Assembly: GCA_020850315.1 (NCBI GenBank)
Contig: JADZEY010000056.1
Coordinates: 1-39,136 of the forward strand
DNA: 39,136 nucleotides
Reading direction: 5' to 3'
From: Armatimonadota bacterium
GTDB lineage: Bacteria > Bacteroidota > Ignavibacteria > OLB7
The notes under the pieces are model-generated. The model saw nothing but the letters and a program-made list of their open reading frames with translations. It was not told the DNA's origin and ran no database searches. Shown piece after piece: positions 1-39,136 of the stretch. Position 1 is the stretch's first letter. Every line of letters begins with the position of its first letter. The translations under genes and the position numbers were made by a program.

Positions 1-233
1 ACATACCGCAGATGCAACGGAAACACTACCTCCTGGTATAGGTTGAAATTTTGAACAGGGCCGGCAGGAGTAAAATCTTCTTTGGTGACATAGAGTACGG
101 TATCGCGTTGCAGGGTATCTACCCCGGCAACCCGCTCGGTGGTGTTGTTCGGTAGAAAGTACTTCACCCCTTTCGCTATCTCATGGAAGACCTCAATCCT
201 CTGAATGCCAAGCCCCTGAAGAAAATGCTTCAT
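1..233 (-). CDS. Partial hypothetical protein (N-terminal part)
   Basis: An open frame starts at the ATG at 233-231 and runs off the left edge without a stop, giving 77 residues that begin MKHFLQGLGIQRIEVF. It has no signal peptide and no motif that I recognise. It is mixed in charge and hydrophobicity, like a cytoplasmic or short-domain protein. A purine-rich G tract lies about 18 bases upstream. The gene is divergent from the rhodanese gene, with only 69 bases between the two start codons, so they share a promoter region. The uninterrupted frame and plausible start support a real gene, but its function cannot be told from this fragment. Confidence 0.5.
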   Translation of the reverse strand, partial: MKHFLQGLGIQRIEVFHEIAKGVKYFLPNNTTERVAGVDTLQRDTVLYVTKEDFTPAGPVQNFNLYQEVVFPLHLRY

Positions 234-250
234 GGCTGATATACCGGCTT

Positions 251-259
251 CCCCCCCCC
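251..259. repeat. Homopolymer tract of nine C (G on minus strand)
   Basis: Nine consecutive C bases lie in the 69-base divergent spacer, 18 bases upstream of the minus-strand start codon and 44 bases upstream of the rhodanese start. G tracts of this length are prone to slippage, and here the tract would alter promoter or leader spacing for one or both genes. The tract is seen directly; any role is inference. Confidence 0.5.
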
Positions 260-302
260 TCGTACGATTCTCTCACTTCCCCGCAACCCCGTAATTTCCG
301 CC

Positions 303-842
303 ATGAAACGATTCTCCAAACTACTTGGTATGGCCGTTGGCGCGGCTGCGGTGCTTGGGGTTGGTGGTGCGTTGTTCATCACCAAAACCGAGCGCGGGTT
401 CCGGTTATTTCTGGATTGGATGTACACACAGAAATTCCCCGATGTCCCGCTGATTACTCCTGATTCGCTTGCGGTTGCGTTAGCAACCCGCACCCCACCG
501 CTGCTGCTGGATGTCCGCGCTCCCGAAGAATTCGCCGTGAGCCGCTTGCGTGGTGCGCGCCGTGTGGATTCCGACACGCTTGCCGACCTGGATGAAATTG
601 ACCTTGCCGGAATTGATCGAGACCATCCGATTGTTGCCTACTGCTCAATCGGCTACCGCAGTGGGGTAATTGTCCGCCAGCTTCATGAATTAGGGTTCAC
701 CAACGTGCGAAATTTGTACGGTGGGATTTTTCTGTGGCACAATCAAGGGCGCGATCTTTGGGCCGGGGATAGCCTATCTGGTGATAGCCCCTCCGACAAA
801 GTTCATCCCTACAATTGGATGTGGGGCCAGTTTGTGCAGTAG
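303..842 (+). CDS. Membrane-anchored rhodanese-like domain protein
   Basis: This 179-residue protein has a basic N-terminus (MKRFSK) and a hydrophobic stretch at about 7-27, then a single rhodanese domain at about 50-155. The sulfurtransferase active-site loop is visible as YCSIGYRSG with the catalytic cysteine at residue 114. LLLDVRAPEEF (67-77) is the usual first rhodanese motif, and NLYGGIFLW is the typical late motif. Rhodaneses of this kind carry persulfide sulfur or act in cyanide or sulfide metabolism; the actual substrate cannot be read. The N-terminal segment suggests an inner-membrane anchor with the domain in the periplasm, or an uncleaved signal. It is divergent from the partial gene on its left, and its 3' end overlaps a convergent small zinc-ribbon ORF. 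Confidence 0.85.
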   Translation: MKRFSKLLGMAVGAAAVLGVGGALFITKTERGFRLFLDWMYTQKFPDVPLITPDSLAVALATRTPPLLLDVRAPEEFAVSRLRGARRVDSDTLADLDEIDLAGIDRDHPIVAYCSIGYRSGVIVRQLHELGFTNVRNLYGGIFLWHNQGRDLWAGDSLSGDSPSDKVHPYNWMWGQFVQ

Positions 843-1028
843 TTCTTTCGGCGTTGCGATACCCCCTTCTATCCAATTATCCTGTTGCGGGATTGGCTGC
901 CCGCAGCAGGGGCAGGCAGCCGATCCTTTCCAAGCCAGCGACCCGCAGGCAGGGCAGCGCACAAACCGGTAAACGCTCATCAGCGGATGCCGATGGCAGC
1001 GGCGTGGTGCGGCGTGGTAGATCATCAT
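774..1028 (-). CDS. Small zinc-ribbon protein
   Basis: This 84-residue ORF carries one zinc ribbon, CPACG then CPCCG (about residues 25-43), followed by a short tail. Its first ATG (1028-1026) overlaps the TGA of the upstream secreted-protein gene as ATGA, which points to translational coupling. An alternative start at 980 (MSVYRFVRCPACG) would give 68 residues with the ribbon near the N-terminus. The 3' end overlaps the convergent rhodanese gene by 69 bases. A related small protein with two such ribbons lies at 38572-38826. Four well-spaced cysteines are unlikely in a chance frame, but the overlap with a real gene lowers my confidence. Its function is unknown; nucleic-acid or protein binding is possible. 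Confidence 0.5.
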   Translation of the reverse strand: MMIYHAAPRRCHRHPLMSVYRFVRCPACGSLAWKGSAACPCCGQPIPQQDNWIEGGIATPKELLHKLAPHPIVGMNFVGGAITR

Positions 1029-1543
1029 TGCGGCTGGGGAGCTTGATCCACGGTTGCGGGCACTTCCTTTGCTGCTTCCGCATCATCATCATCGAACGCC
1101 TTCAGCAAGTCATCCAACGCTTGCATCCCTTTCGCCACGGCTTTCACCCCGGTCGTCACGGCTTTGGCTCCGGTTTTCACCACCTTCGTTCCGTTGTTCA
1201 TCTGCTGGATTGCTCCGTTCAGCGTGGCATCAATCGTGGTAGCCGTTGGCTGTTGTTGGCTGGGCGGCTGGTTCAGCGGCTGGTTCGATGATGCCGGAGT
1301 ATCTGCGGTTGGTTGCTCGGTGTTTTCGGTTTCCGCTGCATCAGTTGTGGGGTCTGGTTCGCTCTGGCTATCGGTGGGTGAATCTTCCATCTGCGAATTA
1401 TGCACGGGCTGTTCAATCGCGGGTGTTTCGGTGGTGGCTGGTGTTGTTGTTCCGCTGCATTGGGCGGTTGCGCTGGGGGTTGTGGCGGCAAGCAATAGTG
1501 CCACCACAGCCGCAATCGGCCACACTGTTGGATGATGTTTCAT
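1025..1543 (-). CDS. Secreted low-complexity Thr/Pro/Gln/Ala-rich protein
   Basis: This 172-residue protein starts at the ATG at 1543, with GGAG about ten bases upstream. It opens with a clear signal peptide (MKHHPTVWPIAAVVALLLAA, cleavage probably near ATAQ-C). A long disordered stretch of about 90 residues follows, rich in Thr, Pro, Gln, Ser, Asp and Glu. It ends with an alanine/lysine repeat region (KTGAKAVTTGVKAVAKG, roughly 125-141) that could form an amphipathic helix, and then an acidic tail. I do not recognise a family. The cysteine near the cleavage site does not make a good lipobox. The signal peptide, ribosome-binding site and ATGA coupling to the next ORF support it as real, although low complexity makes chance frames harder to exclude. 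Confidence 0.55.
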   Translation of the reverse strand: MKHHPTVWPIAAVVALLLAATTPSATAQCSGTTTPATTETPAIEQPVHNSQMEDSPTDSQSEPDPTTDAAETENTEQPTADTPASSNQPLNQPPSQQQPTATTIDATLNGAIQQMNNGTKVVKTGAKAVTTGVKAVAKGMQALDDLLKAFDDDDAEAAKEVPATVDQAPQPQ

Positions 1544-1913
1544 CGCTGTCGTTCTCCGTTTTGTTGATGAGTTGATGAATAGTACCAAGCATGGCAAGCC
1601 TGACATCCGGCAGCACCATGCTGGGTTCATTGCTGAACACTGCATTAAGGTATCGGAGGGCGGTTAAAAAATGGGGGATGAGCGGTTACAGGAGAATCAC
1701 AGTAATGAGTTTTGTGGTTGGGAATCGGCTGATGGAAGATGAGAGTTTCCATTTTTTCCATGTTGTTCGCAGTTCATCTTTTCCGATTGTCAGGTTCGGC
1801 TTCTGCGGTTGTCTATCCAGCACACGGGCAAACGGAACGGGCTTCAACAGCATCGCAGCACTTGCTTCGGGACGCGCCCAACCGCTCCGCCCAACTAACC
1901 ACACAAAACATCC
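1544..1913. other. Intergenic spacer without a recognised gene
   Basis: These 370 bases separate the minus-strand secreted protein from the TonB-dependent receptor, so the spacer must hold divergent promoters. I see no convincing -35/-10 pair, no terminator hairpin and no small ORF with a ribosome-binding site. Short frames that cross it lack any recognisable motif. Confidence 0.4.
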
Positions 1914-4256
1914 ATGAGCATTTCATCAATCGCAGCCCGCGTGCTTGGCGTGGGGGGAATTCTTTTGTCCATTCTGATTCCGGCACTCACCCCTGCCGCG
2001 CTTCGGGCGCAGGAGCCAACCGAGAGGGCAAGCCAGGAATCAAACGGCGAAATTCGCGGAGTCATCATCAGTGCCGAGACCAAGGAGCCAGTGCCGGGCG
2101 CAACCATCACCATTCCCGACACCAAGCGGGGCGCGGTAAGCCACCGCAATGGGGAGTTCACGATTGACAAACTACGCCCAAGTGGATACAGCCTGAAGGT
2201 GACCTCGGTCGGCTACCAGCCGGTAGTAAGAACCGACATCATCGTCCGCCCCGACCGGATCACGCAGGTGACGATTGAGCTGCCAGAAAAAAGCACAGTT
2301 GGGCAAGAAGTCACCGTCACGGCGGGGTATTTCAGCGGGCGCGAGGAGTCAACAATCAGCACCGTGGCGATGAACGCCGAAGAGATCCGGCGTGCCCCCG
2401 GCTCGGCTGGCGACATCAGCCGCGTGCTGAACGCGCTTCCCAGTGTTGCCCGCACCGCCGACAACCGGAGCGACCTTGCCGTGCGCGGCGGAAGCCCCTT
2501 CGAAACCGGCTTCACTCTTGACAACATCCCCATTCCCAACATCAACTACTTCCCGCAGCAAGGCTCCAGCGGCGGCCCAATCGGCTTCCTGAACGTTGAC
2601 TTTATTGATGGCGTGGAGTTCCAAGCCGGCGGGTTCGGCCCCGAATATGGCGACCGGCTTTCGTCGGTGGTGGATATCCACTACCGCGACGGGAACCGCG
2701 AGGAGTTAGAAGGGCAGATTGATTTGAACATGGCAGGGTTTGGCGGCTCGATTGAAGGGCCGATTCCGGGGAATGTTGGATCGTTCATGCTGAGTGGCCA
2801 CCGCAGCTACTTGGATCTGATCCAGAGCGCAAGCAACTACGATGGCGCGCCCCGATTTGGTGACCTTCAGGGAAAAGCCACGGTAGATATAGACCAGAAC
2901 AACAAAGTGACGTTGTTGGGGATTGCCGCGCTCAGCCAGTTCAACCGCACCTACGAAGAAGCACAAGACGACGGTAATTCATTCGGCGAACTACAGTCGT
3001 TGCAAACCACTGGCGGCGGGAACTGGCGTTCTATCTGGAGCGGCGTTGGTTTCTCCAACACCTCACTCTCCTTCAGCAGCACCAATTCCGACGAAGAATT
3101 TTTCCGCGCCACCAATCGCGAACGTTCCTACCGGAACAACTACGTGGAGTCGGCAATGACGCTTCGTAATCTGAACACTCTGGAGGTAGCCAAAGGGCAA
3201 ACGTTGGAGTTCGGGATCGAGGCCGCACGCGAGGCCATGAACTACGATATGTACATAGGGCCCGACACGAACGGCGTTGGCGAAATCACCCCGGCGCTGG
3301 AGCTTATGAAGGAATACACCACTGGCAAGGGGGGGGCGTATCTTTCGCACAGTTGGACCCCAACCGAAGCCTTGACAACCACCGTTGGGATACGCGCCGA
3401 GTACTTCTCGGTCAACGGTGATGTCACCTTTTCGCCACGGGCATCGGTGCTGTACCGTGCCAGCGATCTGCTGAGTTTGAAAGGGGCATTTGGCATCTAC
3501 CACCAGACGCTCCCGATGGCACTGCTGGCGCAGGATACACGGAACGAGGGGTTGCCCAGCACCCGCGCAACCCACTACGTTCTTGGCGCAGATTACATGC
3601 TTACCGACGACACCAAACTGACGGTGGAAGGATACGTGAAGCAGTACAGCAATCTGCCGATAGACCCGCAACGCCCAATGGTGTCGGTGATTGACGATGC
3701 CTCCGGCGACAGCAAGTTTGGGAACTACGGCACGTTGCTGGCCAATGGGGAGGGGCGTTCGCACGGGGTGGAGTTGTTGCTGCAAAAAAAGCTGGCGGAG
3801 GATTTCTACGGGTTGGTGAGTGCCTCCTACATCCGCAGCAGCTACCGCGACGCAAACGGCACCTGGCGCGACCGGATGTTCGACAACAAATATCTGTTCA
3901 GCATCGTCGGCGGATGGCGGCCCAGCAACTTGTGGGAGGTCAGCGTGCGGTTCAACATGGCGGGGGGAACGCCATACACTCCGCTGGACTTGGCCGAGTC
4001 GGCACGCCAAAACCGGACGATTCGCGACCAAAGCAAGTTCATGGCGGAGCGGTATCCCGATTACCACACGTTGAACGTCCGGGTAGATCGCCGATTTTTG
4101 TTCGATCGCTCCAACCTTGTGATCTACCTTAGCGTACTGAACGCCTACAACCGCGAAAACGTTGCCGACTACCACTGGAACCGAGTAAAACAGCAACCAG
4201 AAGCACAGCTTCAGCTTGGGCTAATCCCAATTTTGGGGGTGGAGTGGGAATTATAG
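1914..4256 (+). CDS. TonB-dependent receptor with carboxypeptidase-regulatory-like domain
   Basis: This is a 780-residue outer-membrane receptor. A signal peptide (about 1-32, ending AALRAQ) leads into a carboxypeptidase-regulatory-like beta domain at about 45-125 (GVIISAETKEPVPGATITI), typical of Bacteroidota receptors. The plug follows at about 140-255, with SDLAVRGGSPFETGFTLDNI as the recognisable plug motif. The rest is a beta-barrel ending in the aromatic-rich strand GVEWEL. Such receptors import large substrates such as siderophores, glycans or peptides using TonB energy; the substrate is not evident, and no SusD partner lies next to it. The coding sequence contains an eight-G run at 3329-3336, where slippage would truncate the protein. 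A large hairpin begins 22 bases after the stop codon. Confidence 0.93.
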   Translation: MSISSIAARVLGVGGILLSILIPALTPAALRAQEPTERASQESNGEIRGVIISAETKEPVPGATITIPDTKRGAVSHRNGEFTIDKLRPSGYSLKVTSVGYQPVVRTDIIVRPDRITQVTIELPEKSTVGQEVTVTAGYFSGREESTISTVAMNAEEIRRAPGSAGDISRVLNALPSVARTADNRSDLAVRGGSPFETGFTLDNIPIPNINYFPQQGSSGGPIGFLNVDFIDGVEFQAGGFGPEYGDRLSSVVDIHYRDGNREELEGQIDLNMAGFGGSIEGPIPGNVGSFMLSGHRSYLDLIQSASNYDGAPRFGDLQGKATVDIDQNNKVTLLGIAALSQFNRTYEEAQDDGNSFGELQSLQTTGGGNWRSIWSGVGFSNTSLSFSSTNSDEEFFRATNRERSYRNNYVESAMTLRNLNTLEVAKGQTLEFGIEAAREAMNYDMYIGPDTNGVGEITPALELMKEYTTGKGGAYLSHSWTPTEALTTTVGIRAEYFSVNGDVTFSPRASVLYRASDLLSLKGAFGIYHQTLPMALLAQDTRNEGLPSTRATHYVLGADYMLTDDTKLTVEGYVKQYSNLPIDPQRPMVSVIDDASGDSKFGNYGTLLANGEGRSHGVELLLQKKLAEDFYGLVSASYIRSSYRDANGTWRDRMFDNKYLFSIVGGWRPSNLWEVSVRFNMAGGTPYTPLDLAESARQNRTIRDQSKFMAERYPDYHTLNVRVDRRFLFDRSNLVIYLSVLNAYNRENVADYHWNRVKQQPEAQLQLGLIPILGVEWEL

Positions 4257-4277
4257 ATCGGGCCAGATTTTAACCTT

Positions 4278-4335
4278 GCAACTCCGGTAGATAATAACGA
4301 ACATTGCGGTGTTGGTTATTCTTTACCGGAGTTGC
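4278..4335 (+). promoter_or_regulatory. RBS-sequestering stem-loop before the T9SS cargo gene
   Basis: The arms 4278-4298 and 4315-4335 pair over 21 positions with two mismatches, including a perfect 12-bp outer stem (GCAACTCCGGTA with TACCGGAGTTGC), around a 16-base loop. The right arm contains the likely Shine-Dalgarno GGAG (4328-4331) and ends one base before the ATG at 4337. No T tract follows, so it does not look like a simple intrinsic terminator. Folding would hide the ribosome-binding site. The pairing is seen; the translational-control role is inferred. Confidence 0.65.
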
Positions 4336-4336
4336 T

Positions 4337-7102
4337 ATGAAACTGAGATTCATCGTTGGGTTTTGCCTGTTATTTGTTGCTGTTGCTACTGGCATTGCGC
4401 AACGCCAAGACGTTCGCCTTTCCCCTGAGCCGCTGATTACAGCCCTGCCCAGCAACATTCGCATTCAAAGCGCAGCGACAGTTGGGTCTATCACACTTGC
4501 TGTTTGGGGAACAGTGGTTGCTAACGGCGATAGCTCTGTTCGCAACGTGCTGTGGAGCCAGATTATTCACGGCACTAAGCCAATGCAGGGAAAAGCTCTA
4601 ACTGGCATCACAGCGAACCCTACGGATATGGTAAGCGTTTTCGGGTTGCGCGATCGTTTTCTTGTAGCATGGAATGAAAAGAGTGGTGGGGTGCATCTCT
4701 GCATTATTGACACCAATGGCAATGTGCTTATACCAGCCAAACAAGCGGACAAGATTGCAGGAATCAGTGATAATTTGATTTGGCTGCTTTATAGGAAGTC
4801 GGGGTATTTACTCATTTATAAAAATTATAATGCTGGGCATGGATTAGAAGCTGTTTCTCTGGACAATGATGGCAGCATAGCTACAGCACCACGGACAGTA
4901 TTTACTGAAGGGGTCAACGATGTTATCGTAAATTCTCACACACCTAATCTTGCAATAATTCGCACAAACATTGGAGGAAGGATTCTTTATGCTGATGGAA
5001 CACTTGACGAGCGAATCATTCCAGCCGAGCGATTAAGTGCAATGCCAACCATTCAACCTGACGCATCATTATACTGCATTATTAAAGATACTCTCTATAA
5101 ATTCAAACATTATTTTGACGCTACTCCAGAATGGAGACGGCGGGTATTATTGGTTGATGTCATTAGCAATGCTTATGTAATCACCCATAGCTCAGAAGAT
5201 TCTTCCATTAATATCATATATGCTGCTCACACTACTACGCCTATAGATAGTAAAAGTTATGCTGATGAAGTCCGGCAATATCATATTAACCTTACAGATG
5301 ACAACGATACTACCACTACACTATCTTCGTTCACTATCCCATCATCAAGTCAAAATTCATACCCTAAATATGCTTATGTTGAAAAATGGATAAATCAAGC
5401 ATATAGAATCAGCATTGTTTATGATTTTTATTTTATCACAGGCAATAAAAAAATTACAGATAAATTACTTTATGAAGTAATAATGGTTGATAGTATAGGG
5501 TTATCAACTGCACCACTATTGTTACGCAAGGATTCCATACCATCACCTATCAGGGCAACATCTTCTGCTACCACAATTACTCGAGAATCATATATAGACT
5601 CAAGCACAGTTTTTCTTCCTGAAAAGCAAATAGAATTGAATGTGTCTATGGACACGTACCATAATAACATACATCAGGGCGAACCTATTTTAACGTTATT
5701 AAATGGAAAAATTCTTTTAACATATATCCAAGAGAATTATTCAAGAATCCCATTGAGTTTTGAATTGCTGACAAAAGATGATGGTCTTCAAGATTCTATG
5801 ATTTTTCTTCCTCAGCTAAATTCCACAACAACACCTACAGCAAACGAATTCACTGATCGGCACTGGGGGATTCATCGTAATGTTGGGCAAGGAATGTTAA
5901 TCGAGTCTGATGGCACATATAAGCCAAGGGAATCTCACAGTGGCGATATGCAAGAGAGTACAACCAACACATATCGTTTTTTTCTTCCCTCAGATACTGG
6001 ATGGAAAAATGTTGGAAGCATCACTGGCAATTACATAGACAACAAGCATGTAGCCCCATATCTCAAATACGTAGCCACATCATCTATAATCAATCATCAA
6101 TGGGGACTTGGGATGTCAGGTGCTATGCAAGCGTTCAGTAAGGATTATGAAATGTCCCGGGCTGTTGTTTTGGTAAACGACACAGAAAATACCATTAGTA
6201 CAATCGCTAATGTGCCTAACACAGGAATTCATCCAGCCGATGATAGTTTAGAGGCTATTATTCCAATAGATCGAAATTCATTTTTTGCAATTTTCTCTTC
6301 ATCTATTACTAAATACCATGATAGTATTATTGTTTTTGATAAGGATATACAGCAACGTCCTTATTCTACCTACTGCATGGCTGCAAATGATGTTTTCCTA
6401 CGCTATTATCATCCACAAGCGGATACAACAACCATTGTTATTGAAAGCTATGATTCTACACTCCAACTTCAAGCGTCAGTAAAAATTCCTGTGTTAAAGC
6501 AATTCCCCCATTTGGCTTTTACACAGAATCCTACCGATAAGTCTATTGCAATATTACAAGCATGGGACAGCGGGGTTGTTGCAACGATTTTGGATACGAA
6601 TCTTTCCCCTTTTAAAGATACTGTCACCAATGTCGAATCTGTAAATATGGCTGTAAGCCACGGACATAGTTTAGCAACATTCATTAGCGGAGTATTTCGG
6701 AATGATAGCCTCATCGTTGTTTGGGAAGATTATCGCAATTATATAGCGGATATACATGGTACTACTTGGATAAAGCCAGCCTCGATGCTCCCTCAAAAAA
6801 TCAATAACGAAAACCCGCCTGATATTCCCAAAGTAGATTCTGCGGTAGCTCATACATGTTTTCCGAACCCAGCAACTAATTTTCTAACAATTAACAACTC
6901 TGCAGATCACGATAACATTATTAATCTTCAAATAATTGATCTTTTTGGACAGCCTGTCCGACGCTGGCAAGAATATGTACACAAAGGAGAATACCAGCTT
7001 GTGGTTCCTTTGCAGGGTCTATCGGCTGGTTACTACGCAATACTTGTGGATAATAACGCTACCATTACAACATTCCCATTTATTGCTTTAGGATCACAGT
7101 AG
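4337..7102 (+). CDS. Large secreted protein with T9SS C-terminal sorting domain
   Basis: This 921-residue protein starts at the ATG at 4337, chosen because MKLRFIVGFCLLFVAVATG is a clean signal peptide and GGAG lies five bases upstream. The long middle region has no family I recognise and looks like repeated beta-strand segments. The last ~80 residues form a type A T9SS sorting domain, with FPNPATNFLTINN, then LQIIDLFGQPVRRWQ, then GLSAGYYAILV. The protein is therefore expected to be exported by Sec, moved across the outer membrane by T9SS, and released or attached to the surface. The middle of the gene is strikingly AT-rich (19 of 60 bases G or C at 5161-5220), unlike its GC-rich neighbours. 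The next gene is a PorV/PorQ-like barrel. Confidence 0.85.
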   Translation: MKLRFIVGFCLLFVAVATGIAQRQDVRLSPEPLITALPSNIRIQSAATVGSITLAVWGTVVANGDSSVRNVLWSQIIHGTKPMQGKALTGITANPTDMVSVFGLRDRFLVAWNEKSGGVHLCIIDTNGNVLIPAKQADKIAGISDNLIWLLYRKSGYLLIYKNYNAGHGLEAVSLDNDGSIATAPRTVFTEGVNDVIVNSHTPNLAIIRTNIGGRILYADGTLDERIIPAERLSAMPTIQPDASLYCIIKDTLYKFKHYFDATPEWRRRVLLVDVISNAYVITHSSEDSSINIIYAAHTTTPIDSKSYADEVRQYHINLTDDNDTTTTLSSFTIPSSSQNSYPKYAYVEKWINQAYRISIVYDFYFITGNKKITDKLLYEVIMVDSIGLSTAPLLLRKDSIPSPIRATSSATTITRESYIDSSTVFLPEKQIELNVSMDTYHNNIHQGEPILTLLNGKILLTYIQENYSRIPLSFELLTKDDGLQDSMIFLPQLNSTTTPTANEFTDRHWGIHRNVGQGMLIESDGTYKPRESHSGDMQESTTNTYRFFLPSDTGWKNVGSITGNYIDNKHVAPYLKYVATSSIINHQWGLGMSGAMQAFSKDYEMSRAVVLVNDTENTISTIANVPNTGIHPADDSLEAIIPIDRNSFFAIFSSSITKYHDSIIVFDKDIQQRPYSTYCMAANDVFLRYYHPQADTTTIVIESYDSTLQLQASVKIPVLKQFPHLAFTQNPTDKSIAILQAWDSGVVATILDTNLSPFKDTVTNVESVNMAVSHGHSLATFISGVFRNDSLIVVWEDYRNYIADIHGTTWIKPASMLPQKINNENPPDIPKVDSAVAHTCFPNPATNFLTINNSADHDNIINLQIIDLFGQPVRRWQEYVHKGEYQLVVPLQGLSAGYYAILVDNNATITTFPFIALGSQ

Positions 7103-7158
7103 CAAAAAAACACTTTGGTTTCTTATGATGCCTCTAACTACCTATCCCATAAACACGA

Positions 7159-8226
7159 ATGCGACTACTACCTTTTTTCGTTCTATCACTGTTCTCGTTC
7201 CCCTTAATCCAAGCCCAACCCCTTGGTCCACTAAATACAACCCCCGATCCCCGAACTTCGGTGCTTGGTAGTGTGCAGTCCGCAAAGGTGGGCGATGCAA
7301 CGGCGTGGGGGTCGAATCCAGCAACCATTGCTGATAGCTCCACGGTTGGCGCGTTCCTTTCTAATCGGAATGCCCCGTGGATCAAGGATGGATCTGGATA
7401 CTCGGAAGTTGGCTTTTGGTGGAGCAACCGTAGCTACGGCGCGGTCAGCATGAACTATTCCCATCTGAATTTGGGTGAGCTTCAGCAGGTGTTCCACAAC
7501 GGCCAAGCAGGGGCTAAGGTCCGCAGCTACCATAACCTTCTTTCTGCAACGTTTGCTTCCCCTTCCATTGAAGGTTTCCGGGTAGGAGGAACGGTGAAGC
7601 AGTTCACCACAAACACCCTTGCCGTGCTTGCAAGCGATAGTGGCACTGCCAGCCTGCCAGTTCATGCAAGCGGAATTTGGATTGACGTTGGCGCAACCTA
7701 CCAACTTCCACTAACGCTGCACGGCAATGCCGAAGGGCCACTGAGTTTTGGCGTTGCAGTGCGTGATATTGGTGGGGAAATGATCTACGATGAACCCTCC
7801 ATTCGCACGCCAGTTCCAGCATGGCTGAATCTTGGGGCCGCACTCACTATACCTTTCCCAGAGTTTGAAGGAGCGTTCGTGGTCGGCATCGGCACATTGC
7901 TACAGCTTACCAGCGTTGACAATCAACCCAACCCCATCGGCGATAACCGCCAGAACCAAGTGGATGCGGGCTTGGAGCTTCAAGCCTACGGCCTATTGCT
8001 CCGTTTGGGATTGCACCACCAGACCGCCGATGATGCTTACGCGCAGGCCGCGACGCTAACCCCCCGCTACGGTTTTGGGCTGAATCTGCCGATGTACCGG
8101 CTTGGTATCAATGCCCCGATGACCCTTGATTTCGACTACGGGCTGCTGCCACTGAACCCACGAGCCTCGTTTACCACCGAACAGAATGTCCACGCCCTAC
8201 AATTACGGATGTCGTTCCTGTTGTAG
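7159..8226 (+). CDS. PorV/PorQ-like outer-membrane beta-barrel protein
   Basis: This 355-residue protein has a signal peptide (MRLLPFFVLSLFSFPLIQAQ) and then alternating beta-strand sequence throughout. It contains GDATAWGSNPATIAD (about 45-59), which resembles the A-D-x-A...NPA motif of PorV/PorQ and related UPF0164/FadL-like barrels, and it ends in MSFLL like a barrel's last strand. In T9SS, PorV shuttles cargo from the translocon to the attachment complex, and PorQ works with PorZ at the cell surface. Its position 56 bases after a T9SS cargo gene, on the same strand, fits a helper role for that cargo. I cannot tell PorV from PorQ here; the length is closer to PorQ. The 3' end faces the convergent response regulator 42 bases away. 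Confidence 0.7.
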   Translation: MRLLPFFVLSLFSFPLIQAQPLGPLNTTPDPRTSVLGSVQSAKVGDATAWGSNPATIADSSTVGAFLSNRNAPWIKDGSGYSEVGFWWSNRSYGAVSMNYSHLNLGELQQVFHNGQAGAKVRSYHNLLSATFASPSIEGFRVGGTVKQFTTNTLAVLASDSGTASLPVHASGIWIDVGATYQLPLTLHGNAEGPLSFGVAVRDIGGEMIYDEPSIRTPVPAWLNLGAALTIPFPEFEGAFVVGIGTLLQLTSVDNQPNPIGDNRQNQVDAGLELQAYGLLLRLGLHHQTADDAYAQAATLTPRYGFGLNLPMYRLGINAPMTLDFDYGLLPLNPRASFTTEQNVHALQLRMSFLL

Positions 8227-8268
8227 CGGAGGAGCATGCCAAGTTTCGCTTCATAGAAAGCTGCTTAT

Positions 8269-9666
8269 CTACCGCATCCCAAGCCGGGGTTTGTTGATGC
8301 CCAGGGTTTTCATCTGTTTGCTGAGGGTGGAGCGGTCAATCCCTAACTCGGCAGCGGCTTTGGTGATGTTCCATTCGTTCCGATCCAGCACCTTCACCAA
8401 CTCCTCCTTTTTGGTTTGTTTGGCCAGCTGCTGCACGTCGCCGTAATCCCGAACAACGGAAAGGTCGTGGCTGCGGGAGGAATCGTTGCGATCCAAGACG
8501 CGGGCCAAATCGGTGTGTTCGATAAGCTCGCCAGGGGTCATCACCGCTGCGGCTTCCGTCAGGCGGCGAAGCTCGCGGACATTCCCCGGCCAGCGCTGCC
8601 GCTCCAGCATATCAATCGCCGAGTCGCTGAAGCGTTTTGGCCCCATGTCGTTTTTCTTGGCAAACCCAGATAGGAAGTGATTGGCAAGCGGGGCAATATC
8701 CTGGCGCCGTTCCCGCAGCGGTGGGATGTGAATCTCGATTCCCCGCAGCCGGTAGAGCAGATCCTCACGGAACACCCGTTCGCTTACCGCCTCCAGCAAA
8801 TCGCGGTTGGTGGCCGAGACTATCCGAACATCAACCTCCTCGGCCTGCACCGAACCAAGCCGGCGAACAGTTTGCGAATCAATCACCCGCAAAAATTTCG
8901 ATTGAAGTTCAATCGGGAATTCGCCGATCTCATCCAGAAACAACGTCCCCTGGTGTGCGGCTTGCACCATGCCGGGCTTCACATCCACAGCCCCGGTGAA
9001 CGCCCCTTTGGTGTGGCCGAACAACTCACTCTCGAACATTGTGGCAGGGATATTTGGCACATCCAACACCACAAACGGCTTGTTCTTGCGGGGGCTCATT
9101 TTGTGAATCGCGCTGGCAAGCAAATCCTTGCCAACCCCGGTTTCCCCTGTTATCAGCACCGAAATCATGGAGCGGGCGCACAGCGCGGCCTCGCCGATAA
9201 TCCGTTGTAGGTCGGGGCTGTTGCCAATGATTCCGTACTGGCTTGCGTCCCCCGCGTGTTCCTTCCCCGCCCGCAACTGATCCACCACGGCGTTGATTGC
9301 CGACAGCAACTCGTTCGCGCCAGAACCTTTGTAGATGTAGTTGGTGGCTCCGGTCTTCATTGCTTGCACCACAAGGTCAATGGAGTTCTCCCCCGTCAGC
9401 ATAATCACCGGAAGTGTGGGGTGGAACCGGACGATCTGCTCCAATGTCTGTATCCCCCCCATCCCCGGCATCCGCATATCAAGCAACACCAACTGGATGG
9501 CGTTGACCTCGGCTCCTAACAGTGTCAATCCTTCCTCACCACTGCGGGCAGAGATGGTGCGGTGCCCCACCCGTTTCAGCAGTTCGCCAACAGCTTCAAG
9601 GAAGTTGGGGTCGTCGTCAATCAGTAAAATGTCGGGCCGGGAAACAGCCTGCGTGTTGTTCATCAT
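8269..9666 (-). CDS. Sigma-54-dependent response regulator (NtrC family)
   Basis: This 465-residue regulator has three domains. The receiver domain (about 11-130) has IDDD at the N-terminus, phospho-acceptor Asp63 (LLDMRMPG) and conserved Lys113. The AAA+ domain has Walker A GETGVGKD (174-181), the sigma-54 contact loop GAFTGA (221-226) and Walker B TLFLDEIG (241-248). A Fis-type helix-turn-helix sits at the C-terminus (NITKAAAELGIDRSTLSKQM). Phosphorylation should drive ATP-dependent opening of sigma-54 promoters. The start is one of two tandem ATGs at 9666 and 9663, with AGAGGAA four and seven bases upstream; longer in-frame extensions look non-coding. No sensor kinase is adjacent. It is divergent from the arginine cluster. 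Confidence 0.93.
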   Translation of the reverse strand: MMNNTQAVSRPDILLIDDDPNFLEAVGELLKRVGHRTISARSGEEGLTLLGAEVNAIQLVLLDMRMPGMGGIQTLEQIVRFHPTLPVIMLTGENSIDLVVQAMKTGATNYIYKGSGANELLSAINAVVDQLRAGKEHAGDASQYGIIGNSPDLQRIIGEAALCARSMISVLITGETGVGKDLLASAIHKMSPRKNKPFVVLDVPNIPATMFESELFGHTKGAFTGAVDVKPGMVQAAHQGTLFLDEIGEFPIELQSKFLRVIDSQTVRRLGSVQAEEVDVRIVSATNRDLLEAVSERVFREDLLYRLRGIEIHIPPLRERRQDIAPLANHFLSGFAKKNDMGPKRFSDSAIDMLERQRWPGNVRELRRLTEAAAVMTPGELIEHTDLARVLDRNDSSRSHDLSVVRDYGDVQQLAKQTKKEELVKVLDRNEWNITKAAAELGIDRSTLSKQMKTLGINKPRLGMR

Positions 9667-9971
9667 TGGGTTCCTCTGCAAAGAAATAATTGGGGCGCAC
9701 ACGTTCGTGCAGTGCAAAATGCAGCCGTTGCAAAAAGCGTGGCCAAAAGTACAAAGTTGGCGGGAATTGCCGCTGGGTGCAGCGGCTTCAGCGATAGCAA
9801 GAATCGTACCGGACAGCACCTCACTTCTGCCTTGCCCCGTTCCCTCCTTCTTCATTCTTGCTTACTCCATCCTGGCCTCCCCTCCACCCACCACATTGTC
9901 GTAAACATTATCGCTTCGTAAAAGCAAAAAAAAATCATTGCATGAATATGCAAATCAATGTATAATTGTGC
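9667..9971. other. Divergent spacer between the regulator and argC
   Basis: This 305-base spacer contains the promoters of the leftward response regulator and of the rightward arginine cluster. The right 35 bases hold the promoter and ARG boxes listed separately. In the rest I see no gene, hairpin or repeat. The base content turns AT-rich near argC, including a run of nine A at 9926-9934. Confidence 0.5.
9938..9966 (+). promoter_or_regulatory. argC promoter, sigma-70-like
   Basis: A TTGCAT box (9938-9943) and a perfect TATAAT (9961-9966) are separated by exactly 17 bases. The A of the argC ATG at 9972 is the sixth base after the -10 box, where transcription normally begins, so the mRNA may be leaderless. 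No Shine-Dalgarno sequence precedes this ATG. The promoter overlaps the ARG-box palindromes. Confidence 0.65.
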
Positions 9972-9982
9972 ATGATTATTCA
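9939..9982. promoter_or_regulatory. ARG boxes (ArgR operators) at the argC promoter
   Basis: Two sequences fit the ARG-box core TGNAT-N4-ATNCA: TGCATGAATATGCA at 9939-9952 and TGCATGATTATTCA at 9969-9982. Their centres are 30 bases apart. A weaker copy, TGTATAATTGTGCA, lies at 9959-9972. The first box overlaps the -35 element, the weak one covers the -10 box, and the third covers the argC start codon. ArgR bound with arginine would block transcription here. ArgR is encoded in the same cluster, so this is probably its feedback loop. The consensus comes from the ArgR/AhrC family; binding itself is inferred. Confidence 0.7.
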
Positions 9983-11006
9983 ATCACCCCAAGTTCGCAT
10001 TGGCATTGCTGGCGCATCCGGCTACTCCGGCAGCCAGTTACTGAGATTGCTGCTGCGGCACACCGGGGTGGCCGTTGGCCCGCTGTTTGCCAATTCCTCC
10101 GTTGGCGCAGCTGTGGCCACGCTTCACCCCGATTTATCTGGCAGGGTTGATGCCACATTTGAACCCTGGGAAATTGAGCAAGCAAGCAGGTGCAGCCTCA
10201 TCTTTCTTGCTCTACCATCCGGCGAAGCCTTGCCGTTGTTGCCTTTGTTGGCTCAACATGGAGTGAAAGTGATTGATCTTGGCGGCGATTTCCGGCTGAA
10301 GAATGCCGCCAACTACCAACAGTTTTATCGGCGGGATCACACAGCACCGGAGTATCTATCCAAAGCGGTCTATGGGTTGCCAGAATGGAACAGGGCCGAG
10401 ATTGCAGCGGCGCAGATAATCGCTAACCCGGGCTGCTATCCAACAAGCATCCTGCTTCCGCTGCTTCCGTTGGTTGCTGCCGGGGTGATTGATTTTGATT
10501 GCATAATTATTCACTCCATGTCGGGAACAACCGGAGCGGGAAGGTCGGCTTCGGCCGAGCTTTCGTTCAGTGAGGTGGCGGGGAACGTGAGGGCGTATCG
10601 GGTGGGGGATCACCAGCATATCCCAGAAATTGAACAAGCATTGCAGCAGGTTGCGGGAAGGGAGGTCACGGTGACGTTCACCCCACACTTGCTTCCGGTG
10701 GAGCGCGGAATACTGACAACCATGACGCTGGCATTGCGCCGCCCGATCACCGCGCCAGAGCTTGGCGAACTCTATCGCCAACACTATTCCAACGAACCGT
10801 TTGTCCGTTGGTCGCCCGATCGCATCCCCGATTTGCGCGGCGTGGTCGGCACAAATTTCATTGACATTGGCTACCGCGTGGACCCACGAACCGGGCGGCT
10901 GACGCTGATGTCGGCGATTGACAACCTGCTGAAAGGTGCTGCCGGACAAGCCGTGCAGAATATGAACATCCAACTTGGTTTTGATGAAACGGAGGGGCTA
11001 CTATGA
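9972..11006 (+). CDS. argC: N-acetyl-gamma-glutamyl-phosphate reductase
   Basis: This 344-residue enzyme reduces N-acetylglutamyl phosphate to the semialdehyde with NADPH, the third step of arginine synthesis. The nucleotide-binding motif GIAGASGYSG (11-20) is at the N-terminus. The catalytic cysteine is C155 in NPGCYPTS, and the conserved histidine is H216 in DHQHIPEI. I chose the ATG at 9972 because the family normally begins only a few residues before the GxxGxSG motif; a TTG at 9966 is the alternative. The start codon lies inside an ARG box and right at the predicted transcription start. The 3' end overlaps argJ by four bases (ATGA). It is the first gene of the arginine cluster. Confidence 0.96.
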   Translation: MIIQSPQVRIGIAGASGYSGSQLLRLLLRHTGVAVGPLFANSSVGAAVATLHPDLSGRVDATFEPWEIEQASRCSLIFLALPSGEALPLLPLLAQHGVKVIDLGGDFRLKNAANYQQFYRRDHTAPEYLSKAVYGLPEWNRAEIAAAQIIANPGCYPTSILLPLLPLVAAGVIDFDCIIIHSMSGTTGAGRSASAELSFSEVAGNVRAYRVGDHQHIPEIEQALQQVAGREVTVTFTPHLLPVERGILTTMTLALRRPITAPELGELYRQHYSNEPFVRWSPDRIPDLRGVVGTNFIDIGYRVDPRTGRLTLMSAIDNLLKGAAGQAVQNMNIQLGFDETEGLL

Positions 11007-12217
11007 AACCAGAAATCGTCCACATTGAAGGGGGGATCACCGCCGCGCCGGGATTCCGTGCCGGTGGCGTGCATTGCGGAATCCGCCGCCGCAAGCTGGA
11101 CCTTGCGTTGCTGGTCAGCGACCATCCCGCAACGGTTGCGGGGGTGTTCACCACCAACAAGGCCCAGGCCGCACCGGTGCTGGCAAACCGCATCCAACTT
11201 CGCCAAACGGAAACGTGCAGGGCCATTGCCGTCAACAGCGGCGTTGCCAACGCTTGCACTGGCGAGCGTGGGCTGGAGGATGCCTGGCGAATGATCCGCC
11301 ACACCGCCGCCGCGTTGGACCTTCCCGAAGATCAAGTTCTGGTATCCAGCACCGGGGTGATTGGCGAGTATCTGCCGATGGAAAAAATCACTGCCGGAAT
11401 CGCCCAGCTTGCGCCGCTGCTTTCCGCCGAAGGCGCGCACGATGCAGCGTTGGCGATTATGACCACCGACACCTGCCCGAAAGAATACGCCGTGCGGGTT
11501 CGCATCGGCGGCGTTCCGGTGACGATTGGGGCAATGGCCAAAGGGTCCGGGATGATTGCGCCGAACATGGCCACCATGCTGGCATTTATCGCCACCGATG
11601 CCGCCGTCACCCAGCCCGCGTTGCAGCTGATGCTGGGGCGCGCCTGCCAACTCTCCTTCAATCGCATCAGCGTGGATGGCGACACCAGCACCAACGATAT
11701 GGCAATCGTGCTGGCCAACGGCCTGGCCAAAAACCCGATAGTGACCGAGGGGACACCGGAGTTCGATGAGCTTGCCGATGCCCTTACCCACGTGATGATT
11801 GTTCTGGCAAAGATGATCGCCCGCGACGGCGAAGGGGCACAAAAATTGATTGAGATCCAGGTGCGCGGCGCGGCAACCGAGGCCGAAGCCGAACAAGCCG
11901 CCCGCGCCGTGGCAAACTCCAACTTGGTGAAAACCGCCATTCACGGGGCCGACGCAAACTGGGGGCGGATACTTGCCGCCGTTGGATACTCCGGGATTGA
12001 GTTCAACCCCGAACAGATCTCTATCTGCTTGAATGGAGTTCCAATCCTTGCCCCCGGCTACCAGATTGTGATTGATGAAGAAAAAGCAAAACGCGCGCTG
12101 GAATGGGAGGAAGTGACGATACTGATTGACCTGTGCCGTGGCGACCACGAAGTCCGGTTTTGGACCTGCGACCTGACGAAGGAGTACGTCCACATCAACG
12201 CCAGCTACCGTTCCTGA
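11003..12217 (+). CDS. argJ: Bifunctional glutamate N-acetyltransferase / ornithine acetyltransferase
   Basis: This 404-residue ArgJ transfers the acetyl group from N-acetylornithine back to glutamate, so the acetyl group is recycled. If bifunctional it can also make N-acetylglutamate from acetyl-CoA. The self-cleavage site is visible as KGSGMIAPNMATML, with the nucleophile Thr191 that becomes the N-terminus of the beta chain. The oxyanion-hole TG is at 117-118 in VSSTGVIGEYLP. Its presence means that argE and argA are not required. It overlaps argC by four bases and argB by one base (TGATG), which indicates translational coupling. Whether it uses acetyl-CoA efficiently cannot be told from sequence. 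Confidence 0.96.
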   Translation: MKPEIVHIEGGITAAPGFRAGGVHCGIRRRKLDLALLVSDHPATVAGVFTTNKAQAAPVLANRIQLRQTETCRAIAVNSGVANACTGERGLEDAWRMIRHTAAALDLPEDQVLVSSTGVIGEYLPMEKITAGIAQLAPLLSAEGAHDAALAIMTTDTCPKEYAVRVRIGGVPVTIGAMAKGSGMIAPNMATMLAFIATDAAVTQPALQLMLGRACQLSFNRISVDGDTSTNDMAIVLANGLAKNPIVTEGTPEFDELADALTHVMIVLAKMIARDGEGAQKLIEIQVRGAATEAEAEQAARAVANSNLVKTAIHGADANWGRILAAVGYSGIEFNPEQISICLNGVPILAPGYQIVIDEEKAKRALEWEEVTILIDLCRGDHEVRFWTCDLTKEYVHINASYRS

Positions 12218-13017
12218 TGAACCACAGCAGCAATGGCGGAAAAGAAATTGTGGTGATTAAACATGGTGGGTCCACCATGAACGATTCCGGCACTGACCAA
12301 ACGCTGGCCCAGATTGCCGAACTGCACAACGCAGGAGCGAAGGTTGTGGTGGTGCATGGCGGCGGCAACCGGATCACCCAACTAAGCAGCGCGTTGGGAA
12401 TCCCCACCCGGTTTGTTGCGGGGCGGCGATTCACCTGCGGGCCGACGCTTGATGCTGCGGTGATGGCCCTTGCTGGTGCGGTGAACAAGGAGCTTGTGGC
12501 GGGATTGCTTCGGGTCGGGGTTTCCGCCGTTGGCTTGTCGGGGGTGGATGGCCGAATCCTGCAAACCGAGCCAGCCGGGCCGGAATTCGGCGCAGTTGGC
12601 AACGTGGCCGAAGTGAACACCGCACCGATTGAGCTTCTTCTGGACGGAGGCTTCCTTCCGGTGCTGGCCCCGATCGGCATCAGCTGCGCCGATGGAGCAA
12701 TCCAGAACATCAATGCCGATTTGGCGGCTTCGGCGGTGGCGGTGGCATTGCGGGCCGATCATCTGCTGTTTGTCACCGATGTCCCCGGTGTCCGCGCCGG
12801 CGGATTGGTGCGCCAACATCTTAGCGTTGCCGAAGCAGCAGCATTGATTGCCAGCAAAGAAATTGAGGGCGGAATGATCCCCAAAGCCGAAGCCGCAATC
12901 CAAGCAGCCACCGCCGGGGTTGCCAACGTGCGAATTATCGGCAACAGCCCTTCGGCACTATCTGAAGGGGTAGCCCGGCAACTGGGAACAGCCTTTGGAA
13001 TGTCGAATGAAGAGTGA
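12217..13017 (+). CDS. argB: Acetylglutamate kinase
   Basis: This 266-residue amino-acid kinase phosphorylates N-acetylglutamate with ATP, the second step of the pathway. Visible motifs are KHGGST (15-20) and VHGGGNRIT (46-54) for phosphate and substrate binding, NINADLAASAVA for the nucleotide site, and EGGMIPKAEAA with the conserved lysine near the C-terminus. The start at 12217 overlaps the argJ stop by one base; a longer in-frame version would lie inside argJ and lacks family similarity. I see no extended N-terminal helix of the kind that makes some arginine-inhibited kinases hexameric, so feedback inhibition is uncertain. The gene is followed by the first heptamer-repeat spacer. Confidence 0.95.
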   Translation: MNHSSNGGKEIVVIKHGGSTMNDSGTDQTLAQIAELHNAGAKVVVVHGGGNRITQLSSALGIPTRFVAGRRFTCGPTLDAAVMALAGAVNKELVAGLLRVGVSAVGLSGVDGRILQTEPAGPEFGAVGNVAEVNTAPIELLLDGGFLPVLAPIGISCADGAIQNINADLAASAVAVALRADHLLFVTDVPGVRAGGLVRQHLSVAEAAALIASKEIEGGMIPKAEAAIQAATAGVANVRIIGNSPSALSEGVARQLGTAFGMSNEE

Positions 13018-13053
13018 AAAGTGAAAAGACAAACAACGCAGAGTTCCTTCACT

Positions 13054-13133
13054 AATGACCAATGACTAATGACTAATGACCAATTCTCAATCTTTGCAAT
13101 CACCCACTGACAACTGACAACTGACCAATGACC
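13054..13133 (+). repeat. Heptamer repeat ladder ending in the argF start codon
   Basis: Four in-phase 7-mers (AATGACC, AATGACT, AATGACT, AATGACC) span 13054-13081. After a 24-base gap come ACTGACA, ACTGACA, ACTGACC and AATGACC (13106-13133). The final AATGACC contains the ATG of argF at 13128. Related arrays lie before argG and argH. They resemble the short tandemly repeated heptamers known from cyanobacteria. Confidence 0.85.
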
Positions 13134-14075
13134 AAAGATTTCCTCTCCATACTTGACATCACCGGAAGCGAATTGGAAGGGATGTTCTCCCTTGCCGACG
13201 AGCTACAACTCAGCCGCCAGTTCCGCCCGCTTGAGGGGATGACCGCTGCGCTGATCTTCCAGAAACCATCGCTGCGGACGCGAGCCTCGTTCGAAATTGG
13301 CATGGCACAGCTTGGCGGGCAATCGGTGCATTTCACCGACGAAGGGATTGGGCTGGGGGTCCGCGAAACGCCAGCGGATGTTGCCCAGCTTCTTTCCCGC
13401 TATGCCGATCTGATTGTTGCGCGGGTGTTCGGCCACGACCTTCTGGAGCAGATGGCCGCCTATGCCACAATCCCAGTGGTGAACGCCCTTAGCGACCGCT
13501 CGCACCCCTGCCAAATCATCGCCGATATGTACACCATCCGGCAGCATGGATTGCTTACCCCGGGGGTGCGGGTCTGCTACGTGGGCGACGGCAACAACGT
13601 GGCGAACTCCTGGATAGAGATGGCCGCAATCTGGCCAATCCGCCTGACGGTAGCCACCCCGGAAGGCTACGAGCCGGATGCCGAAATTTTGGCAGCGGCC
13701 CAACGCCAAGCCGCCTTCCCAATCGTTCTAAGCCACGACCCTGCCGCCGCCGTCCGCAATGCCGATGTGGTGTATACCGACGTGTGGGCAAGCATGGGCC
13801 AGGAACAAGAAACAGCAATCCGCAAGAAGGCGTTTGCGGGATTTCAGGTCAACCCTGCATTGATGGGGCGGGCATCGGCCGATGCGATTTTTATGCACTG
13901 CCTGCCGGCACACCGTGGCGAAGAAGTTGCCGCCGAAGTCATTGATGGCGCACGCTCGGTTATATTTGACCAAGCCGAAAACCGGCTGCATATGCAGAAG
14001 GCACTGCTGACACGATTGGCGCATCGCGGCCAGGGAACGGAGGCACTGCTGCATGGGCAGTTGGCTCTTCTATGA
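13128..14075 (+). CDS. argF: Ornithine carbamoyltransferase
   Basis: This 315-residue enzyme joins carbamoyl phosphate to ornithine to make citrulline. The carbamoyl-phosphate loop is SLRTR (48-52), followed by HPCQ (126-129). The ornithine-binding DVWASMG loop is at 218-224 and HCLPAHRGEE at 257-266. The SMG loop and the cluster context argue for ornithine rather than acetylornithine or aspartate as substrate. The start codon and the first two residues (Met-Thr) lie in the last unit of a heptamer repeat, with no obvious Shine-Dalgarno. The 3' end overlaps argR by four bases (ATGA). Confidence 0.95.
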   Translation: MTKDFLSILDITGSELEGMFSLADELQLSRQFRPLEGMTAALIFQKPSLRTRASFEIGMAQLGGQSVHFTDEGIGLGVRETPADVAQLLSRYADLIVARVFGHDLLEQMAAYATIPVVNALSDRSHPCQIIADMYTIRQHGLLTPGVRVCYVGDGNNVANSWIEMAAIWPIRLTVATPEGYEPDAEILAAAQRQAAFPIVLSHDPAAAVRNADVVYTDVWASMGQEQETAIRKKAFAGFQVNPALMGRASADAIFMHCLPAHRGEEVAAEVIDGARSVIFDQAENRLHMQKALLTRLAHRGQGTEALLHGQLALL

Positions 14076-14539
14076 TCCTTGATCCATCTGCCATGAACAA
14101 GCAAAGCCGGCACTTCGCCGTCCGCCAAACAATCGCCAACCACGTGGTGGCCAACCAAGATGAACTGCGCGTTTTGTTGGAATCGCAAGGCTACGAAGTC
14201 ACCCAAGCAACCCTCTCGCGCGATTTGAAGGAGCTTGGGGTTTCGCGGGCACACACCCCCGAAGGAACCCGCTACGTGCTTCCGGCCAGCGGCGGCGAAG
14301 AACGGAAAATGGCAACGCTTGTCAGCTACGAAGTAATCTCCATTGAAGCCAACGAAATGCTGGTGGTGATCCGCACGCTGCCCGGGCGCGCCGCCGGCGT
14401 TGCCGACATCATTGACAGCCAGGGCCACCCAGATATTCTTGGAACCGTCGCCGGCGACAACACCATCTTCATCACCCCGCGCAGCACCCGCAACACTGCC
14501 GCGCTGCTGCGCGAGCTGCAGAAGCAGATTATGGGGTAG
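14072..14539 (+). CDS. argR: Arginine repressor
   Basis: This 155-residue ArgR/AhrC-family protein has a winged-helix DNA-binding domain at about 8-75, with the recognition segment TQATLSRDLKELGVSRA (44-60). The C-terminal arginine-binding hexamerisation domain follows at about 82-153, with RTLPGRAAGVADIID and GTVAGDNTIFI (124-134). With arginine bound it should repress the ARG boxes at argC. The start at 14072 overlaps the argF stop; MNKQSRH at 14093 is another plausible start and fits the family length better. Placing the repressor inside the operon gives negative autoregulation. Confidence 0.95.
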   Translation: MILDPSAMNKQSRHFAVRQTIANHVVANQDELRVLLESQGYEVTQATLSRDLKELGVSRAHTPEGTRYVLPASGGEERKMATLVSYEVISIEANEMLVVIRTLPGRAAGVADIIDSQGHPDILGTVAGDNTIFITPRSTRNTAALLRELQKQIMG

Positions 14540-14547
14540 TCGGTGGG

Positions 14548-14644
14548 CAGTAGTCAGTGGTCAGTTGCAAAGAGGTTTTTTTGTCCATGGTCATTGGTTC
14601 ATGGTCATTAGTTCATGGTCATTAGTCCTTGGTCAATAGTCATT
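14548..14644 (-). repeat. Heptamer repeat array, inverted, upstream of argG
   Basis: On the plus strand eight in-phase 7-mers run from 14589 to 14644 (GGTCATT, GGTTCAT, GGTCATT, AGTTCAT, GGTCATT, AGTCCTT, GGTCAAT, AGTCATT). They are preceded by GTCAGTG/GTCAGTT units and a CAAAGAGGTTTTT link at 14548-14588. Read on the minus strand these are the same AATGACC-type units as before argF and argH. The 14548-14596 part matches the reverse complement of 16037-16079, so argG is flanked by inverted copies. Confidence 0.85.
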
Positions 14645-14674
14645 AGTGGGGGAAGAATGGCTACTTCCCTTTGT

Positions 14675-14702
14675 ACCAATCACCAATTACCTTTTCCCGA
14701 TA
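14675..14702 (+). repeat. Short heptamer ladder ending at the argG start
   Basis: Four consecutive 7-mers, ACCAATC, ACCAATT, ACCTTTT and CCCGATA, end with the A of the argG ATG at 14702. The CCCGAT end is shared with the ladder before atpC (30581-30608). Seven-base periodicity is weaker here than in the AATGACC arrays. Confidence 0.5.
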
Positions 14703-15907
14703 TGCCAAACAAAATTGCTCTTGCTTATTCCGGCGGGCTTGATACTTCAGTAATTGCCCGCTGGTTGGTGGAGAACTACGGTGCCGAAGTCATCACCGTC
14801 ACCGGAAACTTGGGTCAGCAAAAAGAGCTGGTGAACATTGAGGAGAAAGCGATGCGCTCCGGCGCGTCCGCCGCGTTTATCCTTGATCTTGCCGATGAGT
14901 TCGTGAGCGACTACGTGTTCCCAGCACTGAAAGCCGGAGCCTTGTACGAAGGGCTATACCCGATGGCCACCGCGCTGGGCCGCCCACTGCTGGCAAAAGC
15001 ACTGGTGGAGATCGCGATTCGCGAAGGGTGCGATGCCGTGGCCCACGGCTGCACCGGAAAGGGAAATGACCAAGTGCGGTTTGAAGCATCAGCCGCCGCG
15101 CTGGCCCCGCAACTGAAGGTGATTGCTCCGCTGCGCGATTGGGAATTCGGCTCACGCGAGGAAGAAATTGCCTACTGCGAACAACACGGAATCCCAGTGG
15201 CCGCCACCCGCGAAAACCCCTACTCCATTGATGAAAATCTGTGGGGAACCAGCATCGAGTGCGGCGTTCTGGAGGACCCCAAAGTTGCCCCACCTGCCGA
15301 TGCCTTCCAGCGGACCTGCTCGCCACAGCAAGCCCCCGACCAAGCAACCGCCGTGACGATTGAGTTCAGCAACGGAACCCCGGTGGCACTGGATGGCGTG
15401 CCGATGGATGGCGTTCGGCTGATCCACGCGCTGAACGAGCTTGGCGGAGCCAACGGCGTTGGGCGGATTGACATGGTGGAAAATCGCCTTGTGGGGATCA
15501 AATCGCGTGAGATTTACGAGGCTCCAGCGGCGGTAATTCTGCACCGCGCCCACGAGGAACTGGAGCGGCTGACGCTGGATCGGGAGACGGCTCACCACAA
15601 ACGAAAAATGGCTGCCGACTACGCCAACCTGATCTACAACGGTCAGTGGTTCACCCCGCTCCGCCAAGCGTTCGATGCGTTCATCGAAGCAACACAAGCG
15701 GTGGTAAATGGATGGGTGAGGTTGTCGCTGTACAAAGGGACCATCACCACCGAAGCGCGGTGGTCGCCGAACTCGCTGTACGACCCAGAGCTTGCAACCT
15801 ACACCAGTGCCGACACCTTCGACCACAAGGCCAGCGCAGGATTCATCAAAGTCTTCTCGCTGCCAATGCGGACGTGGCATCAGGTGAATGAGGGGAAGGG
15901 GCAGTAG
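14702..15907 (+). CDS. argG: Argininosuccinate synthase
   Basis: This 401-residue enzyme condenses citrulline and aspartate using ATP. The P-loop-like SGGLDTS motif is at residues 10-16, with [13 protein letters not shown] for citrulline and aspartate binding and YSIDENLWG further on. I chose the ATG at 14702 because the family starts a few residues before AYSGGLDTS. An in-frame ATG at 14657 would add 15 residues encoded by repeat sequence. The gene sits between two inverted copies of the heptamer-repeat spacer, unlike the tightly overlapping argC-J-B and argF-R genes. It may therefore be transcribed separately or have been inserted with its flanks. Confidence 0.95.
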
Positions 15908-15924
15908 GCAGTTGGAGGGGGAGC

Positions 15925-15990
15925 GTCCAGTCGTCGAAGACGTACATGGCTCGACAGGCTCACCATGACGCTGCGGGGTTTGGTGCTGAA
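15925..15990. repeat. Possible dispersed intergenic repeat element
   Basis: The segment contains GGCTCGACAGGCTCACCATG, a sequence type that I recognise as a common intergenic repeat in bacterial genomes. It includes the short inverted pair CATGG/CCATG around the CTCGACAGGCTCA core. It lies between argG and the heptamer array. Only one copy is visible in this window, so the call rests on resemblance. Confidence 0.3.
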
Positions 15991-16008
15991 CGGTCATCCT
16001 CCTCTTTC

Positions 16009-16134
16009 TAATGACCAATGACCAAGGACTAATGACCATGAACAAAAACCTCTTTGCAACTGACCACTGACTACTGACTACTGACCAAAAACCAAACTTC
16101 CCCCCTCCTTCCAACTGACCACTGACCAATGACC
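16009..16134 (+). repeat. Heptamer repeat array ending in the argH start codon
   Basis: Units TAATGAC, CAATGAC, CAAGGAC, TAATGAC and CATGAAC (16009-16043) come first. ACTGACC, ACTGACT, ACTGACT, ACTGACC (16059-16086) follow, and after a C-rich link ACTGACC, ACTGACC, AATGACC (16114-16134). The last unit contains the argH ATG at 16129. The stretch AATGACCAATTCTCAA is shared with 13075-13090 in the argF spacer, showing that the two spacers are homologous. Confidence 0.85.
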
Positions 16135-17514
16135 AATTCTCAACCATGGGGCGGACGATTCCGCGAAGGACTTGCCGAGGTCGCTTTCCGTTTTTCTGCT
16201 TCGCTGGATGTTGACGGGCGTTTGTTCCACGAGGACATCGCCGGCAGCATTGCCCACGCCCAGATGCTGGCCGATTGCGGAATCATCTCCGCCGAAGATG
16301 GTGCGGCAATTACACAAGGGTTGATCGCGCTTCGCGCCGATATTGAAGCTGGGCGTGTGGAGTTCCCCGCCGATGCCGAGGATATCCACATGGCTGTGGA
16401 GAAATTGTTGATTGAGAGAATCGGGCCCGCCGGGGGGCGGCTTCACACGGCGCGCAGCCGCAACGATCAAGTTGCGCTGGACATCAGGCTGTACCTGCGC
16501 CGCCGTGCCGATGAGATTGTGGAAAGCATTCGCCAACTGCAACGCGCCTTGCTTCGCCAGGCCGAACTTCACGCCGAAACAGTGATGCCCGGATACACGC
16601 ATTTGCAGCGTGCGCAACCGGTGCTGTTGGGTCATCATCTTTTGGCATATCTGCAGATGCTGGAGCGCGACCGCACACGCCTGTTGGATTGCCAACGCCG
16701 CGCCGATGCTTCCCCGCTTGGCGCGGCGGCCCTTGCCGGGACCTCCTTCCCGATTGATCGCCACGCCGTTGCTGCCAATCTTGGCTTTGCTGGGATTGTG
16801 GAAAACAGCATGGATGCCGTCAGCGCGCGCGACCACGTGATGGAGTTTGTGGCCGCTTGCAGCATCGGCATGTGCAACCTTAGCCGCCTTGCTGAAGAGG
16901 TGATACTGTGGGCCACAACGGAGTTCCGTTTCATTGAAATTGGCGATGCCTTCAGCACCGGAAGCAGCATCATGCCGCAAAAGAAAAACCCGGACATGGC
17001 GGAGTTGGTGCGGGGGAAAACAGGGCAAGCCTACGGCGCGCTGATCTCACTGCTCACCACCATGAAGGGCCTTCCCCTTTCCTACAATCGTGATATGCAG
17101 GAGGACAAGCGTCCGATGTTCCAAGCCGCCGACACGTGGGATGACTCGCTAACCATCATGGCCGGGATGCTTGACAACTCCACCTTCAACGCCAGCGTGA
17201 TGCAGGCGGCAGCAGCGGGCGGGTTCAGCACCGCCACGGAAATTGCCGACTACCTTGTCCGCTGCGGCACTCCCTTCCGCGATGCGCATGGCGTTGCCGG
17301 GGCTATTGTTGGCTACTGCGTTCAGCGGGGCCTGACGCTTGCCGAGCTTGATCTTCCAACGCTCCAGACGTTTTCCCCAGCCTTCGCCAGCGATATTTTC
17401 GATTACCTTGATCCCAACCTGGCCGTTCAGCAGCGCCGTTCCGCCGGGGGCGCGTCGCCGCAGGAGGTGGCGCGGCAGGTGGCATGGTGGAAAGGGGAGT
17501 TGGGAAGCCAATAG
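16129..17514 (+). CDS. argH: Argininosuccinate lyase
   Basis: This 461-residue member of the fumarase/aspartase superfamily splits argininosuccinate into arginine and fumarate, the last step of the pathway. The signature loop GSSIMPQKKNPD is at residues 278-289 with the catalytic Ser near 279-280. HTARSRNDQVALD (106-118) and the TH pair at 157-158 (GYTHLQRAQP) complete the active site. The first residues MTNSQ are encoded by the end of a heptamer array whose sequence also occurs, untranslated, before argF; the family-like part starts at PWGGRF. The gene closes the arginine cluster and has no evident terminator just downstream. Confidence 0.95.
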   Translation: MTNSQPWGGRFREGLAEVAFRFSASLDVDGRLFHEDIAGSIAHAQMLADCGIISAEDGAAITQGLIALRADIEAGRVEFPADAEDIHMAVEKLLIERIGPAGGRLHTARSRNDQVALDIRLYLRRRADEIVESIRQLQRALLRQAELHAETVMPGYTHLQRAQPVLLGHHLLAYLQMLERDRTRLLDCQRRADASPLGAAALAGTSFPIDRHAVAANLGFAGIVENSMDAVSARDHVMEFVAACSIGMCNLSRLAEEVILWATTEFRFIEIGDAFSTGSSIMPQKKNPDMAELVRGKTGQAYGALISLLTTMKGLPLSYNRDMQEDKRPMFQAADTWDDSLTIMAGMLDNSTFNASVMQAAAAGGFSTATEIADYLVRCGTPFRDAHGVAGAIVGYCVQRGLTLAELDLPTLQTFSPAFASDIFDYLDPNLAVQQRRSAGGASPQEVARQVAWWKGELGSQ

Positions 17515-17567
17515 GGTTGAAGCAATTCAGCATGGGCGGCGGAGTTCACTCCAGACCTCACCCTTCC

Positions 17568-17607
17568 GTCATTGATAGGAGTCTTCGACGAAGCACCGCG
17601 CAATGAC
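17568..17607. repeat. Palindromic intergenic repeat
   Basis: The element is bounded by GTCATTG (17568-17574) and its complement CAATGAC (17601-17607), with TTCGACGAAGCA inside. It resembles the widespread GTCATTG...CGACGAAGCA...CAATGAC intergenic palindromes of many bacterial genomes. It lies in the argH-pepF spacer. Only one full copy is seen here. Confidence 0.5.
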
Positions 17608-17717
17608 AAAAAAAACAGGAATGACAGCGGGAAAGTTTTCGCAAACTCCTTTAATTTGAGCGCAGCATACTCTGCAATTCAATATCTGCGAACCTTTCCT
17701 ACTTCCTATTCCCGACA

Positions 17718-19406
17718 ATGAACTACCGTTTTTATCCTGACCGTCCTGACTCCATCACTGCTGGCTTTGCACAGCAGGAGTACCAGGGCTTGCTTGAGAA
17801 ACTGGCGGCGGCTGAATCCGCTGCAACGCCCGATCAATGGTTCGAGCTGTTCGGCCAGTGGAGTGCTTTTAGCGGCTATTTGGGGGGAGAAGGAAGCCGC
17901 ATCAACTTCCGGTTTGCCGGGAACATGGCTGATAAGGACTTAGAAGAAAAGGAGCGATACTTCCGTGAAGAGGTCGCGCCGGTAATCACCAATGGCCGCC
18001 ACCAGTTTGTGAATGCCTTGCTGGGAAGCCAACACGCCGATGCCGTTGCCGAACGGTTTGGCAGCTACATGCTGCCAGTGCTGCGGAACAGCATGGAACC
18101 GCTGGACCCGATAAACACCACGCTGCGGGTGAAGGAAGGGCAAGCTGCCAACCGCTACAGCATGGTGATGGCCGTTGCCGAAGTGGAGTTCGACGGCAAG
18201 GTGATGTCGCTGAAGGAACTGGCCTCCTTTATGGACTCACCCGATGCCGAGCTTCGCAAAAAGGGATGGCTGGCAATGCGGGGTTGGGTGAGCGAACACC
18301 GTGATGAGTTTCGCCACATTTTCGATGAGCTTGTTGAAATCCGCCACCAGATGGCTTTGAATCTGGGGCATGACAACTTTGTCCCGCTTGGCTACTGCGG
18401 CATGGGGCGCACCGACTACGGGCCGGCAGAGGCTGCCAGCTTCCGCGAAAGTATCCGCACCTATGCCGTGCCGCTGCGCCGCCAGCTTGCCGCCGAACAC
18501 GCCGCACGGATTGGCGTGACCCAAGCACGTCCCTGGGATGCAGGGTACGATCCTGAGCTAACCATCCCCGCCGGGGTCGTTCCGGTTGAAACCCAGCTTG
18601 ACAGTGCCGAACGGATGTTCGACCGTATCTCCACCCACCTTGCCGACCACGTGCGCCGAATGCGTGCCGAAGGGCTGATTGATCTTGAGCATCGCCACGG
18701 CAAACGCTCCGGTGCCTTCTGCACGTGGTTCAGCGATGAAGGCCGCCCAGCTATTTTCTGCAACTCCACCGGAAATGCCGACGATGTCCGCACGTTGATC
18801 CATGAGATGGGCCACGCAATCCAGCACTGGGAAAGTGGCCCAATCGAGAACCTGATACTCCATTCCCCCACCGCCGACGCGTGCGAGATTCACTCGCTGG
18901 GATTGGAGTTCCTGACGCTGCCGTTTATTGATGAATTTTTCACCCCCGAGAACGCACGCAGGTTCCGACTTGGGCGGTGGCGGAAGGTGGTTGGCGCAAT
19001 GTGCTATCGGGCGCAGGTGGATGAGTTCCAACATTGGGTGTATGAGCATCCCACAGCCACCCCAGCCGAACGGGAAGCAGCTTGGGCAAGCATCGGCAAA
19101 CTGTATGATTCCGATCTTGATTATTCCGGCCTTGAGGAGCATCTGGGAACGCAGTGGTATCAGCTTCCGCATATCTTCCGCTCCCCATTCTACTACATTG
19201 ATTACGCCATTGCCGAAACCGCAGCAATGCAACTGGCCGTGATGGCCGAACAGGATCACGACCGCGCCATGCAAACCTATCTGCACCTGTGCCGCGTTGG
19301 CGGAACCATGGGGGTGCTTGATATTATCAGCAGTGCCGGGCTGCGCTCGCCGTTCGATCCTGAGTTGATGAAAGATTTGATGGCCCACGCAGCCGAACAG
19401 ATTTGA
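17718..19406 (+). CDS. M3-family oligoendopeptidase (PepF-like)
   Basis: This 562-residue zinc metallopeptidase of family M3 probably acts in the cytoplasm, since there is no signal peptide, and degrades short peptides. The zinc site is HEMGH (362-366), and the third ligand is probably Glu390 in DACEIHSLGLEFL. The long helical N-terminal region (about 1-200) is the usual lid of these oligopeptidases. Length and motifs match the PepF/oligoendopeptidase F group; M3 proteins of this size are also annotated simply as M3 family oligoendopeptidases. The start is preceded by TTCCT/CCCGACA-type short repeats with about 7-base spacing. A strong terminator follows at 19444, so it ends its transcription unit. 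Confidence 0.92.
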   Translation: MNYRFYPDRPDSITAGFAQQEYQGLLEKLAAAESAATPDQWFELFGQWSAFSGYLGGEGSRINFRFAGNMADKDLEEKERYFREEVAPVITNGRHQFVNALLGSQHADAVAERFGSYMLPVLRNSMEPLDPINTTLRVKEGQAANRYSMVMAVAEVEFDGKVMSLKELASFMDSPDAELRKKGWLAMRGWVSEHRDEFRHIFDELVEIRHQMALNLGHDNFVPLGYCGMGRTDYGPAEAASFRESIRTYAVPLRRQLAAEHAARIGVTQARPWDAGYDPELTIPAGVVPVETQLDSAERMFDRISTHLADHVRRMRAEGLIDLEHRHGKRSGAFCTWFSDEGRPAIFCNSTGNADDVRTLIHEMGHAIQHWESGPIENLILHSPTADACEIHSLGLEFLTLPFIDEFFTPENARRFRLGRWRKVVGAMCYRAQVDEFQHWVYEHPTATPAEREAAWASIGKLYDSDLDYSGLEEHLGTQWYQLPHIFRSPFYYIDYAIAETAAMQLAVMAEQDHDRAMQTYLHLCRVGGTMGVLDIISSAGLRSPFDPELMKDLMAHAAEQI

Positions 19407-19443
19407 TTTTGCCCACACAGCCGGGCAAGCCCAGCAAGCTAAC

Positions 19444-19478
19444 GGGGGGATATGGAGTTCAGCACTCCATATCCCCCC
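19444..19478 (+). terminator. Rho-independent terminator after the oligoendopeptidase gene
   Basis: A perfect 15-bp stem (GGGGGGATATGGAGT with ACTCCATATCCCCCC) encloses a five-base loop and is followed by GACGATTTTTCTG, with five consecutive T. It lies 38 bases after the stop codon. The 220 bases beyond it, up to 19698, contain no gene that I can support. Confidence 0.9.
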
Positions 19479-19698
19479 GACGATTTTTCTGTGTTGGGAA
19501 ACTCTATGGCGAAGACGACTTACCCACAGGGCAGATTCCGCCGCCGAACTCAGATTTTTTTTTCATCACCCTTTCCATCAGGCCTGCTCTGAGCACGTTT
19601 TCGGGAGGTGGGGAAGTACCTTGTTGCCCAGTTGTTCGCTTCGGTTTGGCGCGGCCAACAGTTCAACAAAACGATAATCCTTTAACCTGACAACAGCC

Positions 19699-20181
19699 GT
19701 GAACACGATTCTTTCTTCCCGCCTTTTTGCAGTTGCTGCAACGCTCATCACAACGTGGGCACTACTGACGATTGCCGCCAGTGCTCAAACAAGCACACAG
19801 ATAAAAGAGAAGGGAGCGGAGAGAGTGGAAGCGGAAGTGCAGGAGTTGCAATGGATCGTTTTCAGCGACCTGCCACCGTATCAGGTTCAATTGGATGTTG
19901 CCACGCCAGACACGCGCGGAACCGCAGTGGTGAAAGTACAGGTTGGCGATACTGCCACAACAGCACAGATGCTAACGATGGATTATGGGCTTTGCTACGC
20001 TGAATCCATATTTGCTGAGGATATGAACAATGATGGCTACGTGGATCTGGCGCTGGTTTGTGTTGATCGCGACAACGGAAGCAGCACCGTGCTTCGTTCC
20101 TGGCTGTTTGATTCCGTTGCTGGGAAGTTCGTCCCCAACCCAACCGACCGCCTTGTGGCTGCCGACGAACGGCGTGATTAA
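19699..20181 (+). CDS. Secreted hypothetical protein with an EF-hand-like calcium motif
   Basis: This 160-residue protein begins at a GTG (19699). The signal peptide is clear (about 1-29, ending TIAASAQ). After a charged linker (KEKGAERVEAEVQ) comes a small beta-rich domain that contains DMNNDGYVDLALV (about 112-124). This D-x-N-x-D-G-x-x-D loop is typical of VCBS/FG-GAP or dockerin-like calcium-binding repeats. One repeat alone is too little for a propeller, so the fold is uncertain. It could be a periplasmic or surface protein. It is followed by a hairpin terminator shared with the convergent gene. No enzymatic motif is visible. Confidence 0.7.
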   Translation: MNTILSSRLFAVAATLITTWALLTIAASAQTSTQIKEKGAERVEAEVQELQWIVFSDLPPYQVQLDVATPDTRGTAVVKVQVGDTATTAQMLTMDYGLCYAESIFAEDMNNDGYVDLALVCVDRDNGSSTVLRSWLFDSVAGKFVPNPTDRLVAADERRD

Positions 20182-20193
20182 GCAACAACATAA

Positions 20194-20240
20194 CCACGGC
20201 TTCTGGGCTTCCTCGTGTACCTTCGGCCCGGAAGCCGTGG
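20194..20240. terminator. Bidirectional terminator between convergent genes
   Basis: CCACGGCTTC (20194-20203) pairs perfectly with GAAGCCGTGG (20231-20240). GGGC/GCCC extends the stem after one T-G pair, leaving a 17-base loop. ATTATTTTTC follows on the plus strand. It lies 12 bases after the upstream stop and 23 bases from the end of the facing gene, so it can serve both. Confidence 0.8.
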
Positions 20241-20263
20241 ATTATTTTTCTCCCCCGCCCTCT

Positions 20264-21415
20264 CTACTTCATTTCTTCCCTTGCTTGCCTGCTGCCTCGG
20301 TATGCAGCAATCACAGTGAGCAGTGTCCCTGCCAAAAATGCCCCAGGCATATACACAAGAACCAGCGCAATGGCCGAGCCGTAGCCATAGCCGCGAGCAA
20401 GCTGGTTGCCAAGTTGATTGCTGACAATGGAACTGGCCAGCAGCATTGTGCCCAGCACCAACAATGCCCATCCAGCACCTGCCAGCAGCGCGACCGGAAC
20501 ACTCCATCCCGGCGTTTTGTTTGATTGAACCAGCCATTTTCCAGTCCGTTTCCCAACCATCCAACAGAGTGCGATTCCCAATAACGAAGCAACGATTGGA
20601 AGCCCATCATCAAGGTAGCGAAGGTAGCTTGGGGCTGGCATGGCGAAGGAGATAGAGATTGCATCCGCCGGAACCCCTTGCCACGTCCCTTTCCAGCCAC
20701 TTTCCGATACCGTCATTGCAGGAGTAGTGGAAACTTCCCAGCCCGTTGGGGCTGCCACCACAGCTTCCAGCGTCCCGAACCCACCCCACTGCCGCGCCGG
20801 AGCCAGCACGTATGCGAACTGCCACAGCTTGGCCATTCGGCCCCCGGATGAGTTGGATGTTGGCTGAGCCTGATAGCGAACGCGAACGATATGCTGGCCG
20901 GAAGGTATCTGCAGAGTAAACCGTATAACCCCTTCGTTCCGCGCTTCGTAGCGGATGGAGTCGTTGCCATTCAACCCTGGCGTGGCCGTCGGGATTCGCC
21001 ATTGCGGTGGCAGCGAGTCGGTTTGCGTAAACGCCACGGCTATCGGCACTGGGTTTCCATCCATCGTGACTTGGATGGTGAACGTTGTATCGGGAACGCT
21101 TTGGTTGCCGTTGGTGGCGTACCGCACCCCCATTGCCCCGGGAAGAAACAGCAGCGGGATGGTGCGTTCGGAACCGTTGTTGACGATGGTGTATTCTGCG
21201 CTCACCCACCCGTAGCGTTCTCCAGCTCCGATAGGGGTCATATCAATCCGGAGGCTCTCGTACAGGACGGTGATGGAGTCCAGCATCGCCGATGGCTCAC
21301 CAACCACATCCCCTGCCTGAACGGGGTTTGCCATGTTTGCCCGCAAGCTGGTTGGCACTATCAGGGTGAGCAACAAAAAGCCGCAGAAGAGAGCGTGAAC
21401 AGTGGAGAGGATCAT
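20264..21415 (-). CDS. Membrane protein with extracytoplasmic beta domain, unknown function
   Basis: This protein has 383 residues from the ATG at 21415, chosen because MILSTVHALFCGFLLLTLIV is a signal or anchor segment. The next ~230 residues look like a soluble beta-sandwich region outside the cytoplasm (SAEYTIVNNGSERTIPLLFLP). The C-terminal ~110 residues hold three hydrophobic helices (GLPIVASLLGIALCWMVG; VALLAGAGWALLVLGTMLLA; IALVLVYMPGAFLAGTLLTV) and end in a basic tail. I recognise no family. An Ig-like periplasmic domain on a small membrane bundle suggests a receptor, chaperone or envelope-structure role. It is divergent from the DUF2807 lipoprotein gene (161 bases between starts) and shares a terminator with the facing gene. 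Confidence 0.75.
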   Translation of the reverse strand: MILSTVHALFCGFLLLTLIVPTSLRANMANPVQAGDVVGEPSAMLDSITVLYESLRIDMTPIGAGERYGWVSAEYTIVNNGSERTIPLLFLPGAMGVRYATNGNQSVPDTTFTIQVTMDGNPVPIAVAFTQTDSLPPQWRIPTATPGLNGNDSIRYEARNEGVIRFTLQIPSGQHIVRVRYQAQPTSNSSGGRMAKLWQFAYVLAPARQWGGFGTLEAVVAAPTGWEVSTTPAMTVSESGWKGTWQGVPADAISISFAMPAPSYLRYLDDGLPIVASLLGIALCWMVGKRTGKWLVQSNKTPGWSVPVALLAGAGWALLVLGTMLLASSIVSNQLGNQLARGYGYGSAIALVLVYMPGAFLAGTLLTVIAAYRGSRQAREEMK

Positions 21416-21576
21416 GACAGATTTCGCAGTTGTTGTTATCAAAAGGGCTTGGCATATCCGGCATAAAATACAGCACGTTCTTCCCGCTGCCATGTTACTT
21501 CTTTCATGGTTGCAACCTTTGCGGGAATTCACAGTCTCTGCCGGCCACATGCCTCATCAACAACCTTCCATACGCA

Positions 21577-22329
21577 ATGAACACCTTCTACAAACTGCTG
21601 ATTACAATGGGACTTACAGGGCTATCTATCACCGCGTGCAACCGATTTCCGCTGGGTGGATGCATTGAAGGCAATGGCGAATTAATCACAGAAAACCGTG
21701 CGCTTGCGCCATTCCACAGCATTGTGGTGGATGGGAGCATGGATGTGCGGCTGGCACAAGCCGGGGAGCAATCTCTGAAGCTGCAAGCGGAGGCGAACCT
21801 GCTGCCGATTATCACCACAACTATCGAAAACGGCGTGCTGACGATTAGCTCCAAGGAGGGCTACTGCACCACCAAAGGGGTGACGGTGTTTGCCACCATG
21901 CCGGAAGTCCGTTCGGTGGCGATTGAGGGATCGGGGGATGTTGCTGCCGAGGGGACTATTGCTGCCGGAACAGCCACCGGGGCCGCAGCAAGCGGAAAGC
22001 TCTCCTTCTCGATTGACGGATCGGGATCCATCACGGTTCCGGTGCAATCGGATGAACTGATAGCCAGCATCGGCGGAAGCGGCGATGTGTTCCTGAAAGG
22101 GAGTAGCCGTGCGTTCAAAGGGGAGATAAACGGCAGTGGGAATATCGTAGCCGACGAGCTACAAACACAGCAATGCACCATTTCCATCAACGGCAGCGGC
22201 GATGCCAGCGTACACGCGGCAAGCGAACTGTACGTGACCATCAATGGCAGTGGTGATGTTGTCTATGCTGGCAATCCGCCAACCTTCCGGAGCACTATCA
22301 ACGGGTCGGGGGATGTCAGGAAACGGTAA
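21577..22329 (+). CDS. DUF2807-family lipoprotein (GIN-domain, GSGD repeats)
   Basis: This 250-residue lipoprotein starts at the ATG at 21577. The signal peptide ends in LSITAC, an acceptable lipobox, with the cysteine at about residue 21. The mature part matches the GIN-domain pattern of the DUF2807 family: FHSIVVDGSMDVRLAQAGEQ followed by a ladder of GSGDV, GSGSI, GSGNI and GSGDA turns at roughly 20-residue spacing. This predicts a right-handed beta-helix or solenoid. Such proteins are very common in Bacteroidota and lie in the envelope; a head-domain or adhesin-like role has been proposed from fold similarity but is not firm. The protein ends in GSGDVRKR. Confidence 0.85.
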   Translation: MNTFYKLLITMGLTGLSITACNRFPLGGCIEGNGELITENRALAPFHSIVVDGSMDVRLAQAGEQSLKLQAEANLLPIITTTIENGVLTISSKEGYCTTKGVTVFATMPEVRSVAIEGSGDVAAEGTIAAGTATGAAASGKLSFSIDGSGSITVPVQSDELIASIGGSGDVFLKGSSRAFKGEINGSGNIVADELQTQQCTISINGSGDASVHAASELYVTINGSGDVVYAGNPPTFRSTINGSGDVRKR

Positions 22330-22573
22330 TTCTTGAATTGCCGAACTCCATGTTGATTCGTGCGGGCTGGGGCCAGTGGCCGTAGCCCGCATCGCTATCT
22401 GAAGGCTCTCTCTCTCATCACTCCATCATGATTCCGTCGTTGTCCCGTCATTGCCAAGATGAAGGCACACTCTGTCCGGGATGCCGATTTTTCTGCTTCT
22501 CTCCATCTCATTTTCAAAATTTGATTTGCCTTGCCCCTTGCATCGTAGCTTGCGATGGGCGAAATTCGGGGGA

Positions 22574-23176
22574 GTGAAGCGTCAATCCAGAAACCAACGC
22601 TTCAAGGAGGCACGATTCCCCAGGTTTATTCCGATATCTGATGATGGTGTTACCGCGCCTGTTCCGGCGACGCTGGGCAACAAAGTGCTGGTGCTGAACC
22701 AGAATTACGAACCGCTCAGCGTCTGCAATGTCCAGAAAGCAGTGGTGTTGTTATGGCTTGGCAAAGCTGAGTTAATTGCAATCCGCCCCGATCGCATCTT
22801 GCGGACGATACGCTCGCGCTATCCCTATCCCAGCGTTGTTCGGCTTCACATGTACGTCCATGTTCCGTTCAAAAAGGTGGAACTAACACGCAAGAACATT
22901 CTGCGCCGGGATCATTTCCGGTGCGCGTACTGCGCCCGCCCAACGCCCCCGCTGACGATTGACCACATTTTTCCGAAATCACGCGGTGGCGGCGATACTT
23001 GGGAGAATTTGGTTTGTGCCTGCGTCCGGTGCAACAACCGCAAAGGGGACCGCACGCCCGATGAAGCGGGGATGCGACTGCTCTTCCGTCCCTTCCGCCC
23101 AAACCACGTCACCTTTATCCAGAACGTGGTGGGAACGGTGGAAAGCGAATGGGAGCCGTATCTGTTTATGCGTTAA
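22574..23176 (+). CDS. HNH endonuclease
   Basis: This gives 200 residues from a GTG at 22574; an ATG at 22481 would add 31 residues that do not look like part of the family. The N-terminal [20 protein letters not shown] is the characteristic opening of a widespread bacterial HNH family. The nuclease core has CAYC, then [32 protein letters not shown], with the catalytic histidine in IDH and paired CxxC zinc ligands. Many of these are stand-alone chromosomal genes, not part of restriction systems or mobile introns, and their cellular job is not established. No methylase, intron or phage gene is nearby. It follows the lipoprotein gene after about 240 bases. Confidence 0.88.
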
Positions 23177-23291
23177 GCACGACAACCGGAACTCCAGTTT
23201 ATCGCTACTGCCATCATGATAGCTTGTGTCGGCGGTGAGCCATTCCGCTTGCCGCTGGTTTTGTTTGCTCTTTTTGCTTCCCAAACCTTCC

Positions 23292-23525
23292 ATGCCGCAA
23301 CCTTCTCAGCAAGTTCCTGCCGGTAGTTCCCCACTGATTGACCGCGCCAAACGCGCTGGTTGTTGGGCTGTGGGCACGCTGCTGCTTGCCTTATTCTTCG
23401 TTATCGGAACACTTATCTCACTGCTGAATGGTGATCTTCTAACAACAATCCAGGGGGGGGCGTTGGCGGCGGTGGGGGTTGGGCTTGCCATCTATTTGGC
23501 ACAACGACACCAACGGAAACGGTAG
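23292..23525 (+). CDS. Small two-helix membrane protein
   Basis: This 77-residue protein starts at the ATG at 23292 (MPQPSQQVPAG). It has two hydrophobic helices, about 26-46 (WAVGTLLLALFFVIGTLISLL) and about 52-70 (ending VGVGLAIYLAQ), with a basic C-terminus QRHQRKR. An eight-G run at 23453-23460 encodes part of the second helix and could slip. I recognise no family. It sits between the HNH nuclease gene and the convergent DMT transporter. The clean two-helix pattern supports a real membrane protein. Confidence 0.55.
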   Translation: MPQPSQQVPAGSSPLIDRAKRAGCWAVGTLLLALFFVIGTLISLLNGDLLTTIQGGALAAVGVGLAIYLAQRHQRKR

Positions 23526-23556
23526 GCCACGCATCCATTTCGCTCCCTTTCCCCCG

Positions 23557-24390
23557 CTATGTTTTTTTTGCCAGATAGATACCCCGTCCAGTGACCGCAG
23601 CAATCACAAACGCACCGCCAAGAAGTGACAGAAACGACGGACGTTCACCATAAAACAGCATCACCCAGACGGGGTTCAGCAACGGCTCCAACATCGGTAT
23701 CAACGCCCCTTCAATCGCGCTCACCTTCCCAACGCCACGCACAAAAAGAATGTAGCCAAGCCCAAGCTGCACCACCCCAAGCAATACCAAATAGAGCAGA
23801 TCATTCCCCTGCGGAGCCGCGCCAACGGCAAACGGAAGGCCAATCAGTGCGGTAAGGATATTCCCAAACAGCACCATCTGCAGCGCCGCGCCCGGGGTGT
23901 GGCCACGGCGAAGCGCGATCACCGTCAGCGCAAAAAAAAGGCCGCTGACAATCGCCAGCACATTGCCAGCCATGCCATCGGCCGAAAGCTGATCCAGGAA
24001 GAAGAAGGACATCCCTGCCATCACCGCCGCCACCGTCAACCAGTCAATCCGGGTGATCCGTTCGTTCAGCAGCCACGGACTTAGCAGTGCAACATGGATT
24101 GGAGCGGTGTATTGCAGCAGAATGGCGTTGGCCGCAGTGGTCAGCTTGGTGGCCGTGACAAACAGCAGAACGGTTCCGGCGTAGGCAACCGCACCAAACC
24201 ACACGGCTGGCGTTGGTTTTTTCCAAGAGGCACCGCGTGCCAGCAGTGCAATCATTACCGCAGCAATCGCGCTGCGCCCGCCGGCAATCACCAGCGAATC
24301 GAAGGAGATCAACTTGATCCACAAGCCGCCGAAACTCCAGAACGCCGCCGCAGCAATCAGGAATATCACCCCTTTGGTCTGGTCGTTCAT
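23557..24390 (-). CDS. EamA/DMT-family transporter
   Basis: This 277-residue protein has about ten hydrophobic helices arranged as two EamA repeats (roughly 5-135 and 145-275), the typical size and layout of drug/metabolite transporter family exporters. The first repeat contains GGRSAIAAVMIALLARG, and the second ends with EPLLNPVWVMLFYGERPS, a conserved EamA motif. Family members export amino acids, nucleobases or other small metabolites; the substrate cannot be told. It lies 39 bases downstream of the PIG-L deacetylase gene on the same strand, so the two may be co-transcribed. Nothing suggests a shared pathway. Confidence 0.93.
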   Translation of the reverse strand: MNDQTKGVIFLIAAAAFWSFGGLWIKLISFDSLVIAGGRSAIAAVMIALLARGASWKKPTPAVWFGAVAYAGTVLLFVTATKLTTAANAILLQYTAPIHVALLSPWLLNERITRIDWLTVAAVMAGMSFFFLDQLSADGMAGNVLAIVSGLFFALTVIALRRGHTPGAALQMVLFGNILTALIGLPFAVGAAPQGNDLLYLVLLGVVQLGLGYILFVRGVGKVSAIEGALIPMLEPLLNPVWVMLFYGERPSFLSLLGGAFVIAAVTGRGIYLAKKT

Positions 24391-24429
24391 GGAAGGCGCA
24401 GATAAAAATTGCGGAGTGTTGAAATGCTT

Positions 24430-25140
24430 TTACAGCCCTGCGGTCACATCGGCCACTGGCGGCTGGAACTGCTCTTGGTAAAATTCAAAATAGTGCGTTC
24501 CCCCTGCCACATCCATCACCTTTGACTTGGTAATCACTTCGGCGTAGGAGACGTAGCACCGCAACCCATTCCGCATCTGCTCGGCATCCTGGTCGGACAC
24601 TTCAACGATGCAGTCAATCTCCTCTATCTTGGAGCGCTTCAGCGGGAAAACGCTGGCTTCGATATCGGTGTTGGCCGGGCCAAGCGTGTAGAAGGCAAGC
24701 CGTTTCAGGTAATCGGCACCGTGGTCACGAAGCTCCAGAAAAACGCGCTTGGCAATCGCGTGCATCACCAAATGATCTTCAAACCCGCTGATGCCATGCA
24801 CCGGATAGGAGACGATGATGTTCGGTTGCAACCGTTGGATATGTTCGGCAACTACCCGCTCGATTTCACGCGGATCCATCTCCTTCATCCCGCTGTCGGG
24901 AAGATCCAGAACGGTCATGCTGGTTAGGCCCAGCACCTTCTCAACCTCCAACATTTCGCGGTGGCGAACCTCCCCCATTTCTTCAATGCTTAGCCCCAGC
25001 GTGTGGCGGACTTTGGTGGCCCCCCCTTTGGTCAGCGTCAACAGGTGAACTTCGTGGCCCTGGCGCAGTTGCTGTGCCATTGGTGCCGCCGGCCCGAACG
25101 ACTCATCATCGGGATGTGGGAAGATGTAGAGAAATCGCAT
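24430..25140 (-). CDS. PIG-L/LmbE-family deacetylase
   Basis: This 236-residue zinc-dependent N-deacetylase has the hallmark PHPDDE (8-13) right after the first beta strand, and a later VSYPVHGISGFEDHLVMHAI segment that carries the third zinc ligand region. Family members remove acetyl groups from N-acetylglucosaminyl-type substrates, for example in bacillithiol or mycothiol synthesis or in antibiotic self-modification. Bacteroidota often make bacillithiol, so a BshB-like role is possible, but no bshA or bshC is nearby. There is no signal peptide, so it should be cytoplasmic. It is divergent from the sensor kinase and lies upstream of the DMT transporter. Confidence 0.9.
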   Translation of the reverse strand: MRFLYIFPHPDDESFGPAAPMAQQLRQGHEVHLLTLTKGGATKVRHTLGLSIEEMGEVRHREMLEVEKVLGLTSMTVLDLPDSGMKEMDPREIERVVAEHIQRLQPNIIVSYPVHGISGFEDHLVMHAIAKRVFLELRDHGADYLKRLAFYTLGPANTDIEASVFPLKRSKIEEIDCIVEVSDQDAEQMRNGLRCYVSYAEVITKSKVMDVAGGTHYFEFYQEQFQPPVADVTAGL

Positions 25141-25379
25141 GGTCTGTTCTGTGAGTAGGTTGATGGGAAAGGATAACGCGGGCGAAGATACAAGGAGAAG
25201 AGCAAGTTGCAGCTATCCGCCGGCCAGCGTAACGGGAACGGCGGTTCCTTCTCAGCAATGGATTGATTCCCCGAACAGGGGCAACCCACGCCATAATCGG
25301 CGGCAGTATCCAACACTGCGTGGCATATTGCTGTTGCTGGTTTCCAGCCATTTCATGCACTTGCTCCCACTGCTTGCCG

Positions 25380-26489
25380 ATGAATACAACCATCTCCGAT
25401 TCCAGGCCAATCACACCGCGCCGGGTTGCTATCTGGTTCGTTTCGCTGCTTTGCCCAACGCTGCTGTTTGCCACGCAAAACTACGTGACGTTGTTGGGGA
25501 CCGAGCGGGAGATGAGTTGGTGGTTTTGGCTGTGGCGCGAATCACTGGTGTGGGCCATTTGGGGGGCAGTCTCACCCTGGGTGTTTGCGTTCACCCGGCG
25601 GTTCCCAGTTTCCGGCAAGCATTGGCTGCGGAACCTGCTGTTTCACCTTCCGGTTGGGGCGCTGTTTGCGGCGGCAACGCTGGCGTTGTTTGTGCTGGCA
25701 AGCCAGGCCACCGGAATCAGCCTTGCCCCAGCCGAGATGACGTTGTGGGAACGATTGCAGCTTGGCTTCACCCGCTCGTTTGCGTTTGCCATCAGCATCT
25801 ACGGCGTTGCGGTGACGGCGTACCATGCGTTGTGGCATTACCGCCAAGCGCGTCAGCGCGAACTTCGGGCGTGGCAGCTTGAGCGGAACCTTGTTGCAGC
25901 CCGGCTGGAGGCATTGCGCAACCAACTTCACCCCCACTTCCTTTTCAACACGCTTCACATGATCTCGGCACTGATGTCGCAGGATGTCCCGGCAGCGCGG
26001 CGGATGATTGCCCGGCTTAGCGATCTGCTGCGCCGAACGCTGGACAGCAGCGAAACACAGGAAACCAGCGTGGCCGATGAGATAGAGTTTCTGGAGGGAT
26101 ATCTGGAAATCCAACGGGCGCGTTTCCATGACCGCCTAACAATTGAGCTACGGATACCGAGCCAACTCCACGAATATCTGGTCCCGCGGCTGATCCTTCA
26201 GCCAATTGTTGAAAACGCCATCCGCCACGGGACAGCCGCGCAAGCAACCGCCGGAATCATCACCATTGCTGCCGAACAACGGGACGCACAATTGCTGCTG
26301 ACGGTCTGCGATAACGGGCCGGGAATTGCCACAGGGAAGGATCTGCAAGAAGGGATTGGGCTGGCAAACACGCGGGAACGATTGCAGCAACTGTACGGCC
26401 AGCAAGCGACGCTAACGCTGGCCAACCGTCCGGAAGGCGGAGCCTGCGCAACGATTGCGATACCGATACTGGCAGAGAACCGAGGTTAG
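25380..26489 (+). CDS. LytS/YehU-type sensor histidine kinase
   Basis: This gives 369 residues from the ATG at 25380. The N-terminus has four hydrophobic helices (about 15-150), without a recognisable extracellular sensor domain. A short coiled linker (HYRQARQRELRAWQLERNL) leads into the His_kinase domain of the LytS class, with NQLHPHFLFNTLHM and phospho-acceptor His186. The ATPase part has QPIVENAIRHG (N box, Asn279), DNGPGI (311-316) and GIGLANTRERL. Its usual partner is a LytTR response regulator encoded next door, but none is present here; the only regulator of that general type in the window is the NtrC-like one. Its stop codon overlaps the convergent LarA-family gene. Confidence 0.9.
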   Translation: MNTTISDSRPITPRRVAIWFVSLLCPTLLFATQNYVTLLGTEREMSWWFWLWRESLVWAIWGAVSPWVFAFTRRFPVSGKHWLRNLLFHLPVGALFAAATLALFVLASQATGISLAPAEMTLWERLQLGFTRSFAFAISIYGVAVTAYHALWHYRQARQRELRAWQLERNLVAARLEALRNQLHPHFLFNTLHMISALMSQDVPAARRMIARLSDLLRRTLDSSETQETSVADEIEFLEGYLEIQRARFHDRLTIELRIPSQLHEYLVPRLILQPIVENAIRHGTAAQATAGIITIAAEQRDAQLLLTVCDNGPGIATGKDLQEGIGLANTRERLQQLYGQQATLTLANRPEGGACATIAIPILAENRG

Positions 26490-27712
26490 TCCGCAGGCTG
26501 CAATCGCGGTATGCAAGCAAGGGCGTTGGGGATATTCAGCAAATGGAGTTGCTGGTTGGGGAATTGTTTGTGCGCAATCTGCTTGGCAAGGGATAACGCC
26601 TGTTCCATTGTCTGGGCTGGGTGCATATGGCAGGCCGAAACAACATCTGGGTGGCTTGCACCAACAACAATCACAGGATGGCGCGCAAGCACTTTTGCCA
26701 GAACGTAGGCCCGTTGCGCCCCTGCCGGAAACCCATCACGTTGCAATCGCAACACCAGATCCTTTGGGGATGCGGCCCCCGATAAAAATTGGTAGAACCG
26801 CCCCTCGCCAACCCCCTTCCCAACCCCTTCTGGGATGGATGCTGGAAGAATGATTGGCGCGCCCGGAAGCAACGGTGTGGAATCACACAACGCAAGGTAG
26901 GTAACAGCCCGGCTGGCTTGGTACAGATTCACCCCTTTTGCGGAATCCACCCCGGCAATCGCCAGATGCGCCGGCTGATCTACACTCACCTGAAACACCC
27001 GTTCCCCCTGCTCCACCAAATGATTGTGAACCTCGGTCGGTTCGCCAGCGGCGCAGGCGATGATTTCCCCTTGCGGACCCATCAGCGCGTTAGCAACGTA
27101 GCGCAGCCCAACCCGTTTGCCGGCGGCGCGGATAAATTCTTGGAAAGGGTTTCCGGCAATCGCCGCCAGTCGAGTCCCCGGTTGATCAATCATTGCGGGG
27201 GCGTGGGTTGCGGCAATCGTTGCTTGGCCCGCACAGCCGATTGCCACAGTTTTTGCCCCACCGCTGTATCCCGCATATTGGTGCGGCTCCACAACCCCGG
27301 TGGCAAGCAGCAGGTCCGCCTTGTGGCACAACCGATTGACGGTGACGGGGATTCCGTCAATCGCTCCAAGCTCAACAATCTGTCGGGGATCGGTGGCTTG
27401 GTGGTTGATGATTGGCACGGTTGCGGCAATCTCTTCCCCAACTTTCTTCACTTGTTCGGCGGGGGTCATCGGGCGATGCAGCCCGGTGGCAACAAGCAAG
27501 GTGATGGAGCTGCGCGGGATTCCGGCTTCCGACAGCCGTTTCAACAGATGCCCCACAAGCAGTTGGTCGGGTGAGTTCCGCGTTGCGTCGGTGAAGGCAA
27601 TCACAACGTTGGTATTCCGATGCGGAATCAGCGAAGCCAGCGGAGTCCCCAGCTCGACCACAGCAGAAGAAGGGTTCGGAGCAACCGGCTGAGTGAAAGG
27701 GATAATCGTCAT
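26486..27712 (-). CDS. LarA-family nickel-pincer racemase/epimerase
   Basis: This gives 408 residues from the ATG at 27712 (a GTG at 27721 is possible). The key LarA residues are visible: His79 in TGLHRPMT, His144 and Lys154 in EPHQYAGYSGGAKTVAIG, and His170 in ATHAP. The H-to-K distance of 10 and K-to-H distance of 16 match lactate racemase (H174, K184, H200), so it should bind the nickel-pincer nucleotide cofactor. The cofactor-making genes larB, larC and larE are not in the window. LarA relatives act on several 2-hydroxyacids, so lactate is only one candidate. It lies 11 bases downstream of mtnA, probably in one operon. Confidence 0.85.
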   Translation of the reverse strand: MTIIPFTQPVAPNPSSAVVELGTPLASLIPHRNTNVVIAFTDATRNSPDQLLVGHLLKRLSEAGIPRSSITLLVATGLHRPMTPAEQVKKVGEEIAATVPIINHQATDPRQIVELGAIDGIPVTVNRLCHKADLLLATGVVEPHQYAGYSGGAKTVAIGCAGQATIAATHAPAMIDQPGTRLAAIAGNPFQEFIRAAGKRVGLRYVANALMGPQGEIIACAAGEPTEVHNHLVEQGERVFQVSVDQPAHLAIAGVDSAKGVNLYQASRAVTYLALCDSTPLLPGAPIILPASIPEGVGKGVGEGRFYQFLSGAASPKDLVLRLQRDGFPAGAQRAYVLAKVLARHPVIVVGASHPDVVSACHMHPAQTMEQALSLAKQIAHKQFPNQQLHLLNIPNALACIPRLQPAD

Positions 27713-27723
27713 AAACAGCACAA

Positions 27724-28839
27724 TTACTTGTTGGCATAGCGATCGGCAAACAGCGTTTGGATTCCCGTTTGGCTTGCGCTGCAGATACCACGCTCGGTAA
27801 TCAACCCGCTGACCAGCCGGGCGGGGGTGACATCAAAACCGAAATTGGAGATGGGGGTATTCGGTAGCGTAATTTCTGCTTGATGCACCGCGCCATTCAC
27901 CACCCCTTCAATGCAGCGGACTTCGCTGGCGGCGCGTTCTTCAATCGGGATTGCAGCTCCATCACGTATCCCCCAATCGAGCGTGGAGCTTGGGAGCGCG
28001 GCGTAGAAAGGGATGCGGTTATCGTGGGCGGCAAGTGCTTTCAGGTAGGTTCCAATTTTATTGCAGACATCGCCGTTGCGGGTAGTGCGGTCGCTTCCCA
28101 CCAGGACGATATCCACCAATCCATGCTGCATCAGGTGTCCGCCAGCGTTATCCACAACCAGCGTGTGGGGGATTCCGGCTTCGGCAAGTTCCCATGTTGT
28201 CAGGCGTGCCCCCTGGTTGCGGGGGCGGGTTTCATCCACCCAAACATGAACTGGGATTCCGGCGTGGTGGGCATGGTAGATTGGTGCGGTGGCGGTTCCC
28301 CAGGCAACGCACGCCAACCGCCCGGCGTTGCAGTGAGTTAGGATGTTCACAGCGGCTCCATTTTTTCGCTTGGCAATCCCTTCAATCAATGGCAGCCCAT
28401 GCAGGCCAATGCTGTTGCAGGTGGCGGCATCCTCATCGGCAATGGCATCGGCCAGCTGCCAAGCGGTTGCAATCGTCTGGTTGATGTCGGCAGCGTGGTG
28501 GCGCAATTCCTGCATCATTCGGTTCACCCCCCAAGCAAGATTTATGGCGGTTGGGCGGGCGTTGGCTATCAGCCCGGCACGCTCGGCAAGGTAGCCCCAG
28601 AAGCGTTGGTCGTTGGGGGCTTCTTGTGCGGCAAGCGCGATTCCGTAGGCTCCGGTAACGCCAATCAGCGGGGCACCGCGGACAACCATTTGCTGGATAG
28701 CATCAATCGCATCGCCCGAGCGTTGCAGTGTGATGGTCTGGATTGCAAAGGGAAGCCGCCGCTGATCCACAACGGCAACTGCGGCGGGGGCATCGTTGAC
28801 ACGTTGGATGGAGCGGGTTCGCCAGAATTCAGGGATCAT
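27724..28839 (-). CDS. mtnA: S-methyl-5-thioribose-1-phosphate isomerase
   Basis: This gives 371 residues from the ATG at 28839. It converts methylthioribose-1-phosphate to the ribulose form in methionine salvage. Visible signatures are VRGAPLIG (53-60), THCNAG with catalytic Cys170, DETRPRNQGARLT (202-214), and VGSDRTTRNGDVCNKIGTY with Asp250. The related eIF2B-like and ribose-1,5-bisphosphate isomerase families lack this combination. Other methionine-salvage genes are not in the window. It is divergent from atpD (243 bases between starts) and probably co-transcribed with the LarA-family gene. Confidence 0.95.
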   Translation of the reverse strand: MIPEFWRTRSIQRVNDAPAAVAVVDQRRLPFAIQTITLQRSGDAIDAIQQMVVRGAPLIGVTGAYGIALAAQEAPNDQRFWGYLAERAGLIANARPTAINLAWGVNRMMQELRHHAADINQTIATAWQLADAIADEDAATCNSIGLHGLPLIEGIAKRKNGAAVNILTHCNAGRLACVAWGTATAPIYHAHHAGIPVHVWVDETRPRNQGARLTTWELAEAGIPHTLVVDNAGGHLMQHGLVDIVLVGSDRTTRNGDVCNKIGTYLKALAAHDNRIPFYAALPSSTLDWGIRDGAAIPIEERAASEVRCIEGVVNGAVHQAEITLPNTPISNFGFDVTPARLVSGLITERGICSASQTGIQTLFADRYANK

Positions 28840-28860
28840 GGATGATAGGCCCAAGAGTAG

Positions 28861-30492
<1,632 letters not shown>

Positions 30493-30506
30493 GAAGCAAC
30501 ACTACT

Positions 30507-30534
30507 ATCAGGGCGGCATCACTGCCGCCCTGAT
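30507..30534 (+). other. Perfect intercistronic hairpin between atpD and atpC
   Basis: A 12-bp perfect stem (ATCAGGGCGGCA with TGCCGCCCTGAT) closes a TCAC tetraloop 14 bases after the atpD stop. There is no T run after it (TAGATAGCGC), so it is less likely to be a full terminator. It could be an attenuator or a processing and stability element that lowers atpC relative to atpD. Confidence 0.75.
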
Positions 30535-30580
30535 TAGATAGCGCATTCCCCTTGCTCTGAATCAACCCCCAACAACCGTT

Positions 30581-30608
30581 TCCCGATAACCGACTTCCGA
30601 TTCCCGAT
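30581..30608 (+). repeat. Heptamer ladder running into the atpC start codon
   Basis: Four in-phase 7-mers, TCCCGAT, AACCGAC, TTCCGAT and TCCCGAT, end on the AT of the atpC ATG (30607-30609). The period and the placement at a start codon mirror the AMTGAC arrays of the arginine cluster, although the unit sequence differs. Confidence 0.65.
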
Positions 30609-31026
30609 GGCAGAAAAAATTTTTCATGTTGAGATTGTCACGCCGCGCCGCACCGTCTTCCAGGGCGAAGCAACGCTAATCGCGATGCCGGGCGTTGTTG
30701 GCCCGTTCCAGGTGCTGATAAACCACGCCCCACTGCTCACCGCGTTGGAGGTTGGGGACATCCGGATTGTTAACCCCGAAGGGAAGGAGCAGCATTTGGC
30801 CACCTCGGGCGGATTTGTGGAAGTACGAAACAACGTGGTGACGGTGATTGCCGAAACGGTTGAACCAACCGCCGAGATTGACATTGACCGCGCCCGCCGC
30901 GCCCGCGACCGCGCCGAACAACGGATTGTGCAAGCCCGCACCAATCCCGGCTCGGGCATTGATGTGGCCCGTGCTCACGCCGCACTGGCACGCTCGATAA
31001 ACCGTTTGAAAATTTCGGGGGTGTGA
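30607..31026 (+). CDS. atpC: F1 ATP synthase subunit epsilon
   Basis: This 139-residue protein is a component of the F1 central stalk that also inhibits ATP hydrolysis. The N-terminal beta-sandwich (1-85) starts with FHVEIVTPRRTVFQGEA and contains GPFQVLINHAPLLTALEVGDI, a typical family segment. A C-terminal helical region (about 90-135, RARRARDRAEQRI) follows. Its position directly after atpD confirms the call. The start codon is created by the last unit of a heptamer ladder, and no Shine-Dalgarno is visible. A very strong hairpin lies 36 bases after the stop. Confidence 0.95.
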   Translation: MAEKIFHVEIVTPRRTVFQGEATLIAMPGVVGPFQVLINHAPLLTALEVGDIRIVNPEGKEQHLATSGGFVEVRNNVVTVIAETVEPTAEIDIDRARRARDRAEQRIVQARTNPGSGIDVARAHAALARSINRLKISGV

Positions 31027-31061
31027 GAAAAATACTCTGCAGAGTAAGCAGCAATTGCACC

Positions 31062-31105
31062 AACAGAAACTGCCGGATGAACGTACTCATCCGGCAGTTT
31101 CTGTT
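31062..31105 (+). terminator. Terminator-like hairpin after atpC
   Basis: A perfect 19-bp inverted repeat runs from 31062-31080 to 31087-31105, with outer arm AACAGAAACTGCCGG and a six-base ACGTAC loop. The 3' arm ends TTTCTGTT but no longer T run follows. It is the longest perfect stem in the window and closes the atpD-atpC unit. Confidence 0.75.
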
Positions 31106-31200
31106 ATGAAGCATCTTCAAATGGATGTTGGCATCGCGCCAAAGCGTACTATTTTGGGCCACACACAGGCATTACCTTTACCTATCTGCGCACACATCCT

Positions 31201-32397
31201 ATGCTTCGGTACTTCTTCTTCCTTTTACCGCTGTTTTGCGTTGCCACGGTTGTCGGTCAACCAACGTTCCGTTGGCCCCTTGAAGGGACGTTGGGGAAGG
31301 ATTTTTTTGTGGTCAATTATGTTGACCATGATACTGCCAACGGCCTTCTGCGCGACAATCACTGCGGCGTGCAAACCTACGACGGACACCAGGGGACCGA
31401 CATCGCCTTGCGTAGTTTCCGGCAGATGGATAGCGGAGTAACAGTGGTTGCAGCCGCCCCGGGGCGGGTGTTCGGCGTGGTGGATACAGCCTTCGACCGG
31501 AACAAAATCAGCGTTATCGCACGCGGGTTTGGCAACTGGATTGGGATTGCTCACCCAGGCGGAATCTACACCTACTACGCCCATATCCGGCGCGGCTCGG
31601 CAATGGTGAACGTGGGGGATAGCGTGGAAGCCGGAACACCGATTGCACTGGTGGGAAGCGCGGGGAACTCCACCGATCCCCACCTCCATTTTGAAGTCTG
31701 GAACGATTCAGCAATCATTGACCCATTCGCAGGGCCGTGCAATTCGGTTGGCTCCTTCTGGATCAATCAACCGGAATATGATACCACCTTCGGCGTTATT
31801 GGCCACGGGCTTCTTGGATGGGTTCCCACGCTTGATACGTTGCGGGAATATCCATCTCAACCCAAAACCTTTAGCCCCGCGGCCGATACTGCCGTCACTT
31901 TCTGGATTCACGAGTACGGGGTGCGGGCTGGCGATACTTCACGAATTGAGTGGAGAAGAAGCACAGGGGAGCTTTGGTACGAATGGACGTTCGCGCACGA
32001 TGCTGGCTACCGATACTACTACTGGTGGTCCTACATCGCGCTTCCACCAGCGGGCGATTGGCAAGTGCGGTACTTTCTCAACAACCAGCTGGTGGCCAGC
32101 GATAGTTTTTCGGTGAATGGATTATCGCCAGTGGCGCAGCCGCCGATTGCTGAAACCAACGTGAAATATAACGCCAGCAGCAAGCACGTCACGGTGCAGC
32201 TGCCAGAAGCAGCTGGGATTCCCGTGCGATTGCAGTTGTTCGATGTGGCGGGGAGCCATATCGGCACAGCGCAAGCCGAAACCGACGCAGCGGGCGTTGC
32301 CCAGATACGGCTGGATAGTTGGGATATTCCGCATGGCTTGTATGCTGTTCAGATAGTGGCTGGCAGCAAGCAGCTTGGTTGCGTTATCAGCTATTAA
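31201..32397 (+). CDS. Secreted M23-family metallopeptidase with T9SS-like C-terminus
   Basis: This 398-residue protein has a signal peptide (about 1-19, ending VVGQ). The M23/LytM domain (about 60-180) carries the zinc ligands His63 and Asp67 (HQGTD), His128 in YYAHIRR, and His161/His163 in DPHLHFEVW. Such enzymes cut peptidoglycan cross-links or activate others that do. A middle beta domain is followed by a C-terminal ~70-residue region that looks like a T9SS sorting domain: VRLQLFDVAGSHIG, then WDIPHGLYAVQIVAG. It lacks the usual PNP opening. If it is a T9SS cargo, the enzyme is released to the surface and could attack other cells or help remodel the wall. The start follows the atpC terminator by 95 bases. 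Confidence 0.87.
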   Translation: MLRYFFFLLPLFCVATVVGQPTFRWPLEGTLGKDFFVVNYVDHDTANGLLRDNHCGVQTYDGHQGTDIALRSFRQMDSGVTVVAAAPGRVFGVVDTAFDRNKISVIARGFGNWIGIAHPGGIYTYYAHIRRGSAMVNVGDSVEAGTPIALVGSAGNSTDPHLHFEVWNDSAIIDPFAGPCNSVGSFWINQPEYDTTFGVIGHGLLGWVPTLDTLREYPSQPKTFSPAADTAVTFWIHEYGVRAGDTSRIEWRRSTGELWYEWTFAHDAGYRYYYWWSYIALPPAGDWQVRYFLNNQLVASDSFSVNGLSPVAQPPIAETNVKYNASSKHVTVQLPEAAGIPVRLQLFDVAGSHIGTAQAETDAAGVAQIRLDSWDIPHGLYAVQIVAGSKQLGCVISY

Positions 32398-32472
32398 ATT
32401 TCCGATGGAGCGACAAGTGCAGGGGGAAAACACCTGCGCCTACCGAATCCCCCCCCGACGTGGCTGCCGAAC

Positions 32473-32937
32473 CTATATCCCCCGCCACAACGGACGGTAT
32501 GCCCAGGGGGAAAATGGCCACGGAATCAGCAACAGAATCAGCAGCAATGCAATGCTCCAGTAAAGGGCAACAGCACGGAATTTTTGCTGGTGACTGGTTG
32601 CCCGTTTGGATAGTGCTACCCCAATGCTCATCATCATCATCGCAAGCATCATCCCCACCACATGGATCACGCTGAAGAATAGGAACTGCGTGTTGGAATC
32701 GCTGACGGCTGGATCCATCCAGAAATACTCCACAAACGGACTGTGAAAGTAGAGGATCATCCCCACCAGCAACTGCGAGTGGCCAGCCGAGGCAGCACTA
32801 ATCTGAAGCCAGCGATCCATCTTGTGAAAACCTACGCCACGCAGCATCCCCCAGTAAGTTCGCGCCAGAGCCGCAACAAGCAGCACAACGAACACCCAGC
32901 GCAACGCAGAATGAAGAAAAAGAAGGGTTGAGTACAT
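32473..32937 (-). CDS. Cytochrome-b-like four-helix membrane protein
   Basis: This 154-residue protein has four hydrophobic helices. Candidate heme-binding histidines lie in or near them: His9 (LHSALRW), His53 (AGHSQLLVGMILY), His65 and His92 (FFSVIHVVGMML). The pattern LHSxLRW, H-xQLLxGxxLY and a late AIPWPF-like ending (LLIPWPFSPW) matches a small family usually annotated as cytochrome b in Bacteroidota. It could carry electrons across the inner membrane, but no heme is proven and no quinone oxidoreductase genes are adjacent. It faces the M23 peptidase gene convergently and lies about 100 bases downstream of the fibre-like protein gene. Confidence 0.7.
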   Translation of the reverse strand: MYSTLLFLHSALRWVFVVLLVAALARTYWGMLRGVGFHKMDRWLQISAASAGHSQLLVGMILYFHSPFVEYFWMDPAVSDSNTQFLFFSVIHVVGMMLAMMMMSIGVALSKRATSHQQKFRAVALYWSIALLLILLLIPWPFSPWAYRPLWRGI

Positions 32938-32976
32938 GCAGATTTTTTTTCAGCAGATTCAGCAGAGCAACAAGAC

Positions 32977-33009
32977 GGGGGGGAAACGCACAGCTACGCG
33001 CTTCCCCCC
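32977..33009 (-). terminator. Probable terminator of the fibre-protein operon
   Basis: On the minus strand GGGGGGAA (33009-33002) pairs with TTCCCCCC, followed by one mismatch and three further base pairs, around an eight-base loop. The downstream sequence (GTCTTGTTGCTCTGC) is T-rich but has no T run. It begins 26 bases past the stop codon at 33035. Confidence 0.55.
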
Positions 33010-33034
33010 GGTGCAAAATTTACGATTGTTCTGC

Positions 33035-34141
33035 TTACGGCCTTCCAAACACCTGCAAAGCAAACCGCCGATTGAGTTGCTCACCCTGGGTAGTTCGGAT
33101 CAGCACCACGATCACATTTGTCTCCACTCCAGTACCGCCAGATTTTGGCTTGAAGGACCATGAAGCAATCGTTGGCTGCAACTCCCCTTGCTGCGCCTCG
33201 ATGGAAATAGCAACCGACATTGCCGGAACCACCCCCCCTTTCACGGGAACCGTGCTGACGGAGTTATTGAGCGTCACCTCGTAGATGCCAGCCCCAGCGG
33301 CGTTCACCCGCAGGATGCCAAAATCGCTCAGGATAGCTCCATCATCATCAATCAGCCCCCAAGCGATTGGGGCGTTATCGCGGTAGTATCCGCCAATGGC
33401 AGGTGCGCTGGCAGCCGCGTTTCCGCCAGCAACGTAATGCTCCCGGGTGCTATCAACTCCACTGCTGATAATTGCATAACGATCTCCACCAGCAACAAGT
33501 CCAACCCCAGTTTTTGCTTCCAAACTGACAACGGTTAGCACTGGCTCGCTATTCTGTGGCGTTGCGGCGATAGTGGCGGGCGCAATCAATTCTTTGGCGG
33601 TGTCGGCTTTGTTAGCAATGCGGGCGCTATCAGCATTTTTTGCAGTGTTGGCTTGCGTGGCCACGTCCGCTCGCACTGCAACATCGGCACTGTCGGCCTT
33701 GGTGGCTTGCTTGGCATTGATTGCGGTGCTGGCACGGTTGGCGGAATCGGCAACGATGGCCCGAATGCTGGACGCAGCCGAGTGGAACTGAAGCCGTGGC
33801 GCGATTTCTTGGTCGTTGTTGAAGCCTTCAATCGCCACCCCCAGCCAGTAGGTTTTTCCGAAATCAACCGTGGCGGGAATGCCGCCGGACGTTGCCCCCC
33901 CAATTACCACTGTATAAATTCCGTTGGAGAAATTGACCGACTGCGTTTCGGTGAACAACGCCCCGCCGCCAGCCGCTTGGTCGTAGATTTTCAGAGTGAT
34001 GTCTTTCGGGCCATTCAAGTATCCAGCTTGATCCTTCGCCCGCCCCTGGTAGTTGATGGTGCGTGGCGTTTGCGCCTGCATGACCACGGTCAGGGCCAGC
34101 AGCAGAACGGTGCAGCATCCAAAAAGTCGTTGAGTATTCAT
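33035..34141 (-). CDS. Secreted fibre-like protein with short Ala-Asp-Ser repeats
   Basis: This gives 368 residues from the ATG at 34141. A signal peptide (about 1-23, VVMQAQ) leads into a conserved N-terminal module, INYQGRAKDQAGYLNGPKDI, then ALFTETQSVNFSNGIYTVVI and FGKTYWLGVAI. This module recurs in many secreted Bacteroidota/Kapabacteria proteins. A central stretch (about 125-185) is made of degenerate units such as ADSANRAS, NAKQATKADSAD and NADSARIANKADTA, which look like a trimeric coiled or fibre stalk. The C-terminus (about 200-368) is a beta-rich head. It resembles tail-fibre or trimeric surface-fibre architecture. It has no obvious T9SS tail. It is 52 bases downstream of a small T9SS cargo gene in the same operon. 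Confidence 0.75.
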   Translation of the reverse strand: MNTQRLFGCCTVLLLALTVVMQAQTPRTINYQGRAKDQAGYLNGPKDITLKIYDQAAGGGALFTETQSVNFSNGIYTVVIGGATSGGIPATVDFGKTYWLGVAIEGFNNDQEIAPRLQFHSAASSIRAIVADSANRASTAINAKQATKADSADVAVRADVATQANTAKNADSARIANKADTAKELIAPATIAATPQNSEPVLTVVSLEAKTGVGLVAGGDRYAIISSGVDSTREHYVAGGNAAASAPAIGGYYRDNAPIAWGLIDDDGAILSDFGILRVNAAGAGIYEVTLNNSVSTVPVKGGVVPAMSVAISIEAQQGELQPTIASWSFKPKSGGTGVETNVIVVLIRTTQGEQLNRRFALQVFGRP

Positions 34142-34193
34142 TAGTATGGTTCGGTTAATCATGTGTCGGTTGCTTCGGTGGATAGCCTTCGGT

Positions 34194-34766
34194 CTAACTA
34201 TCCATTTTCTGTACTTGCTGCACCCCTACTTGCACCCCATCAAGCTCTAACCTGATAAAGTACGCCCCATTGCTCACCTGCTCGGGACTCCACACCGCAC
34301 GAATCGTTCCGGCAGCGCGCCGACCAGAAATTAGCGACTCCACCAAGCCCCCCTGTTCGTTGTACACAGCAAGGCGGACGTTGGCGGCACGCTTCAGCGT
34401 TGCGGTAATGTTCAGTTGCGAGCGGAAGGGGAGCGGGTAGGCAGCGATTGGCTGGGTAGCCCCCATCCCCCCAACGGTGAACTCCTCGTGGACACCGGCG
34501 GTGTTGCCATCACTGCTGATATGCCAGAAGCCAGTCCATGCCGTTTCATCAGGCGTAACGCCAACGCTATCGCCCGAGAGCGGCTCGCCGATAGATGACT
34601 GAAGTTGCCCGAAGGTTCCTGATTGATCGCCCCCGCCGTTGTTCACTGTTTCCCCCTGCACCGCCTGCCCCCGGCAGAGCATTCCCCCGGCTACAAACAG
34701 GAGCATCCCCACAAGTCCCCTGCGCAGTATTAATCGCTGAAATCGTCTATTGTGCTTGCTATTCAT
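34194..34766 (-). CDS. Small secreted protein with T9SS C-terminal sorting domain
   Basis: This gives 190 residues from the ATG at 34766, preceded by AAGGAA six bases upstream. A signal peptide (LVGMLLFVAGGMLCRGQA) is preceded by a basic N-terminus. The short mature region contains SSIGEPLSGDS and TGFWH motifs seen in other Bacteroidota surface proteins. The C-terminal ~80 residues are a T9SS sorting domain: YPLPFRSQLNITATL, then VRLAVYNEQGGLVESL, then GAYFIRLELDG. It should be exported and anchored or released by T9SS. It precedes the fibre-like protein gene in an apparent two-gene operon and lies 122 bases downstream of the large regulator gene. Confidence 0.85.
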   Translation of the reverse strand: MNSKHNRRFQRLILRRGLVGMLLFVAGGMLCRGQAVQGETVNNGGGDQSGTFGQLQSSIGEPLSGDSVGVTPDETAWTGFWHISSDGNTAGVHEEFTVGGMGATQPIAAYPLPFRSQLNITATLKRAANVRLAVYNEQGGLVESLISGRRAAGTIRAVWSPEQVSNGAYFIRLELDGVQVGVQQVQKMDS

Positions 34767-34888
34767 GCTTGTTTCCTTTTGGACAGATTGATGAACTGGC
34801 ACTATGCTATTGCTGATTCTTAGAAGGTGCTTAAATGCGAAACAGCCATTCCCCTTCATGCTTCATTCGCCACTCAGCATTCGCAATT

Positions 34889-37800
34889 TCAAGAATCCCC
34901 CGCACGGACTTTGTTCATCAATTCGGTGATTCGGCGGGCTGGCCCTGCGCCGTAGGTGTCCAACGCGGACTCGTACCGTTGGAAGTAACTGAAGGCTTCG
35001 CGGCGGGCACCACGCGCAGCCGCCGAACGGATCAAGGCTTCGTAGGCTCCGTCGTGCAGGTCGTCCAACGTTAGCAGCCGTTCGGCAAGGGGAGGCACTG
35101 CCGCAAAATTTTCCCGTTCGAGTTCAATGGCGATTAACCGTTCCAACGCGGTTGCCAGTTCGCCGCGCAATGTTTCGCGCATGGCATCAATCCACTCGGC
35201 ATACATCCCCTCCAGAAAATCTGCCGAAGCGAAATCAATTGCCCGACGGTAGGCCACCGCAGCCCCAAAGTACACCCCTTCGGCATACAATCGGTTCCCC
35301 TTGACGATGCACTCCCGGAATTCTACGGCATCAATCAACACGTCGTCGCCAAGCAAATAGACTCCATCCTGCTGCAAAATTGTTGATGCCCCCCCCAGGA
35401 ATCGCCGTGCATAGCTAAGAGTGACATGCAGGTTGTTCACCGCACGCTCCAACGACATATCGGGCCAGAGCAGGTCGGCCAAGCGGTCGCGGGTAAGCTC
35501 ACCGATGGAGCGGGTTCCCCCCATCCGAGCCGTTACCAGAACGGCAACCATCGTCCGTGTTTTGGATTCGATTTTCGCGGAAGTCTCCCCCGCCCCCTCG
35601 ATTCGTAAGGCCCCAAAAGTTCTCAGAATCGGCCCAGCTATCTCACCCGCAACGGCAACCGCTGCCTCGTTTGGCCGCTCGGTTTCTTCCTGTTGTGTAG
35701 CCGCCGCCCGAGGATCGGGGCCAATAAGCTGGCGAAATTTTGCAAGCCGGGTTTTTGGGAGAAATGCGGCCAATCGGTCAAGCTGATAATGTGCCAGCCC
35801 GGTTGCTTGTTCAATTTTTGCACGTGCGGCGGCAAGCTCAATCGCATGGTAGCCAGCATCGTTGAACTCACGTTTCCGTTCTGGGGTTTGCTCGGCGGCC
35901 TTCAGCAACATCACTGCCGCCCGAAAGGCATCTCCATCTTCAATGTGCTGAGCTTCCGTTCCGGTAATCATCTCGCGCAGCCGCTCGGGCATTTGTTGGC
36001 CAATCCCTTCGGCCAGCACCCGCAGTGTTTGCAGCCGTTGGTAGGAAGTAGTGTTTGGGGAAGCATAATCGCCGCCAACTTGTTCGGCCAAGTCGTTCAA
36101 CAGCGTGACGGTTTGGGTTGCTGCGGCCACATTGCCAGCATCAATGTGTGCCCGCACCACTTTCTCGGCCACTTGTAGTTGCTGCAATGGCGACAGCAGC
36201 GAAAGCTGAAGTTTTCCGGCAGCTGATAACGCCCGGTCAGCCATTCCCAGAAGACTCCAAGCATCCAAAAATTTGATTTGTGCAATGGCTGTCTGCACCA
36301 CTGATGACCGCGCCGGAGGCGGCGTGGCAGCAAACGCCAACTGCAACCGCTCCAGTTCCTCCAGATCACCGCTTGCGGCAGCAACGTAGGGGAGGTGAAA
36401 GTAGTTGGTGCTGAGGTTGCGATACGCCGGGAAGCGATCCACAAGGGCGCGCAGTTCGGTGGCAAATTGCCGTACTTTCTGAAGCTCGCCAACCCGCTGC
36501 CAGTAGTTGGCGGCGTGCAGAAGCAGCTCATATTCCGTAAACAGATCAGCTTCGCGGCGCAGCCGTAACCCGGCTTCCACCATTTGCCCTGCTTCCTCCA
36601 TTCGGCGTGCGCCCATCATGGCATACAGCAGCACCTTCATCAGCGCGTTCAGCGTGTCGGGGCGGACGCGGTCAAGTTCGGCAATGTAGGGGGCGGTGAT
36701 GGCGGACATTTCCGCGAACTCACCACGGGCAAAGGAGTAGCTGGCCAGCAACCGGATAGCCTCGGCAGCCCCACGAAGCTCGCGGTCGGTTTGCTGGGAA
36801 GGTGGGGGAAGCACTGTGAGGAGTTCATCCAAAAATCCTTTGGCGCGTGCGGGGTCGCCAGCAAGGGTGGCATCGCGCCAGACCACAACGGCAGCATCCA
36901 GCCGGACAATCCGCTCGGGAGCAGTGGCAGGAGGATGCGATTTCATCCGCTCCAACATCCCCGCAATCTGGCCAGCGATTCCCTGCAACGGCTCGCGGGA
37001 ACCAGTGACGTACAGCCGCTCGCCATAGGCAGAAAGTGCTGCCAGATATTCCTCCGGCATGGTCTGCTCCAACTGCTGGGCGGCGGCAGCCAAGCGGCAT
37101 GGCTCCAGCACTGCGCGGCAAAGCACGACGTAGGCTTCGGCATAGATCGGTGAAAGCCTGCGCCCCACCGCCACCAGCCACTGGAACAACCTGCGAAGCT
37201 CATCCATGGTGAACTCCCCAGACTGAGCCCCCTCCAACGGCAGCACGGAGTACAACTCCCCGACACCGGCTGTCAGGATGGAGAGAGTAGAGGTTGCCAA
37301 AGAAGCAAGGGAAGGAAGTTCGGGGGGATGAAGCGTGGCAGCAGCTTTCCAAAGAAGAGTGTGCTGGAAAGCGTAGCAAACGCGCCCTTCGGTTTCCTGT
37401 GCGCCGATGCGGATGGAGGGGGTTGCCACAGCAATGAATCCCCCCAGAATCAGCCGTTCGAAGGCGTGATCGTCCCAACCGACGGTGCGCTCGGCAAGCT
37501 GGCGCAGCAGGTCGCGGTTGAATTGTTCGCCCAGCGAAGCCGCCAACACCAGCATCGCCCGCTCGTGCTGGGGAAGCGAAGCAAGCCTGCCAGAAAAGCC
37601 ATGCACGCGGTCGCCAATTTGCCGTAATTCTTCATCAGGAAGGAGGTGTGTTTGCCAGTTCCAGCCATCGCCATCGGAGGATTGCGCGATGTGGTCGGCA
37701 GCCATCAATTCCCGAAATACTTCACGCAAGGCAAGGGGTAATCCGCCGGAAAGATCAGCAAGCTGACCAAGCATTTCAGCTGGTGGAGCTTGGCCAAACA

Positions 37801-38419
37801 GTGAGACAGAGGCTTCGGCAATTCCAGCACCATCAAGCGAACCGATCTCAAGTTCCAGCGGTGGCAACGCCCCAGCCAACGCCAAGCGGAAAGCACGAAG
37901 CGCGGGATTTTCCACGGGGCGGGTGGTCACCACTAACAGCAGTGGGATTTCCTCCAAGGCTCCAACAAAACGGGTGAGTTCGGAGGAACCGCTCAGGTAA
38001 TGGAGGTCATCCAGAATCATCACAACGGGGTAACGGCGCGAGGCAATCTGGACAGCTTCCACGGCAGCATCAACGGTTGCGATTGCGCCATCGCGGTAGA
38101 TGCGGGCGGCAAGCGGGGCAGCAATTGCGGGGCGAAGCACCTCCAAGGCGTTGCTAAGGGGGCCAAGCTCAACCGCCTCCCCTTCGTACCATTTTGCATG
38201 AACCACCAGTGCCCGGGCGGCATGATCGCGGGCGTGGTGTTTCAGCTCATCTAACAATCGGCTTTTGCCAACGCCAGCGATTCCGGTCATCCAGATTGCG
38301 CGCGACTCCCCTTCCAACAGCATAGCGAACGCATCAAGCAGGGTTCGCTGCTCGCGCTCGCGCCCCACCAACGGCATAATGCCCCGATTGATAAACTCAC
38401 GAATTTTAGGCGACATCAT
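34889..38419 (-). CDS. Large ATPase-TPR regulator with C-terminal winged helix and BTAD domain
   Basis: This gives 1176 residues from the ATG at 38419 (GTG one codon earlier and ATG one codon later also fit). The N-terminus is a STAND/AAA-type ATPase: VGREREQRTLLDAF, Walker A GIAGVGKS (about 46-53) and Walker B VVMILDDLHY (about 132-141). A long helical region (about 380-900), probably TPR-like, follows. The last ~245 residues are a winged-helix DNA-binding domain (FGALRIEG..., LADLLWPDMSLERAVNNLHVTLSYARR) and then a bacterial transcriptional activation domain (BTAD). In SARP regulators the winged helix and BTAD come first and the ATPase later; here the order is reversed, closer to MalT layout. 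It probably activates secretion or surface genes in response to a ligand. Targets are unknown. Confidence 0.88.
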   Translation of the reverse strand: MMSPKIREFINRGIMPLVGREREQRTLLDAFAMLLEGESRAIWMTGIAGVGKSRLLDELKHHARDHAARALVVHAKWYEGEAVELGPLSNALEVLRPAIAAPLAARIYRDGAIATVDAAVEAVQIASRRYPVVMILDDLHYLSGSSELTRFVGALEEIPLLLVVTTRPVENPALRAFRLALAGALPPLELEIGSLDGAGIAEASVSLFGQAPPAEMLGQLADLSGGLPLALREVFRELMAADHIAQSSDGDGWNWQTHLLPDEELRQIGDRVHGFSGRLASLPQHERAMLVLAASLGEQFNRDLLRQLAERTVGWDDHAFERLILGGFIAVATPSIRIGAQETEGRVCYAFQHTLLWKAAATLHPPELPSLASLATSTLSILTAGVGELYSVLPLEGAQSGEFTMDELRRLFQWLVAVGRRLSPIYAEAYVVLCRAVLEPCRLAAAAQQLEQTMPEEYLAALSAYGERLYVTGSREPLQGIAGQIAGMLERMKSHPPATAPERIVRLDAAVVVWRDATLAGDPARAKGFLDELLTVLPPPSQQTDRELRGAAEAIRLLASYSFARGEFAEMSAITAPYIAELDRVRPDTLNALMKVLLYAMMGARRMEEAGQMVEAGLRLRREADLFTEYELLLHAANYWQRVGELQKVRQFATELRALVDRFPAYRNLSTNYFHLPYVAAASGDLEELERLQLAFAATPPPARSSVVQTAIAQIKFLDAWSLLGMADRALSAAGKLQLSLLSPLQQLQVAEKVVRAHIDAGNVAAATQTVTLLNDLAEQVGGDYASPNTTSYQRLQTLRVLAEGIGQQMPERLREMITGTEAQHIEDGDAFRAAVMLLKAAEQTPERKREFNDAGYHAIELAAARAKIEQATGLAHYQLDRLAAFLPKTRLAKFRQLIGPDPRAAATQQEETERPNEAAVAVAGEIAGPILRTFGALRIEGAGETSAKIESKTRTMVAVLVTARMGGTRSIGELTRDRLADLLWPDMSLERAVNNLHVTLSYARRFLGGASTILQQDGVYLLGDDVLIDAVEFRECIVKGNRLYAEGVYFGAAVAYRRAIDFASADFLEGMYAEWIDAMRETLRGELATALERLIAIELERENFAAVPPLAERLLTLDDLHDGAYEALIRSAAARGARREAFSYFQRYESALDTYGAGPARRITELMNKVRAGDS

Positions 38420-38571
38420 CACCCTGAAAGAAACGAGAAAAAAATGGATTGGAGAAGGGAGAAGTCAGGAATCGGCGACTGGATTTTGGCTACCAGAGGG
38501 TGGGTGATACTTAAGACCGAAGGCCGCCACTACTTCTTTTGCTTGGGGTGAAGGATAATCTGACCGTTTTC

Positions 38572-38826
38572 TCACCGTTCCCTTGCCGAAGCCGATAAGT
38601 TTTGGGGACGGCGCAAGCAGATAGAGCGGGCATAGGCCATACCGCAGGATGGGCAAATTGTGTGTAATGGGTTATCCAAGGGAGCATCACACAGAGGGCA
38701 AGTTGTTAGCAGTGAGGTGCTTCCACAAAGGTAGCAGAGAGGAGCGTTTGCATCGTTGACGGAGCCGCAGCCGGCGCAGCGGGAGAAGCGTTTCATTGTG
38801 GTCATCGGTTCGTGTACGGTTAGCAT
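38572..38826 (-). CDS. Small double zinc-ribbon protein
   Basis: This 84-residue protein has two zinc-ribbon units: CAGC with CYLC (about 17-34) and CPLC with CPSC (about 43-61). The tail is basic. A start at 38796 (MKRFSRCAGCG) is the most family-like, with the upstream ATG at 38826 adding ten residues. It lies upstream of the large regulator gene on the same strand, 152 bases away, so the two may be co-transcribed. Eight cysteines in the correct CxxC spacing make a chance frame unlikely. Its role is unknown; nucleic-acid or partner-protein binding are options. It resembles the smaller zinc ribbon at 774-1028. Confidence 0.75.
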   Translation of the reverse strand: MLTVHEPMTTMKRFSRCAGCGSVNDANAPLCYLCGSTSLLTTCPLCDAPLDNPLHTICPSCGMAYARSICLRRPQNLSASARER

Positions 38827-39016
38827 CGTTAGGGAGGAATCAGTCGCTACATCATGGTATCAGCACAGTTAGGATTTTAGGTAACGGGCTGCTGGGCGTA
38901 TCCGTTAGCAAGGTCTCGGAATAATCCTCTATCTGCACTGCTGATTTCAGGCACTGGTTCTCTTCTATCCACAATCTGATCGTTTCCTAAAGCATTCTTA
39001 AAGCATATAAACGCCG

Positions 39017-39051
39017 AAGCGGCTATCGGGGGGGATCCCCGATAGCCGCTT
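39017..39051 (-). terminator. Terminator hairpin for the gene entering from the right
   Basis: A perfect 15-bp stem (AAGCGGCTATCGGGG with CCCCGATAGCCGCTT) has a five-base loop. No plus-strand gene precedes it, whereas a minus-strand frame ends 63 bases upstream (in minus orientation) at 39114, so it most likely ends that transcript. The following minus-strand sequence is only moderately T-rich. The 165 bases from here to the zinc-ribbon gene show nothing else, apart from a repeated TAAAGCAT. Confidence 0.7.
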
Positions 39052-39113
39052 TCGTTTGGCTTGCCTCACCGATGATCGCTCACGGATGATCGCTCATCGC
39101 TGAGGGCTATCCC

Positions 39114-39136
39114 TTACTTCTGCACCACTACTGTCT
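39114..39136 (-). CDS. C-terminal end of a gene entering from the right, possibly a T9SS cargo
   Basis: On the minus strand the window ends in the frame T-V-V-V-Q-K followed by TAA (39116-39114). A VVVQK-like tail is how many T9SS type A sorting domains finish. The terminator at 39017-39051 lies downstream in the right orientation. Six residues are very little evidence, so this is a tentative call. Confidence 0.35.

Follow-up and report, generated by a model that had tools for sequence, protein, structure and literature searches.

Paired ARG boxes that appear to double as the argC promoter, with a predicted leaderless argC transcript

The DNA immediately upstream of argC raises the question of whether one short stretch can serve as repressor operator, promoter and translation start at once. 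Control of argC by ArgR, through ARG boxes lying over the promoter, is textbook knowledge. Here, argC heads an argCJBF-argR-argGH cluster (Table 1) in a window of 39,136 nucleotides, that is, the whole stretch of DNA analysed, which is one entire contig (G000:C56) of a 4.24-Mb draft genome. A preliminary description of this DNA had proposed ArgR control of argC, from a promoter covered by palindromes, and an mRNA that begins at the start codon itself. The nearest genome belongs to the same genus (Chlorobiota MAG JAEUSP01, ArgC 89% identical) and is referred to below as the sister genome.

Table 1. Positions of the argC promoter elements, ARG boxes and cluster genes in the window
Feature	Position	Strand	Basis
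ARG box 1, ATTGCATGAATATGCAAA	9937..9954	+	20.6 bits; contains the -35 element
-35-like element TTGCAT	9938..9943	+	Sequence; most relatives have TTGCAT at the same place in box 1
ARG box 2, AATGTATAATTGTGCATG	9957..9974	+	15.8 bits; contains the -10 element; core ends on the A of ATG; 20 bp from box 1, centre to centre
-10 element TATAAT	9961..9966	+	Sequence; box 2 copies favour T where the -10 begins
ARG box 3, TGTGCATGATTATTCAAT	9967..9984	+	17.7 bits; across the start codon
Predicted transcription start	9972..9972 (9972-9974 possible)	+	Falls on the A of the argC start codon, a purine preceded by a pyrimidine; 5-nt gap to the -10; no other usable start codon
argC, N-acetyl-gamma-glutamyl-phosphate reductase	9972..11006	+	Pfam PF01118, PF22698, PF02774
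Intragenic ARG box, ATTGCATAATTATTCACT	10498..10515	+	21.4 bits, best in the window; over argC codons Cys-Ile-Ile-Ile-His
argJ	11003..12217	+	Pfam PF01960
argB open frame	12133..13017	+	Pfam PF00696; kinase domain from residue 39
argF-type carbamoyltransferase	13128..14075	+	Pfam PF00185, PF02729
argR, arginine repressor, inside the cluster	14072..14539	+	Pfam PF01316, PF02863; best solved relative 1f9n, E 1.1e-22
argG	14615..15907	+	Pfam PF00764, PF20979
argH	16129..17514	+	Pfam PF00206, PF14698

A symmetric 18-bp motif model, built from 144 sites found at argC in genomes of the class outside this genus, allows the palindromes to be placed on a common scale. Scanning of the window yields exactly four top sites, listed in Table 1, with the next-best site reaching only 4.6 bits. 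Genome statistics refer to about 1.51 Mb of the draft genome, taken in stretches; in the 1.47 Mb scanned on other contigs, three sites reach 15 bits, the best of them 17.7, and none attains 18 bits. By a simpler pattern count over the whole genome, 4 of the 11 near-consensus cores are the four boxes of the window. All of them are 18-bp palindromes of the TGnAT-N4-ATnCA kind bound by ArgR/AhrC-type repressors, and boxes 1 and 2 lie on one helix face, 2 bp apart (20 bp centre to centre). The palindromes noted earlier at the -35, the -10 and the start codon are consequently real and well outside chance expectation, but the one at the -10 had been taken for a weak copy, whereas it is the canonical second ARG box, and the strongest box of all, inside argC, had been overlooked.

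The spacing of the pair is strikingly constant. With spacings of 19-21 bp permitted, the centres of boxes 1 and 2 are exactly 20 bp apart in every one of the 66 loci that carry a pair, namely 64 in relatives plus those of this genome and the sister genome. The cluster also encodes a plausible cognate repressor, since its ArgR combines the DNA-binding and arginine-binding domains, resembles AhrC (1f9n) and has a conserved DNA-reading helix (QATLSRDLKEL). Taken together, the conserved 20-bp pair, the presence of argR within the cluster and the lack of anything comparable elsewhere in the sampled genome strongly support the proposed control of argC by ArgR, as judged from sequence.

Several features of the cluster are recorded here in their own right. 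The arginine-binding motif of ArgR reads GDNT, versus GDDT in AhrC and in Bacillus and Mycobacterium repressors. We considered this Asp-to-Asn change as a special trait and rejected the idea, as 12 ArgR proteins in a class-wide sample of 20 have the same Asn; it may shift the effector preference or may be neutral. The true start of argB probably lies further in than the start of its open frame. The spacers before argF, argG and argH (13090-13128, 14575-14615 and 16090-16129) contain short repeated words, CTGACAACTGACAACTGACCA, TGGTCATTGGTTCATGGTCATTAGT and CTGACCACTGACCA, that run up to and into the start codon.

The promoter itself can be read directly as TTGCAT, a 17-nt spacer, TATAAT, TGTGC and the ATG at 9972-9974, in agreement with the arrangement described before. 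A generic consensus promoter scan of 9400-10400 lists no promoter, and TTGCAT matches the TTGACA consensus at only 3 of 6 bases, so that the evidence for a promoter has to come from relatives rather than from consensus strength. With the boxes spaced in this way, 17 bp separate the TTG in box 1 from the TATAAT-like stretch in box 2, and TTG followed at this distance by TATAAT or TATATT is found in most of the 64 relatives with a box pair. The two boxes differ at their fifth position, which is C in 61 of 66 copies of box 1 versus T, the first base of the -10, in 53 of 66 copies of box 2 (Fisher p 3e-19); box 2 is likewise asymmetric against its own right, mirror half over the 66 loci (p 1e-9), both p-values being optimistic because the sequences are related. 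An operator alone would be indifferent to C or T at this position, which argues for a real promoter and for selection beyond operator function.

Two further observations concern this intergenic region. In L004 and L008, which belong to the same family and another genus, the promoter apparently lies 20 bp further downstream, with box 2 holding the -35 and a long leader preceding the gene, which weighs against the reading preferred here. Between argC and the divergent gene for a sigma-54-type response regulator, a run of 30 bases (9747-9776) is identical in the sister genome, while the remaining intergenic DNA is less conserved.

Where transcription would begin follows from the position of the -10. 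By convention the last base of a -10 element is -7; as TATAAT ends at 9966, +1 should canonically fall on T9973. The preliminary description had set the start exactly on the A of the ATG, which overstates the case by one base; A9972 is nevertheless the adjacent purine and lies within the usual range. Among purines, A9972 or G9974 would be the probable starts, and a transcript beginning at G9974 would be without the AUG. From the first base of TATAAT to the ATG the distance is 11 nt, inside the range of about 10-14 nt expected for leaderless genes. No Shine-Dalgarno sequence precedes the ATG at 9972, and no other usable start codon is found before the GASGYSG loop, neither downstream nor upstream with the exception of a TTG at 9966, which overlaps the -10 and whose use would need an upstream transcript start. 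These features indicate that the argC message very probably begins at its first codon as a leaderless transcript.

Genome-wide counts point in the same direction, giving a signal that is small and is based on first ATGs and not on proven starts: hexamers resembling a -10 are enriched at -14 to -11 (31 vs about 14, p 1e-4), and 13 copies of the Bacteroidota-type TAnnTTTG lie 4-6 nt ahead of an ATG, vs 4.4 expected (p 6e-4). Leaderless starts thus seem to occur in a minority of the genes of this genome. The most favoured gap between -10 and ATG is 6 nt, and since the 5-nt gap of argC is one shorter, some argC transcripts may start at 9973-9974 without the AUG. Separately, long open frames whose ATG lies 4-6 nt after a TAnnTTTG are seen, for example, at L253:8653 (-), L126:8044 (-), L256:3242 (+) and L227:11250 (-), an apparent leaderless class with a Bacteroidota-type -10.

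Relatives with a recognisable -10 fall into two groups according to the position of the start codon. In 16 loci, those of the genus included, it follows the -10 after 5-9 nt, and in the others after 12-79 nt; gaps of 10-18 nt are nearly absent, with two cases, both at 12 nt. The gap is exactly 5 nt in L001, L002, L005, L170, L173 and L175, of which the last four are genomes of another family beyond the genus, and 6-9 nt in ten more; L199 was added to the comparison by eye. All 16 short-gap loci start with ATG, a result partly built in, as the label demanded ATG; the sole near non-ATG start is one TTG with a better start behind it. Most of the leadered relatives carry Shine-Dalgarno-like bases. 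On the ArgC tree, the leaderless and leadered states need at least 6 changes, of which strongly supported branches force only one. The proposal of a leaderless argC mRNA, as a prediction, is supported by the 5-nt geometry, the lack of another start codon or of a Shine-Dalgarno sequence, the recurrence in other families and the weak genome-wide signal.

A leadered message could still arise if the promoter were located further upstream, with the box pair and its TATAAT acting purely as operator and argC being translated from an AT-rich leader that has no Shine-Dalgarno sequence. Bacteroidota frequently lack such sequences (PMC3155529, PMC6847099), and the sister genome shares a further conserved stretch upstream, at 9903-9923. 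The promoter-type asymmetry of box 2 and the invariant 17-bp spacing across families count against this scenario, and no other promoter-like site is listed in 9400-10400. ArgR is moreover reported to act by overlap with promoters and to be an inefficient roadblock (PMC6640053), and repression from an operator located only downstream would then be weak. We consider an upstream promoter improbable.

Box 3 poses a separate problem. It shares a half-site with box 2, their centres being 10 bp apart, and it could lengthen the row of bound ArgR across the start codon or displace it in that direction. Both genomes of the genus carry box 3; at the same position in other families it is missing, even in those with the 5-nt geometry. 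Conservation, suggested earlier as a check for the palindromes, accordingly holds for the pair of boxes 1 and 2 across 64 relatives and fails for box 3 beyond the two genomes of the genus; in these two, the sequence supports an operator that extends into argC. Box 3 might be a by-product of the shared palindromic TGCA half-site and the codons ATG ATT ATT CA, with no binding of its own, leaving boxes 1 and 2 as the entire operator. Its restriction to the genus fits this notion, as does its overlap with box 2, which makes the usual simultaneous occupancy of both impossible, and its identity in the sister genome is unremarkable, given that runs of at least 7 identical codons occur 8 times in argC. 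On the other hand, box 3 outscores box 2 in a genome where only three sites in 1.47 Mb reach 15 bits, and its spacings of 10 and 30 bp keep it on the same helix face. We rate the by-product reading at slightly under even odds. The sister genome had been considered as proof of selection on box 3 and was dropped, equally long runs of identity occurring seven more times in argC.

The intragenic box is centred about 534 bp past the ATG and 541 bp from box 2. Most likely it is an auxiliary operator that would act via cooperative binding or looping, by analogy with argCO2 of B. subtilis, and together with box 3 it may constitute a candidate extended or looping operator like argCO1/argCO2. That three Ile codons merely happen to spell an ARG box appears rather unlikely, even though no counterpart was found at the same place of argC in other genera and retention in the sister genome could reflect common descent. 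Chance would have to account for the best site in the window, when about 0.002 sites of even 15 bits are expected in argC and 1.47 Mb contain none of at least 18; the core is identical in the sister genome (19.7 bits there), and an operator inside argC has a precedent in argCO2 (PMC9245794). A distant argC-type gene of another family (L026) also has a 21.4-bit ARG box in its coding sequence, 83 bases past the argC alignment start, with none found upstream.

Considering all of the above, we assign a probability of about 0.76 to the reading that this is an ArgR-controlled promoter of the argCJBF-argR-argGH cluster, with paired ARG boxes doubling as promoter and a leaderless argC mRNA. The left half of box 1 would hold the -35 (TTG...) and that of box 2 the beginning of the -10. 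RNA polymerase would start on or beside the A of the argC ATG, and the ribosome would read the resulting mRNA from its 5' AUG with no Shine-Dalgarno sequence. With plentiful arginine, an ArgR hexamer would presumably occupy boxes 1 and 2 and exclude the polymerase, with box 3 possibly carrying the ArgR array on across the start codon. Provided that the cluster is transcribed as a unit, as assumed from gene order, the repressor would also limit its own synthesis. Such promoter occlusion fits the reported behaviour of ArgR, which represses by promoter overlap and is an inefficient roadblock (PMC6640053).

More tentatively, a broader history can be outlined, which we regard as possible and hold with distinctly less confidence. 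The paired ARG box would be the argC promoter in a fixed register across the class, argC would have switched several times between leaderless and Shine-Dalgarno-led states, and in this genus box 3 would have carried the operator into the coding sequence and a strong operator would have been added at a distance, within the gene, repression then combining occlusion with looping. Relatives that keep the box spacing while the leader varies in length form a natural series, suited to asking under which conditions a leader becomes dispensable and what difference, if any, an operator across the start codon makes.

Comparison with known systems places these features in context. E. coli ArgR operators similarly consist of paired 18-bp ARG boxes that cover an arginine gene's promoter, where the cognate ArgR keeps the polymerase off (PMC6640053). 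They have 3 bp between boxes (21 bp centre to centre), compared with 2 bp here (20 bp); at the present locus, unlike in E. coli, the -35 and -10 lie in the two boxes at a fixed register, and the operator reaches the start codon. The dual arrangement of B. subtilis AhrC, with argCO1 over the -35 and -10 of argC and argCO2 inside the gene (PMC9245794), has its parallel in the second ARG box within argC. The B. subtilis promoter has a 16-bp spacer and an extended -10, in contrast to the 17-nt spacer here, and differs further from the present locus in the distance of the intragenic box from the ATG and in the third box that straddles the start codon.

For the predicted leaderless start, the closest likeness is the acuR-acuI-dddL operon of Rhodobacter sphaeroides, in which an operator overlaps the promoter and the transcript starts exactly at the AUG of the first gene, as determined by 5' RACE (PMC3017554). 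There, the repressor is the TetR-family AcuR, the inverted repeat is unrelated and the first gene is the regulator. The geometry also resembles that of TA-led leaderless genes, with TANNNT about 12 bp before the start codon and no Shine-Dalgarno sequence (Zheng et al. 2011, PMC3160421). Of the 37 Bacteroidetes/Chlorobi genomes in that survey, only 1 had leaderless genes, unlike the picture predicted here, of apparent leaderless genes in a Chlorobiota class, one of them at an operator-bound promoter, in a phylum for which hardly any have been reported. The open-licence literature yielded no description of an argC that is both leaderless and controlled by ArgR. The main claim, that ArgR controls argC, is ordinary and its control is of a known kind; the leaderless start and the strong repressor site inside argC make the locus an uncommon variant, and one 48-bp stretch acting as repressor operator, promoter and translation start would be a compact case of such regulation.
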